A DNA stretch of 64,000 bases from Rhizophagus irregularis (Eukaryota; Glomeromycota; Glomeromycetes; Glomerales; Glomeraceae), in the NCBI RefSeq assembly GCF_026210795.1, contig NC_089435.1:2356001-2420000 (forward strand). The letters run 5' to 3'. Below the pieces are notes generated by a model that did no database searches, had not been told where the DNA came from, and worked only from the letters and a program-made list of their open reading frames with translations. Position numbers and translations under genes: made by a program. Positions 1 to 64,000 of the stretch are shown here, piece after piece (within the stretch, counting starts at the first letter, position 1; the number at the start of each line of letters is the position of its first letter).

Positions 1-16
1 ATTCTATTCTCCTTAA
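1..16 (+). CDS. 3' end of a Gln/Asn-rich family gene (truncated by window edge)
   Basis: Only the last four codons and the stop (Phe-Tyr-Ser-Pro-stop, TAA at 14-16) are inside the window. They match the conserved C-terminus (..Gln-Asn-Ser-Pro-stop) of the full genes at 35035 and 43989. The sequence after the stop, including the AAAATAAA stretch at about 58, resembles their 3' flanks. The assignment rests on this alignment by eye, since too little protein is visible for any other test. Confidence 0.55.
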
Positions 17-250
17 GGACTAAGAGACTAATTAATATTAAATCTAATTTTTTTTGGTAAAATAAAATGAAGTAATTTTTTTTTTACTTATTTATTTTAC
101 TTTTTAAAATTCGACAATAGAAGTTCCCATTATGAATGATAACTAATTTTTAATTTTTTTTTTTTTACGTAATCGTTGATTTGTTAAATTATTTGCACTT
201 TTCAAAATTGTGCTACCCCCTATAGATCATATAATAAAAAAATTATTAGA

Positions 251-317
251 TTACAGGACGATTACCGTGACAAATCGGACAATGCTGTCCTGTAATCGTC
301 CTGTAATCGTCCTGCAA
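251..317. repeat. Inverted repeat with a tandem arm
   Basis: TTACAGGACGATTAC at 251 is answered by GTCCTGTAATC units repeated at about 286-315. The segment can fold as a hairpin with two alternative right arms. No gene is associated. It may be the remains of a small foldback element. Confidence 0.5.
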
Positions 318-405
318 TCATAATCACTCAATAATCACAACGTACACAGAATTCTGAAAACTGCGATAAATTAATAATTCGACCCGAATTATATCACTTT
401 CGGGG

Positions 406-758
406 TAGGGATTGGAATCGACTATCGAATCTTTGTAGATTCGATTTTTTGTTCCTTAAAAGATAATCCATTTTAAGCTTTAATAATTATTCCATGATCA
501 GTAAATATATAAATTCTGAATTAAAATTGTAAAATCTATTAAGAAATTATATATCGTTACTAACACCCATCGTTGCCGATCATTTGCCGATCATTTGCCG
601 ATCATTTTGTCATTTTTGAATTTTTATCGATCAATTTTCTTTTTTGAAAATATTTTAAATCATGCATTTAATCTTTGAATGCAATGTTGAATTAATTAAT
701 TTCAATTTTCTCTTCAAATGAGATTCGATTTTGATTCGATTATCGATTCTAATCCCTA
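406..758. mobile_element. hAT-type MITE, TAGGGATTGGAA family, copy 1
   Basis: Non-coding 353-bp element. Its ends are inverted repeats, TAGGGATTGGAATCGA on the left and TCGATTCTAATCCCTA on the right, with one mismatch. It is flanked by a perfect 8-bp target duplication TTTCGGGG (398-405 and 759-766), the length produced by hAT transposases. Inside is a short tandem of TTGCCGATCAT units (about 573-606). The ends match the MITE at 47463-47856. Confidence 0.85.
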
Positions 759-1085
759 TTTCGGGGTCCTATAACAACCTAGTGATATATTCTTTAAGTT
801 TTATAAGATGTATTTCTCAATTTATTTATGCAATAGAATTTGGGAGACATGATATCACACAAAAAAGAAATGATTGCCCAGGCTTAAAAACCGACTAATT
901 ATAATTTTATGATTAAGGTTATAAATACTGTGTTTAATCCTGAAAAAAACATGGAATATAAACACTAACATAGGAATTTGATGCTTGTATAACGATAATA
1001 ATAATAATTATATTAATCCCTACACAGTTTAACGTGAAAATTTAGATAATTATAGTTGCCGTAGCACCAGGATAAAGATTTTCTA

Positions 1086-3110
1086 TCTTTTTTTTTTCAC
1101 AATTTCAAAATTCTTTTAAATTTTGGCTGTGGATGTCACGGGCAATGCAGGAACGTCACAGTCGTCACACCTACTTTACGATCGATTGCATAGTAAAAAC
1201 GTAGAATTCCAAAATTTTATGATATATCACTTTTTTTTTAAAAAGAAAAAAAAATATCAACCCCCAAAAAAAATAAATAAATAATTTATCTGAATTTAGT
1301 CTTATTGCCCATTTTTCTTTGATAAGTTGCTTAATTTAGATTGGTCTTTTTTTTCTTTATTTTTTTATCAAAACAGATGACCAATTTTGAATCGTCAACA
1401 TGCATCGGAGTTTCCAGTAATGCAGCTTTTTTAAAAAAACTTTATTAATTTAATGTCATTTGGAACCTTCTGGAATCAAGTAAAATGAATTATCAATAAA
1501 ATTATGAAAGTTTCTTTGAAGTCTTTTGTGTCGAGTAATTCATTGTAAAATTTTATAAAAATCATACGATACATTATACATTTATTTATTTACTTGTTTC
1601 ACTTTCACATATGTTTACGCCATTTGAAATTATTTATTTAATTGTTATATATATTGATTTAAAAATTTAAAATAAACAACTTATTTTTATAATAAAGAAA
1701 CAAAAATAGTTATTTTTAATCCATTCCTTTTACAAATTAACGCCTTTGATAATCCTATTGTTCTTTGCATTCTTTGTGTAATTCCTTTTAAAGGTCTGGA
1801 ACAAATCTATAGAACGTCTTTACCATTCTTCGTTTTGAAACAAAAAAGGAAATCTGACGTTATCTGACTTTGGCCAAAGTTATGAAAATTATGCAAATTT
1901 ACTCTATGGGTGATTGATCATCTTAAACTCTTTATACAGTACATTAGCCATTCGCATTTACAGATCAAATTTCTATAATCAGAATCATATGAACACATTT
2001 TTTTTCTCTAATGGTGATATGATTTATTTATTTTGGTTTAATGTATACTTATAATATCAGACAATATAATAGTGATAACAGAAAATATATACGCAAAAAG
2101 ATAGTGCAATTAAGAGTGCAATGAAGAATAATGGTAATTACTATATATTATAAAATTTTGCATTTTCTATTTTTAAAGAAAGGTATTAGGTGTATAGGTG
2201 ATTTTTCTATGTGACACACGTTATTTACTTTTGTTGTAAAATTATGGGCAAAAAAAAAAATTGTAGAGCGTCTTTAAAAAAAATATAACATACTTTTTAT
2301 AGTAATGCAATAACGTGCAAAGTACTAAATTCTTTGAAAAAAAACGAAATCAAAATTAAAGTATACAAGATTTTAATAAACCTCTTAAACTTCTTATCAA
2401 AAGTTAGTAGTATAAATAAGTATAATGCTACGAATCTACGATGTTTACTGCGCATATATTGCAATTCAGCAATTGAATAAAAGGGTCTTGAGTCTTTAAT
2501 ATCGCCATACCCTGCATTAGAAATTATATTATTAAAGATTTGGGTTCATCCCATAAACATCGATTACCTGCTTGATTATATTTTTTTTCTCTTAAGCCTC
2601 AAGAGATACAATTCTTCTGCGCGCATTCTTAAAATACATCACATAAATTGTAATTTTTTTTTTACATTGAACTATTCAAATTTTTATTACTATAACTACA
2701 CAGGCTATAGTTTTTTTTTATAACATTTTATTGAACTTCGCTCGAATTGTACGGAAAAATTAAGAAAAAAAATAAAAACAAAAAATATATATAATGAAAA
2801 TAAACTCTAAACAAGCAAATTGAAATCGAGTCTTTTACATTTGGATAGAATTATTTTAAAATTTATAGCAATGTAAGATTCAAGTTAATTTAATTGTAGA
2901 ATATTGAGGCGCAGAAGTTGCAGTATTAAGTTAGGTTCATATTCGATATTCTTGAAATTGTTGAATGTTATCGTCGCTATTATCAAGAATTTGTAGAGGT
3001 GAGATCGTGAGAAGCTATTTCCAATTTGATCTATTGGCATACTAAGAATAGTCCTGTGTAATTTATTAATTATCGAATATACAGTATGATATAATTAATT
3101 AATTATCAAA
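1086..3110. other. AT-rich intergenic stretch, nothing recognised
   Basis: No ORF of note, no RNA gene and no repeat ends that I could pair. Poly(A/T) runs are common. The stretch ends at the Tc1-like element. Confidence 0.5.
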
Positions 3111-4335
3111 TACAGTGTGGGACAAAAAAAATGCGAATTTTATTTTTGATCATTAACATTAAATTATAATTAAAAAAACGTGAATTTACTGTATTTTAAA
3201 GCTTAAGATAGCTGATTTTATTAAAAAAAAAATTTAATATTATACACTGTAATACACATTCGCCATTATTACAACATCGTCTAATTAACTTTAAAATATC
3301 GATTAGAACGATTTTTAGAGTATTTTGGCATTTCTCTATCATAAGTTCTTCCAAATAATTAAAATTTTTTTTGGTATTCGCTTCTCCGCCTTACTTTTTG
3401 TGATATCCTATAAATTTCAATAGGGTTTGGGTCGGGGCTATCTCATGGCCACCCTGAAACTTCTAATGAACTTTCTTTTACACTGAGCTTAGAAAAATGA
3501 CTATTATGCATGGTAGTTTTCTTGTTGGAATACCAATGAACGATCACAAAGCATCCAGGAGATCTCAGAAGCACGTGTACAAAAAATTTCTGCATAAATC
3601 TCGATGTTCATAATTTGTCTGAAACAAAATAAACTTGCTTTTCCCTTCACAAACAACCGCTCCACGCCATAATTTCTTATATAATCTTCAGACGTACAAC
3701 AAACTGGTCTTTCCTCTTTATACTAATATTTAACAGTGTTACTCAAGAGTTGCAAGGCTGATTTAAAATTTTCCCATTGATCATAATATTATTTTGTGCC
3801 TACTCTACATGTCTTTGCTTTTTTGCTTCGATTAACATAGATAGGAGTTGCTTTGGGAAGTCTTTTTTACATAACCAACACTTAAAAGATGACTTCTAAT
3901 TGTCCTATATTATACTTTTCACCTGCATTTTTCAATTTTCTTGCTAAAGTTCTTGTAGAAAAGGATGTATCATGCCTTACATATTGACTGAGTGTGTGGA
4001 ATGCACTTGCGGTAATTTTTTTTTAGGTCTTCCATTCCCTCTAGAATACCCAAAAAACTAGTTTTTTTTCGATTTTTTTTATAAATTGTTGATTACATGG
4101 GGGTTGTGTAATTCTTTAATATTATTATATATACCATTATTTCATAAGTCTAATGAGAATTTATTATAGGTTTTTCTTTTTGCGCAAGTCACTGTTTTGG
4201 AATTTCTCACGAAAATAAAGGGCGTTAATGGACGCAAAGACAGTCAAACATAGTCTTACAAATTTAGTTTATTTTTGGCGATGTAGATCATTTTTGTCAC
4301 GTGAACACTTTTCTCTTTTTTTGTCCCACACTGTA
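3111..4335 (-). mobile_element. Tc1/mariner-type relic with terminal repeats and decayed transposase
   Basis: The ends are TA-CAGTGTGGGACAAAAAA at 3111 and its reverse complement ending at 4335, each next to a TA dinucleotide as Tc1/mariner insertion requires. On the minus strand about 3390-3900 still reads as broken transposase. A W-P-(stop)-D-S-P-D-P-N-P-I-E segment near 3410-3450 matches the family W-P-x-x-S-P-D-L-N-P-I-E block. F-Q-Q-E-N-Y-H-A near 3500-3545 matches the F-Q-Q-D-N block that carries a catalytic aspartate, here Glu. Stops and frameshifts throughout mean it cannot encode an active enzyme. Confidence 0.8.
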
Positions 4336-4771
4336 TCTAAATATAATTTAATCGATAAAATTATACCCGGTTAAATCGATAAACCAAATCTATGTTTGAT
4401 TAACTAGATCTTCTATATTATTATATATAGTCAAAAGTATAATCAAATATAGTCAAATGGAATTTTTACTATGTATTTAGTAGAAAATTATTTGCATCAA
4501 TTATATAAGCAGTATAATTAATTTGACTTTTTTTATATAAACAGTATTAGCTATATAAATAAGAATTACAATTCAGTCAATTCAGTTATTTGATTAGATA
4601 CATCACCATATCTAATATTAGTTATTTCATGTTCATTGATCCGTGATTATCAATGATATCAACAATTTTTAGATTATATTTGCTTACGGCGTAACTCATA
4701 TAACTATAATTATGTAAACAAAAATAAGCGCGTAATATATATACATCGACTTTTGACATTCGAGTTTAAAC

Positions 4772-4909
4772 ATTTTTTTTTTTTTGACGTTCTTAATAAT
4801 TTTTAACTTGGAGTTAAAAATATTTTTTTTGACATTCTTAATAATTTTTAACTTGGAGTTAAAATATTTTTTTGACATCCTTAATAACTTTTAAATTGGA
4901 GTTAAAAAT
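4772..4909. repeat. Tandem repeat, three ~45-bp units
   Basis: Three successive units share the core CTTAATAATTTTTAACTTGG followed by AGTTAAAA and a T-run with TTGAC. The third unit is slightly diverged. The repeat produces a short Lys-rich shadow reading frame on the minus strand that is not a gene. Confidence 0.8.
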
Positions 4910-4968
4910 GAGTTGTAGCGTAGAGAGTAAGTGTGATATATAATTTATGTGAAAATATAATGTAATCT

Positions 4969-5262
4969 TTGCGAACTCATTTTCACATCATTCCAGGAGA
5001 AAATGTTTATACTGAATATTTTAAGCTCATCCCATATGGGATTTGGTCACTCGATGGTTTTGTGACATATGCTTTTTGCAAAGACATTTATGTTGATAAA
5101 ACTATAGCCCATCAAGAGTTTTATGGGGAGTTGCATTGCATTGGAAATTGTGTGGTTTTGCAAGAAGCTAAACGGGCTAGAGAACTTTTACAGCAAAAAA
5201 AGGTTAGTAGATGTTCTTATGTGAAGTGGGATCAATCTCAATCTCTCCCACGCTATTATTGA
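4969..5262 (+). CDS. Unrecognised 97-codon open frame, probably a gene fragment
   Basis: The frame is open for 97 codons. Its composition looks protein-like, with a balanced mix including Trp, Cys, His and Gly, unlike the Lys/Asn/Ile/Phe-rich chance frames nearby. It has no ATG: the first codon is TTG, an in-frame TAA lies just upstream at 4963-4965, and I see no splice acceptor between them. The middle contains a C-I-G-N-C-V-V-L stretch and a charged helix-like E-A-K-R-A-R-E-L-L-Q-Q. I do not recognise a family. It is best treated as an exon or decayed fragment of a transposon or family gene. Confidence 0.25.
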   Translation: MRTHFHIIPGENVYTEYFKLIPYGIWSLDGFVTYAFCKDIYVDKTIAHQEFYGELHCIGNCVVLQEAKRARELLQQKKVSRCSYVKWDQSQSLPRYY

Positions 5263-6599
5263 CCTGGGACCCGATAAAGCAAGTAGGTTAGTTTGTTTCA
5301 CCAGTTTATTTATTTATACAGTATCTCTCAGTATTTGTCTAGTCTGTACAGTCAAAATGGTGGTTTTCTGTTAGCTTCTTCTTGCGCCTTCGTTATGTAT
5401 TCTTTATATATATAAAGAAGCTAACTGCCATTTGATTTTTCACTTTTAATTTGATTCTACTTTCTGGAAAATACTTTTTTACACCTAATATTTTTTTTTT
5501 TTAAAAGTTCGATATAAAAAATCAGATCGACATTGGACACCGATGAAAAAAAAAAGAAACGAATATCCCGAACAAAATATCCCTGAACTGAATTACAAAA
5601 GACAAAGAATCGATTATTATTTTGAGGTTAGTATACTTGAATTTGAAATTTCTCCTTGATAATATAACTAATAATATAAATTTTATAGTCAACAATTATG
5701 ATCAGAATACCGGATTATGATTCCATATATAATACATATTTAATGAACAGTCAAAATTGATGTAAGTGCTTTTAAACTTTGTTTTTTATGAGATTTATTG
5801 AATAAACTAAAATCATTTACAATCAATGTTTTTAGATGGAAAGGACCTTTGGATTCGACCATGTCCAAAAAAAAATATATATACAACCTTGGTGGTCTAG
5901 GGATAATCCAGCAAAATATTAAATTTTCATTTTTTTTTCTGGAACCCCATCTTAAAAGAATAATAGCTCCGACGCTCTGTTCAATAACATTATATTTCCT
6001 TTTTCAATAAAGAAATTATCTCATATAATAATAATAATAATAATAGTAATAACAGTAATAATAATAATAGTAATAATAACAATAGTATTGTTAGAGATTT
6101 CACGAAATTGGTTACATCCGTTACGTAAAAATTTATTATTATTTTTTTTTTAAAAAAAAGGGGTCGTTGTTTTCTAGAATTAGATTGACGAAATTATACA
6201 ACTTAAATTAACATGTCTGATAAAACTAAACTTAACTCATGGACTAGAGTGGTTATTTGACAATAAATATTAAGCTTTATGAATATGAGGATTTTAATAA
6301 TATTCAAGAAATTGGTTCAAAAGATTTTTGTGCAAATTCGAAGAAAAATCTAAAAAATCCGAAAATATTATGCTTTATACTAGTCGAAAAAGAACAAGAT
6401 TTGACTTAATTATAGCCTAACGTAATAATAATTTATTAGACTAATGATTTATTTAACTTTTAAAAAATTTTTTAATTCTACTCCTAATGTCTATAATCTA
6501 CCCACCAAAATTCACCCTGATTCTCTGAGAGTCACTCTAGTTATACATCCGTCATAATGCTCTTTTTATAAAAATGAAAACTAAATAATGCAACATTTT
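5263..6599. other. AT-rich intergenic stretch with a trinucleotide microsatellite
   Basis: The only structured item is an imperfect (AAT)n/(AGT) microsatellite at about 6026-6090. A short open stretch near 5542-5628 that ends at a GT could be an exon but has no recognisable content. Confidence 0.5.
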
Positions 6600-9018
6600 T
6601 ATTTCATATTACTATCTTATATTAGCGGAAGATCCTGATAATCGTTCACTTCGAGTGACGCATAAAAAAATAAATGTGGTCAGATGATCATTAGTAATAG
6701 GAAATTATATGAGTACAGAATTTTGAACTATGTAAATAAAAACTCTCTCCGTTAAATTTTGTAATTTTATTGTAATTCCGCAGTAAAATTTTTTTTATAT
6801 AATTTTGTAATTTTACATATTATTCATCAATACAAAAGTGACTTCAACAAAAGAAAATATAGAATGGCGCATAAAAACATGAATAGATATGCTTTCATGA
6901 AACTTCATACTAGAATAATAAGCTAAAAGCAACTAATAAAGAGTGGAACGCTATGCTACTTTTTACGTTACGGAAACTTTTGTGTTTTTTTTTCTGCTTC
7001 ACAAAACACTGTATCTTATTTATAAATATATTAACTGACATATTGAAAAATGTTTCAGAAGCTGAGTTAGGAGATATCATTTTGATAATTGAGAAAGATA
7101 AACTGTCATAAAGTCACATAATAATCTTCACGACGAGAGGAAAAGGCCAAACGAGAATATTTGAGGAACTAATCTCCTAAAGGATTGCGTTTGTACCCTC
7201 TATTCAATTCTTACTATTTTAAAACAGTAAACAGTTTGGATTCACGACTGTACCAGGTTTAAGATGTAGTATATGGTAATCGTGAGCTGTAGCGTCCTTT
7301 GTAGGAGAAAAGTACTAGTACGGAAGGGAATAAGACTTGTCACATATGGATTAATGAGGAGTAATTAAACAATCTAGGATCTCATATAGGTGAACAGTAC
7401 TAGAGACGTAGGATTATCTTATTGCCTCTCGAGAATATGTGTGGTCCTTTTTAGATGGAGAATTCAAATTCATCGTGTCCTAGCGGTCCAGTGCAGTTGG
7501 TTGTGCAGAAAATACTTCCTCACGTAACATGTAGCCACAAATCCCACTTTTTGAGGAATAGCAAAAATCTTAGGGAAAAGAATCGAACCACGATGTAGTG
7601 GTTCGTAAGGTGGTCATCATATGACATCCCGTGTCCTGGGGCAATATCAAGAAATTAGCGTAGTAGTTAAGACTTCAATGAAGAAACAAGTTGAGCATCA
7701 AAGTATTCAAACTTTAATATCGTTGAAACTCCCTTTTATTCGGATGATTTCCGGATCATTGGAATTGAAAATTCATAAAGGGCGCCAAAGATTCCAATCA
7801 TCAATGGTGAATGTCGGTGGTTGGCTAATTAAAACCATTTAAACTTTAACCCACCAGGATAAACGGAGAAGCTAATGTTCTTCGACAGTTTCAAGAAATT
7901 AAAAGAGGCCACCAGCACTAGTTGGTCAGAATTATAACTGAGTTCTGAGTAAAGAAAGTAAAAACAGGGAATGGTACTGAAAAGCCAGAAGGAGAGAAAG
8001 GTAAGAAAACAAGTCAATATCCATTTTTAGTAGTGAAGTTTATGTAAATTTTGGAGGCATTTGCAAATTGATTAATTTACTGTAGATGGTAATTTTAATA
8101 AAGGAACGGTGCATCAGGAGTGAGTGTCGCCATAGGAGACGTAATGAAGGGTCCGTAAGTAATTGAGAAAATTTTTAAACACGCTTTAATTTTTTTATCT
8201 CATTGCCACGTCACCTGAGTGGTCCGCTAAGGTTAATTGATCTAGAAAGCTTTATTATATAGTCATTGCGATTGAGTACTTACATATTATTCCGAGAACT
8301 ACGCTTAATACAAAGAAAAAAAAAAGAAATTAGCTTTCATCTCAAACAATGATCATATATCCTTTCTCTTAAACTTCAAGGAGTTACAATTTTATTTGAT
8401 TTTTTTTACAAGCCGTATGCGAATAGAAATAGTCTTTTAAAAATATCATTAGTCGTATTTATATTAAGTATTATAATAATTTTTTGGGGAAAAAATCTTT
8501 CAAGATTTATAATAATCAAAATTAAATTTAAATCAAAATAAAATCTTTGCGGTCAAACGTGCAAGTTTATAATTTTTCTTGCTCATTCAGGTTACTCTCA
8601 ATTACAAATTTAAATCTTGGTAAAATATGAATAAGTGTTTATTATATTTGTTTTATGTTGAACTGTTCAAACTTCAGACCATTTTTACAATACTATAAAC
8701 ATTTATATATACGCAATAATTGTTCTTATTTATACAAAAAACTTAGAAAAATAATTAAAAACAACAACATAAAATGAGTTAAATCTTGAACAAAAAAATT
8801 AACGCTAATTCTCTTTTAAAGCTTTTTTCATAGAGAAAAAAAAACGCGATAAAGATCGTTTACTTTACGCTAAAATAAAATTAACAAAATAAAAATGAAT
8901 TATCAATTCCGTCATAGCCTTAACTTTAATTGTTGAAATTTAAAAGTAAATAAAAAGATAATAAACAAATTAACTCTATTTTACCAAAACAATTAAATAT
9001 AATGATGTTTCTTAGTCC
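6600..9018 (-). repeat. Long conserved 3' flank of the Gln/Asn-rich gene, copy A
   Basis: Read on the minus strand this follows the stop codon of the gene at 9019-9540. It aligns along nearly its whole length with 44526-47450 behind the paralogue at 43989. Well-matched blocks (reverse complement) include ACAAGCCGTATGC, TTTATCCTGGTGG, the 7140-7620 block with GAGCTGTAGCGTCC and GTACTAGTACGGAAGGG, and a tail at 6620-6860. The 7140-7620 block is less AT-rich than its surroundings. All frames are closed apart from a short 73-codon chance frame, so I read it as non-coding. Confidence 0.75.
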
Positions 9019-9540
9019 TTAGTGAGAATTTTGGAATCCTGTAACTTCCATATCTTGCATATCATAAGAAACAGTTCCATCAACTGCTGCGTCATTATTT
9101 GAATATTCTTGGGAAGTAGGTTGGGTAGTTTCGAAGGATTGTTGTTGAATATCATTTTGTTGATAAACATTAGGATGTTGAACTTGTTGCTGAATATGTT
9201 GTTGAATTCGAGGTTGTATATTATAATGATGTGGAAAAAGGTAATCAGGGATATGAGATAGATTAATTCCATTATTCAAGAGTTGAACATTTTCTAACGG
9301 ACTTAATTCAGAATAAGAATAAGTAACACGATAAATACGAGTATCATTTGGTAAATTAAAATAAAACTCAAATTTATTATTATTATGAGGCACACTGTGC
9401 AAGGTATTTAAATTCGTATTAGATACTCCAACATTGTTGATTAAAGTATGTTGGATATTTTCGTTATTATTTCCAATTTGATCAATTGGTAAATTATAAT
9501 AATCTTGTGTATTTTGGTTGTTTGAAATCATGTTAATCAT
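9019..9540 (-). CDS. Gln/Asn-rich small protein, family member A
   Basis: A single-exon 173-residue protein, or 170 residues if translation starts at the second Met, which aligns with the start of the other copies (Met-x-Ser-Asn-Asn-Gln-Asn-Thr-Gln). The order is conserved in all members: a polar Asn/Gln-rich head with the D-Y-Y-N-L motif, then a compact core reading F-E-F-Y-F-x-L-P-N-D-T-R-I-Y-R-V-T-Y, then S-E-L-x-P-x-E-N-V-Q-L-L-N-N. After that come a Pro/Tyr/His segment and a Gln-rich run (Q-Q-Q-x-I-Q-Q-Q-V). There is no signal peptide, membrane segment or known domain. The only clear TATA-like sequence upstream is on the minus strand near 9618-9625. Function unknown. The core is the part most likely to fold. 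Family membership is certain within the window. Confidence 0.75.
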   Translation of the reverse strand: MINMISNNQNTQDYYNLPIDQIGNNNENIQHTLINNVGVSNTNLNTLHSVPHNNNKFEFYFNLPNDTRIYRVTYSYSELSPLENVQLLNNGINLSHIPDYLFPHHYNIQPRIQQHIQQQVQHPNVYQQNDIQQQSFETTQPTSQEYSNNDAAVDGTVSYDMQDMEVTGFQNSH

Positions 9541-11526
9541 AAAAAGAAAATGAATAATAATTTAAAGGTGTATTATTCTTTACTTTAGGCTTTTTTTTTG
9601 ACAAGTATTTTGCACGCTTTTATATCTTTTGTTGAATTTAAGTTGGTAACACAGGTCATCATTTTTGTAGATTAAGTTATGAAACAAAAATCTTTTCATT
9701 ACACAACAAAAAAAGGAAATCTTAATTTGTCAAACGATCATTGTGTAATATTTTAATATTTTTAAAAGGAAATTTGAAATTCTACGGATTTCATTCATTC
9801 ATTTTATATCGGCCGATTGGGAAAATTGGGCCTAAAAATATGATCTAGCCAATTAAAAAGCACCTCATGATAAATGACTTTCTACCCTAATTTTAATTAT
9901 ATGAGACTGCGTCTATCCTATGATCAGCCGAGTTTAAAATAAGCTTTTACGTATCACGAATAGCCAATATATAATTTAACTTTGATTTAACTTTAATCAT
10001 TAGTTTACCGGCTGCTATCTCATGACGGTCTATTTTTAAAAATGTACCCCAAATTTTTAGGGACTTCCGATATGCTCTTTATCGGGTTGGGATCAATGAT
10101 CAACAGTTACTAAATTACACAAAAAAAAATGTAAATACTGACCAATGGTATTCACATTAATTTGTTTGTTATTGGAGTAAAGATGCATCAATGAAATATG
10201 ATGATATAGATATCTAAAATTTAGTTTTACAGAATTTATATTGTTTCATCATTCAATGGTGGCGTCGCTTTATTTATCCGCGTTTACCGAAATGAAAAAC
10301 CTTTTTTTAAAGAAAGAAACTTTTTTTTTCCACAAAAAAAAAATTCTTTTTTAAAAACAAGGTAATTATTTTTGGAAGAATTCAAATCCGTGTACTCCTC
10401 TACAACTTGTTTAATCAAGTTATAGATCCTTTTCGTCCTAATTAAGGACTTCAATTATTAATATATCCTTTAGATACTACATATTTTATCGTAACTTTAT
10501 CATAATGAAACAAAAAAAAATAGTCTGAATAATGGCCGAGACTTTCATGTGTTTGTTTTTGTATTATAATACAGTAATATAAAAAAAACATTATCCTAAT
10601 CAAGCTCTTAAATGATAAACAATGATTTTTTTTAGAACATTTCATGTATATGTCATTGTATTCTTATAAATAAACAAAGAATAATGAATGAATTATTTAA
10701 GCAATCAAGTTATCTAATAATAGTAATTTTTGACTTATTAAAATATACGCTATGTATATGGGAACATATGAAAATTTTTCTAATTATCAGACTATCATGA
10801 CCAATTCTATTATAATAATAACGGAAAAACAGATCCTTTTTTGGGCATTAAGAAGCTTAAATAAAGTTGTGGCAGAGTTGTGGCTTGTATTTTATATAAT
10901 ATGCACATTTATATTACTTATTTGGGTTAAACGTATTGATGTTCTTTATTTTCAATAAAACCTTTTGAGTAATAAATTCAATGAAATTTAATTAATAATT
11001 TTTTTTCATGCGACTGCGTCTAATGAGTGTTATGAGTGTTGATTATTTTGGAAATGAATATAATGCAAATGGTAAATATTGGTAAATACTGGTAATTTGA
11101 TCATCGAATTACTACTAGGTAAACGGAACCCATTGAAGTCCATTGCTTATTATAAATACAGTAATTATATAAAAAAAAGGGAAATAAGCAGGGGTAGTTT
11201 AATTCAGAAGGGAATTATGACGTAAGTTGAAGGAAGGGAAAAGGAAAGAAAATTGCGTTGTTGATCATTTAGTACACAACAATAGAATGTCCTTTGCTAC
11301 GCTCCAATCAATAATAAAATTTGATACAACTTTCAATAGATGAAATACGTATTCCTCAGCTGTATATTTATATTTTGATTTTATGTATATATAAATATAT
11401 ATATATAGTTAAAAAAATGTTTTAGAATAAAAAAAAAATGCCAGATTCTTTTAACATAATAATATATAACACAAATAAAAATATAGCCATATCATTATTA
11501 ACAATTCCTTGCAAAGCAAAAATTTC
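9541..11526. other. AT-rich intergenic stretch, nothing recognised
   Basis: Contains the promoter side of the minus-strand gene at 9540 and short chance frames rich in Ile, Phe and Asn. I saw no paired repeat ends or conserved protein. Confidence 0.5.
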
Positions 11527-11671
11527 CATGGAAATAATATCGTGGGTCAAAATAAGGATGGCAATATTATTACAGGTCAAAAAGGACGGCAATAATATCG
11601 CACAACATGGATGGCAATAATATTGCGGGTCACATCGAAAATGGCAATATTATTACGGGTCAAATCAGATA
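11527..11671. repeat. Short tandem repeat, four ~35-bp units
   Basis: Units built around GGATGGCAATATTATTACRG and GGTCA recur four times with drift (AATATTATTAC, AATAATATCGC, AATAATATTGC, AATATTATTAC). The repeat lies just outside the hAT element. Its open frames are by-products. Confidence 0.7.
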
Positions 11672-11744
11672 ATCATCTATTCTGTGTATTATATTTAATA
11701 GGAAAGAATAGAGGTGCAGCCTTATCCCTCCCCATGGGTTATAA

Positions 11745-12033
11745 TAGTGTTTGGAATTATGTAATAGTTATTCGAATAACTCGAGTATATTTGAGTATTC
11801 GAATAAGCATAGTGGTTATTCGAGTATTCATTTAGCCAGATATAGTATAGTTAAAATTCTAATTGGGCATTAAATCCTTAAATTTAACTGAGTTAAAATC
11901 ATAATTCAGGCTAAAAATTATGTAAATCGTTACTATAAAAGGAAATTTAACTTATTCGAATATTATTCGAATACACTTTATAAATTTAAATGAATACTCG
12001 AGTATATTCGAATATATTCGATTCCAAACACTA
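11745..12033. mobile_element. Nested hAT-type MITE inside the hAT transposon
   Basis: A 289-bp non-coding element with 13-bp inverted ends, TAGTGTTTGGAAT and ATTCCAAACACTA. A perfect 8-bp target duplication GGTTATAA lies at 11737-11744 and 12034-12041. Inside, long arms of ATTCGAATA and ACTCGAGTATA units are arranged as an inverted repeat, so the single strand could fold into a long hairpin. It inserted into the left subterminal region of the larger element, so it is younger than that copy. Confidence 0.9.
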
Positions 12034-12041
12034 GGTTATAA

Positions 12042-12185
12042 CATTGCGTCATGTGTCATATGACATGCATAACGCATGTTACAACTCGTGACGTTTGACA
12101 TAATGCTAGCCAATGCCGTAATTAATGACATTTGACGCAAAGTGTGACGTATGACGCATTGTATTTGACGTAACTTGATAATAAA
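12042..12185. repeat. Left subterminal TGACGT-type motif cluster of the hAT element
   Basis: Short motifs recur on both strands: TGCGTCAT, TGACGTATGACGC, TGACATTTGACGC, TTGACGTAAC. A matching cluster sits next to the other end at 14808-14935 (ACGTCATTACGTCA, ACGTCACGTCATTAAGG). Clusters of short repeats near both ends are typical hAT transposase-binding regions. Binding here is inferred, not shown. Confidence 0.65.
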
Positions 12186-12335
12186 TTGTATCTTATCTCT
12201 ACGAAAATTTTTTAAATGCATGCTTGTGGAGTACAATGCGTTATGCTGATCCCATTTTAATAAATCATAATAAATTCGATAAACGCGAAATTTACTTCCT
12301 TCTTTTGTTTTACGTGTCACAACCTACAACTCATT

Positions 12336-14695
12336 ATGACAGAAACAGCTAGAACTGATTTACAAAAGCGCAGTAATGACACTTTATCCGAAACTCCTCT
12401 TTCACGAAAGAAAGCTAATAAAGGAGGCCCAAAATTTGATGAAGTATGGCAATATTTTACTCAAGGAGAAGAATTAAATCCAGGTCATTATAAAGCTACG
12501 TGTTATCATTGCAAAAAGGAGTGGTCAAGGGGAAGGCCAGTAGCTTTAAAAGCTCACTTGGCAAATGAATGTTTGGCATGTCCTGAAGATATTAGCAAAT
12601 ATTGGCGTGATAAACTTGCTGAAAATACGGTGAATTACACCCGAAAGATGCATTTTTCACAAGATCAAACCCAAATTCCAAAGCCTCAGTACAAACAAAC
12701 CAAAATTGTAAACCATTTTAGTTCAGATGAGCCACTTCCTCCTGAAATAAATAACCGTATTGATTGTTCTTTATTAAAGGCATGGGTGATGGCAGGGATT
12801 CCTTTTGAAGTTGTTGAGAATCCCTTTGTTTTGGATTTATTTAAAAATTTAAATCCAGCATATATCCCTCCATCTCGAACTACTTTGTCTGGTAGACTTT
12901 TAAATGAAGAAATTTCGCGTGTTAATAAAAAGGTTACATCTGAATTGGAGATAGCAGATAGTTTAACTTTAAGTAAGAAATTTTAATTTTTAAATTATGT
13001 TAATTATTAATTAGTTATTTTAATTTATTAATTCTCATCATTTATTTTATAATTAGCATTGGATGGTTGGACATCCAAACGAAATGAATCACTTTACAAT
13101 TATGTCATAACAACTTCTGATAGAAAAGAATATTTAGTTGCTTTACGCAATTATTCTATGAAATCACATAGTACAGGAGAATTTCTTGCTTCAGAAATAT
13201 CAGATATTGTAGAGAAAATCGGTTTAGACAAATTTACAGCTGTTGTCACTGACAATGCTTCCAATTCTCAAGTTGCTAGAAGAATAATAGAAGAAAAATA
13301 TGGTCATATTTGGGATATACGATGTGCAGCTCATGCTATTAACTTGATAGCAGCTGATTTAGTAAAACTTAATGATATAAAGGAATTTATCTCAAATTGT
13401 GGGATGATTACAGGGTTTTTTAATAACTCACATCAAGGTTCTGCAATTTTAGCTCAAGGTTTAAAAGATATGAAGATTAATATTGAGAGATTACAAACAT
13501 GGTGTAAGACTAGATGGGGTTCATTGTATATGACAGCAGATTCAATTTTACGTGTGCGTCCTGTTTTTGACTGGGTGAGATAATTTTTTTGATTGTTTAT
13601 TAATATTCTTTATTTTATATAATAATTCTAACAATTAAATACTATAGATTTTATTAGAACATAATGGTATTGTTACAAATTCAAACGTTTATCTCTTGAT
13701 TCAAGATGAAGAATTTTTTACAAATTGTCGTCATATTCGTTCAATTTGGGCTCCCATCAAGGAATGCATTAATATCCTTGAAGCAAAATCAGCTTCTTTA
13801 GCTGATTGTTTCGTGCAAATGATCAAATTAGCAATTGCTATATTTCGTCTCCCTTCATCAAATCCCTTTAAAGCTTCAGCAATTCAGATTTTTAATCGTC
13901 GTTATCTTGAATTTCAGCATCCTGCTTACTTATTATGTTATTTTCTTCACCCTTATTATCGAGGTATTTACTATTTTCCAGTTAATTATTAAAATCATTA
14001 TTGCTAACAATTATTTTGATTTTTTAGGTCTAGGACTTAATGATGAAGGATTTAGAAATGCAGCAATAACTGCCACAACTCTCTGGCAAAATTTAGGATA
14101 TTCTGAACAAGAATGTAGAGAACTTCTTACTCAATTCTGAAAATATGATCAAAAACTTAAACCTTATGATTTATCTTATGATAAAAATATGGATACACCC
14201 GAATTATGGTGGGGTTCTATAAGAAGTAAACCATATTATTTACGAGATTTTGCACTTCGTTTATTTGGTATTGCTGTTTCACAAGCAGGATGTGAACAAA
14301 ATTTTTCTGTACTTAAATGGATTATTGGAGATAGACGCACAAGACTTGATGTTCAAAAGCTTGAAGGTATTTCTAAAATTCGTTCTTATTACTTAGCAAG
14401 CATTAAAAATGAATTATCATATTATGGAAAGCATTTGGATGAAGCAGAATTAAGAGAAGTTGCCAATACCTCTGCAGTTGGTGAAATTATTGCTTTAGAT
14501 GATAATGATAATGATACTAATTATCTGCTATTAGAGGAAGATCAGGAAAGAGAAGGTACACAAGAACGTACTACTTTAATATTGGAGGACATTATTGATC
14601 TTACACAACCAATCTTTGAAAATGCAGAAAATGTGGATAATAATACTAATGAAGAAATCAATATAGATAGAAATATGGATTTTAGTCCTTATTGA
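12336..14695 (+). pseudogene. hAT transposase, four exons, one premature stop
   Basis: Cut-and-paste transposase of the surrounding element. Exons: 12336-12972, 13057-13574, 13648-13963 and 14028-14695; the introns are 84, 73 and 64 bp with GT..AG ends and preserve frame. The N-terminus has a BED-type zinc finger (C-Y-H-C ... H-L-A-N-E-C, residues ~56-80). Exon 2 opens with the L-D-G-W-T-S block that carries the first catalytic Asp, followed by V-T-D-N-A-S-N. Exon 4 holds the dimerisation region (Q-A-G-C-E-Q-N-F-S, then R-R-T-R-L). An in-frame TGA at 14138-14140 separates T-Q-F from K-Y-D. Everything after it stays in frame and well preserved, so the stop is recent or read through. If it terminates, the product lacks the dimerisation domain. 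Confidence 0.88.
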
Positions 14696-14807
14696 TTTAG
14701 TTAACCAAATTTTAGAAAACTAATTTGTTAGTTATTAATTTGTTGTATTAAATTCAAATTTATTGAATAAACTCATAAATCATATGTCAAATTTGGCAAT
14801 TTATTAT

Positions 14808-14933
14808 ATTTTAAGTTACGGCAATATGGTATGCGTCTTAAGTTATGGCATACGTCATTACGTCAAATTTACTCTTGAGTTACATGCATTATACGTCTAT
14901 GACGTGACTTAACTTAAGGTTACGTCACGTCAT
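14808..14933. repeat. Right subterminal motif cluster of the hAT element
   Basis: Repeated TATGCGTC, ATACGTCATTACGTCA, TACGTCTATGACGTGAC and TTACGTCACGTCA motifs directly precede the right inverted repeat. They mirror the cluster at 12042-12185. Their role as transposase-binding sites is inferred. Confidence 0.65.
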
Positions 14934-15196
14934 TAAGGCTGCACCTCTAGGAAAGAAAAAACTTAACTTGTTCCTTAATTTTATTTACGAAAAATAAATG
15001 TATTTATATCACGTTTCCGAATGTAAGTTCATGCTTAAAAGCTAAAAAAAGATAAAAGACATTAAGTTTATAATGTAATTTGGAAGAGTGGTTTCGAACT
15101 CTTCATACAATGAGTTAAAGTTTTTGATACAAAAAAAAATAAGGATTTATATACAAAAAAACTAAATGACCTGATTAAGAAATAAATTATTCAGGT

Positions 15197-15297
15197 TATA
15201 ATGGTGTAGTTAGCCGAAAAACGGAGCCGAATTCCTGATTACCGATCATCCGGACCCGGTTTAATCGCAGAGAATCCCCTGGAATTCCACGACGTGT
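15197..15297 (+). repeat. Solo copy of an element end shared with 27821-27905
   Basis: This block (ATAATGGTGTAGTTAGCC, then CCGATCATCCGGACCCGG and TTTAATCGCAGA) is nearly identical to the left end of the element at 27820-28520, with a ~15-bp insertion after GCCGAA. I see no matching right end nearby, so it is a fragment or a single-ended copy. Confidence 0.7.
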
Positions 15298-15344
15298 GTC
15301 ATATGACTAATTATTTAAAAATTTAATCATATCCCACATATTAA

Positions 15345-16939
15345 TCCCTATAAGAAATATGTATACGGAAAGGATACGTTTTGTATACATTTTATGTACG
15401 TTTCTATAGTTTCCGTATACAAATTCCGTATATTTGATAAGCAATTCATTTTTGAACATTTTTTAAAAAAACTAATGTATACGGAAAAAATTAATCATAC
15501 GGAATGTATACGGAATTTTTAAACTTAATATTTTTAGAAAATAATTTTACAAAAATCTCGTATCATAACACGAGATCACGTGATTGTTTATTGTTTTGTT
15601 ATGATACGTTTTTTGTTTTTTATATAAACCTTTACTTTGATGAGTTTGATCTTCCGATCTTCCTTTCTGTCTTTCCCTTCCTTCTCTTTTCTCTTGTCTT
15701 ATTTTTGTTATTTTTTCTAAATTTTTCTTCTTTTTTCGTCACCCCCCTTTTAAAAAAAATTTTTTTTTTCGTACCTCACTTTAAAAATTTTTTTTTTCAT
15801 CACTCTCCTTTAAAAAAAAATTTTTTTTTCGTCACTCCCTTAAAAAAAAAATTTTTTTTGATTTTATTCTTTTATTCCCACTATTCCCACTTTTCTTTTT
15901 TTTAAAAAAAATTTTCTTCTTTCTATTTCTATTTCCTCTTTATAAAAAATTTTTTATTTTTCTAACTTTGACGTCCTCCCTTTAAAAAAAAAATTTTTTT
16001 TAACTTTCCTAACTTCGTTACCCTCTTTTTAAAAAAATATTTTTTTTTGATTTATTCTTTATTCCCCTTTCTTTTTTATTTATATATATCCCTTTTTTTA
16101 TTTCATAGGTCAGCAGATTTTTTTTTGTGAGAAGATTCAGTTTCTTTTTTCTTTTTTGTAGATCAGTTTGGGAGTCCTTTCCTTTTTGTAGGATTGTTTA
16201 GGATTTTTTTCTTTTTTTAGGTCAGTTCAAATTTTCTTTTTTTTTTTTTTTGTAAGTTGGGTTCAGATTCTTTTCTCTTTGTAGGTTGTTTCAGTTTTGT
16301 TGCTTCAGAGTCTTCTTTTTTTGTAGGTCAGTTTTGGATTTATTTTGTTGTTTTGGTTTATTTTTCATCAGATGCTTCATAATTCTTTTCATTTATATAG
16401 GTCAGACATTCTGGAGTTCTCTTTCTTTTTTTGTAGGAATGCTGACCTTTGGTGACTTGGATGATTGCAGATACTATATGAAGGGGGTTTTTGTTTCCAA
16501 TTAAGTTAGACGTTCTTATGTTTCTTTTTTTTGTTTTTTTTAGGTTGTTTGACTCCAAATGAACCTGAACTTATAGGTAATTTTGGTTGCAATAGGTGGT
16601 TTTAATAAGGAGGGAATTTTCATAATGTATTTGTATTTTGTTTATTTTTTATTTTTTATTTAATTTAATAAAGTAAAATTAGATTTATATAAATATATTA
16701 TAGTAAACTGTAATACAAATAGTAAATTCAGTGACCAAATCGTATAAATTTCGTGATAAAATCAGTGATAAAATCATGTAAATTCCATATGAATTCTGTG
16801 CAAATTCCGTATCCAAACCATGTTTTTAGTGATACGGAATTGTGCATTTTTCCGTATCCTATTATGATACGTTATTTCTAAGGAAAAAAAAATCGTATAA
16901 AAACTTTATAAAAAACGTATCCCGATTTTTTTATAGGGA
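15345..16939. mobile_element. Pyrimidine-rich element with TCCCTATAA ends (putative)
   Basis: TCCCTATAAGAAAT at 15345 is mirrored by the complement of TCCCTATAAAAAAAT ending at 16939. Both ends carry GATACG and GTATACGG/CCGTATCC motifs pointing inward (15362-15520 and 16797-16925). No target duplication is clear. The middle is extreme low complexity: CTTTAAAAAAAATTTTTTTT units with CGTCAC spacers (15735-16060), then degenerate TTTTTGTAGGTCAGTTT units about 50 bp apart (16100-16560). No frame inside looks like a protein. Confidence 0.45.
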
Positions 16940-17506
16940 ATCCGTCCCGAAACTGCACTTTTAGTAAACACGATGGCAATGGATTTATTTTTATTTTTTA
17001 AAAAATATAAATTCGCGAATTCATTCTCGTGTGTAAAATTTAGTTTGGGTAATTATTGATCAATAGTAATATTTTAAAAATATTTATTCTGGAATAATAA
17101 TAATATTTAGTTAATATTTACTAATAAGAAAAAAAAATAAAAAGAAAATGATGAAATAATAAAGAATAATTCAATAATATTAGTTTTATTTATCCAATTT
17201 CATTTTATTCTTTTTTTTTCGAACTCTATGACAAATGTTACATTTAATTTTATACAAATAGATTATTATATTTATAGCAACTAATACAGTATAATCTTTT
17301 CTTTTACTAAATATATGAGAAGCAAGGGTAGGGGAAGGGGAAGGGGAAGGGGAAGGGAACTATTTAAAAATTTACAGATAAAAAAACTATTCACATAATT
17401 TCGATTTTTTACAAGAAAAAAAAAATAATTTGAAACAAATTAAAATTCTGAAAGGTAATTAATTAGTAGATAGATAAATTTTATATATAAATCTATTTTA
17501 AAAACT
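16940..17506. other. Intergenic, downstream of the repeat precursor gene
   Basis: AT-rich with no gene. Its one feature is the G-tract run at 17326-17357. The minus-strand 3' end of the precursor gene lies at 17507. Confidence 0.5.
17326..17357 (+). repeat. Six-tract (GGGGAA) run, G-quadruplex-capable
   Basis: Six consecutive tracts of three or four G, separated by TA or AA, in an otherwise AT-rich region. The spacing satisfies the usual G-quadruplex rule. It lies about 150 bp past the stop codon of the minus-strand gene at 17507. Confidence 0.75.
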
Positions 17507-18793
17507 TTAATAAGAAGATTTCTTGTCATCTTTTTTGTTTTTCTTGTAGTAATCATCTTTTTTGTGGTAATCGTCTTTGTGATCATCTTTCTCGTAGTAG
17601 TACTCATTTTTGTAATCATCATCCTTGTAATAATCGTCATTGTAGGTATCATCTGGTGAAGCTAAGGCATTACGTCTGTAGTATTTCTTGTCCTTATCTT
17701 CGTAGTCATCTTTCTTGTGGTAATCGTCTTTGTGATCATCTTTCTCATAGTAGTACTCATTCTTGTGGTCATCTTCCTTATAATAATCGTCATTGTATGT
17801 ATCATCTGGTGAAGCTAAGGCATCACGTCTGTAGTATTTCTTGTCCTTATCTTCGTAGTCATCTTTCTTGTGGTAATCGTCTTTGTGGTCATCTTTCTCG
17901 TAGTAGTACTCATTCTTGTAGTCATCTTCCTTGTAATAATCGTCATTGTATGTATCATCTGGTGAAGCTAAGGCATCACGTCTGTAGTATTTCTTGTCCT
18001 TATCTTCGTAGTCATCTTTCTTGTGGTAATCGTCTTTGTGATCATCTTTCTCGTAGTAGTACTCATTCTTGTAGTCATCTTCCTTGTAATAATCGTCATT
18101 GTATGTATCATCTAATGAAGCTAAGGCATCACGTCTGTAGTATTTCTTGTCCTTATCTTCGTAGTCATCTTTCTTGTGGTAATCGTCTTTGTGATCATCT
18201 TTCTCGTAGTAGTACTCATTCTTGTAGTCATCTTCCTTATAGTAATCGTCATTGTATGTATCATCTGGTGAAGCTAAGGCATCACGTCTGTAGTATTTCT
18301 TGTCCTTATCTTCGTAGTCATCTTTCTTGTGGTAATCGTCTTTGTGGTCATCTTTCTCGTAGTAGTACTCATTCTTGTAGTCATCTTCCTTGTAATAATC
18401 GTCATTATGTGTATCACCTGGTGAAGCTAAGGCATTACGTCTGTAATACTTCTTGTCCTTGTCTTTGTGATCATCTTTCTTGTAGTAGTCGTCTTTATCA
18501 TTTTTGTAGGAATGTTCTTTTTTCCCTTTTTTATAATCGTAGTAGTAGTAATAATAATCATCTTTGTCTTCCTTCTTCTTATCATCATAATAATATGAAG
18601 AAGGTGACTCGTCACGTTTATCATTCAATTCAATCCCGGTATTAGGAGTAGGAGCAGCAGTAACTACATATATATAAAATGAATTAGAAAAAAACATTTT
18701 ACTTTGTATTCTTTACAGTCAAGTTTTATACTCACCTTCATTAAGGGTTGAAACTCCCAAAATTGCCAAACAAATAGCTATTGTTAACTTCAT
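17507..18793 (-). CDS. Secreted repeat precursor with dibasic (Kex2-type) sites
   Basis: Two exons, 18793-18736 and 18663-17507, joined across a 72-bp GTGAG..TAG intron, encode 404 residues. The first 19-20 residues (M-K-L-T-I-A-I-C-L-A-I-L-G-V-S) form a clear signal peptide. A Lys-Arg site (N-D-K-R-D-E) follows near residue 35. The body holds six units of exactly 51 residues (153 bp), each opening R-R-(D/N)-A-L-A-S-P and continuing with Asp/Tyr/Lys/His-rich sequence to K-K-Y-Y. Repeated units bounded by dibasic sites after a signal peptide are the hallmark of fungal Kex2-processed repeat proteins, which release several copies of a small peptide. By analogy it passes through the Golgi and is secreted. 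Repeats are almost identical at DNA level. A TATATAA box lies about 100 bp upstream of the ATG. The peptide's role is unknown; a wall or adhesion protein is the alternative. Confidence 0.85.
17657..18440 (-). repeat. Six 153-bp coding tandem repeats
   Basis: The landmark GTGAAGCTAAGGCAT (or AATGAAGC..) recurs at 153-bp steps from about 17655 to 18420. The length is a multiple of three, so the reading frame is kept. One unit has Leu for Pro in A-L-A-S-P, and the outermost units have Asn for Asp in front of A-L-A-S. A 329-codon antisense frame across the array is a by-product of this periodicity. Confidence 0.92.
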
Positions 18794-18890
18794 AATTGAA
18801 TTTTAGACTTTTATTTTTATTTTTGATTTCGAACTTTTTAATTTATTTCAGATCGAACTGGAGAGTTTTTGAAGGGAGAAGAGTGAGGGT

Positions 18891-18897
18891 TTATATA
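18891..18897 (-). promoter_or_regulatory. TATA box of the repeat precursor gene
   Basis: TATATAA on the minus strand, 98-104 bp upstream of the ATG at 18793, in an otherwise unstructured 5' region. The position is plausible for a fungal core promoter. Confidence 0.45.
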
Positions 18898-18904
18898 GTT
18901 TTTG

Positions 18905-20864
18905 GAATTCGAAATTTTCTATTTATAGTTTACATTATTTTGACTTACCCAAGTTCCCTTGAATAGAAATTTTCATTGTTATCATCAATGATGCTAAATT
19001 TTAATTAAATAATCTCTTCTCAATCTATTCTTTCAATTGTTACCTTCGTCCGGCTATTCTTCTCATTCTCAATTCATTCTTTTGAAAATTGTCATTATGA
19101 GAATCAGAATTTCCTTTTAAAAAGGAAATTCATACTGGGTAATAATCCTTTAATAGGTTAAATAATTTCTCTACAATACGTAAGCCACCAACAAGTTTTA
19201 TTAGGGCTTGCATAATAAGTAGTTCCGTCCAATTAACTTACATTATTTAAATTTGAATATTCATTCTAATGCAGATCATTCTGGGTCAGTAGTATCAATT
19301 GTAAAACAAGGTTTTCAAAGAACTCGAGGCGAAATGAAAAATTTTATTTGTATTACATTGTCATCATAATATACATGTACGTTTATTATATTTTTTTTAT
19401 ATAAAGAAATGGTAATACCATAAACGTAATATTTTTTTGAATTAACTTTCATAGTCGTACTCGGTATGGCTCATATTAAAGAAGAAAAAATGATAGTCAT
19501 GCAGTTGTGCATAATATGAAAACTTTAAAGCCTTAGCCGTTTTCAAAAATGATTGATCTCTCTGTTGATCATGAAACACAAAATTTCTAAGCCACGCCGA
19601 TCACAACTTTTTTTTACATAAAAAACTTTTTTTTTTGTAAACACCCTTTAAACATTGTATACTATAAACTCGAAGTTCTTTTAGTAGAAATTTTCTATTT
19701 GCTGCTTGACCTTTATATCACACTTTGGATCATACTTTAGATCACAGAACGAACACGCTTAGATTACACTTTCATAGAATAGTGCTAGAATGACATCGTG
19801 GGTATTAATAAAATATATTTTTTAACTTGTTGCGAGACAACGGAATAAAAATATTGTTAACATAATACATAAAATATATGAAATTAATATTATATGAAAA
19901 TTTCCCTAACTAATGATCAAAATTTTTGTATATATATATACATTATTTTTTTTTTTAATTTTATAGACGAGAAGTATAGATAGCGTTTTCGGTAGGCGGT
20001 AGTTTTGTAAGTTTCAGTATGAGTTTTTTATTTACTTGTTATTTTATAATATTTTGTAATTTTTTTTTTTTACAGGAAAAATTTTCTAATTAACTAACTC
20101 ATTTTTTAAAACGCTATACTGTATATAATTGTTTTTTGACCGTTATTTGAAATTTTGACGAAGAATCTGGCGTGAAAACAAGGCATTATATTATTTTGTA
20201 AGTTGAAATAGTGTTGAAATTTATAATTAGAAATTTAGCATCTTCAAAAAGTTATTTAATTTTATAATAGATTTCTTTTGTTTATTTTTTTTTTTAATTT
20301 TAAACATAATCAATTTTTATTTAATTATTTCATTTATTTAATGACTTTGAATATTTAAACAAATAAATTCAATAATTAATGATTAATACAATAAAATTTA
20401 ACCCTTTATTGGCTTCTGATAATATATCTATGTTCAAATTTTTTTATGAAAAAACAAGAACGCGACTCGTTAAATTTATATGATTAGTGATTTTATGTGT
20501 CCCGTTACGATCAAAATAAAAATCTTAATATGAAAATGCAGTGAAGGCCACGTACTTTTTTTTTTTGCCCGAATTAATTAAAAACATTAAATTTGTGTAT
20601 GCAAAGGGGTTAAAGAGTACGATTATATTTTGACAGTTTCAATGAATGATCTAATTTAATATGGAAGGGATCGTAAAAAATCTTCCGATTTAAGTAATTT
20701 AAAAATTCTAACTCGATACGAAACTCAAGAAAAGAGAAACGAACTTTTTTTTAAAAAAATCCAATAAAATAATATAAACCAATGCAAGTTTGATTAATAT
20801 TAAATTTTTGTTACAATTTATTGTCACCACTTCAACAAATCCTCTAAGCTTCTTTAAAAAGGCA
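18905..20864. other. AT-rich intergenic stretch, nothing recognised
   Basis: No frame with protein-like composition, no paired repeat ends and no RNA gene seen. There are numerous T-runs. Confidence 0.5.
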
Positions 20865-21065
20865 CTAATTTCTACTAACAACTTTTTGTTGCCTTCCATT
20901 ATTAGTTGACCGGGTCTTAACCTTCTGTCTATTATATTTATATTGTCCAAATAGCTTCTTATCCTGATCATCCTTCATTCCAGACGCTTCCTTTCTTGGA
21001 GTCTTTCTTACGATCTTCGATGTCCGACTAACATCGAAAATCTTTTTCGGGATTCGGGTGTAATC
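20865..21065 (-). CDS. Possible C-terminal exon, basic low-complexity protein
   Basis: A 66-codon frame open from a candidate acceptor (TTTTTATAAG before 21065) to TAG at 20865-20867. It reads D-Y-T-R-I-P-K-K-I-F-D-V-S-R and continues rich in Lys, Arg, Gln and Asn. Its base composition is less AT-rich than the surroundings, which is why I list it. No upstream exon could be joined with confidence and no family is recognised. It may instead be a decayed coding fragment. Confidence 0.3.
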   Translation of the reverse strand, partial: DYTRIPKKIFDVSRTSKIVRKTPRKEASGMKDDQDKKLFGQYKYNRQKVKTRSTNNGRQQKVVSRN

Positions 21066-22114
21066 CTTATAAAAACATTGTACATAGTAATATTATCTCG
21101 ATTCATCACATTTTCATAACTTTTTATAACGTGATTAAAAGAATGTGCTACTTCCAAATTACTATTACAGCTTTAATTCATGAATTTCTTTTTATTATTT
21201 TATTTTTAAAATAAATACAGAATCTGGGATTACAAGCAACCGCAAGTAAGCTGTAATTTTACAAAAAAGAAAAACAAGACTAAACTGTGCACATGCGAGT
21301 TCATCCAATCCCCTAGGCACTGGAAAGGAACCGCCCTGCCTATTATTCTACGGAATCCTAGGCATAGTCAGATTAAAAGGTAATAAACGGACCAGAAGAA
21401 AAAGAAAAATTAAAAGATGTAATATAAAATACTAAGTTAAAATATACAGATAAGAAAGAAAAATAATCTATAAACTGCGAATGTAAATTTTCAAACGACC
21501 GTCTATCCTGGCAGTCGTGAATAAAACCACTCCATCCACCCGCGTGAAGATAGTTCGAAGTTATGAGTATGATCCATCCTGGAGTTAAAGGACCATTTGT
21601 GTTGCGAGTGTGGTAATAATGTTGTAGTCGTAAACGGTCATCGAAATGATTCAGATTTCAGATGGTCGTACTTTCTTTTAGTCACACGAGATAAAGTCAC
21701 GTAATGATTTGATGAAGTTATGTGTGCGCGAGGATGCGAACGAGCTAAGTGTTTGTTAAGGCGACGTCTGTGAGCGCGATGAAGGTGCTTCTTTTTCTTG
21801 TCGAGGCCAAGGGATTTTCCCAAAGTGGTTATTGAAGTCGTAACCAAATGGCTTTGTAAAAAAAAGTTTGAAATTGAAGCATAAAGCTGATAATTAAATG
21901 TTTGGTTTTAGAAAAATTTCGAACATAAGAATGGACGAGGTCGGTGAGGTTTTGAGGAACCAGAGTATGTATAATCAGGTACGCTGGATTGTTTGATCAG
22001 TAATATTCGAGAAAAAATGATTAGCATCGAATTCACGTGACAAACGTGAATTATCGATGTAAGAATTATTAAGTTCTTTTATTTTTTCCAATAAATTGTA
22101 TTTTGTGATGTCGT
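21066..22114. other. GC-richer block, possibly introns and exons of an unresolved minus-strand gene
   Basis: The composition from about 21240 to 21880 is clearly less AT-rich than the window average. It contains a 69-codon minus-strand frame (21638-21847) rich in His, Arg and Lys. I could not build a consistent gene model through it. It may be the debris of one gene together with 20865-21065 and 22115-22395. Confidence 0.35.
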
Positions 22115-22395
22115 TCAATTTCGGCAATGACGAAGGACAAAACCCGAGATGAGAATTTGTATCATTGATTCATTGACGGTCTTGCATATAGGACATTTGA
22201 TAGGAAGTTGAGAAGAATCGTACAGCGATGGATAATGTGCAGCGAGCACCTCGCCACATGGTAAAATGTGGTTTAAGAAGGCCATCTTATTAGATTTGTC
22301 CGAGCTACATATATCGTCAGTTCGTTGTATGTCATCCAATCTTGCGTCAAAGGCCAGTTGATAATGGTCAAGGGATGATCCTGCTGGAATATTTG
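22115..22395 (-). CDS. Possible terminal exon with a CPIC zinc-binding-like motif
   Basis: The frame is open from a candidate acceptor (CCTATAG before 22395) to TGA at 22115, giving about 93 codons. The sequence is protein-like: L-N-H-I-L-P-C-G-E-V-L-A-A, then S-L-Y-D-S-S-Q-L-P-I-K-C-P-I-C-K. The L-P-C-G and C-P-I-C-K spacing recalls the second half of a RING-type zinc finger, with Glu where the finger usually has His. The expected first Cys pair would be in an upstream exon I cannot place. There is no plausible ATG before residue ~37. It may be an exon or a pseudogene fragment. Confidence 0.3.
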
Positions 22396-22826
22396 CTATA
22401 GGGAGGAATTATTATTATATGAATCTAGTGTTTTAGCATCCGCGATGATATTGGCGAATTTTCTGATGTGTTATTTTCTTTACTTATTTTTATATCATAT
22501 TAGTAAGATTAATTATGTAATACTGAATTATAAAATGATAAATTTTCAATATTATCAATCTCTTTTTTTTATCGTGATATCATCCGATTTGGATCGCCAT
22601 CTAAGATAGGACGAGATGAATTATTAGATAGAAATGCAGTAGCCGTATTTTCTTATCGTTAACGATCATGATGTTTCGTTCGTAAATATTTGTTATCATT
22701 TGATATAATGCCCCAAATGAATAAATTTAGAAATTTATATAATTTATAGAGAGAAACATAAAATATATTTATTCAATTTATTATTAATTTTCTTATAATT
22801 ACAAACTTATCATTATAATATTAAAA
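22396..22826. other. AT-rich spacer behind the ion-transport gene
   Basis: No gene or paired repeats seen. This is the 3' side of the minus-strand gene ending at 22827. Confidence 0.5.
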
Positions 22827-25800
22827 TTATTTTGCACGTATTTCCTCCAATAATTTCTCCAATTTCTCCAATTTCTCTAATTTTTCTTTATCTGATTTCT
22901 CTAAATTCTCTAACTTATCTAATGTCTTACCATAAGTTTTTTCTAATTCTTCTAACTTATCTAATTTCTTTAATATTACCTTATTGTCAATAGGGTCATG
23001 TTTAATTTGAAGTTTGTCCAATAAATTTTTCCGCATCTCCGCGAATTCCTGTTCCTTAGTATCCCATTCACCCTTTTCAATCAATCTTTCAATTTCTTTT
23101 CGAGTCTTATCAGCATCGGCATAATAATGTCTTGAAAAATAAATTTGAATAATTAATAAAATCATAACATTAAATTCTTTTTAAAGTAAAATTACATACA
23201 TTACTTCAGGAAACCATGTTTGCCAACGTCTCTGATGTGGTAATAGATAAAATAATTCAATCTCAGCCAAAATCTTTAAAAAATAAAAATTGAGATATAT
23301 TAGTATTTTTACAGAAATGGAATGATTAATATTAATATTATTTACTTCTGCTTTCTGTATCAAATATGATACTCTATTATTATCTTCTTCAATTGCAATA
23401 TTGAGTAATCCTATTAACAAGTTCATAAGATATACAACAATTAAGAGGGAAAATAAAACAACTAATACTGCAATAGATGGATTGTTTGTATAAGACCAAT
23501 TGGATAATGCACTTGAATCACCTATTGATAATAAGAATTGCTTGAAATTATTAGAAAACTATTTTTGTATAATTATATAATTATAAAAAATTGAAATATA
23601 CCTGTTAAAAATAAATACATAGCAAAAAGAGATGTTCTAATATCTATAAACATGTTTGTATTTTCATCAGGTATTTGAATCATGAGTGGGTTGGAGTTTA
23701 TATTTCCATCAATTATTTGACCATAACTAGGTGTTAACTTCCAAGGATTATTTGGATCATTATTATTTGTATTATATTGATCAAGTAAAACTTCAGATTT
23801 TGGTGATAATAAAATATAAAATGCATGTGCAAAACTTATTATAATAATGAATAAGACTATTAAAAAAGAAAAAATCTTTTTTCCAACACTAATAATAATT
23901 GCAAAATATACTCCAAAATATTCAAAAGCTCTAAAAAATAACAAAAATTTTATATTCAAAAATAAGCATGAAAAAGAAAGCAATGTAATTAGATAATTAT
24001 CATTCTTATCATTTGTCATGAGCCAGTAAATAGAAGTGTAAATTGAAAGCACATAAGCAATTATATCTGTAATTTAAAAATATTATATAATTAATTTCAC
24101 TTTCTTAAATAAAGATATTGTAAAATAATTAAATTAAATATTTTATATTTACCAAAAATATTCCAAAAATTATAGAACCACTTAATAATATTATAAAAAA
24201 ATTGACGAATTTCAAAAATCAGATGAATAAATCCAAGTATAATTGAAGCAATAAAAAGTTGTTGTCTAACTTCTTCATTGATATATTTCTGAGGAATTGT
24301 TGCAGCAGCAGTAAAGCATCCAAGTAATGTCATAAATAAAATCCAAATCATTATATAATAATATTTTCCATAAGTATTCCATTTAAAATTAATTATTGCC
24401 TCTCCATTCCATGTTTTATAGATAGTTCTATTTATTGTTTCAGTAAATAAACTAGGTTGAGGTTTAATTAATTCTAAAAACCAGTTATAATCTTTTGAAT
24501 AATTAACAAAATTAATATAAGGAATCATGAAAGTGATTGTTGGTGTTGTTGTTACATCTTTAAAAGGTTCAACAATGAGATATTTAAAAAGCAAAGAAAG
24601 GAAATAGTAAACAAGGGAAAATAAATCTGTAATGTAAATGTCATTAATAAAACTGTATTTTGATAAAATATAAAATGTAGTCAAATAAAGGGGTAAAGTT
24701 AAAAGTATTATTAAAACTTGAATAACACATATAATTAAGTATATAAATATCAATAAATCTCCATCTTCTATTATGCAATAAAATTTATAATGGTATTTTG
24801 TCCATAAAAGAGATTGAGATAAATTAGCTACTTGGGGAAATTGAAAAAAAGAATAAAGATGTAAATTTTTATTTCGATGCTCTATACTATAAAAAGAAGA
24901 ATCTATGATCATATTCATTTCCGATGAATATTTTAGAATATATTCTGGATAATATTCATCTAGTAATGGCATTGCAGAAGTGATAATGCTTAGAAATGAC
25001 TTATTGTTCATTAAATCCTCTTTAAAATAAGTCATACATTTTTTATAAATCTCATCAATTAATTCTAACTTATGTTCTTTAATTGCAAATGCTAATAATT
25101 CAACTCCATAATTCAAAAAACTTGACTTATTATTTTTTATAACTGAAACCCATCCGTCTACTCTAAAACTATCAGAATTTGGTAATGGTAAAGTAGATTT
25201 TGAAAATATTTTTTTGTAATATTGAAGTATATTCATATTGTCTTTTCTGACAAATTCAGGTACTGAATAATAAACAAATTTCATAAAATAAAAATAGTTT
25301 AAAGAAATAGACTTGTTATTTTCACTAAAAGTATAAATAAGAATACCAAATGTTGTTAATATAACAACATCATTGTTATTAAATAATGAGCTTGCAATTA
25401 TTTCATGATCATTGTAAAAACCATTAGAAAGTACAAATTTATAAGGACAATAATAGTTATCAGTTCTCCTGATAATTAAATTCCATTCAGTATTATGATT
25501 ACTAATGGTGGAAACTGCTAGGTCAATTTTATTGTCATCAACACATATATCCCATTTAATTAAATTTCCAATCAATTCAGTTGATTTTTTTTTACTATCA
25601 CTATCATCACTATAATCATCGCTTATGACTTTTTGAAATAATGTAGACGCGGTATCCATAAATGAATGAATATTTATGGTTTCGTAAGTTTTCTTGATTT
25701 TATCGTCATCATCACATTCAATAATTTTATTATTTTCTATATTTAATTCATCAGAATTTTTGGATGAAAAGTTCGTTTCTGACATCTTTTCTTTAAATTT

Positions 25801-27072
25801 AGATTTCCAAACACTTCCAAAAACTAAATTTTTTGTTCATCAGTTGGTTTATCAAATAAAGTTTGATTAAATCTATTTTTGTATTTATTGTTCCAGCAAT
25901 ATTTGATTTCTTTATCCGGTGTATAATAGAATAAAGAAGGTAAAAGAAATAAACCATTATAATCCATAAAATTATATAGTCGAATATCTAAATAAGAACA
26001 TAATGGTTTAATATGAATAATAATTAAAATATAAATAAAATTTTTAAAATAGTTACCATTATTTGTATCCAAAGAAGTAATAGGAATTCTAAATTCGATT
26101 GAATAAATGATGATTTTATCATTGATTTTTAGAAAAATAAACTTTTTGTTACTGAATATTCCAATATCTTTTGTTTTTAACTAAACAATAAATAGTATTT
26201 AATATATTTAATTATCGGTCAGTTTGAAAATAATTTTATAATATTTATTACCTTATTCTTGTCATTATTATTACCAAATATTTTTACAGTTTTCTCAGTA
26301 TTAATATCCCATTCATAAATGTAATCATCTGAAAATAGGTAAACTTTATCATATTTTGATATACTAATTAATTCATAATCTTCAGGCGTCTCGTAAAATC
26401 TCTTACATTCCCATTTGTTATTTTCAGTTTGCGTGGGATAAATCCAAATAGTTTTATGATTTCTAAAACTTACAGAACCAAAATTACTATATAAAATATA
26501 TAAAATAAGTTCACCTTTTAAATTAAAGTTACAGTAGTAATCTATTAGTTTGGCAACTTTTGTGTTTATATTTAATGCAATTTTTTCATTATTATTATTC
26601 ATATCGATTACTAAAAAAAATATATTAATGTTAAAATAAATATCAATTACCATAATTTAATAAATACATAATCAAATAATTATCACTTACTAGTAGAAAT
26701 ATATTTACGATCAGTATAAGTAGCATAAGCAAGTTTCTTATCATCAGAAACACACAAACTTTCGATTTCATCTTCATTAATTTTAACAGTTTGATCTAAT
26801 TTAAGTTGAACCTTATCTATATCTTCAACATTCCAACCGACAATTGAACGATCTTCTTTACTATAAGTAATAAGGTATTTTTCATTTGGTGATATTTCTA
26901 TCTTAGTAATAGGTTTACCATTATGTGATTTATTATCGAGGGTAAATATTTTGTCAACATCATTTATATCATCGATATCATTGAAGATAAATATTTTATC
27001 AACATCATCTTTATCAACATCGATTTCGATTTTGTCAGCATCATTGTTAATTTTTACTGGAATGTTATCCAT
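22827..27072 (-). CDS. Ion-transport (TRP/cation-channel-like) protein, 8 exons, one missing base
   Basis: Membrane channel with a beta-propeller-like cytosolic N-terminus. Exons: 27072-26691, 26610-26252, 26180-26057, 25987-24153, 24066-23602, 23521-23346, 23273-23200 and 23130-22827; seven GT..AG introns of 69-86 bp. The exons sum to 3719 nt, one short of 1240 codons. The frame breaks at an A6 run (25829-25834), and both sides are otherwise intact. The N-terminus has WD-like strands (I-S-P-N-E-K-Y-L-I-T-Y-S). Several membrane helices follow from about residue 680, then a pore loop L-F-L-T-G-D-S-S near residue 1056 and a last helix (V-Y-L-M-N-L-L-I-G-L-L-N). The tail is a Leu/Lys/Glu coiled coil. 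Without the missing base, translation stops at TAG 25824, and a second ATG at 25785 would give the channel half alone. Ion selectivity cannot be told from sequence. Confidence 0.85.
25829..25834 (-). other. Single-base frameshift in an A-run of the ion-transport gene
   Basis: The minus strand reads GAACAAAAAATTTAG. With six A the propeller half ends at TAG. With seven A the frame runs on through about 13 codons that look coding (L-V-F-G-S-V-W-K-S-K-F) into the ATG at 25785. A homopolymer length error in the assembly, a real allele-specific deletion, or slippage during expression would all look like this. Confidence 0.8.
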
Positions 27073-27819
27073 TGGTAATCGCTTATAAAATATATAAATT
27101 TATTGCCAGAGAAATAATTTTTATCTCGTCCATTTGCGATTTATATGTTATTTTGTGTAACATGCATGACTGTACGTAGAAAAAAAATTTTTTTGTTGTG
27201 AAAAGTTATTTGGGCTTTTTTATTTGCGCCTCCTGCATAAAAAAAATATTTTTATAGTGATTTTTAAACACTTGTGTAAGCAATTTCCACATACTGATAT
27301 TGCCACATCAATTTCTAAATCATTATCAAGTACGGTTCTTACTAAAATAGAAACTAATGACGCCCAATTACCTTTACAAGAAGATGCAAAAATGTTTGTA
27401 TTTATATTTCTAATTTCTACAACAAATGTAGGGTTTTTTTTGTTTGTTTGAAATTTCTTGTGTTATTCATAAAATTAATTTTCAAATGCAAATGATTGAT
27501 TATCTCTTATATCTGGGAATCAGTGTGACAAATGACAAATTGACAAGCCATTTTCTTTGTTTAAAAAAAACTCTACTTCCTAATTTAGTTTACGCCACTG
27601 CAGGTTCCCTTGTATTTTGCAGCAGGTCCACAGTCCACATGATAAACGGATCGACATAAATTTGCCTTTTTGCAAAATTACAATGAAATTTAGTTTTTCC
27701 TAAATTATATTTTTTTATTTTATTTTGTTTTTAAAAAATTTAATGAGTTACGAAATTATATAATATTTAAACCATTTTTTTTTTAAAGAAAAAATATGAA
27801 ATTAGTCGTTATATGGTAA
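27073..27819. other. Intergenic upstream of the ion-transport gene
   Basis: AT-rich. Two open frames of about 75 codons (27224 and 27444) have no ATG at a sensible place and no recognisable content. I treat them as chance or decayed sequence. Confidence 0.45.
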
Positions 27820-28520
27820 CATAATGGTGTAGTTAGCCGAATTCCTGATTGCCGATCATCCGGACCCGGTTTAATCGCAGAAAATCCCTTGAAATTCCAC
27901 GATGTAATACCTAAGCCCATGATAAGTCACGTTGCCACCTTAGATATTGACAAAATAATACTTTATTAATGATATAAATAAATAAAAAAAATAACGGTCA
28001 AATATTTATCCTAAAATTTTAAATAATTCTCAAGATTCGTACCCTCTTTTTAACAAGATCAAATTATCTGCTATTTATAAGAATCCCAATATAGTAATCT
28101 GTTAAACTCAACCTACAACTGTTTATATTATGCGTTGCCTTAAAAACTAAATATTTACTAAATGCATTGCTAAAAAGTATTGTTCCACATTATCCAAACG
28201 ATGTTTATCATTACTAATTCATAATCTATTTCCTTAAACGTAAAGTCATTTTTAAATTATCTTCAAATTTATACTTATGGATCTACAAAATAATCACCTG
28301 ATATCTTAATCACTTGACCTAATAACTCATTTTTTTAGCGTCATCTCGGACGTTACATTTACAACGTCATACTATTTTAAAATACTAAAAATTTTATAAT
28401 TCTAAATATAATACTGCTTTCTAGGTAATATTATTATAGCATTACAACGACGATCTACGCCTGAGCCGGGTCTGGATCACGTTGCGACTAATTTATTTTT
28501 TGGCCAACTACACCATTATG
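27820..28520. mobile_element. Short inverted-repeat element with tRNA-promoter-like ends (putative)
   Basis: CATAATGGTGTAGTTAGCC at 27820 is mirrored at 28502-28520 (GGCCAACTACACCATTATG) with one mismatch. Further in, CATCCGGACCCGG on the left and GATCCAGACCCGG (complement) on the right also match, so the ends form an interrupted ~75-bp inverted repeat. GGTAA occurs at 27815-27819 and at 28523-28527 and may be a target duplication. No coding sequence is inside. The left end is also present alone at 15197-15297. Confidence 0.6.
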
Positions 28521-29783
28521 TCGGTAATGCCAGTCGCAAATATTCAAAAATTATGACCTTTGTAAAAAATTGATTTAGTAAATAGTTTATACGCTAAAAA
28601 AAAAAATTATAAAAGAAATATTGATAAAAAAAGCAAATTCCTACAGACACTCTAGGCCCATTCAAGACAGATACAAATTTTAACCGACAATTCAATTATT
28701 TATAAACAATATCAAAAAAATTCTAATATATATGATTCGCTTTGAAAATGCAATATGATCGGTTAATGACACTCGCAAAAAATTTTTTCGAGTAATTTGT
28801 TTTCTAAAATAAATAAAATAATAAAATCAATTTTCCGAAATGACGATCAACAAGAATCAAAATGAAACTTTTAACTTTTTTCACTCTTGCTCCTCTTAAC
28901 AATCTTTGCTACTTTTGCATCTGCACGAAAATGTTAGGGATGTTGTGCAGACACAAGAATTACTAGTAAGTTTTTCGAAAATTTATGAAAAACAAAATTA
29001 TAATTCTGGCCGCATATTTAGTTATTTTTTTGTGATGTTTTTAAATCTCTTTTTTTTTGGATTATTTTTGTTTTTGGCTGTTTTTGAATTTGCATTGCGA
29101 GCTTTGCAAATGTAATGTGAATGCAAGCCTGATTCAAAACAATAATATTGCACCTTCCATCAGCAATAATGTATAACCAGTTTTTTTACCACAAATTTCA
29201 AATTTAGATAGTTGAAATTTAGATTTTCTTTGCAAATTGTTAAAAGTGTATATATATATATATAATCAATAATACATACTACGTATTATTTACTTGCATT
29301 ATTTAAAAAGATAAATAATGTTAGTTGTCATTAAATAATTGTAAAATTTGTATCAAAAAAAAAAAAAATTTAAAAATTTTGGTTTATAAATATTTTCAGT
29401 TAGAGTATTTTTGTAAATGCCAGTAAAATGTAACTCATAGATTTGATTTCAATATTTCAATACAAAAAATTAAATAATGGGGGACGAAGTCCCCGCATAA
29501 CATAGTAACACGCTGATCATTAAGTCACATTTTTTTGATTAACCGCTTTTTGGTATTAGACTAAGGAAAAAAATTAGATGCCGCAAGCAATAAAGAAGCT
29601 TTTCTACTTTTAGATAACAATATTTTTTAATCATATAATTAAGTCTAACGTAACCATGCCGTCCTTGTAATTCATGCAACAATCGGAGCCTCCATCAAAA
29701 TCTGCATTTCCTACATACTGTAGGTAAATCTGTCAATTTTGGCCGAATTAGCTGAAATTTTTTACTGAGAAAATTTGGCCTTA
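28521..29783. other. Intergenic with a decayed secreted-protein start and a GGGGACGAAGTCCCC palindrome
   Basis: At 28861 an ATG opens a hydrophobic start (M-K-L-L-T-F-F-T-L). Signal-peptide-like sequence then continues in two other frames up to a GTAAGT at about 28964-28970. This fits a first exon of a small secreted protein ruined by two indels, but is weak. A perfect palindrome lies at 29480-29494. Nothing else was seen. Confidence 0.35.
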
Positions 29784-30579
29784 TAGTGCAGAACCTCTAT
29801 ACTCAACTACTTATGTATAGTAACAATTGATTGATTATAAATTCCTAAAAAAAATTTTTTTATATTAAAGTAAAAAATTTAACCGATAATTTTTATAGAT
29901 ATGACCATTAGCTTTAAAAATTATCGGTTATTTTTTTTCTAAATTAAATTTTGGCTGAGTTTTAGCTGTTTAAAATCTGTAATTTAAATATATTGATTAA
30001 ATTTAGTCAAAATTGAGACTAGTTTAAATTTTGTATTACACGTTTTTTTAGCTACATTTAATGTACAGATTTTTTTTTTAATATGCCAAGAAGAAAAAAA
30101 ATTTTAAAACTGCAAAAAAAGATTTAATGAATAAGGTTGTTTAAATATAGGTCAATTTAATGTTATAGATGATAATTATATACCATCAAGTGAATATTTA
30201 AAAGACAGTTCAGATGAATTTATAAATGAAAAAATTCAAAAACTAAGTAATTTTACTTTAATTTAGTCAAAAAATACATATAATAAAATACAAATCTCAT
30301 TATCGTATACCTAATTCATCAGTTTATAATGAAATATAATAAATAAATATATTATATAAATTTTATATCATATAACTTATAAAATCCTAATTTCTGATTG
30401 GTTAATATATGTATTACGTGATGCTTACATAATCTGAAAAATTGAGACTTTTTTTTTATTTTATAAATCAATTCTTTTTAATAAATAGAGTTTAATTTTT
30501 TTTATAAAATTAAAATCCAATCATAAAATTAAATTTTATTTAAATTTTTTTAAGTTCCTATTATAGAGGTTCTGCACCG
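29784..30579 (+). mobile_element. Deleted pogo-like DNA transposon (putative)
   Basis: GTGCAGAACCTCTATA at 29786-29801 is repeated inverted and perfect at 30562-30577. Extending both ends by two bases gives ragged CAGT-like termini next to TA on each side, as in pogo/Tc1-type elements. Inside, short plus-strand coding-like scraps remain, such as M-P-R-R-K-K at about 30083 and S-S-E-Y-L-K-D-S-S-D-E-F near 30187. The element is about 0.8 kb, too short for a transposase, so it is a non-autonomous deletion product. Confidence 0.6.
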
Positions 30580-31531
30580 TACAAAAGAAGCAATCCATCA
30601 AGCTCTCTAAATTTAATGAAATTTACCCTAAATAATGTCCCCTATAAATTGGAATACGACCTATCGAGTTTTATTTTAGTCGCTATTACTACACAATTTT
30701 ACAACCCTAATTCTTCTTTTTTTATAGTTCCTAATTAACCGACGTCTTTAAAAAAATTAGTTTTTTCTTAAAAATTTAGCAAACAAACTTTGCTGTGTAA
30801 CCGTTAATTTATCTTTAGTGCTGTGGGCATTTTCGTTTCAAATTTCTTTTTTTTGATTAATTTCTTAATTTCATCGAATTTTTTCATTATCGTACTTGAT
30901 TCTCTATTGATAGAGGAACAAACTGAATTAAATTAATAAAATTATTAATTCAACTTAAAATTTTAATAATTTAGGTCGATTCAAATTATATGAGACTGTA
31001 CACATATTGACTTTTAGATCATTATGTAAGAAATCATTCAATCATTCAATCATTCCTCCGTATATTTATTAATTTATACAGTAATTTTACGTAGTATAGT
31101 AGTACAACTGTATTAATATCAAAACTATAAATTTATTGTAATAACAATAAAAAATTATTTTTTTGGACATTTCCACGTCAATTAGCTAGGTGCTTCAGGC
31201 ACCCTGTGTGATTCTTGTCATGTTTAATATTATTTCATGGGGTGTGATTAACTATTTTAACTATTTTAAACTAAAATTAGAAATTTCCCGGTTATCTATA
31301 TGAGACTGCTGGAAAATAAGTATAAACTCAGCAATCACTCGCAATTTTCAAAAATTAATCATGAGTGACACTTAGTGCGAAAGGGGATTAATTTGCTAAA
31401 TCATCGTCCCCCAAAAAATTCGCCCCTTGAAATCAGGAAAACTCTTGAAATCGTGATTATACTTTTTTTATTTCGTTCATATAATGTTATCTAGGCTTTA
31501 CCAATACATTCTCTTTGTATTTATTTATACA
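30580..31531. other. AT-rich intergenic, nothing recognised
   Basis: It contains a short (ATTCAATC)n run near 31035-31063 and no gene. Confidence 0.5.
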
Positions 31532-31536
31532 TATTA

Positions 31537-31864
31537 GCCCTGTTCATTTCCGGTCGGTTACATTTTTCGGTCGGATTTTGTTGTATAAAAATTATCCGAA
31601 AAAATTTTTTATTTTCAATCGCAAATTGAACTGCTTTAGATTGAAATTTAATTCGAACTCCTTCTATTAATATATATTTTTTTTTAAATGTCACGTAAAC
31701 AGAAATTATCTAATTTTGGTTGGTTGTTTTTGGCGTTCGAACAAAAAACCCCAAAAAATTGGGCTAAAAGTTCAGAAAATGGTTGCGTTGTACAAACTGA
31801 TCTGCCCAATCAAAATTAACTTAAATCTGACCAAAAAATGCGACCGACCGGAAATGAACAGGGC
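31537..31864. mobile_element. MITE with GCCCTGTTCATTTCCGG ends, copy 1 of a tandem pair
   Basis: A 328-bp element whose ends form a ~35-bp inverted repeat: GCCCTGTTCATTTCCGGTCG and onward, mirrored by CGACCGGAAATGAACAGGGC. It is non-coding; a short frame inside recurs in the second copy only because the copies are alike. TATTA precedes it, and TATTA separates it from copy 2. Confidence 0.85.
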
Positions 31865-31869
31865 TATTA

Positions 31870-32198
31870 GCCCTGTTCATTTCCGGTCGGTTGCATTTTT
31901 CGGTTGGATTTTGTTGTACAAAAATTATCCAATAAAATTTTTTTATTTTCGATCGCAAATTGAACTGCTTTAGATTGAAATTTAGTTCAAACTCCTTCTA
32001 TTGATATATTTTTTTCTTAAATGTCACGTAAACAGAAATTATCTAATTTTGGTTGGTTATTTTTGGCGTTCGACCAAAAAACCCCAAAAAAATTGGGCTA
32101 AAAGTTCAGAAAATGGTTGCATTGTACAAACTGATCAGCCCAATCAAAATTAACTTAAATCCGACCGAAAAATGTGACCGACCGGAAATGAACAGGGC
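31870..32198. mobile_element. MITE with GCCCTGTTCATTTCCGG ends, copy 2 of a tandem pair
   Basis: 329 bp, in the same orientation as copy 1 and nearly identical along its length, separated from it only by TATTA (31865-31869) and followed by TATTG. The spacing suggests insertion next to the first copy at a like target, or a tandem duplication through the TATTA. Confidence 0.85.
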
Positions 32199-32202
32199 TA
32201 TT

Positions 32203-34850
32203 GTAAAGTTATTGAAGAAATTTCAGTCGAAGACCGTACAATAACTGAGTTATAGTTCGATCATTAGGAATACTGCGGTGACCAATAGGAATTAATGCTA
32301 CTAATAACGATTTCAAATATTGGATGTCTCATTAAAAGTTATTGTTCAGCCGATTAAGAATTTAATGACCGATATTTTTTATCTTCAATGTTTATTTCTT
32401 GTTTCATTTCAGATTATATAATTATGTAATAAAATTATTTTAAAACATTTTTTTTGTGGAGCGGAATCATAATTCCATTCTTAACAGGTTATATATATTT
32501 TTATATATTTGTTAATCTTCAATGTTTATTTTCTTGTTTACATTTCAGATTATATATTTATGTAATAAGGTAAATTAAATTAAAAAAAATTTTTTTTGTG
32601 GAGCGGAATCATAATTCCATTCTTACACAGGCTATATGTAAATTACTTATTTCACGGGGAGTCATGAATATCAATGATCTTCACGGCTGCTGATTGAACC
32701 TATCAAATTAAATTTTTTAAACTCATATACAGTATATATATTTATTTATATTTATTTTAATCAATGTTTATATATATTATTGGATGGAAAATATTATCTC
32801 TTTGTATTTATATACTTATTTCTCTATTATTAACAGTAAAAATAACATTGTAAGGTTATTGAAGAGATATCGGTCGAAAACCGTCCAATAACTGAGTTAT
32901 AGTTCGATCATAGTTCAATACTGCGATGACCAATAGGAATTAATGCTATTAATAATGATTTCAATATTGGATATCTCATTAAAAGTTATTTGTTCAGTCG
33001 ATTAAGAATTTAATGACCGATATTTTTATCTTCAATGTTTATTTCTTGTTTCATTTCAGATTATATATTTATGTAATACGATAAATTAAAACATTTTTTT
33101 TGTGGAGCGGAATCATAATTCCATTCTTAACAGGTTATATATATTTTTATATATTTGTTAATCTTCAATGTTTATTTTCTTGTTTACATTTCAGATTATA
33201 TATTTATGTAATAAGATAAATTAAATTAAAAAAAATTTTTTTGTGGAGCGGAATCATAATTCCATTCTTACACAGGCTATATGTAAATTACTTATTTCAC
33301 GGGGAGTCATGAATATCAATGATCTTCACGGCGGCTGCTGATTGAACCTATCAAAAATTTTTTAAACTCATATACAGTATATATATTTATTTATATTTAT
33401 TTTAATCAATGTTTATATATATTATTGGATGGAAAATATTATCTCTTTGTATTTATATACTTATTTCTCTATTATTAACAGTAAAAATAACATTGCAAGG
33501 TTATTGAAGAGATATCGGCCGAAAACCGTCCAATAACTGAGTTATAGTTCGATCATAGTTCAATACTGCGATGATCAATAGGAATTAATGCTATTAATAA
33601 TAACGATTTCAAATATTGGATGTCTCATTAAAAGTTATTGTTCAGCCGATTAAGAATTTAATGACCGATATTTTTTATCTTCAATGTTTATTTCTTGTTT
33701 CATTTCAGATTATATAATTATGTAATAAAATTATTTTAAAACATTTTTTTTGTGGAGCGGAATCATAATTCCATTCTTAACAGGTTATATATATTTTTAT
33801 ATATTTGTTAATCTTCAATGTTTATTTTCTTGTTTACATTTCAGATTATATATTTATGTAATAAGATAAATTAAATTAAAAAAAATTTTTTTGTGGAGCG
33901 GAATCATAATTCCATTCTTACACAGGCTATATGTAAATTACTTATTTCACGGGGAGTCATGAATATCAATGATCTTCACGGCTGCTGATTGAACCTATCA
34001 AATTAAATTTTTTAAACTCATATACAGTATATATATTTATTTATATTTATTTTAATCAATGTTTATATATATTATTGGATGGAAAATATTATCTCTTTGT
34101 ATTTATATACTTATTTCTCTATTATTAACAGTAAAAATAACATTGTAAGGTTATTGAAGAGATATCGGTCGAAAACCGTCCAATAACTGAGTTATAGTTC
34201 GATCATAGTTCAATACTGCGATGATCAATAGGAATTAATGCTATTAATAATGATTTCAATATTGGATATCTCATTAAAAGTTATTTGTTCAGTCGATTAA
34301 GAATTTAATGACCGATATTTTTATCTTCAATGTTTATTTCTTGTTTCATTTCAGATTATATATTTATGTAATACGATAAATTAAAAATTTTTTTTTGTGG
34401 AGCGGACTCATAATTCCATTCTTTAACAGGTTATATATATTTTTATATATTTGTTAATCTTTAATGTTTATTTTCTTTTTTACATTTCAGATTATATATT
34501 TATGTAATGAGATAAATTAAATTAAAAAATTTTTTTTTTGTGGAGCGGAATCATAATTCCATTCTTAACAGATTATATATATTTTTATATATTGGTTAAT
34601 CTTCAATGTTTAGTTTCTTGTTTACATTTCAGACTATACATTTATGTAATAGATTATATTAAAAAAAATTTTTTTGTGGAGCGGAATCATAATTCCATTC
34701 TTACACAGGCTATGTATATATTTTAATACTTAATGTTTATTTTTTGTATTATTATTTACGTAATAAGATAAACTAAATTATTTTTTTTTTTGTGGAGCGG
34801 AATTAATTGCTATCATAATTCCGTTCTTATGCCGATCAATAATTTACCCC
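32203..34850. repeat. Higher-order tandem array, ~645-bp units with nested ~140-bp subunits
   Basis: Large units begin at about 32203, 32847, 33492 and 34142 (spacing 644, 645, 650) with TTGTAAGGTTATTGAAGAG and the AACCGTCCAATAACTGAG block. Each holds two smaller units ending in a T-run, GTGGAGCGGAATCATAATTC and CATTCTTA. The last large unit is replaced by a run of extra small units, giving ten copies of the small motif. GGAAT-CATA-ATTCC forms a short hairpin. On the minus strand each small unit ends in poly(A), so an origin from arrayed retroposon tails is possible. No coding content. Confidence 0.88.
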
Positions 34851-34873
34851 TCGTTTCGAAATATTCACCTTAA

Positions 34874-34960
34874 TATATAAACAAACCGCAAAAATATCCG
34901 CTATTTTTTAAATAGAAGTCTATAAAAAATATAAAAACCTTCCATTTTGATTAAAGAATA
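34874..34960 (+). promoter_or_regulatory. Conserved promoter of Gln/Asn-rich gene C
   Basis: TATATAAACA at 34874-34883, then 66 bp later TTCCATTTTGATTAAAGAAT at 34940. The same pair, in the same order, precedes the genes at 43989 and 49895. The ATG is 161 bp past the TATA box. Confidence 0.65.
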
Positions 34961-35034
34961 AAAATTAATTTGCTTTTTTAAATTTAAATTTCCTAATTAT
35001 ATTAATTACTTATTATCATCTGGATTTGAACAAC

Positions 35035-35607
35035 ATGAATTCAAATAACCAAAATACACAAGATTATTATAATTTACAAACGGATCAAACTGAAAATAGC
35101 CCTTCTCCTCAACAAATTTCTAATAATAATAATAATAATGAAAACATCCAACATACTTTAATTAACAATGTTGGAGTATCTAATACGAATTTAAACACCT
35201 TGCACATTAATACTATTAATTCTACGACTCTTGCGCCTAATAATACTACATTTGAGTTTTATTTTTATTTACCAAACGATACTCGTATCTATCGTGTTAC
35301 TTATTCTGAATTAAATCCATCAGAAAATGTTCAAATTTTGAATAATAGGATTAATCTATCTCATGTCCCTGATTACCAGTTGCCGTACCATTATAATGTA
35401 CAATCCCTAATTCGGCAACAGATTCAGCAACAAGTCCAACATCCTATTGTTTATCAACAAGATAACATTCAACAACAATACTTCGATACTACTCAACCAA
35501 CTTCCCAAGTATACTCAAATAATGACACCTATAATACAACTTCAATTTCAGTAGACGGAACTGTTTCTTATGATATGGGAAATATGGGATTCCAGAATTC
35601 TCCCTAA
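35035..35607 (+). CDS. Gln/Asn-rich small protein, family member C
   Basis: A single exon of 190 residues starting M-N-S-N-N-Q-N-T-Q. I chose this ATG over the TTG nine bases upstream because all plus-strand copies begin here. It has the family layout: a polar head containing an Asn homopolymer tract, the core F-E-F-Y-F-Y-L-P-N-D-T-R-I-Y-R-V-T-Y, a Gln-rich run (R-Q-Q-I-Q-Q-Q-V-Q), and the tail V-S-Y-D-M-G-N-M-G-F-Q-N-S-P. There are no targeting signals. It sits just downstream of the higher-order array. Function unknown. The core is better conserved between copies than the Asn/Gln parts, which suggests selection on protein sequence. Confidence 0.8.
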   Translation: MNSNNQNTQDYYNLQTDQTENSPSPQQISNNNNNNENIQHTLINNVGVSNTNLNTLHINTINSTTLAPNNTTFEFYFYLPNDTRIYRVTYSELNPSENVQILNNRINLSHVPDYQLPYHYNVQSLIRQQIQQQVQHPIVYQQDNIQQQYFDTTQPTSQVYSNNDTYNTTSISVDGTVSYDMGNMGFQNSP

Positions 35608-36635
35608 GAACTACGAGGCTAATTATTAAATTTAATTGTTGTTGGTATGTTGGTAAAATAAAGTAAATGTTGTGTAAAAAAAATTTATTAATAAAAATCT
35701 GTTTATGAAATGATAACTCATTTATTTTTTTACATAATTATTAATTTGTTTAGCGTAAATTAAATGATCTTTGCCTCTCTATAAAGAATGGTTTTCTTGT
35801 TCAAGGCTTATTTAATTAATTTCATTTTATTATTTTATATATTTATTATAATGAAGCCACAGGGTGTAGTGACCTAGTGGTTATTTTTAATTTTATTCTT
35901 ACTTTATTTTGGTTTTGTATTATTAGTAGTATTTTTTTTATTTTCGATATATTTCATTTACATTTATATATAGTTTTCTTCTTTATAATACTTTATTAAT
36001 TTGATAGTAGGTTTTTATTTTCTATTCTCGTAAGCGATGACCAACTAGTTGGTAGCCTCTTGTAATTTCTTGAAACTGTTGAAGAACACCACCACGTACT
36101 AGTTTCTTCGTTTATCCTGGCGGATTAAAAGTTTAAATAATTTTATTCACTAGCGATGATTGACGCTCTTTTCGGAACCAATTAGTATTAAAAAATAATT
36201 AATATGTAACTAGTAAAAAAAAATAAAACTATAAATACCAGGAACGGGTAAATCTAAATAAACCGAAAAAGTGATTTTAATGATATTAAATAATATATAC
36301 TGTTTTTTTATCGATTAACTACTACGTTAGTTTCTTGAGCTACGATGCAGTTCTTCTTATTATTCCACAAAAATTTTTTTTCGTTATAGCGATAGGATTT
36401 GTGGTTACAATATAACAGATATGTTCCTGTATCAACACTAAGTTTATAGGAGAGAAAGAGCAAACTGTCAAAATTGCATGATAATTTTCACGAGAAGAAA
36501 AGATCAAATGGGAATATTAGATTGCAGTTCAAAGGAGTATGTTTGTACATCCTACTCAGTTAAACGTTCTGATAGTCACTATACTTTATCGTTAGGGGAT
36601 TCATGACCGTACCAGGGTTTAAATATGGCTGTATT
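35608..36635 (+). repeat. 3' flank of gene C, shortened and partly inverted copy
   Basis: 36040-36130 (CTTGTAATTTCTTGAAACTG and on to TTTATCCTGGCGG) and 36320-36410 match the flank of gene B in the same orientation. The next stretch, 36427-36625 (GACCGTACCAGGGTTTAAATATG at its end), matches the same family block in the opposite orientation (compare 7095-7270). So this copy has lost parts and carries an internal inversion, and its end abuts the broken kinase gene. Confidence 0.65.
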
Positions 36636-36639
36636 GACC

Positions 36640-37852
36640 TTAGTATGGAATGGTTTCGTCAGCTGTTGGTCTTTTATTAGGATCAGAATCCCAACACCTC
36701 TTCATTAATCTTACATATATAACATATATAGCGGGTAATGTGTCTTCAACAATTTTCGGTCTCAATCCTTTACAAATATCTAAAGAAAGGTCAAAATCAT
36801 GAGGTCTATTGTTGAAAACAGGAATACCAGATGTAAGTTCCCACATAATAATTCCAAAAGAATAAATATCAGAAGCTTTAGTATATAGCTTTCCACGCAA
36901 TACTTCTGGAGCTATGTAAAGAATTACTCCATAAATTTCATTTGTAATAGCAGTTTTATTTACTGGTCTACTTAATCCAAAATCGCTTATAACATGTCGG
37001 TTACCGATACTACTTAGAAGTACATTTCCACTATGAAAATCATCATGAACTAAATTACGCTTGTGTAAAGTTAAAAGTGCTTTTGCAATATACACTAAAC
37101 TATGATATTTTTGATAAGATTTTATTCTTAAATTAGTTCTTAGATTTCCTTCATCCATAAATTTCATTACCATCATATAATTTGATGTTTCTGGATCTTG
37201 CGTTATTCTATATGTGCGTACAGCTGACTCATAAGAACGACTTCGACTCACACATTGCAGATGATTTGTCAACTAAAAATTAAACAATAATATTAAATTA
37301 AAACAAGTATGTACTTTTTTAAAAGAAAAACTTACTTCGTTTAAGAAAATCATCATTAATATTTGATGAATTATTTAAGCTCTTAATGCAACATGAAATC
37401 CCCTTCTTTTTTTATTAAGTGATGATTTAACATCTTTTGCAATTTCATAGTCATTACTATACATAACGAAAACGGTATACCTTTCCCATTTTTTGGCTTT
37501 ATTATTCCACTGTTCTATATACCCATCTAACCAAATAGCTCTATAGACAGTACTAAATCCACCTTTAGAAAGATATTTAATATTTCTAAATCTATTGTAA
37601 GGAATCCATCCTATAACAACTTCTTTTTTTCTTGCTTTCAGTTGAGTTTCTTGAATAAACTTGTCAATATATTTATTTCCACTAGTCCATTTACCAAAAT
37701 CATGTTGAAAATTGGCACCAAACATAGAAGGTTTTTGGTTGTTCACAATCGGTACATAAACCATATTTATTTTTTCTATATTCATATTCACTCAAAGTAT
37801 TTGAATTATTACTTCTGAAATTTCTGAAGTTCCTATTAGACTTTTTAGACAT
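36640..37852 (-). pseudogene. Protein kinase pseudogene (TKL-like), 3'-truncated
   Basis: Exon 1 is 37852-37336 and exon 2 is 37272-about 36640, with a 63-bp intron. Kinase blocks are readable: G-G-F-S-T-V-Y-R-A loop, V-A-L-R where the catalytic Lys should be, L-V-H-D-D-F-H-S-G-N-V-L catalytic loop, I-S-D-F-G-L-S, Y-I-A-P-E-V, D-I-Y-S-F-G. The likely original start (M-S-K-K-S-N) leads into a C-T-D-C Cys pair and then hits TGA and TAA. Both fit C-to-T changes of CGA and CAA, and a one-base insertion comes next. A base is missing at 37376-37380 and one is added before the intron, leaving a TAA between. The end, after P-T-A-D-E, runs into the duplicated flank. It was a cytosolic Ser/Thr-type kinase and is not functional now. 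Confidence 0.82.
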
Positions 37853-39739
37853 GTTAATTTCTTTTGCAAAATATATTTTTTAATTGTACAAAAATTTAAT
37901 TTATATTTTAAAACGTCTTACACAAGTTAATTTATTTAAGAAAAAATTTACGACATTTCGGAGTTTCATTTGCGAAAAGATTGCTGCAACATTCGATCAA
38001 TGAGACTATTTTCAGCAATGATAATAACATTATCATACCAAATTTGATTTAAAGTTTTGGTTACGCGATTTTGCAAAAATAATTCTTAACTGATTTATCC
38101 AGATAAAATAAATTCTTTTAATATCTCAATAAATTAATTTTTGAAATAACTGTAAATAAATACTGTAAATTAACAATTACTATGATATTACGGAAGTTTA
38201 ATCATATCCGCGATCTGCAGAATCGGCCTAAATTAAGGGATTTAATAATTTAACTGAAAAACGTGATATTTGTTTCACAACCCTGCTTTACATGGGCGGA
38301 CTGATAAAAAAAAATGGAACTTTTATTTTTGAAATAAAGAATACCGTCATAAATACAAATAAACAACACGAAGTTGGATTATTTGTATTATCTTCTATGA
38401 CCAATTATGTATTCCTCTTACTCCATATTAGAACACAAAATCAAATAAACATTTTTAATTTGGTTAGTGAGAGAAAAAAAAAAATTTTTTTCTTTGAGTT
38501 TTTATGTTTCTCTTTATTTTATTTTCAGAAAATAATTAAATGTACGTACACGACAAGTTTGGTAAAAATAGTTTAATTAAAAAAAGCTTAAAAATTAGTT
38601 TGTGTTATCTGTAACAGTCTAAGCTATTCTAGAATAAATAAAAATAAAATGACAAAGTTAAAAAAAAAGTGTATCTCAATAATAATGTAATAATTAGTTT
38701 TTGTCTCTGTACATTATAAATTCATTTGATTACAAATCCATTCACTAAAATCTCCATAAAAATCTTGATTAGAATTAATTGAATGTAAAATTATTTATCT
38801 CCTACTGTGAATTAAATAAAAAAGTAAAAAATTTTTAGTCATTTAATTTGCTTTGATATGTTATTTATATTTTCAGTGAAAAATACTCTTTTTTGACATC
38901 CTTTTAAGAATAACAGCATCTTTCACTGAGAATTAACAATTCCTTTTGTGAGTTTTCGCTATTCAAGAAGAGAAATATTCATATTTATATCAAGAGTGAA
39001 AGGTGGAATAACTAATGAAATCATTCGTAAGTAAAGAATGAAGAATATTAATTGGTAAAAACGATTGGTTTTAAGATGATAAAGAAGGTACTATATTCGT
39101 AGTTCCAGAAATGAAATTAAAAACGTTTGGTATTCCATTTCGCCTTCAAAATTTTGCGATCTACACAATATATAACATCCGGGGTTAAAAGTTCAAGGGT
39201 AATGTTTACATCCAGGGCAAACAGGTGATCAATTTTTTAAAAATTGGGGTGATTATCTGAACACGTGTAGCTAAATACCGATAATTCTAATTAGACAAAA
39301 TAACTACAAAATGATGATAAGTACCTAATTGATACTATGAGACAGAGGTAATGGTAGAAATGGTTGAAAATTAAGATATTCACGAGTGAATAAGACGCTT
39401 ACTCAATTCATTATGATACTTTTTTTTTAATTATAGCGAATTTATAATTTTATATAGTTTGAGAATGACTCAAGGCTAAACAATGGTCTTTCATTAACAC
39501 CAATATCTTTTTATAATGTGTCATATTTATTAATTTTTTATAGGTCTTTTTTGGCAATATTAAATATTCAGTAATTTTTTTATTTAAAAACCTGCAATTT
39601 TTTTTGTTAAATATTTTTTTTGTCATATATTATTTTTTTATTATATATATCTTTTGTCAATTCTTACTTCTTCATTATTTTATTTCAAACTGGATAAATT
39701 TAGATAAATTCTGGCCACTTAAATTTTTAAAAGAGGCTG
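37853..39739. other. AT-rich intergenic with one decayed coding scrap
   Basis: At 39083-39190 a frame between stops reads D-D-K-E-G-T-I-F-V-V-P-E-M-K and continues G-I-P-F-R-L-Q-N-F. It looks like former coding sequence. A 94-codon frame at 38292 is Ile/Phe/Lys-rich and I do not credit it. Otherwise nothing was recognised. Confidence 0.4.
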
Positions 39740-40155
39740 AAAACTGAAGCTGAATTTAAAGAAAAAGGTGTGTAATTTTTATTTGCAAGCTTAGAATATC
39801 AGTATCCTGAAAGACCATGGCAGTAGATCACACCACTTGGATAGTATGGTATCATTTCTTTCCAAAGGCTTTTTTTATGAAATATGGTGATGAAGTGTTG
39901 TCTGTTGGTTCAAGAACTAACTATGTACCTTCTTTATTCTAAATAAAAAGTTCACACTGCTAACTAATATCTTATTTTCTTTCAATAGACAAAATTAAAC
40001 AATGGTTAGAATTATGCTGGAGAAAAATTATTGAAGAACATAATAAAAAGGTGATGTTTATTATTATTTCTTCATTTTCAGGTTGAATTTAAGGGAAAAG
40101 AGGTGTATTTTTATTTTGCAAGTTTAGGTAGAATATCAGTATCCTGAAGGACCTA
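39740..40155 (+). pseudogene. Decayed multi-exon gene with a partial internal duplication
   Basis: Coding-like pieces follow in order but with stops and shifts: Y-Q-Y-P-E-R-P-W-Q, then W-I-V-W-Y-H-F-F-P-K-A-F-F, then after an acceptor at 39988 K-I-K-Q-W-L-E-L-C-W-R-K-I-I-E-E, then after a 30-bp gap V-E-F-K-G-K-E-V-Y-F-Y-F-A-S-L. The E-F-K-x-K block and the segment to ATATCAGTATCCTGAA occur twice, at 39749-39812 and 40084-40150. I do not recognise the family. Confidence 0.4.
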
Positions 40156-40687
40156 TAAAGGGATTAATATAATCCCTATATTTATGTTTTATATTTCATA
40201 TTTTAAGTATTTTCAGAATTTATAACTTATTTTTTTATTTTTATTTTTAAAACCACGTGAACAAGATTACAGAAAGATAGACAAGAACAAAAGATAAAAC
40301 AAAAGTCGAACGCTATCTAATACTAAGCTATAATCAAACCGCCCGAGGACAGCACCACTCTGGTACTTTCAACGAACTTGGAGGAGTCCCTAACACGACA
40401 TCACATCCTAATAAACCAAAGTAAAGGCAATCTAAACATAGACCCGTATTTTTCTTTCGGTCGAAAAGACCGCCACCTGTTAATACTGTAAGAGGTGGAA
40501 TGGTTCACACTATTCTTATTGTTGTACGTTGTTAAAAAGGTGTACGTGGGGGTTACCCAAAAAAAAAAAGATGTAATAAAATACTAGTCAAAAAAAGTAA
40601 AAAAAAAGTGGCTAGGTATAACGTAAACTATGACTATCAGCGTGCCACTAAAAATAAAAGATAAGCTGATAGGTGATCTAAAAATTG
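40156..40687. other. 3' side of the orphan ORF, composition shift begins
   Basis: From about 40250 the sequence becomes noticeably less AT-rich and continues so through the ORF ending at 40688. This suggests a 3' untranslated part or the edge of an inserted unit. No repeat ends identified. Confidence 0.4.
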
Positions 40688-42511
40688 TTAAAGTGAGGCG
40701 GAGACTTTAAAGTCTGCTGAAGAGAGAATATCTAGTCTCAATTTCTTGATGTGGGTGGTGTGCCTGTCTGCATTTATAGTCAAGACAGGAGGACATTTAT
40801 GTGGTCTGATTTCAAGTTGTTTTGCATCATCGGATGTGTGTCCTTTATAACGATAATGGGAGTCATCAATGTTCATGACTGAGAAATAGTCGATATTAAA
40901 ACGACCAAGCTCCTGTTCTAACTGGAGTAATTGTTTGTTAGTTTTGAAAATGTTTTTTCCCTGTTTAAGCCTGTTCTCTAGAGCAGCACGACGCTCAATC
41001 AGAGGCGAGATTTTCTTGTGATAATGATCCTGGAAATTGGTGAGGTCTTTCGTCATATCTTCACGATATTCTATACGGTTGATAGAGGTACCCCAGAGTT
41101 GAGCTCTGGCATAAAGTTCTTTTTCAAGAGTGAGGCGAGCATTATCATATGCTTCATGATCTTTTTGTTGACGTAAAGCTAATTCATGAGCTTCTTTACG
41201 TTTTTTAATACCATCTAACCAATACGCACAGCCTGGCGTAAAATGTTGACCTTTGAGTTTGGCCTGTCTTTTAGAAATATAAACAGGTTCGTCGGTTACG
41301 TAAGGAAGGAGACTGTTAGGAATCCAAATACCCAGCTTGTCGTGCCAAATGTTCTCATCTTCGACGGGAACGGGTTGTGAATTGGTGGCAGGCGAGCTAG
41401 TACTTGTCGTACTAATTGAATCGTCCCTTGGATAACGTGGAGCGGGTCGGCGGAACGGGTTATGGTAATTCACATGTTGTATAGGTCTGTTAATATGCTG
41501 TGAAGGTAAAAATAGAAAACGGTGTTGTCTAGCACGCTGAAGTTTTTCTTCAAGACTATCCACACGTCTCTGTGACTTTTTGTTATTACCACGATTGTAG
41601 AAAACCGATCTACATGCCCGCTGAAAGCGGGATTTTTGTTTGTTACTCCTTTTACTATTGTCGGAATGGTGTGAACGGAAATTATCTAACCGTTTACGGT
41701 ACATAAGGTGTTTCTTCTGCGTGTTGAAATGTTTATATTCGTTCGCTAAGTACGAGACATCGTACGAAATGCCTAAGCGATTTGAGTAAACGTGTTTTTT
41801 CGTGCCATGTTTCCAGTTGAAATAAGTGCGCAATGCGTGAGCTTCTTTGTGGTTAATAGTGTCATTATGGGTCAATAACGGGGTGTGTTTCTTGACATTA
41901 TGAAAAATGTCTAAATTTTTATGATGAGAAATGCAGGCTCGTCTATTATGAAACATAATGAAGGGAGAGGGGACACTACACAACTGTGTGTGTTCACTTC
42001 CAAAATTGTGAGTAATGGAGAAGTTACATGGTGTGAAAATACCAAAGTAAAAACGATAACGTTTATAAGAAAAATTAAAGAAAGTTTTTGTGCGGGAATT
42101 TCTTTGTGTGACTGTGTCAGCACGTGATTTGATAAGAAAATATCTATCAAGTAATTTGGAACGAATAAGATTAAAATATTTCTTTTGAATAGATCGGGGG
42201 ATGACTTTTTGATGGGAAAAAAAATGTTGTAACATCTTACTAATCTGGTATTTCAGATTAGGAAAGCTACAGGTGGAAGAGTAGCTAATAGGGGTCGATT
42301 TCATGTGATAATCATTTGTGTGTATTTTAAGATGAATATCATTGGTGTTTGTTGAGGGATCGACTAGCTCAAAAAAGAAACTTTTTGATCTCCTGATTTC
42401 ATAAATCTTGTTACATCCAGCCCGTTTGGGTCTAGTCACGTGAAATTTGTGGAATGAGACATCGAAAGAAAATTTTCCCAAGGAAATATGTTTAGGAAAA
42501 AAAGAAGCCAT
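40688..42511 (-). CDS. Orphan 607-residue basic protein
   Basis: The longest single-exon gene outside the transposons. The frame extends further up to a TTG at 42649, but the first ATG is at 42511 (M-A-S-F-F-P-K-H-I-S-L-G). The first ~330 residues are rich in His, Lys, Arg, Ser and Phe and strongly basic. A Pro/Ser/Thr linker follows (S-T-T-S-T-S-S-P-A), then a better-ordered C-terminal third: a W-H-D-K-L-G-I-W-I-P block, a G-C-A-Y-W-L-D-G-I-K-K-R-K block and predicted long helices (E-K-E-L-Y-A-R-A; R-R-A-A-L-E-N-R-L-K). There is no signal peptide, membrane span or catalytic motif I know. Codon use is less AT-biased than its neighbours, which hints at a different origin such as an element-borne or transferred gene. 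A Gag/ORF1-like nucleic-acid-binding protein is one possibility. Confidence 0.6.
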   Translation of the reverse strand: MASFFPKHISLGKFSFDVSFHKFHVTRPKRAGCNKIYEIRRSKSFFFELVDPSTNTNDIHLKIHTNDYHMKSTPISYSSTCSFPNLKYQISKMLQHFFSHQKVIPRSIQKKYFNLIRSKLLDRYFLIKSRADTVTQRNSRTKTFFNFSYKRYRFYFGIFTPCNFSITHNFGSEHTQLCSVPSPFIMFHNRRACISHHKNLDIFHNVKKHTPLLTHNDTINHKEAHALRTYFNWKHGTKKHVYSNRLGISYDVSYLANEYKHFNTQKKHLMYRKRLDNFRSHHSDNSKRSNKQKSRFQRACRSVFYNRGNNKKSQRRVDSLEEKLQRARQHRFLFLPSQHINRPIQHVNYHNPFRRPAPRYPRDDSISTTSTSSPATNSQPVPVEDENIWHDKLGIWIPNSLLPYVTDEPVYISKRQAKLKGQHFTPGCAYWLDGIKKRKEAHELALRQQKDHEAYDNARLTLEKELYARAQLWGTSINRIEYREDMTKDLTNFQDHYHKKISPLIERRAALENRLKQGKNIFKTNKQLLQLEQELGRFNIDYFSVMNIDDSHYRYKGHTSDDAKQLEIRPHKCPPVLTINADRHTTHIKKLRLDILSSADFKVSASL

Positions 42512-43039
42512 ATTTTTCAATATGTTGTATGGGTGTGAGATAAAAAAATATTTTATTATAAAAACTTCTTTCAGAGGTCGGGTAATAAGGAGAAGAACCT
42601 TTCCATAAGAGGCCACCCAGTGGTCCTCTTTCTTCTCGAGCGTTAACAAACGTAAAAAAGGGTAAGTAAAAAAAACAGTATTTAACTGCGGATTTCTATG
42701 TGAAAAAATGGAAAGGGGAAAAAGTTTTTTTTGCCGGGTCGAATTTATAACTTATTAAAATCACGAAAATTATAATTGTTAGACACGTGTGAGATCATGT
42801 GATTTTTATATCAACTATGTATGTGTGACAAATAGGATTTCACACCTCAAAAAAGGGCCCTCGAAAAATTCAAGTGACGCATGTGACAAAACAGTTACGT
42901 GATTGATTCGTGAACATTTTTATAGGGTACGCTGGGTAAAATATTGAACCCTTAAGTAATTTCTTTTTAAAAAAATGATGGACCAAATAAATGCAAACTT
43001 TGTATTACTTTTCAAGGATAATTTTCTGGACTTTGTATT
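42512..43039. other. 5' side of the orphan ORF
   Basis: The first 140 bases are the upstream open extension of the ORF. The rest has CACGTG-type motifs (GACACGTGTGAGATCATGTG near 42783) and no gene. Confidence 0.4.
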
Positions 43040-43770
43040 CACTGGTTCGTATAAAAAAAAAAATTTGAAAAGAATTAAAAGCCTATTTTAGAACTACTCA
43101 CTAAACATTACTAATGCTAAAAAGGAAATTTTCAATTGAAGATCATATTTCTCAGAGTTCAGTGTAAAAAAAAAAAATTTTTTTTTTTTTTGAGAGGAAT
43201 TAAAAAGCCTATTTTAGAACTACTCATTAAATATTACTAATGCTAAAAAGGGAAATTTTCAATTGAAGATCATATTTCTCAGAGTTCAGTGTAAAAAAAA
43301 AATAAAATTTTTTTTTTTTTTGAGAGGAATTTAAAAGCCTATTTTAGAACTACTCATTAAATATTACTAATGCTAAAAAGGGAAATTTTCAATTGAAGAT
43401 CATATTTCTCAGAGTTCAGTGTAAAAAAAAAAAATTTTTTTTTTTTTGAGAGGAATTAAAAAGCTTATTTTAATGCTAAAAAGGGAAATTTTCAATTGAA
43501 GATCATATTTCTCAGAGTTCAGTGTAAAAAAAAATAAATTTTTTTTTTTTTTAGAGAGGAATTAAAAAGCCTATTTTAATGCTAAAAAGGGAAATTTTCA
43601 ATTGAAGATCATATTTCTCAGAGTTCAGTGTAAAAAAAATAAATTTTTTTTTTTTTTAAGAGGAATTAAAAAGCCTATTTTAGAACTACTCATTAAATAT
43701 TACTAATGCTAAAAAGGGAAATTTTCAATTGAAGATCATATTTCTCAGAGTTCAGTGTAAAAAAAATAAA
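43040..43770. repeat. Tandem array, six units of 101-131 bp
   Basis: Six copies of GAAGATCATATTTCTCAGAG followed by TTCAGTGT, an A-run, a T-run and GAGAGGAATTAAAAAGC occur at about 43138, 43266, 43397, 43498, 43602 and 43731. Two middle units lack a ~27-bp piece (AGAACTACTCATTAAATATT and flank). The A-run/T-run junction can form a hairpin. The array ends about 100 bp before the TATA box of gene B. Confidence 0.9.
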
Positions 43771-43866
43771 ATTTTTTATTTCATTCACCTCATAATAACG
43801 TACTCGCAATCATTTATTTATTATGCTAATATCGTTACACCTGATGCATAATCTTAGTAAAATATT

Positions 43867-43929
43867 TATATAAACACCGCGCAATTCTTCTAAAAAAATT
43901 TAAAGACCTTCTATCTAGATTAAAGAGTA
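43867..43929 (+). promoter_or_regulatory. Conserved promoter of Gln/Asn-rich gene B
   Basis: TATATAAACA at 43867-43876 and, 42 bp on, TTCTATCTAGATTAAAGAGT at about 43910. Same order as at genes C and D. The ATG is 122 bp past the TATA box. Confidence 0.65.
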
Positions 43930-43988
43930 CAAAAATCTTAAATTTCCTAATCATACTTATTATAATTTGTCTTTTGATATTGAACAAC

Positions 43989-44525
43989 ATGAATTCAAAT
44001 AACCAAAATACACAAGATTATTATAATTTATCAATGGATCAAACTGGAAATAGCTCCGCTCCTCAAAATAATAATGAAAATAATCAGCATACTTTAATTA
44101 ACAATGTTGGTGTATCTGATACGAATTTAAACACCTTGCACATTAATAGTATTAATCCTACAATTCTTGTGCCTCATAATACTACTTTTGAATTTTACTT
44201 TCCCTCACCAAACGATGCACGTATCTATCACGTTACTTATCAGTATACCGAATTACACCCATTAGAAAATGCGAGACTCCTGAATGATAGAATTAATCTA
44301 TCTCACATTCCTGATTATCAGTTGCCGCATAATTATAATTTACAATCTCTAATTCAACAACAGATTCAACAACAAGTCCATCATCCTATTGTTTATCAAC
44401 AAAACAACACTCAACAACAACCTTTCGACACTACTCAACCTATTTCCCAAGTATACTCAAATAATGACACCTACAATGCAGCAACGCAAGATATGGGAGA
44501 TACGGGATTCCAGAATTCTCCTTAA
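43989..44525 (+). CDS. Gln/Asn-rich small protein, family member B
   Basis: A single exon of 178 residues from M-N-S-N-N-Q-N-T-Q. An upstream in-frame TTG at 43974 is not the start. The core reads F-E-F-Y-F-P-S-P-N-D-A-R-I-Y-H-V-T-Y, slightly diverged from copies C and D (Asp-Ala for Asp-Thr). The Gln-rich run and the F-Q-N-S-P tail are kept, but the V-D-G-T-V-S-Y-D segment is lost by a short deletion before the tail. No localisation signal. It is followed by the longest version of the conserved 3' flank. Function unknown. Confidence 0.8.
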   Translation: MNSNNQNTQDYYNLSMDQTGNSSAPQNNNENNQHTLINNVGVSDTNLNTLHINSINPTILVPHNTTFEFYFPSPNDARIYHVTYQYTELHPLENARLLNDRINLSHIPDYQLPHNYNLQSLIQQQIQQQVHHPIVYQQNNTQQQPFDTTQPISQVYSNNDTYNAATQDMGDTGFQNSP

Positions 44526-47450
44526 TGGATATTTAATGGTTTTGGTAAATAATGTTAATTTATTTATTTATTTTATTTTGCTTTTTAAAGTTCGAAAAGA
44601 AAAGTTAAGATTATGAAATGATAATTCATTTTCATTTTTTACATAAGTATTATTTTTTTTAGCGAAAATTGAACGGCCTTTATCGCATTGTTCTCTATGG
44701 AAAAATACTTTAAAAGAGAAATAGCTTTAATTTTCTTATTCAAAATTTATTTATTTTTGTTTATTTTTATTTTTGTTTATTTTATTTTTTTTGCTTAGTT
44801 TTTTGTATAAACGGAACAAAATTCAATAAAATGTTATTCATTCTTTAAAAAAAATTTATTTACTCATTTTACTGCGTATAAATAAGTGTTTATAGTATGT
44901 CCGAACAAATATAATAATAAAAGATTTATTCACATTTTTACCGATAATTTAATTTGTAATTAAGAGTAACGGCCAAACGTATAAGAAAAATTATAAATTT
45001 GTACTTCCCTTGAATTTTGATCGCAAAAACTTTATATTTATTATATTATCTGTTCTGTTTGAAAATATATACATCTTTTTAATATTAAAATAGCTATATT
45101 ATCGATGCAGATTTTATTTTGATTTTAAATTTGATTTTGATATTATAATTCTTCTTCACCAAAAAAATATTATATATAAAGACGATTAATTATATTTTTT
45201 AAAAGACTATTTCTATTTGCATACGGCTTGTAATAAGACTTCAAGAAGGATTAACAGATTCGTGTCCCCTTGAACCTTAAGAGAAAAGAATATGTGAACA
45301 TTGTTTTAGATGAAATCTTTTTTTCTTTTCTTTCTTTTTTTTTTAAAAAAAAGAGTAGTTCCCGGAATAATTTGTAACTAGTACTTAAACGCAATTACTA
45401 CATAAAGTAATAAAGCTTTCTAAATCAATTAACCTTAAGATGATAAATTAAAACATGTTAAAAAAAATTTTCTCAACTACTTACGGACCTTTGTCACGTC
45501 TCCTATGGCGGCACTCCTTATGTTCCGATCCACCCCCTAATATTTCTTTTCTTTTGGACTCTCCTCGCTTTTTAGTACAATTTCCCGTTTTTACTTTCTT
45601 AGTTATAATCCGGGTGGCATCTTGTAATTTCTTGAAACTGTCGAAAAACATTAGCTTCTTCGTTTATCCTGGTGGTAAATGATTGGAATCTTTTGCACTC
45701 TTTATGATGCATTTTCAATTCAAATGATCTGAAAATAGTGTTCCGAAGGGGTCGAGTCGGATCGGGTTTTGAGGTGTATTCGAACTCGACCCGTGCGTAA
45801 AAGTAATGACCCGGATTCGACTTGACCCAATTATAGACTGACTCGGATAACCCGGGTTCGTATTTAATATAAAAAAATTTAAATTTTAGTTAAAAATATA
45901 ATAAAAAGATTCGGGTCGCCGGGTCAAAGTAAAGGTATAACCGACTCGACGAGTCGGGTCGAGTTCATGCGGGTTACGGATCATCAAATCGTGCGACCCA
46001 ACCCGACCCTTAATTTGAAAAAAGTGCATTTTAGAAATAATCAAATGTGTAACGAATCATCAACTTTTCGTAAATTCCAATACCAACTTTCCACCACTAT
46101 CGTATATTATCCCTTACTTTCTCTAAAATTCTCTAAAATTCTTGTATTCCTTTTAATTCCTCACGTTATCATCCAACAACATAATAAATAAATAGTGCGA
46201 CCACTTAATAGTCGTATAACCAAATCTATCAACGGAGTAATCATCCAATTCCCATGAATTCAACGTATATATTTATGACATAACTAGAATAAAGGAGGGA
46301 TTTCAACGATATTAAAATTTGTGACTTTGATACTCAACTTGTTACTTCATCAAAGTTTTAACAGCCACGCTAATTTCTTGATATTGTACCAGGCCACGAG
46401 AATTTCATATGATGATCATCTTACGAACCAGAATATCTTCTATATCGTGGTTTAATTCTTCTCCCTGAATTCTCAAAAAAATTTTTTTTTGTTCTCCAAA
46501 TGTAGGATTATGGCTACAGTACATGAGAAAGCATTGCCTGCACAATCAACCGCGCTGGACCGCTAGTTCACGATGAATTCGAAACCTCCATCTGAGAAGG
46601 ACCACACATATTCCAAGATAATCCTACGTCCCTAGTACTGTTATCTACATGAGGTTTAGATTGTTTAATTACTTCTCATTAATTCATATGTGACCCATAT
46701 TACGAAGCCCTTCCGTACTAGTACTATTTTCTCTCAAAGGACGCTACAGCTCATGATTACCACTTAAACTGGTAACCTGGTACGTCGTGAATCCCCAACT
46801 GTTTACAATTTTAATAGTAAGGAATTTATAGAAGGCACAAACGCAATCCTTTTAGGAGATTTGTTCCTCAAATATTCTCATTTGGCCTTTTCTCCTGTCG
46901 TAAAGATTATTATGCGATTTTATGACAGTTCATTATTTCTCAACTATCGAAATGATATCTCCTATCTTAGAGATATATATGTGCGTCAATACGGGAACGT
47001 ATCTACTATATAATATTTTGATATCTTTCAGTATGTTTGTTATTGTATTTATAAAATAAGATAGAGTATGTTGTGAGGTAGAAAAAATACCAAGTTTTCG
47101 CAAAAGGTCGCATAGTGCACCACTCTTCATAAGTTGTTTTAACTTGTTGCTTTTGAAGTTTCATGAAAGTCTATATTATATAATATATATTCATGCTTTT
47201 CTATATTTTCTTTTAAGTTGAGATCAATTTTGTGTGAAGAATAAATATTAAAAACTACAAAATTATAAAAAAAATTTTTTTACTGCGGAATTACAATAAA
47301 AATTACACAATTTCGGAAAGAGTTTTTTTTTTATTTATCGTCAAAATTCTGTATTCTTATAATTTCCGTCTGTATTTGATCGACTGATCGCCAAGCTCGC
47401 ATTTATTTTTACGTCTACAGACGTCACCATCATTCTATTTGGTAAAAAGT
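44526..47450 (+). repeat. Long conserved 3' flank of the Gln/Asn-rich gene, copy B
   Basis: Aligns with the complement of 6600-9018 in the same order over about 2.4 kb, apart from a ~540-bp insertion at 45748-46283. Best-preserved parts are 45180-45330 (CAAGCCGTATGC complement), 45605-45676, 46330-46900 and 47030-47430. Protein frames are closed throughout both copies, so conservation is not explained by coding. It could be a structured or regulatory RNA, or simply recent duplication. Confidence 0.75.
45748..46283. mobile_element. ~540-bp insertion absent from copy A of the flank
   Basis: Copy A has an uninterrupted ..CCGAATAAAAGGGAG.. here (complement near 7740). Copy B has CCGAA, the insertion, then GAATAAAGGAGGG. 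The first half of the insertion (to 46011) is made of GGGTCGAGTCGG-like sequence in inverted arrangement, ending ACCCAACCCGACCC. The empty site in copy A is the main evidence. A GAA overlap may be the target duplication. Confidence 0.6.
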
Positions 47451-47462
47451 TACTTTAATATG

Positions 47463-47856
47463 TAGGGATTGGAACCGGTTAATGTTAACCGGTTAATTAA
47501 CCGGTTAAGACGGTTAACCGGTTAAAGGATTTTGAAAATCGGTTAACCGGTTAAAACTATATTTATCATAATCCTAGTCAGATTTATATAATGCGGCCCA
47601 GAGATATGTAAATTGCGGCCACGTGTTCCTAAACTTGAAGTTTTAATGCCGAATTTTTTTCTATTTATTTATAATAATTTTAGTGATATATAGTCTTCCT
47701 ATAACTAAATATGCAAGTAAAATCAAAAATTGGTACAATTTGCAGTAAAAAAAGTTTTTAAAATATTTTTAATATTAACCGGTTATTACCCGGTTAAGAC
47801 CCTTGGTTAACCGGTTTTTAACCGGTTAAGGTTTTTTTGGACGGTTCCAATCCCTA
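47463..47856. mobile_element. hAT-type MITE, TAGGGATTGGAA family, copy 2
   Basis: 394 bp. TAGGGATTGGAACCG on the left is mirrored exactly on the right. A perfect 8-bp target duplication TTAATATG lies at 47455-47462 and 47857-47864. Subterminal regions consist of many AACCGGTTAA units, each itself a palindrome, on both sides. No coding content. Confidence 0.92.
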
Positions 47857-48298
47857 TTAATATGACTTTTGAATCAATTATCATCATGGGTTAACAGTTA
47901 TTAATCTGGTTTATCAATATAAATTCATTAAATAAAGAATTAATGAATTAGATTGAAAATAAAAAAAAAGAAAGTTCAAATAAATTCGAGTTCTCTAAAC
48001 ATATTATTGGTAGTTATTACAAAGACTTTTCGGAAAAGAGATTAAAAAATTCAATACAAAACTTACTCTGAATAATATTTCATGAGAATTATAGAAAATG
48101 ATTTATTTATCAAAGTATTTTATAAAAATTTGGCAGCTGTAAAACCCAAAATTGCAACAATTATATTAATTCTAATAACAATAGTAATTATTATGATAAT
48201 TAACACGTTCGATTAAATTATATTAGATATTCGATAATTATATTAGATATTTTAATAATTTTAATTTAAAAATCCTTTTTCAATTGAAATTGAAAAAC

Positions 48299-48425
48299 AT
48301 GAATTCAGATAATCAAACTAAACTGGAAATAGTTCCTCTACAAATTCTTGATAATAGCAACGCTAGCTTCAATTGACAACGTAAGGACATTTAATACAAA
48401 TCTAAACTTTTACACATTACAGTAA
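48299..48425 (+). pseudogene. Ruined copy of the Gln/Asn-rich gene
   Basis: Starts ATGAATTCAGATAATCAAAC, matching the M-N-S-N-N-Q start of the family. Broken equivalents follow of the D-Q-T-G-N-S-S head, the I-D-N-V-G/N-T-N-L-N-T-L segment (CTAAACTTTTACACATTAC) and then unrelated sequence. A stop comes after about 25 codons. The core and Gln-rich parts are gone. Confidence 0.7.
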
Positions 48426-49723
48426 TATGACTCAAAGTTTTAAATAAAAAATATTTGTAACTTTTTATTGAAACCTCAAAAAGAAAAAGTAAATCTAACA
48501 TCCTACTGGCAAATAACAAGAACGTAAAACTTAAAAGGAATTCATCTTTTTTCACCGACATAAAATTGATCGTGAAAATTTGCTTTAATTATTAATAACT
48601 GAACCTGCTTATTTTTCATTTAATTTATTTTTTCTGCTATATATAACAAAAAATATTGTTTATATAAAGTAAATAATAAAATGTTTGCATAATTTTTTCT
48701 TCCTATAATTATATGTATTCCACTGATGATGTCATCCTTCAATATATATTATTTTATGTTATTTTATGTTCTGGATAATCAAGTTCAATAAGTTCATGCA
48801 CAGACCAGAATTCTGGCGGGTGGATGATATAATGATTGATAATGAAGATTTTTCGTTTTTTTTTTAAAAAAAAAAGGGATTTATTTGGAAAAATTTCAAA
48901 AATCTTTAATATGACGTATGATTTTCTAAGTTGAGTAATTTTTATATCGATAAATTGCGATTTAGCGAAATAAAGTCATGCAGATTTTCATTGAAACTGC
49001 CTAACCAAAAATAAATTATTTGTTGTTAATAAAGTAAAACGTGAAATGTCTGTCGGTAATAAAACGGTAAAACGTATCATTAACTGTAACTAATAATCTA
49101 ATTTAAATAAATGAATAAACAAATTTTAAGTCGTATAACAATAGTCTCATCATAGACATCACTATAACTCATTTTAGTAAATAATAAACTAAAAAAATGA
49201 GAGTGATACGGAAAGTTATGTTGTTGTTTGACAGTTTACTCAAACACGACGGGCCAAACACGTGATTCAGAGTGGGCCGAGATACTATTCATCACCTGAG
49301 TACGTTTCACATCCCTTATGTTACACGCCGCCAAATGTCACTCTAAACTATTCGTCTCACCGAAAAAATGAATGCTAGTTGCGGATCTTTGTCGTACAAA
49401 CATAATCAAATGATCTTTTTCTCTGTCGAAGAAATTTTAGATCAAAATAATTTGAAACTCATTAGGAGGTCTTCTTTTGGATTTTCCTTTATTTCTTAAA
49501 ATATCAATTTGTTACAAACATTAAATTATCTCTTATTTGGATTTGGATTTACGTCATTCCGATATGTCATGTGATAGCGTCTTTAACATCCGAAAATCAT
49601 TGACTAATTTAGGAAGTTATAAAATGCTGTCAGCTGTAAATAGAATATGTGTGAAGTTATATAGTAACTATGTAAGTAACTATATAAAAGACATATATAT
49701 AATATATAGTTACAAAAAAATTG
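48426..49723. other. AT-rich intergenic, nothing recognised
   Basis: No gene and no paired repeats seen. A 73-codon frame at 49537 lacks an ATG and any recognisable content. Confidence 0.45.
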
Positions 49724-49807
49724 TATATAAACAAATAACTATTCTTTCTTTTCGATAGAAAAAAAGTCTAAAAAAAATTTATAAACATTCCATCCAGATT
49801 AAAGAGT
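49724..49807 (+). promoter_or_regulatory. Conserved promoter of Gln/Asn-rich gene D
   Basis: TATATAAACA at 49724-49733 and, 64 bp on, TTCCATCCAGATTAAAGAGT at 49788-49807. The ATG is 171 bp past the TATA box. This copy gives the cleanest version of both motifs. Confidence 0.65.
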
Positions 49808-49894
49808 AAAAAATTTATTCGCTTCTAATTTTAAATTTCCCAATTATATTTAATTATTCATTGTCTACTTAATATTATTGTTTTTTGAAAAAAC

Positions 49895-50437
49895 ATGAAT
49901 TCAAATAACCAAAATATACAAGATTATTGTGATTTATCAATGGATCAAACTGGAAATAGCTCCGCTTCTCAACAAATTTTTAATAATAAAAATGAAAATA
50001 TTCAACATACTTTAATTAATAATGTTGGAATTTCTGATTTAAATACCTTGCATATTAATTCTACAACTCCTGCGCCTTATAACACTACATTTGAGTTTTA
50101 TTTCCATTTACCAAATGATACTCGTATCTATCGTGTTACTTATTCTGAATTAAATCTATCAGAAAATGTTCAACTCTTGAATAATGGAATCAATCATATC
50201 CCTGGTTATCTTTTGCCGCATCATTATAATGTACAATCTTTAATTCAACAACAGATTCAACAACAAGTCCAACATCCTATTTATCAACAAAATGATATTC
50301 AACAACAATCCTTCGATACTACTCAATCTACTTCTCAAGTGTATTCAAATAATGACACCTACAATACAGCTTCAATTTCAGTAAATGGAACAGTTTCTTA
50401 CGATATGCAAGATACAAGATTCCAGGATTCTTCCTAG
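49895..50437 (+). CDS. Gln/Asn-rich small protein, family member D
   Basis: A single exon of 180 residues, M-N-S-N-N-Q-N-I-Q. It has the core F-E-F-Y-F-H-L-P-N-D-T-R-I-Y-R-V-T-Y, then S-E-L-N-L-S-E-N-V-Q-L-L-N-N, the Gln-rich run I-Q-Q-Q-I-Q-Q-Q-V-Q, and a tail F-Q-D-S-S in place of F-Q-N-S-P. It lacks the Asn homopolymer of copy C. Its 3' flank belongs to a different class from A, B and C and matches that behind the fragment at the window start. Function unknown. Confidence 0.8.
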   Translation: MNSNNQNIQDYCDLSMDQTGNSSASQQIFNNKNENIQHTLINNVGISDLNTLHINSTTPAPYNTTFEFYFHLPNDTRIYRVTYSELNLSENVQLLNNGINHIPGYLLPHHYNVQSLIQQQIQQQVQHPIYQQNDIQQQSFDTTQSTSQVYSNNDTYNTASISVNGTVSYDMQDTRFQDSS

Positions 50438-51990
50438 ATCTATTAATACATTTTTCAGGTAAAATGAACGAAATTTTTCTCTTTTTTTATTTTACTTTTT
50501 TAAAGTTCAACCACAAAAAGTTCCACCATGAAATGATAACTCATTTTTTATCTTATATTTATACCATAAAATTCTTTTTAACATAATCAAGCGGCCCATT
50601 ATCATTAACATTTTTTTCTAATAAACCGGCAATATAAAAAATTTAGCAAAGAATGCTTTTGCAAATGAAAATTTATTTTTTGCAAGGTTTAATTATTTTA
50701 TCTCATTTTATTTATTTTATTTCTTTTTGATCATTTTATTTCATGTTTTTTTTTAAAATATAAATAGGACAATAAATTAAATTTTATTTTTTTTTAAAAA
50801 AAAATATATATATATATAAATATATATAAACTGCGCATCATTATTTAGTATTTTTATAAATAATCCGGAAATTTAGCTCAATGTTTGTTTCAAGGAATTA
50901 ATTGTATACTGTGGACTAAATATTCTTAACATTAGGTCACATGAACTGTAGGACCACTCATCACACTTTTTCTTCTTGACGTTGTTGATCGAATGTCGTA
51001 ATTGCATATATTTATAACTATTGGGGTAGTCATTTTTACAGTAATTTTTCAATTTTCAAAGTGTGATTAATTAGAAAAAATTTATATATAGAGATTGGGA
51101 ACCGATTAACGTTAATCGATTAATTAACAGATTGATCGATTAAATCATATTTCTGGTCAAATTATTTAATGCGGCCCAGAGATGTGAAATTCGGTCACGT
51201 GTTCTTCATACTAAAATTTCTAACGGAATAATAAGATCAATAAAATATGACTTCGCTGCAACTAAATATACGAGTAAAAACAGATTGAACTATTTAACAG
51301 CGTCAATTAATCAATTGGTTAAGGCCCTTGTTTAATCGGTTCTTAATCGGTTAAATTTCCGAAACTTCTGGAAATTCATATAATAATTAACTGATTAATT
51401 TATTAATCGATTACGGTAGTTGGTTAATTAATCGATTATTAATCGGTTAAGGTTTTTTTTGATCCTTAATAATTACTTTTATGTTTCGTTCAAATTATTA
51501 TGTTGCGATAATCATCATGTGAAGTACTTTTTTATTACTCGTTATATGGAAAAATATGGCTTATTGAATGGATGAAAAATATAATGAGAATTCGTTCAAG
51601 CTGAAATACAGTAACAACCGTCATGGAAATTATTAGACTAATAATGGCAAATAATTGTTTTATTTTTTTTATAGACAGCTTATCTAAAATCTGAATAATT
51701 TATACAAGAAATTATATTTCTCAATTTTATTATGCAATAGACGACACGATATTACACAAAAAAGAAATAATTGCCTAAGTTATCCCGACTAATTGTAATT
51801 CCATGATTTAAAGTTTTATAAGTTATATATTACCGGAAAAACATGGAATATAAAACATGATACAGATATTTGACATTCATATAATTATTATACTAATTTG
51901 TAATAATTCCTTACAGTATAACGTGAAAAATCTTGTTTCGAATTATAAATAATTATAGTAAACGTATTTTGATGTAGCCCCAGGATAAAG
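50438..51990 (+). repeat. 3' flank of gene D (class 2, second copy)
   Basis: The first 150 bp resembles the start of all family flanks (AAGTTC..ATGAAATGATAACTCATTTTT). 51711-51990 aligns with 810-1080. A diverged MITE (51088-51470) lies between, as one does in the first copy, but at a different point and in a different state of decay. Confidence 0.65.
51088..51470. mobile_element. Diverged MITE related to 47463-47856
   Basis: The left end TAGAGATTGGGAACCG, the internal block AATGCGGCCCAGAGAT with TCACGTGTTC, and the right TTAATCGGTTAAGGTTTTTT all match the element at 47463-47856 in order. Many AACCGG units have decayed to AATCGATT. The right terminus and target duplication are lost. Confidence 0.75.
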
Positions 51991-54509
51991 TTTTTTTTCA
52001 TGCAATTGAGAACGAAAAAAATAATCGTATGAGAATATTTATCATATATATATGTTGATATAACATGAAATCTATTTTTAAATCCACCTTTTTATGGCAA
52101 ATTCCCTCCTGTGGCAAATATTTATGTTACACCAATTTCCTAAAAGGACATTTCAGTTACCTTAAGAAAGATTTCACTAAAGGAATTTTAACATTTTAAC
52201 GGAAATTTTATTATTCAAAATTTCAAAAGAAATTTTTAGGATTTTTGTCACTTTTCAACTGAACGGTACACATTTATTACCTGTTACCAGCTTTGAAAAT
52301 TGTAATGGACGGATGTATTTTTTTCAGTAAATCTTGTCAAACATTTAATTGCTACAGGGAACGTCCATCCAGTCAATACGTTGGTTACATTATTACAGGG
52401 GAAGTTGTAAACATTCTCCTATATATCCTTCCACAAATATGTTAGTAACCTATTGCGTGCGATTGTTGCGATTGAATTTGTTGAGGAAAATTTGTTGAGA
52501 AATTTGTTGAGAAAGTTGCGATTGAATTTGCTGAGAAATTTGCGATAAGCGTCGTAGCCGAGATAAATATTATGAACTTTTTGGCACAAACCGCTAAAAA
52601 ACCATGTAATCTTTTGATTTTTTTCTTGTTTCTATTTTTTGTAAGCAATTTTGAGATATAACCCAAATTATCTGCTGCAGTAGTTACAATTTTAGATTAT
52701 ACATCTCTTCTGTAAATTACAAGGATTTTGCGGTCTCGGATTTTAACAGTCCTTACATTAACACTTTATGTGGTTATTTCCGGTAAAGGTAAAGTTGTAT
52801 ATTTTTTTATTTTAATTTTAGTTGTTTTATCGATCGTTTCAAATGGTTTGTTCAACTATTTCGTTTCTTGATGGTGGAAATGGAGGTTGGGTGTAAAGAT
52901 TTATGAGTCGATGATTTTTTGTTGTTTCAAAAACAATAAGACATCATGAGTTATTGTATTCATTTCAAATGAGTTAAAAAAAAATCATGTTATCAATAGA
53001 TAAGAAAAGAAAGAAAATCGTTAAAATCGTCATTGTTTATTGATAATGAAAAAAAGGGCAATGATAAAGCCTGTTTTTTTTCTTTACCTTATAGTTATAT
53101 ATACTTTTTTTTTAATAATTAAAAAAACCTGAAACAGCGAAAAAAAAAAATAACGCATATTAAGTACATCTAGTATTATTGGATCTTTTGTTTTGACATA
53201 ATACATGCATTTAAGAAAAACGCCACTTACGCCAATATTGATGTTATGCATTGTCGCATTTTTTAGATTTTCAGATTTTTAGACGTTTAATGTGTGACAT
53301 TATCCCATAATCACGTGTAGTAAACATGTGATCTCTTTGATGCTGCGGTTGAATATTTACTTGTTATAAATCAATATAAATTATTATTTATTTATTTGTA
53401 TATTTTTTTTTATAGAATCTGGAAACTCAAAAGTTAAAAAGTCAATGGATATATTATTTTTTTTCGTAACACAAATTAATATATCTTCAAGAACCATTAT
53501 TTCTCAGCCTTCCTACTAAATACGTATTTACTACGCACAGGATGATCTAATGCTTGATCAATAAATATTATTAAGCGCATTTTTATGTATTATAATTCTC
53601 TTAGTAATTATACTGTAAATTATGGTAATAATAACGCAAAAAAAATATTTTCAAACACAATATGGATACTTATTTATTTAACACGTGATATAAACAGGAA
53701 TATAAAAAATGTTAGACTAAGCCAAACGAACTTTTCTCCATAATCAATTTGAAAAATTTGAAAATAGGCTCAGCTTAAAATCAACTTGATTGGATCATTT
53801 CTTAAAAATAAATACTAAATACCATACCAGTATTAAAGATTTTTATACCTAAATATTAGCTGACTTAAATAATTCATATTTTAGCTGAATATCGGCATCA
53901 CTTTCACAGAACGGCACAAAAAACTTGTACAAAAGTAGAAGATACACTATTAATCATTAAACTTTATAATTTCGGAAACGCCGAATTGTTCATATAGGTG
54001 AAACTAACCTTCTTTAAAATATTTTTTATTATTTAATAGAAAAGGACATTAATTATTTAGTTTATGCTTTCTCTTTTCGTATTAATAAAGTTGACTTAAA
54101 ATTTCAAAAACTCTTTCAAAATAAAAAATGAGCTCATCCAAAAAAAATTCAAAATAAAAATGGAAATCACTTTCCGTTTTTGATTTATCTTTTTTTGAAA
54201 AGATTCATTTCACAAGTACATTAATAACTGTTAATTTTCATAGATATGAATGATTGATTATAGAAAATACCTACGATCTTTGTTGTCAATTGTCGATTTG
54301 CGTTAGCTGACAGTTGATGTGAGTCAGAACCCTATAAAAAATTTATTCCGTGTTTTTTTTTATTCATATAAGTTAATACATTATAAGCAATAATATTAAA
54401 CTGAAAAATTAAAAGCAATAATGTTAAAGCTATAAGTCCATAGATATATATTTAAAATTAATCAATAAAAGTTTATTAATAATATATCGCAACAGAGGAA
54501 TTTGTACGG
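51991..54509. other. AT-rich intergenic upstream of the retrotransposon
   Basis: The only structure seen is a small imperfect repeat of GCGATTGAATTTGTTGAG units at about 52458-52545. No gene recognised. Confidence 0.5.
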
Positions 54510-55132
54510 TGTAATGCCGTAGTATACCTAGTAAATTTATTAATTGTGAGGCGCAGTATTACATTTAGTCTTAGTGTATAAAATTTTAACTTATTTTTAT
54601 TTTTATTTTAATTGGACCGAGAAGTCGTTAAACTAATAATCACATGGATCAAGGTAATTGGTCCGTGATGACCTTAAACTATTAGTCACGAGATTTAAGG
54701 ATAAATGAAGATCCGAAAGATACTAAATTGAATGAAATCAAGTGATCTGAGGTGTCAAGTGATTAATTTGTTGATCACTACGTTAATATTATAAATCATA
54801 ATTCAGGAGTTCATGATGATCAAATGGATACAAAATTAAGATAATGGAAATACTTTAAAACAATGGAAATACTTTAATAATTTAAATCCATGAATCGAAA
54901 TTATGAATTTAGTTACACAAAAACAAACATAAAAGGGCGTGAAGATCACCTTTTGGAAAGGACAGAGAGAGAGAGAGAGAAAATTGGACGAATTTTGTTA
55001 TGAATTATTTATTTTATTATTTAATGTTATTAAACCAAGCATATTATTGTATTTATTTATATTATTAATAAAGAGTCATTTTGTTAATACCTGAGGTGGC
55101 AAACATAATTTTCTATGGGCTCAGGTGTTACA
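54510..55132 (+). repeat. 5' long terminal repeat
   Basis: Starts TGTAATG and ends GTGTTACA, so TGTAA/TTACA form the short terminal inverted repeat that closes LTRs. Near its end ATTAATAAAGAGTC offers a polyadenylation signal, and it holds a (GA)n tract at 54962-54980. A primer-binding site lies two bases past the end. The five bases before it are TACGG. The boundaries come from these features only, since the partner LTR is outside. Confidence 0.65.
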
Positions 55133-55134
55133 AG

Positions 55135-55150
55135 TGGTGCATGCTCCGAG
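55135..55150 (+). other. Probable tRNA primer-binding site
   Basis: TGGTGCATGCTCCGAG begins two bases after the LTR end. TGG pairs with the CCA tail of a tRNA, and the rest would pair with the acceptor and T-arm strand. Which tRNA is not determined. Confidence 0.6.
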
Positions 55151-56444
55151 AAAGGAAAAGTGATCATCCTCACATGATCACTACAGGTTATAAGTATAGG
55201 ATCTCTGAGAAAAGAAAATGATCACCCCCACGTGATCATTAGAAGTTACAAATAAAGGATCGACGAAGTTAAGGAATTATAAAATTAAAAGTTCTAAGTC
55301 TTGGTTAAAAAAGAATTTAAGGTGTATTAACGTTAAATTTTAATAAAATAAAGTTAAATATTTTAAAGGATACGTGAAAATAATGGTTACCAAGGTAAAA
55401 GGTATTAATTTGGGTGAGTATGACCATAAATGTATAAAGAGATAATGTTAAAAATTAAATTTTTGATCTAACTTGACCACCGGCTGATAAGTCAATGAAA
55501 AATTATTATTATAATAATTTTCATACATATGAACCAAATATGTATGGTAGTAATTGATTATCAAGGGAAATGCGAGGCTAATCAAGTTAGAAGGGGTTTT
55601 AATAGAATATTGTAAATAAGTTCCATGAATTAAGGATTAAAAATAATTTTTATAAATAATTGAGGTTAAGTTAAGGATAAAAAGTGTACCCAAAAACCGA
55701 CACTATAAATACGATGGTAGGGTAATTCTGTGTGAACTCAATTGAGGTTTTCTGTGTGATCAATTGAGAATAATTCTGTGTGAACTCAATTGAGGTTTTC
55801 TGTGTGATCAATTGAGAATAGTTCTGTGTGAGCTTTTTCTGTGTGAACTCAATTGAGGTATTCTGTGTGATCAATTGAGAATAGTTCTGTGTGAACTTCC
55901 AAAAACAATTCTGTGTGAGGGTACCCAAGAAAAATCATGATTAACGTTAACAAAAATTAAAATAATATTTGCTGGACAAATATATAAAAGTTAAGGATGA
56001 ATTAAAAATAATAAAAATAGGAAGATTGACAAAAATCACATGACCAAGGAAAAATATAAATATAGGAGGGAGATTTGGATCTCCCACTTATTATTTCAAA
56101 ATATAACAAAATAACGATAATAATAAAATAATAATAATTATAACAAGAAATTAAAATGATTGTACATAAAATCAATTTAACTGAAGAAGAATTGGGAAAA
56201 TATGTGTATAAAAGGAGTTAAATTAAAGATACATAATGAAATTAATGAAATCAAATATGGAATCACATTCCAACTTTAGGTTGGGAATTTCAAGGAAAAT
56301 GTAAATTTATTTGTACAAACCTGTAAACTACCATACTCAGTAATGAACAAGTGAGGTAAAGGCAAGCCCAGTATAGGTCAAATAAAATATAAAAGAAGGA
56401 TAAAAAGTAAAAGACGTGAAAATTTTTAGAGAATTTTATTAAAA
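55151..56444 (+). other. Long retrotransposon leader
   Basis: 1.3 kb between the primer site and the Gag ATG. It has a two-fold repeat at 55150-55265 (GAGAAAGGAAAAGTGATCATC, then GAGAAAAGAAAATGATCACC), each with a CACRTGATCA hairpin arm, and a three-fold array at 55723-55921. There are many upstream ATGs, so ordinary scanning to Gag is unlikely without splicing or internal entry. No protein recognised. Confidence 0.55.
55723..55921 (+). repeat. Tandem TCTGTGTG/TCAATTGA units in the leader
   Basis: Three ~48-bp units of AATTCTGTGTGAACTCAATT, GAGGTTTTCTGTGTGATCAATTGAG and variants, plus partial units. CTCAATTGAG is a palindrome, so each unit can form a small stem. GTACCC lies just before and just after the array. 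Confidence 0.85.
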
Positions 56445-59400
56445 ATGGAATGGTACCATGTTTGGAACGCTGAATATATAAACCATAAACAAGAACATGA
56501 CCTAGGAGTGATAGAACCAGAGGAATGTTTAGCATGTGAAATATGTAACCCAATAGAAAGAGAAGTATCAGCGGCATTCAAGAAATTTTGGGATGCTTTG
56601 TTTAAATTCGAGGATACAATACTAATGTACAATAATGTAACACATAAAGAATTATTGAATTTATTAAGTATGGACAATAGAGAAAGGGAGGATACAATAC
56701 ATAAGGGAAAATGTAGGAATATAGTAGATAGAATAATTGAATCAATAAGGTACAGACAACAACCAAAAATGAAGGAAAAAGGATTGAGAATAATAATTGT
56801 AGTAATTGTAAGGGATTGTATTGAAGGAAACTTGGAAAATGAAATATTTGATCGATTAATAGGATGCCCAGAAATAATGAAACATGGATACATTTTAGAA
56901 GATTGGGATGTTGAAAATAGGTTTCAAAAATTTTGGGATTGGTATAACACGATATTGGAAAATGAAATGAAAGCAATACATGTTAAGAAGTTAGCAATGA
57001 AGTTATTCAGGGATCTATTATATGAAGAAACAGAAGATCTGTTGAGGAAAGAAGAGGTAATTGAATTATTACTCCAGATAGAATATCAAAATAGATGTGA
57101 GGTAGACACGCAAGAAGGAGGTGATGCATGGGTAAGATATGTATCAAAAGTAAGACAAAGATTTATTGATACCAAACAATTTACAAGGGAACCTGAGGAC
57201 CCAGAAAGTGCTAGTCCTGAAAGTTATGAATTAGAGGACAGTGATGGTAGTATACATTATGAAATAAAAATAGAGGATGATGTCGAATGGACAGTAGAAT
57301 CATTAAAAAGAAAAATTGAAGAAATGGGTGGAAGGTTCACCGACAAAGATATACAAAGGATGTGGGACCTAAGGATAAGGATAGAATTGATATTAACAGA
57401 GGACTTTTTAGGTACATTTTTCGAATTAATGAGACTAAGTGATGAAAAATTAAAAGATGAAATAAATGAATGGTTAACAAAAGAAACATTAATATGTGGA
57501 AATTGTAGGAATAGAAAGTTACCTGATATGATAGCAGACATTGGACAATGTAAAAATTGTGAACAAAAAGAATTATTAGAATTAAAGGATGACTTAGAAA
57601 AACTAGGATACGAATTAAATGTGTCAGAAATAGAGAGAATAAGAAAATTCAGGATAAGCAATAGTATAATATTAACAACGGAATTTATGGAAAAATATTT
57701 TCAGGAAATTGATACGAATGACAAAGAATTAAGGACAAAATTATATGAATGGATAAATGAAAATACCACATTTTGTGATGAATGTGGAATAAGATGGATG
57801 AACAATAAATTTGACGAAGGAAAAACCAAGTGTAGGGATTGTGAGAATGACGAAAATGAAATTGATATCAGGGTCAAAAGATTAAAACAAATATGTGATG
57901 ATAATAAAATAGAAATAACTGATGGAGAGTTATTAAGGTTAATCAGTATGGGATATACTGATGGAGAAATATTGGATCAAGAATTTATTGAAATATTCCA
58001 AGGAAATAAAAATGATTTGGAGAAAAATTTAAGGCGGATATTAGATAAATTTCTAAAACAGCAAGCTGGAATTGGGGATAGTGAAAGCAGTGGAAATGAA
58101 TCTGATAACGAAAAATCTGATGGATCTGAAAAAGAATCAGATGGATCTGAAAAAAATAGAGAAATTTTAAATCCAAATGATACCGATAGCAATGAAAATT
58201 TTGAAGAACCTTATGAAGAAAACATTATAAATAGACCCGGTTTTGACTCAAGTGAAAGTTCAGAATCAAATTCTGAGGATAAAAGTGAAATATCTGATTA
58301 TAATATAGAAAATTTATTTGAAACACCTTTAACACCACCGATACCACCAATCCCACCAATAGTACCAATAATTATGGGAGCAACAAGAGCTGAAGTAAGG
58401 GAAGATGTTAGAGCGGCTTTACTAGCAACAACAGGACATGATATAGGAGGTAATTGGGCTGGATTAATCGCAGCCAACCCATTAGCAAATGCAATTGAGG
58501 ATGCAGGAAACGCAGCTGGAGGAATAATTAGTTTGCCACACTTTTATGGAAAAGAAGAAGAAGATGTTAATGATTGGGTAAGACAATTTGAAACAGCATT
58601 CACTGCCATAGGAAAAGCAGCAGGAGTAAATGGAGCTAGACAAGCAGCAATGGCAGCTACCTGTTTGAAAGGTGCAGCAGCACAATGGTATAATGAAAAG
58701 AAGGAAGCAAATAATGGACATTTAGTAAATTGGGCAGACAATGATGATGATAATGATTTGAAACATAGAGTTAAACAAAGATTTACCAGAGAGGATGTTA
58801 GAAAAAGGAAAATGTTAGAATTAAGGAAAATAACACAAGGAGTAAATGAAAATGTTGAGGCATATACGATAAGGTTTAGACAAATATTAAGGATAGCTAC
58901 CAGAGGCCATGCATTAGATGATGAATTACAAGTGGATAATTATATCGAAGGATTAACACCAACATTGGGATATCAAGTCAGAAGACAAAACCCAGCAAAT
59001 CTAAATGATGCGGTGAATACAGCAAGAAGAGAGGAGGAAGCTACTAATGAATTAATAAGAAAGACACGTGGTATATCAGTTAGTACCCAAAGAAAAGGAA
59101 TCGATATACAAGATGACAAGCCAAAGAATATATTTGAAAAACCATTGGAGAAAAATTATGAGGATGACCTTGCCGACATGTTTAAAAAATTAGAGGTAAA
59201 ACTAGTAAATCAACTTGGAGGGCAAAAGAGACCACCAAACAATAACAATAGACAAGGACCACCACCTCGAGCATGTTATAATTGTAAACAACCAGGACAT
59301 TATGCAAATGAATGTAGGGTAAATAATGGTCAAAGAAACTATGGAAGACCAAATAATCAAAATTATAATAGAAGATCAAATAACTATAATGGAAGACCAA

Positions 59401-60032
59401 ATAACTATAACAGACCACCAAACCACCAAAACAATAATCGAGGATTCAATGTAGTGGAATATGATAATTATAATGATCAATATGACCAATATGATTATGA
59501 TAGTCAGGATTATCAGGATAATTATGATCAAGGATATAGTTATGACGACCCGTATTATCAAGATAATGATGTAACATTTAACCATGTTGATCAAGACTTT
59601 TATATTGGTGAAAGACAAACGAGAAGTAACATAAAAAATAGGTCAAGTAATCGAGATATAGATATGGAAATTGACCAAGAACAAGCACGAAGAAGGAATA
59701 ATAAATATGCAAGCCAAGAGGAAAGGGCAGCAGCATTACCAAAAAGAGGATTCACTGATGAAAGTCTGAGGAAAGCACAAGAAGCAAGGAGAAATAATAA
59801 TACATGTGGAAATTGTGGACAAAGAGGTCACTATGCAAAACAATGTAAAAATGAACGTGTTGAAGGTATCCATAGGACAAGCGCATTTCAGAGGAACACA
59901 CCAGAATATAACGTATTAGAGGATATGAAAAATACCAGAGCAAATGCAACCTTTTCACAAATTATAAACATAAGTCCAGAGCAAAGAAAAATATATCATG
60001 AAGGAATGAGAAGGTATCCACAAACAGATTGA
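56445..60032 (+). CDS. gag: Gag polyprotein with a ~640-residue zinc-ribbon extension
   Basis: A 1195-residue protein, far longer than usual Ty3 Gags. Residues 1-~230 hold a C-x2-C-x2-C cluster (C28, C31, C34). Residues ~285-560 form three related ~95-residue modules; the first two each end in a pair of C-x2-C motifs (C351/C354 with C369/C372; C444/C447 with C463/C466). The third lacks the Cys pairs. Next come an acidic Ser/Glu/Asp stretch and a Pro-rich hinge. A typical Gag follows from about M644, with the capsid-like L-K-G-A-A-A-Q-W-Y region and two CCHC knuckles (C944: C-Y-N-C; C1121: C-G-N-C), and a Tyr/Asp/Gln-rich spacer between. It assembles the particle and binds the RNA. The extension's job is unknown. 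It ends in TGA followed by CTA. Confidence 0.92.
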   Translation: MEWYHVWNAEYINHKQEHDLGVIEPEECLACEICNPIEREVSAAFKKFWDALFKFEDTILMYNNVTHKELLNLLSMDNREREDTIHKGKCRNIVDRIIESIRYRQQPKMKEKGLRIIIVVIVRDCIEGNLENEIFDRLIGCPEIMKHGYILEDWDVENRFQKFWDWYNTILENEMKAIHVKKLAMKLFRDLLYEETEDLLRKEEVIELLLQIEYQNRCEVDTQEGGDAWVRYVSKVRQRFIDTKQFTREPEDPESASPESYELEDSDGSIHYEIKIEDDVEWTVESLKRKIEEMGGRFTDKDIQRMWDLRIRIELILTEDFLGTFFELMRLSDEKLKDEINEWLTKETLICGNCRNRKLPDMIADIGQCKNCEQKELLELKDDLEKLGYELNVSEIERIRKFRISNSIILTTEFMEKYFQEIDTNDKELRTKLYEWINENTTFCDECGIRWMNNKFDEGKTKCRDCENDENEIDIRVKRLKQICDDNKIEITDGELLRLISMGYTDGEILDQEFIEIFQGNKNDLEKNLRRILDKFLKQQAGIGDSESSGNESDNEKSDGSEKESDGSEKNREILNPNDTDSNENFEEPYEENIINRPGFDSSESSESNSEDKSEISDYNIENLFETPLTPPIPPIPPIVPIIMGATRAEVREDVRAALLATTGHDIGGNWAGLIAANPLANAIEDAGNAAGGIISLPHFYGKEEEDVNDWVRQFETAFTAIGKAAGVNGARQAAMAATCLKGAAAQWYNEKKEANNGHLVNWADNDDDNDLKHRVKQRFTREDVRKRKMLELRKITQGVNENVEAYTIRFRQILRIATRGHALDDELQVDNYIEGLTPTLGYQVRRQNPANLNDAVNTARREEEATNELIRKTRGISVSTQRKGIDIQDDKPKNIFEKPLEKNYEDDLADMFKKLEVKLVNQLGGQKRPPNNNNRQGPPPRACYNCKQPGHYANECRVNNGQRNYGRPNNQNYNRRSNNYNGRPNNYNRPPNHQNNNRGFNVVEYDNYNDQYDQYDYDSQDYQDNYDQGYSYDDPYYQDNDVTFNHVDQDFYIGERQTRSNIKNRSSNRDIDMEIDQEQARRRNNKYASQEERAAALPKRGFTDESLRKAQEARRNNNTCGNCGQRGHYAKQCKNERVEGIHRTSAFQRNTPEYNVLEDMKNTRANATFSQIINISPEQRKIYHEGMRRYPQTD

Positions 60033-60035
60033 CTA
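60030..60035 (+). promoter_or_regulatory. UGA-CUA readthrough context between gag and protease
   Basis: The Gag stop is TGA followed directly by CTA, and the protease ORF lies in the same frame with no other stop between. UGA-CUA is a documented leaky context in fungi and animals. Readthrough would give Gag-Pro without a frameshift. The function here is inferred. Confidence 0.65.
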
Positions 60036-60044
60036 CAAGAATCA

Positions 60045-60572
60045 ATGAACAACATTGAAGCAGAACACTTAACTGCATTAAGGGGTAAATTAATAATAAA
60101 CCAAGAATTAAAGGACGTAATGTTTGATACAGGAGCAGCAGTAAGTGTAATAACTAGTCAGATAATGGATGAAATGGACCTAAAAATTGAGGAACCAAGT
60201 ACAGTAAGATGTGTGATGATAAATGAGGATAAATTAGCATCTAGGGGTACCACGACAATATACATACAATTTGGGGATAAGGAGATACCCATTAAGGTTG
60301 AAGTAATTGATTCAGGAAAAAACGAAATTGTGTTAGGAAATGGAGTATTAGATATGTTTAAGGCGAATATAGATTACACGGATAAAACAATAATAATTAG
60401 AATGAATGATGAAACTATGGATATACCAGTGAAATACACACAAAGGACCATTAAAGGGTTTGAAGAAACATTTGATGAAGAGGAAATATTAGAAGAATTA
60501 TACCAGGATGAATTGTATAACATATATGAAGATGACCATGAAGGTCAGGAAGATGAAAATTTTAAAGTATAA
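60045..60572 (+). CDS. Retroviral-type aspartic protease
   Basis: A 175-residue frame. The active site reads V-M-F-D-T-G-A-A-V-S-V-I-T, the D-T-G-A signature of retropepsins. The flap region and a later I-V-L-G-N-G-V-L-D block (the family's I-L-G-x-D equivalent) follow. It would cleave Gag and Pol after particle assembly, working as a dimer. It is in the same frame as gag, so it is probably made as Gag-Pro by readthrough; the ATG at 60045 would allow separate initiation. The acidic tail (E-D-D-H-E-G-Q-E-D-E) ends at TAA 60570-60572, and RT continues in the -1 frame. Confidence 0.88.
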   Translation: MNNIEAEHLTALRGKLIINQELKDVMFDTGAAVSVITSQIMDEMDLKIEEPSTVRCVMINEDKLASRGTTTIYIQFGDKEIPIKVEVIDSGKNEIVLGNGVLDMFKANIDYTDKTIIIRMNDETMDIPVKYTQRTIKGFEETFDEEEILEELYQDELYNIYEDDHEGQEDENFKV

Positions 60573-62047
60573 GTCTTGGTCAGAATGATACTGAAGAGAC
60601 GATAAAGAAGCACAAAAGTGACCATGAAAAATTTACTGAAAAATTTAAAGTAGGGGACATAACCAATGAACAAAAAGGTAAATTAAAGGTATTAGTAGAA
60701 AAATATAAGGATATATTTGAGTATGATGGTGAAAAATATAATAGGACAAACCTAGTAAAACATGAAATCAGATTAAAAGGGGGTACTGAACCAATAGCCC
60801 AAAAGAGGTACAAAGAAAATGATGAAAAAGGTAAATTCATCAGAAAAGAGGTTGACGAGATGTTAAAATTGGGAAAAATTAGAGAATCCAGAAGTCCATG
60901 GTCTTCACCAGTGACTTTAGCAGGAAAAAAGTCTGGAAATTATAGGTTTTGCATCGACTATAGAAAATTAAATAAAGTTACAATAACAGATGCATATCCA
61001 TTACCAAGGATTGATGAACAATTAGAAAGGATAAGTTCAGGAAGATGGTTTACTAGTCTAGATTTAGCATCAGGGTTTAATCAGATAGAAATGGCTGAGG
61101 AAGATATTGAGAAAACAGCATTTATATGCTCAGCAGGATTATATGAATATAATGTCATGCCATTTGGGTTAACAAATGCGCCTGCAAGTTTTCAAAGGTT
61201 AATGGATAAAGTATTAAAGGAGTACCTAAATGAATTTGTGATAGTATACATTGATGATATAATGATATATTCGGAAAATTTTGAAGACCACCTAAAACAC
61301 ATAAAGTTAGTGTTAGAAAAATTAAAGGAAGCCAGTTTAATACTAAAGTTAAAGAAATGTATATTTGGAAAAACAGAAATAGAATTTTTAGGACATGTAG
61401 TTGGTAAAAATGGATTAAAACCAAGTCCAGGAAAGGTTGAAAAGATACAAAAATTAACAGCACCTATAAATATAAAAGGTGTAAGGTCAATATTGGGGTT
61501 ATGTACGTATTATAGAAAATTTATTAAAGATTTTTCAAAAATAGTAAAACCAATAACATCTTTATTGAGAAAAGATGAAAAGTTTGAATGGGGCATCAAA
61601 CAACATGAAGCATTAGAAATATTAAAAAGGAAATTAACCGAAGAACCGGTGTTAAGACAACCAGATTGGTTAAGGAAATTTATATTAATTACAGATGCTT
61701 CAGGAATAGGATTAGGGGCAGTGTTAGCTCAAAAAGATGATAAAGGTCAAGAATACGTAATAGAATATGCCAGTAAAAGTTTAAACAGGACAGAACAAAG
61801 ATGGCCAATAACCGAACAAGAATGTTATGCAATTGTATGGGGAATACAACATTTCCATAAATACTTGATCAATAGAAAATTTGAGGTAGTAACAGACCAT
61901 GCAGCTTTAAAGGGATTAATGACTGCAAAAGTACCAAAAGGAAAGAGATCAAGATGGGTCATGGAATTGGAACAGTATGATTTTGAAATAACCCATAGAC
62001 CAGGAAAAGAAAATAAAAACGCAGATGCCTTATCAAGAATAATATAA
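60566..62047 (+). CDS. Reverse transcriptase and RNase H
   Basis: The open frame begins just before the protease stop, in the -1 frame, and runs 493 codons. The first ATG is at 60860, but RT-like sequence (L-V-E-K-Y-K-D-I-F; H-E-I-R-L-K-G-G-T-E-P-I) starts well upstream of it, so that ATG is not the natural N-terminus. RT motifs: F-C-I-D-Y-R-K-L-N, F-T-S-L-D-L-A-S-G-F, M-P-F-G-L-T-N-A-P, and the catalytic Y-I-D-D. RNase H: I-T-D-A-S-G-I-G-L-G with later E-Q-E-C-Y-A and the N-A-D-A-L-S-R end. It copies element RNA into DNA in the particle. How ribosomes move from the protease to this frame is not obvious from the sequence. Confidence 0.92.
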   Translation, partial: SISLGQNDTEETIKKHKSDHEKFTEKFKVGDITNEQKGKLKVLVEKYKDIFEYDGEKYNRTNLVKHEIRLKGGTEPIAQKRYKENDEKGKFIRKEVDEMLKLGKIRESRSPWSSPVTLAGKKSGNYRFCIDYRKLNKVTITDAYPLPRIDEQLERISSGRWFTSLDLASGFNQIEMAEEDIEKTAFICSAGLYEYNVMPFGLTNAPASFQRLMDKVLKEYLNEFVIVYIDDIMIYSENFEDHLKHIKLVLEKLKEASLILKLKKCIFGKTEIEFLGHVVGKNGLKPSPGKVEKIQKLTAPINIKGVRSILGLCTYYRKFIKDFSKIVKPITSLLRKDEKFEWGIKQHEALEILKRKLTEEPVLRQPDWLRKFILITDASGIGLGAVLAQKDDKGQEYVIEYASKSLNRTEQRWPITEQECYAIVWGIQHFHKYLINRKFEVVTDHAALKGLMTAKVPKGKRSRWVMELEQYDFEITHRPGKENKNADALSRII

Positions 62048-62083
62048 ATAGATGGGTAAAAGAGTTACTTTTCAAAAATAAAA

Positions 62084-62323
62084 ATGGAACAAGTGGTAAG
62101 AAATACAAATCATAAAATAAAGGATATAATCGAAAATTTAGAAGGTATAACAAAGGAATTAAACAGGATAAATTATAACTATAAATTCAAAGCCAAAAAT
62201 TTTGAAGATAGTGAAGAAAGACCATTAATATTGGAAACTCAAGGGGAAATATTACAAATAGAGGTGATATTAAGTAAAGTAAACAAGCTAAAATTATCAG
62301 AATTATGTAAAAATGGGACCTAA
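62084..62323 (+). CDS. Small helical ORF between RNase H and kinase-integrase
   Basis: 79 codons from ATG 62084, in the same frame as RT but after its stop (36 bases after TAA 62045-62047). The sequence is Asn/Lys/Glu-rich with regular Ile/Leu spacing (H-K-I-K-D-I-I-E-N-L-E-G-I; I-E-V-I-L-S-K-V-N-K-L), suggesting a coiled coil. It overlaps the next ORF by 11 bases (ATG 62313, stop ends 62323), an arrangement that allows reinitiation or a +1 shift. No known domain. It could be a linker segment cut off by a mutation, or a small accessory protein. Confidence 0.5.
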   Translation: MEQVVRNTNHKIKDIIENLEGITKELNRINYNYKFKAKNFEDSEERPLILETQGEILQIEVILSKVNKLKLSELCKNGT

Positions 62324-64000
62324 AATAATAATCATATGTGGAGTTGATGGTACTGGAAAAACATTCATTGTAAATAAACTTATAAAAGAATTTGAAAAAG
62401 TAGGACAAAGTGTGAGGTTTAACACCTTTAAAAGGAAAAGAGAGGACAATGATAAGTATAAATTACCAAAGAAAGGTATAGAATGGGAATTCAGGAAGGA
62501 AGTTGTTGAACAAATCAACAGGAGAATGGAAGAACATGATAATGAGGATTGGTTAATATTAGATAAAAGTCCCTATAGTGAGTACTTTTATCAACAAACA
62601 CCATCATTCGACAGAGGATACATAACAAGATATGAGAACCACCTATTAGAAAAGGAAGTATTTAGGAACAAAAGGATAATTGATGAATCAATAGTGATAT
62701 TTTTAGAAAATGAAAAATGTTGGGAAAATTACAAAGGTAGAGAATATTCGAAAAAGGATCAAGGACATAAAACATCATATCCATTATTAGATGAAGAAAG
62801 ATATATGGAGATGGTGAAATCATTTAAAGAATGTCAAGATATTTACAAAGGAGAAAAATATGCTAATATTAAAATATCAAATAATGACACAGATTGGGAA
62901 AGAGTATATAATAAAATAATAGAATTAGATGGAGATAAACCACCAATAGAGGTTAAAAATGTTGAGATTAAGGATAACATCAGGGTAACTGATGGTAAAA
63001 AGCATATTGAGAAAAATGGTAAAAACATCAGAATAATAGAAGATTTTGAAAAGATGGGAGCACTATATTTAGCTCACAGTCATGAATTATCGGCACATAT
63101 GGGAATCAAAAGTACTTATGATAATTTAAAAGATAAATATTATTGGGAAAATATGCTGAATGACGTTGAAAGATATGTAAGGACATGTGATGAATGTCAA
63201 AGAAGAGGAAAACCACAAGGGAAAAATGAATTACACCCAATTAAAGTAGTAGAACCATGGTATCAAATCGGGATTGACTTTGTTGGACCATTGAACACAA
63301 CAACAAATGGTAATAAATACATCATAGTTGCAATGGATTATTTTACAAAATGGCCAGAAGCCAAAGCAGTAAAAGAAGCAACTGCCAAAGAAGTATCAAA
63401 ATTTATTTATGAAGACATCATTTGTAGACATGGATGTCCAATGAAAATATTGAGTGATAGAGGAAGTCATTTCAATAATGAAATGATTAAGGAATTAATG
63501 GAAAAATTTAAAATTAAATGGAATTTTTCTACAAGTTATCATCCAGAGACAAACGGACTTGTTGAAAGATTCAACCGAACATTAGGTCAAGCATTAGCAA
63601 AATTATCAACCAAAGATGATTGGGATCAAAGGATAGCACCCATATTATTTGCTTACCGAAATAAAAAGCATAGTTCAACGAGAATTCGACCATTTTATTT
63701 AACATACGGAAGAAATGTACGGACAATAATGGATGAAAATATCAAAGAAATTAACCTAAACGATAGAATAGTTGGATTATTAGAAGAACTACCAAAAATC
63801 CGACATGAAGCCAAAGAACAAATACTGAAATCTCAAACAAAACAAAAAGAGTATCATGACAGAAAAATAAGCAAAGAACACACCTTTGGAATTGGAGATA
63901 AAATACTACTCTATGATAAAGCCAAAGCACAACAACTATCGGGAAAATTAGAATCAAAATGGTTGGGACCATTTTACATTCATGAAATACTACCGAATGG
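62313..64000 (+). CDS. P-loop (thymidylate/nucleoside-kinase-like) domain fused to integrase, 3' end beyond window
   Basis: One frame is open for 562 codons from ATG 62313 to the window edge. Residues 1-~205 resemble P-loop nucleoside or thymidylate kinases. They contain I-I-I-I-C-G-V-D-G-T-G-K-T (Walker A, residues 10-17), L-I-L-D-K-S-P-Y-S near 82-89 where thymidylate kinases have a D-R-Y/H-x-x-S block, Y-Q-Q soon after, I-V-I-F-L-E at 127-132, and an Arg/Lys-rich lid-like stretch (G-R-E-Y-S-K-K). After a ~40-residue linker comes integrase: an H-H-C-C zinc domain (H255 or H257, H262; C292, C295), then catalytic D322, D382 and E418 (D,D35E) and the G-P-F motif near 552. The kinase part could phosphorylate nucleotides for reverse transcription. 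Substrate and activity are inferred. A distant P-loop phosphotransferase is the alternative. Confidence 0.85.
   Translation, partial: MGPKIIIICGVDGTGKTFIVNKLIKEFEKVGQSVRFNTFKRKREDNDKYKLPKKGIEWEFRKEVVEQINRRMEEHDNEDWLILDKSPYSEYFYQQTPSFDRGYITRYENHLLEKEVFRNKRIIDESIVIFLENEKCWENYKGREYSKKDQGHKTSYPLLDEERYMEMVKSFKECQDIYKGEKYANIKISNNDTDWERVYNKIIELDGDKPPIEVKNVEIKDNIRVTDGKKHIEKNGKNIRIIEDFEKMGALYLAHSHELSAHMGIKSTYDNLKDKYYWENMLNDVERYVRTCDECQRRGKPQGKNELHPIKVVEPWYQIGIDFVGPLNTTTNGNKYIIVAMDYFTKWPEAKAVKEATAKEVSKFIYEDIICRHGCPMKILSDRGSHFNNEMIKELMEKFKIKWNFSTSYHPETNGLVERFNRTLGQALAKLSTKDDWDQRIAPILFAYRNKKHSSTRIRPFYLTYGRNVRTIMDENIKEINLNDRIVGLLEELPKIRHEAKEQILKSQTKQKEYHDRKISKEHTFGIGDKILLYDKAKAQQLSGKLESKWLGPFYIHEILPN

What the first reader, a model, noticed from the sequence alone, without database searches (positions are those of the whole stretch)
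62313..64000. Retrotransposon integrase fused to a nucleotide-kinase-like P-loop domain
Seen: a single uninterrupted frame begins with a P-loop G-V-D-G-T-G-K-T, continues with an L-D-K-S-P block and other features in the order expected of thymidylate or nucleoside kinases, and then runs into a complete D,D35E integrase. Known: Ty3-type integrases normally follow RNase H directly, and some retroviruses and retrotransposons carry a dUTPase, another dNTP-pool enzyme. Inference: the element has captured a host or viral kinase to raise dNTP supply in the particle or in non-dividing hyphae. I know of no described element with this layout. The kinase frame is intact and in phase with intact integrase, which argues for selection rather than chance insertion.
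Basis: partly seen in the sequence, partly recalled or inferred. Interest (0 to 1): 0.93.

Follow-up and report, generated by a model that had tools for sequence, protein, structure and literature searches.

The report
Retrotransposon carrying its own nucleotide kinase
A family of jumping genes in an arbuscular mycorrhizal fungus carries a gene related to thymidylate kinase, an enzyme that makes DNA building blocks, between its RNase H and integrase genes; many copies keep it intact, which suggests that the element uses it to help copy itself.

The parts
54510..55137 (+). 5' LTR (its partner lies outside the window, at window coordinates 64432-65056)
   Evidence: 628 bp pair, 99.5% identical; ends TGTAA...TTACA
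56445..60032 (+). gag ORF (capsid from about residue 730 and two zinc knuckles; the residues before have no significant Pfam match)
60030..60035 (+). gag/protease junction TGA CTA, likely programmed stop-codon readthrough site
   Evidence: TGA CTA CA[A/C] in 7 of 7 elements looked at (of 10 mapped)
60033..60572 (+). aspartic protease, in frame with gag beyond the TGA
60566..62047 (+). reverse transcriptase - RNase H ORF
   Evidence: opens at 60566; first listed ATG at 60860
62084..62323 (+). small ORF of 79 aa between RNase H and kinase, overlapping the kinase start by 11 bases
   Evidence: the same 87 codons stop to stop in 14 of 20 subfamily A loci, 95-101 in 3, absent in 3; no Pfam family above cut-off
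62313..62930 (+). thymidylate-kinase-like P-loop domain (about residues 1-206)
62340..62363 (+). P-loop GVDGTGKT (residues 10-17)
   Evidence: G-V-D-G-x-G-K in 21 of 21
62562..62594 (+). DKSPY[S/C]EY[F/Y]YQ motif (residues 84-94), counterpart of the thymidylate kinase DR...S...YQ block
62718..62780 (+). LID region C-W-x-N-Y-x2-R-E-x2-K ... S-Y (residues 136-156)
   Evidence: up to K147 in 21 of 21; S-Y in 10 of 10
62943..64000 (+). integrase: H2C2 zinc finger, D,D35E core, GPF motif; continues to 64091 outside the window

Best explanation
A clade of Ty3/Gypsy LTR retrotransposons of glomeralean fungi acquired, probably once, a nucleotide kinase of the thymidylate kinase / deoxynucleoside kinase fold and kept it between RNase H and integrase. 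Shown here: the domain, its fold by prediction, its place, its presence in many copies and several subfamilies, its invariant active-site motifs and purifying selection. Inferred: it phosphorylates deoxynucleoside monophosphates, most likely dTMP, so that dTTP is available for reverse transcription in or near the particle. The element is 44% A on the plus strand, so its first cDNA strand needs much dTTP, and most nuclei of the coenocytic hyphae are presumably not in S phase (recalled, not tested). In the window's subfamily the kinase has its own ATG and forms the N-terminal part of the integrase protein; in others it is made with RT-RNase H or, probably, alone.
Against: No activity, substrate, expression or particle data. 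The DR of thymidylate kinases is DK in every copy read. The window's domain scores 21.2 bits on Pfam Thymidylate_kin (cut-off 27) and 21.6 on TIGR00041 (cut-off 83.25). Foldseek's top PDB hit for both models is Giardia deoxyadenosine kinase, not a thymidylate kinase (E 3.0e-6 and 2.4e-6), and VIA does not separate the two families for the window's model. Within young subfamily A selection on the kinase is weak (14 N to 13 S variants, 18.8 to 7.5 expected, P 0.041), clearly weaker than on RT-RNase H and integrase. The rest of the window is itself 72.5% A+T, so high dTTP demand is not special to the element except for its strand bias.
Confidence: 0.68

Rival explanations
1. A deoxynucleoside kinase or other small-molecule kinase rather than a dTMP kinase: same supply role, different substrate.
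Against: P-loop GVDGxGK and the thymidylate kinase profiles fit better; for the free-standing relative the top 21 VIA rows are thymidylate kinases, though only by about 1 Z unit.
Confidence: 0.2
2. A nucleotide-binding domain without dTMP kinase activity: an ATP-dependent switch or assembly factor that keeps the fold but acts on protein or RNA.
For: Arg to Lys change in the DR motif in all copies read; an extra N-terminal module of about 45-55 residues in the free-standing form, predicted to fold; Pfam sub-threshold.
Against: P-loop, the acidic residue of DKS, the Y-Q pair and the R-E of the LID are invariant, as in a working phosphotransferase.
Confidence: 0.17
3. Chance insertion or passenger sequence without function.
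For: Selection inside the youngest subfamily is weak; some copies have stops or truncations.
Against: Present in several subfamilies and frame arrangements, and in two fungal genera by name; dN/dS well below 1; 33 of 34 full-length subfamily A places have no stop in the kinase.
Confidence: 0.02
4. An FtsY/SRP-type GTPase fragment: sequence searches of the PDB list FtsY first.
For: Best PDB sequence matches are FtsY (E 3.5e-6 with alignment A2).
Against: The match covers the P-loop and the helix before it (68 columns, E 4e-7) against 159 columns for thymidylate kinases; no DTAGR or TKLD in the domain; the 50 VIA rows shown are nucleoside or nucleotide kinases, and all but one (NadR).
Confidence: 0.01

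Closest known systems
dUTPase-bearing LTR elements: retroviruses, rotifer Juno/Vesta/TelKA and fungal PosPlaTy3 Gypsy elements (PMC2864245 and PMC5408684, passages seen)
   Same: A captured dNTP-pool enzyme inside gag-pol; its place varies between families (N-terminus or C-terminus of Pol, or between PR and RT); proposed to help replication in non-dividing cells
   Different: Here the enzyme is a P-loop kinase of the thymidylate kinase fold, and it sits between RNase H and integrase; no dUTPase found
Phage thymidylate kinases of PHROG_761 (for example those of Vibrio phage sm033 and Oceanotoga phage UFV02; 5 of 5 match the family)
   Same: P-loop and DRS/DKS...YQ block; profile match over most of the domain
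   Different: About 20% identity; DR is DK; the phage genes are separate genes, near nucleotide-metabolism genes in 3 of 5 records, with no retroelement link
Host thymidylate kinase (I call it CDC8-type; G000:C13 about 3242213-3242981)
   Same: Same Pfam family by profile; P-loop resemblance
   Different: Exon pieces beyond the P-loop do not stand out from shuffles (17-183 of 200 as high); canonical DRY
Accessory domains of other retroelements: chromodomain, DEDDy exonuclease, GDSL esterase, viral helicase (PMC5408684, PMC6338049, passages)
   Same: Captured extra domain kept in a retrotransposon
   Different: The word kinase does not occur in the main text of either paper

Membership tests
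Ty3/Gypsy (Metaviridae) LTR retrotransposon | Order gag, PR, RT, RNase H, integrase | tested here: met
Ty3/Gypsy (Metaviridae) LTR retrotransposon | Integrase with HHCC, D,D35E and GPY/F motif | tested here: met
Ty3/Gypsy (Metaviridae) LTR retrotransposon | Flanking LTRs | tested here: met
   99.5% over 628 bp
Ty3/Gypsy (Metaviridae) LTR retrotransposon | Target-site duplication | tested here: inconclusive
   five-base flanks TACGG and ATGGC differ at this copy; no other copy checked
Thymidylate kinase family | P-loop G-x-D-G-x-G-K-[ST] (motif recalled) | tested here: met
   21 of 21
Thymidylate kinase family | DR[YFHS] motif with Arg (motif recalled) | tested here: not met
   Lys in 21 of 21 and in 18 of 18; the block aligns with phage DRS. 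Hence called thymidylate-kinase-like, not a dTMP kinase
Thymidylate kinase family | Profile score above curated cut-off (PF02223, TIGR00041) | tested here: inconclusive
   Window domain 21.2 against 27 and 21.6 against 83.25 bits; 9 of 10 and 17 of 18 relatives match PF02223 at E up to 0.01 and 0.001; some relatives carry PF02223 as precomputed domain
Thymidylate kinase family | Thymidylate kinase fold | tested here: met
Thymidylate kinase family | ATP-dependent phosphorylation of dTMP | not testable with these tools
   no assay
Deoxynucleoside kinase family (PF01712) | Fold and profile | tested here: inconclusive
   Fold ties, Foldseek top hit is a deoxyadenosine kinase; profile reached by 2 of 10 at 0.01 and 1 of 18 at 0.001
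FtsY/SRP GTPase | Full G domain with DTAGR and TKLD motifs (recalled; both occur in the FtsY pair) | tested here: not met
   Only 68 columns align; motifs absent
dUTPase-bearing retroelements | dUTPase domain | tested here: not met
   No dUTPase family listed for the five element ORFs scanned

The most novel reading that the evidence does not exclude
The first reverse-transcribing element known to carry its own deoxynucleotide kinase: a phage-type thymidylate-kinase relative acquired once by fungal Gypsy elements, travelling with RT or integrase into the particle and regenerating dTTP on site for an A-rich genome, so that the element can copy itself in hyphae whose nuclei keep dNTP pools low or where the host depletes them.
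Probability: 0.45. Interest if true: 0.9.

Novelty: new variant of a known kind. Interest (0 to 1): 0.8.

Why it matters
dUTPase is, to my knowledge, the only dNTP-pool enzyme established in LTR elements. A kinase that makes the dNTP precursor itself would show that retroelements can carry the supply, not only the quality control, of their DNA building blocks, and would give an enzyme with which to test whether dNTP supply limits retrotransposition. The proteins lie in public databases under names such as 'zinc knuckle protein', 'enzymatic polyprotein' or 'hypothetical protein'; several JGI entries are already auto-named 'thymidylate kinase', but I found no statement that they belong to a retroelement.

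Tried and rejected
Bacterial or viral donors: scans of GTDB genomes and IMG/VR with conserved peptide patterns gave 99 and 35 pattern matches, none confirmed by tblastn. The window domain found nothing in 50,697 phage records at E 0.01; two relatives gave 10 and 7 weak records at E up to 1 (thymidylate kinases, FtsY, unannotated; best E 2e-4 and 8e-3). So the phage likeness is a resemblance, not a shown transfer. Of those 17 hits I used five that are annotated as thymidylate kinases; chosen because they hit, they inflate hhalign and shuffle scores.

FtsY: top of the PDB sequence lists but limited to the P-loop region; rejected. Single chance insertion: rejected. A -1 frameshift at AAATTTT before the protease stop: the shifted frame meets TAA at once (my reading); rejected.

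Open: in the RT tree 21 of the 43 rows of the kinase clade have no kinase in the protein at hand, mostly because the frame ends after RNase H, so their kinase status is unknown. The tree holds only the best-listed 120 of 7424 hits and the earlier kinase hits with a long RT part, thinned from 117 to 99 rows; the subfamily A rows were labelled kinase-bearing from the genome. Two rows share contig length and sources with a free-standing kinase (P0146 with P0050, 4010; P0156 with P0052, 9392); this is indirect. The layout labels in the kinase tree were guessed from protein ends and some are wrong (fragments counted as free-standing). Similarity of the small ORF 62084-62323 to a stretch after the kinase in one B copy is weak: 2 and 0 of 300 shuffles in two frames, of 30 comparisons, and a stretch before the kinase in another B copy also reached 0 of 300, so K/E-rich composition may explain it. 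ARAGORN found no tRNA in the window to match the primer-binding site.

Full report
The observation. The frame at 62313 is real and open. Its genome locus extends it to 64091, 600 codons from stop to stop, with the first ATG at 62313. The first 216 residues match AAA_28 (5e-6) and Thymidylate_kin (2.5e-4, below the cut-off) in Pfam and PHROG_761, thymidylate kinase, at 1.8e-12 over residues 3-198. The rest is an integrase with Integrase_H2C2 1.5e-17 and rve 8.3e-11, HHCC, D-59-D-35-E and GPF. Upstream lie RT-RNase H, protease and gag, and LTRs at 54510-55137 and 64432-65056 that are 99.5% identical.

It is not one insertion. The window lies in a 146.7 Mb genome of 32 contigs. The species is my inference: public proteins with 97.7-100% identity to the window's RT-RNase H are named Rhizophagus irregularis (P0159-P0161). 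The domain gives 151 matches; candidates are capped, and some matches are pieces of one broken copy. About 36 are 89-100% identical (subfamily A, the window's; two are fragments); most others are 45-65% identical (subfamilies B). By the table, 33 of 34 full-length A places have no stop in the kinase and 22 of 34 lie in an open frame of at least 600 aa. Of the 20 A loci read around the kinase, 14 have the 600-aa frame.

Selection. In 21 of 21 kinase domains read, G-V-D-G-x-G-K, L-D-K-S-P-Y, Y93-Q94 and N-Y-x-x-R-E are invariant. The 21 are three subfamily A copies, one at 89% and 17 from B, taken among matches without stops. NG86 dN/dS between groups is 0.05-0.19 in 12 of 15 comparisons; three are not estimable and many pairs are near saturation (pS up to 0.74), so these are rough. 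Within B1, B2 and B3 it is 0.11, 0.06 and 0.11; for three near-identical A copies 0.28. Kinase identity between A and B (54-59%) is close to that of integrase (53-60% in the long matches) and below RT-RNase H (64-68%). Inside subfamily A selection on the kinase is weaker: dN/dS 0.19 (14 copies; six of 20 dropped for indels or damage) or 0.22 (19 copies), against 0.043 for RT-RNase H and 0.10 for integrase (14 copies). Distinct variants against the window copy are 14 N to 13 S for the kinase (expected 18.8 to 7.5, P 0.041, 19 copies), 28 to 64 plus one stop for integrase (16 copies), 9 to 49 for RT-RNase H (13 copies).

Where it sits. Ten elements were mapped. In A: gag, protease, RT-RNase H, small ORF, kinase-integrase (of the three A copies two have damage: a frameshift in the protease of one, breaks in gag, small ORF and integrase of the other). 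In 6 of 7 B copies: RT-RNase H-kinase in one frame, then integrase in a separate frame, with gag damaged in two of the six; the seventh is rearranged. In all ten the kinase lies between RNase H and integrase. Kinase-integrase joins also occur in gene models outside A (P0010, P0022; P0030 and P0096 by their Pfam domains), P0022 with RNase H in the same model; predicted introns may have made some of these. Among hits from JGI and ENA, many kinases of about 250-267 aa start with M, end at similar points and carry neither RNase H nor integrase; 18 chosen ones align over their length with a moderately conserved N-terminal module of about 45-55 residues. Two kinases of this kind (P0050, P0052) share contig length and sources with an RT-RNase H protein. 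Free-standing frames are therefore probable, not shown.

History. In an RT-RNase H tree of 99 rows all 22 kinase-bearing rows lie in one clade of 43 rows (98/95); the other 21 are undetermined. The R. irregularis family around P0180, whose close rows (P0179, P0184, P0222) fall outside that clade, has 23 places at 84% or more in the genome (not counting short pieces); none has a kinase of the lists within 10 kb (my comparison of the tables; the lists are capped). A kinase-free arrangement was also seen downstream of one B copy: an RT-RNase H 49.7% identical to the window's ends about 250 bases before its integrase. Other rows carry a different tail after RNase H, Cys/His-rich in 10 of 11. In a kinase tree of 76 rows A lies in a clade of mostly short, possibly free-standing kinases (94/95), and its RT neighbours include P0146, whose contig seems to hold the kinase P0050. 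So the fusion to integrase looks derived in A, and the scattered fused rows suggest that it arose more than once.

How it may work. Shown: conserved kinase machinery in a clade of elements. Inferred: phosphorylation of dNMPs, most likely dTMP, next to RT. The internal part of the element is 44.1% A and 25.0% T on the plus strand, against 35.0% A and 37.5% T in window 1-54000, so first-strand synthesis draws mostly on dTTP, although the genome around it is AT-rich too. Expression: gag ends TGA CTA CA[A/C] and the protease frame follows in 7 of 7 elements looked at, although flanking codons differ between subfamilies (in one A copy the protease is then broken by a frameshift). UGA-CUA is a known readthrough context (recalled). 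How the RT and kinase-integrase frames are translated is open; in A the kinase has its own ATG in AAAAATGG.

Known relatives. dUTPase in fungal and rotifer LTR elements is the nearest precedent, and in fungi its place varies likewise (PMC2864245, passages; PMC5408684, passages). Two surveys of R. irregularis transposons hold 'thymidylate kinase' 0 times in their text (PMC8647823, PMC11075540; counts in the listing, passages). 'Thymidylate kinase' with 'LTR retrotransposon' occurs in 0 of the 5.39 million papers held, and the four-term search gave 0. The titles and abstract starts listed (3 to 20 per search, of up to 4,631) showed no nucleotide kinase in a retroelement. Most subscription papers are not held, so this is no proof of absence.

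Noticed in passing
60030-60035: gag and protease are separated by TGA CTA CA[A/C] in 7 of 7 elements looked at, from different subfamilies: a likely programmed UGA-CUA readthrough site in a fungal retrotransposon.
   Followed up: partly
60569-60615: Just after the protease stop a motif around GTCTTGG...GA.ACG.TAAAGA recurs in subfamilies A, B2 and B3 (by eye), perhaps a recoding or re-initiation signal for RT.
   Followed up: no
56445-58500: About 680 residues with Cys-x2-Cys motifs precede the capsid in the gag ORF, without significant Pfam match, yet recognisable in B subfamilies.
   Followed up: no
P0195, P0199, P0207, P0220, P0225 and others: Relatives outside the kinase clade carry a Cys/His-rich domain of unknown family after RNase H (10 of 11 long tails); two tails scanned gave no Pfam family above cut-off. 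The slot after RNase H may hold different accessory domains.
   Followed up: partly
54505-54509 and 65057-65061: No target-site duplication at the window copy (TACGG against ATGGC), despite 99.5% identical LTRs; possible recombination between copies.
   Followed up: no
62084-62323: Small ORF between RNase H and kinase in subfamily A, weakly similar to a stretch between kinase and integrase in a B2 copy but also to a stretch before the kinase in a B1 copy; origin unclear.
   Followed up: partly
G000:C24:3288271-3288729 (L041): A second thymidylate kinase match (PF02223, E 8.5e-11) with two stops in six-frame reading, by eye distinct from the host gene on C13 and from the retroelement kinases.
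   Followed up: no
P0160, P0161: Public gene models labelled 'hypothetical protein PTSG_12973' join gag, protease and RT-RNase H of subfamily A, as if spliced or joined over the stops.
   Followed up: no
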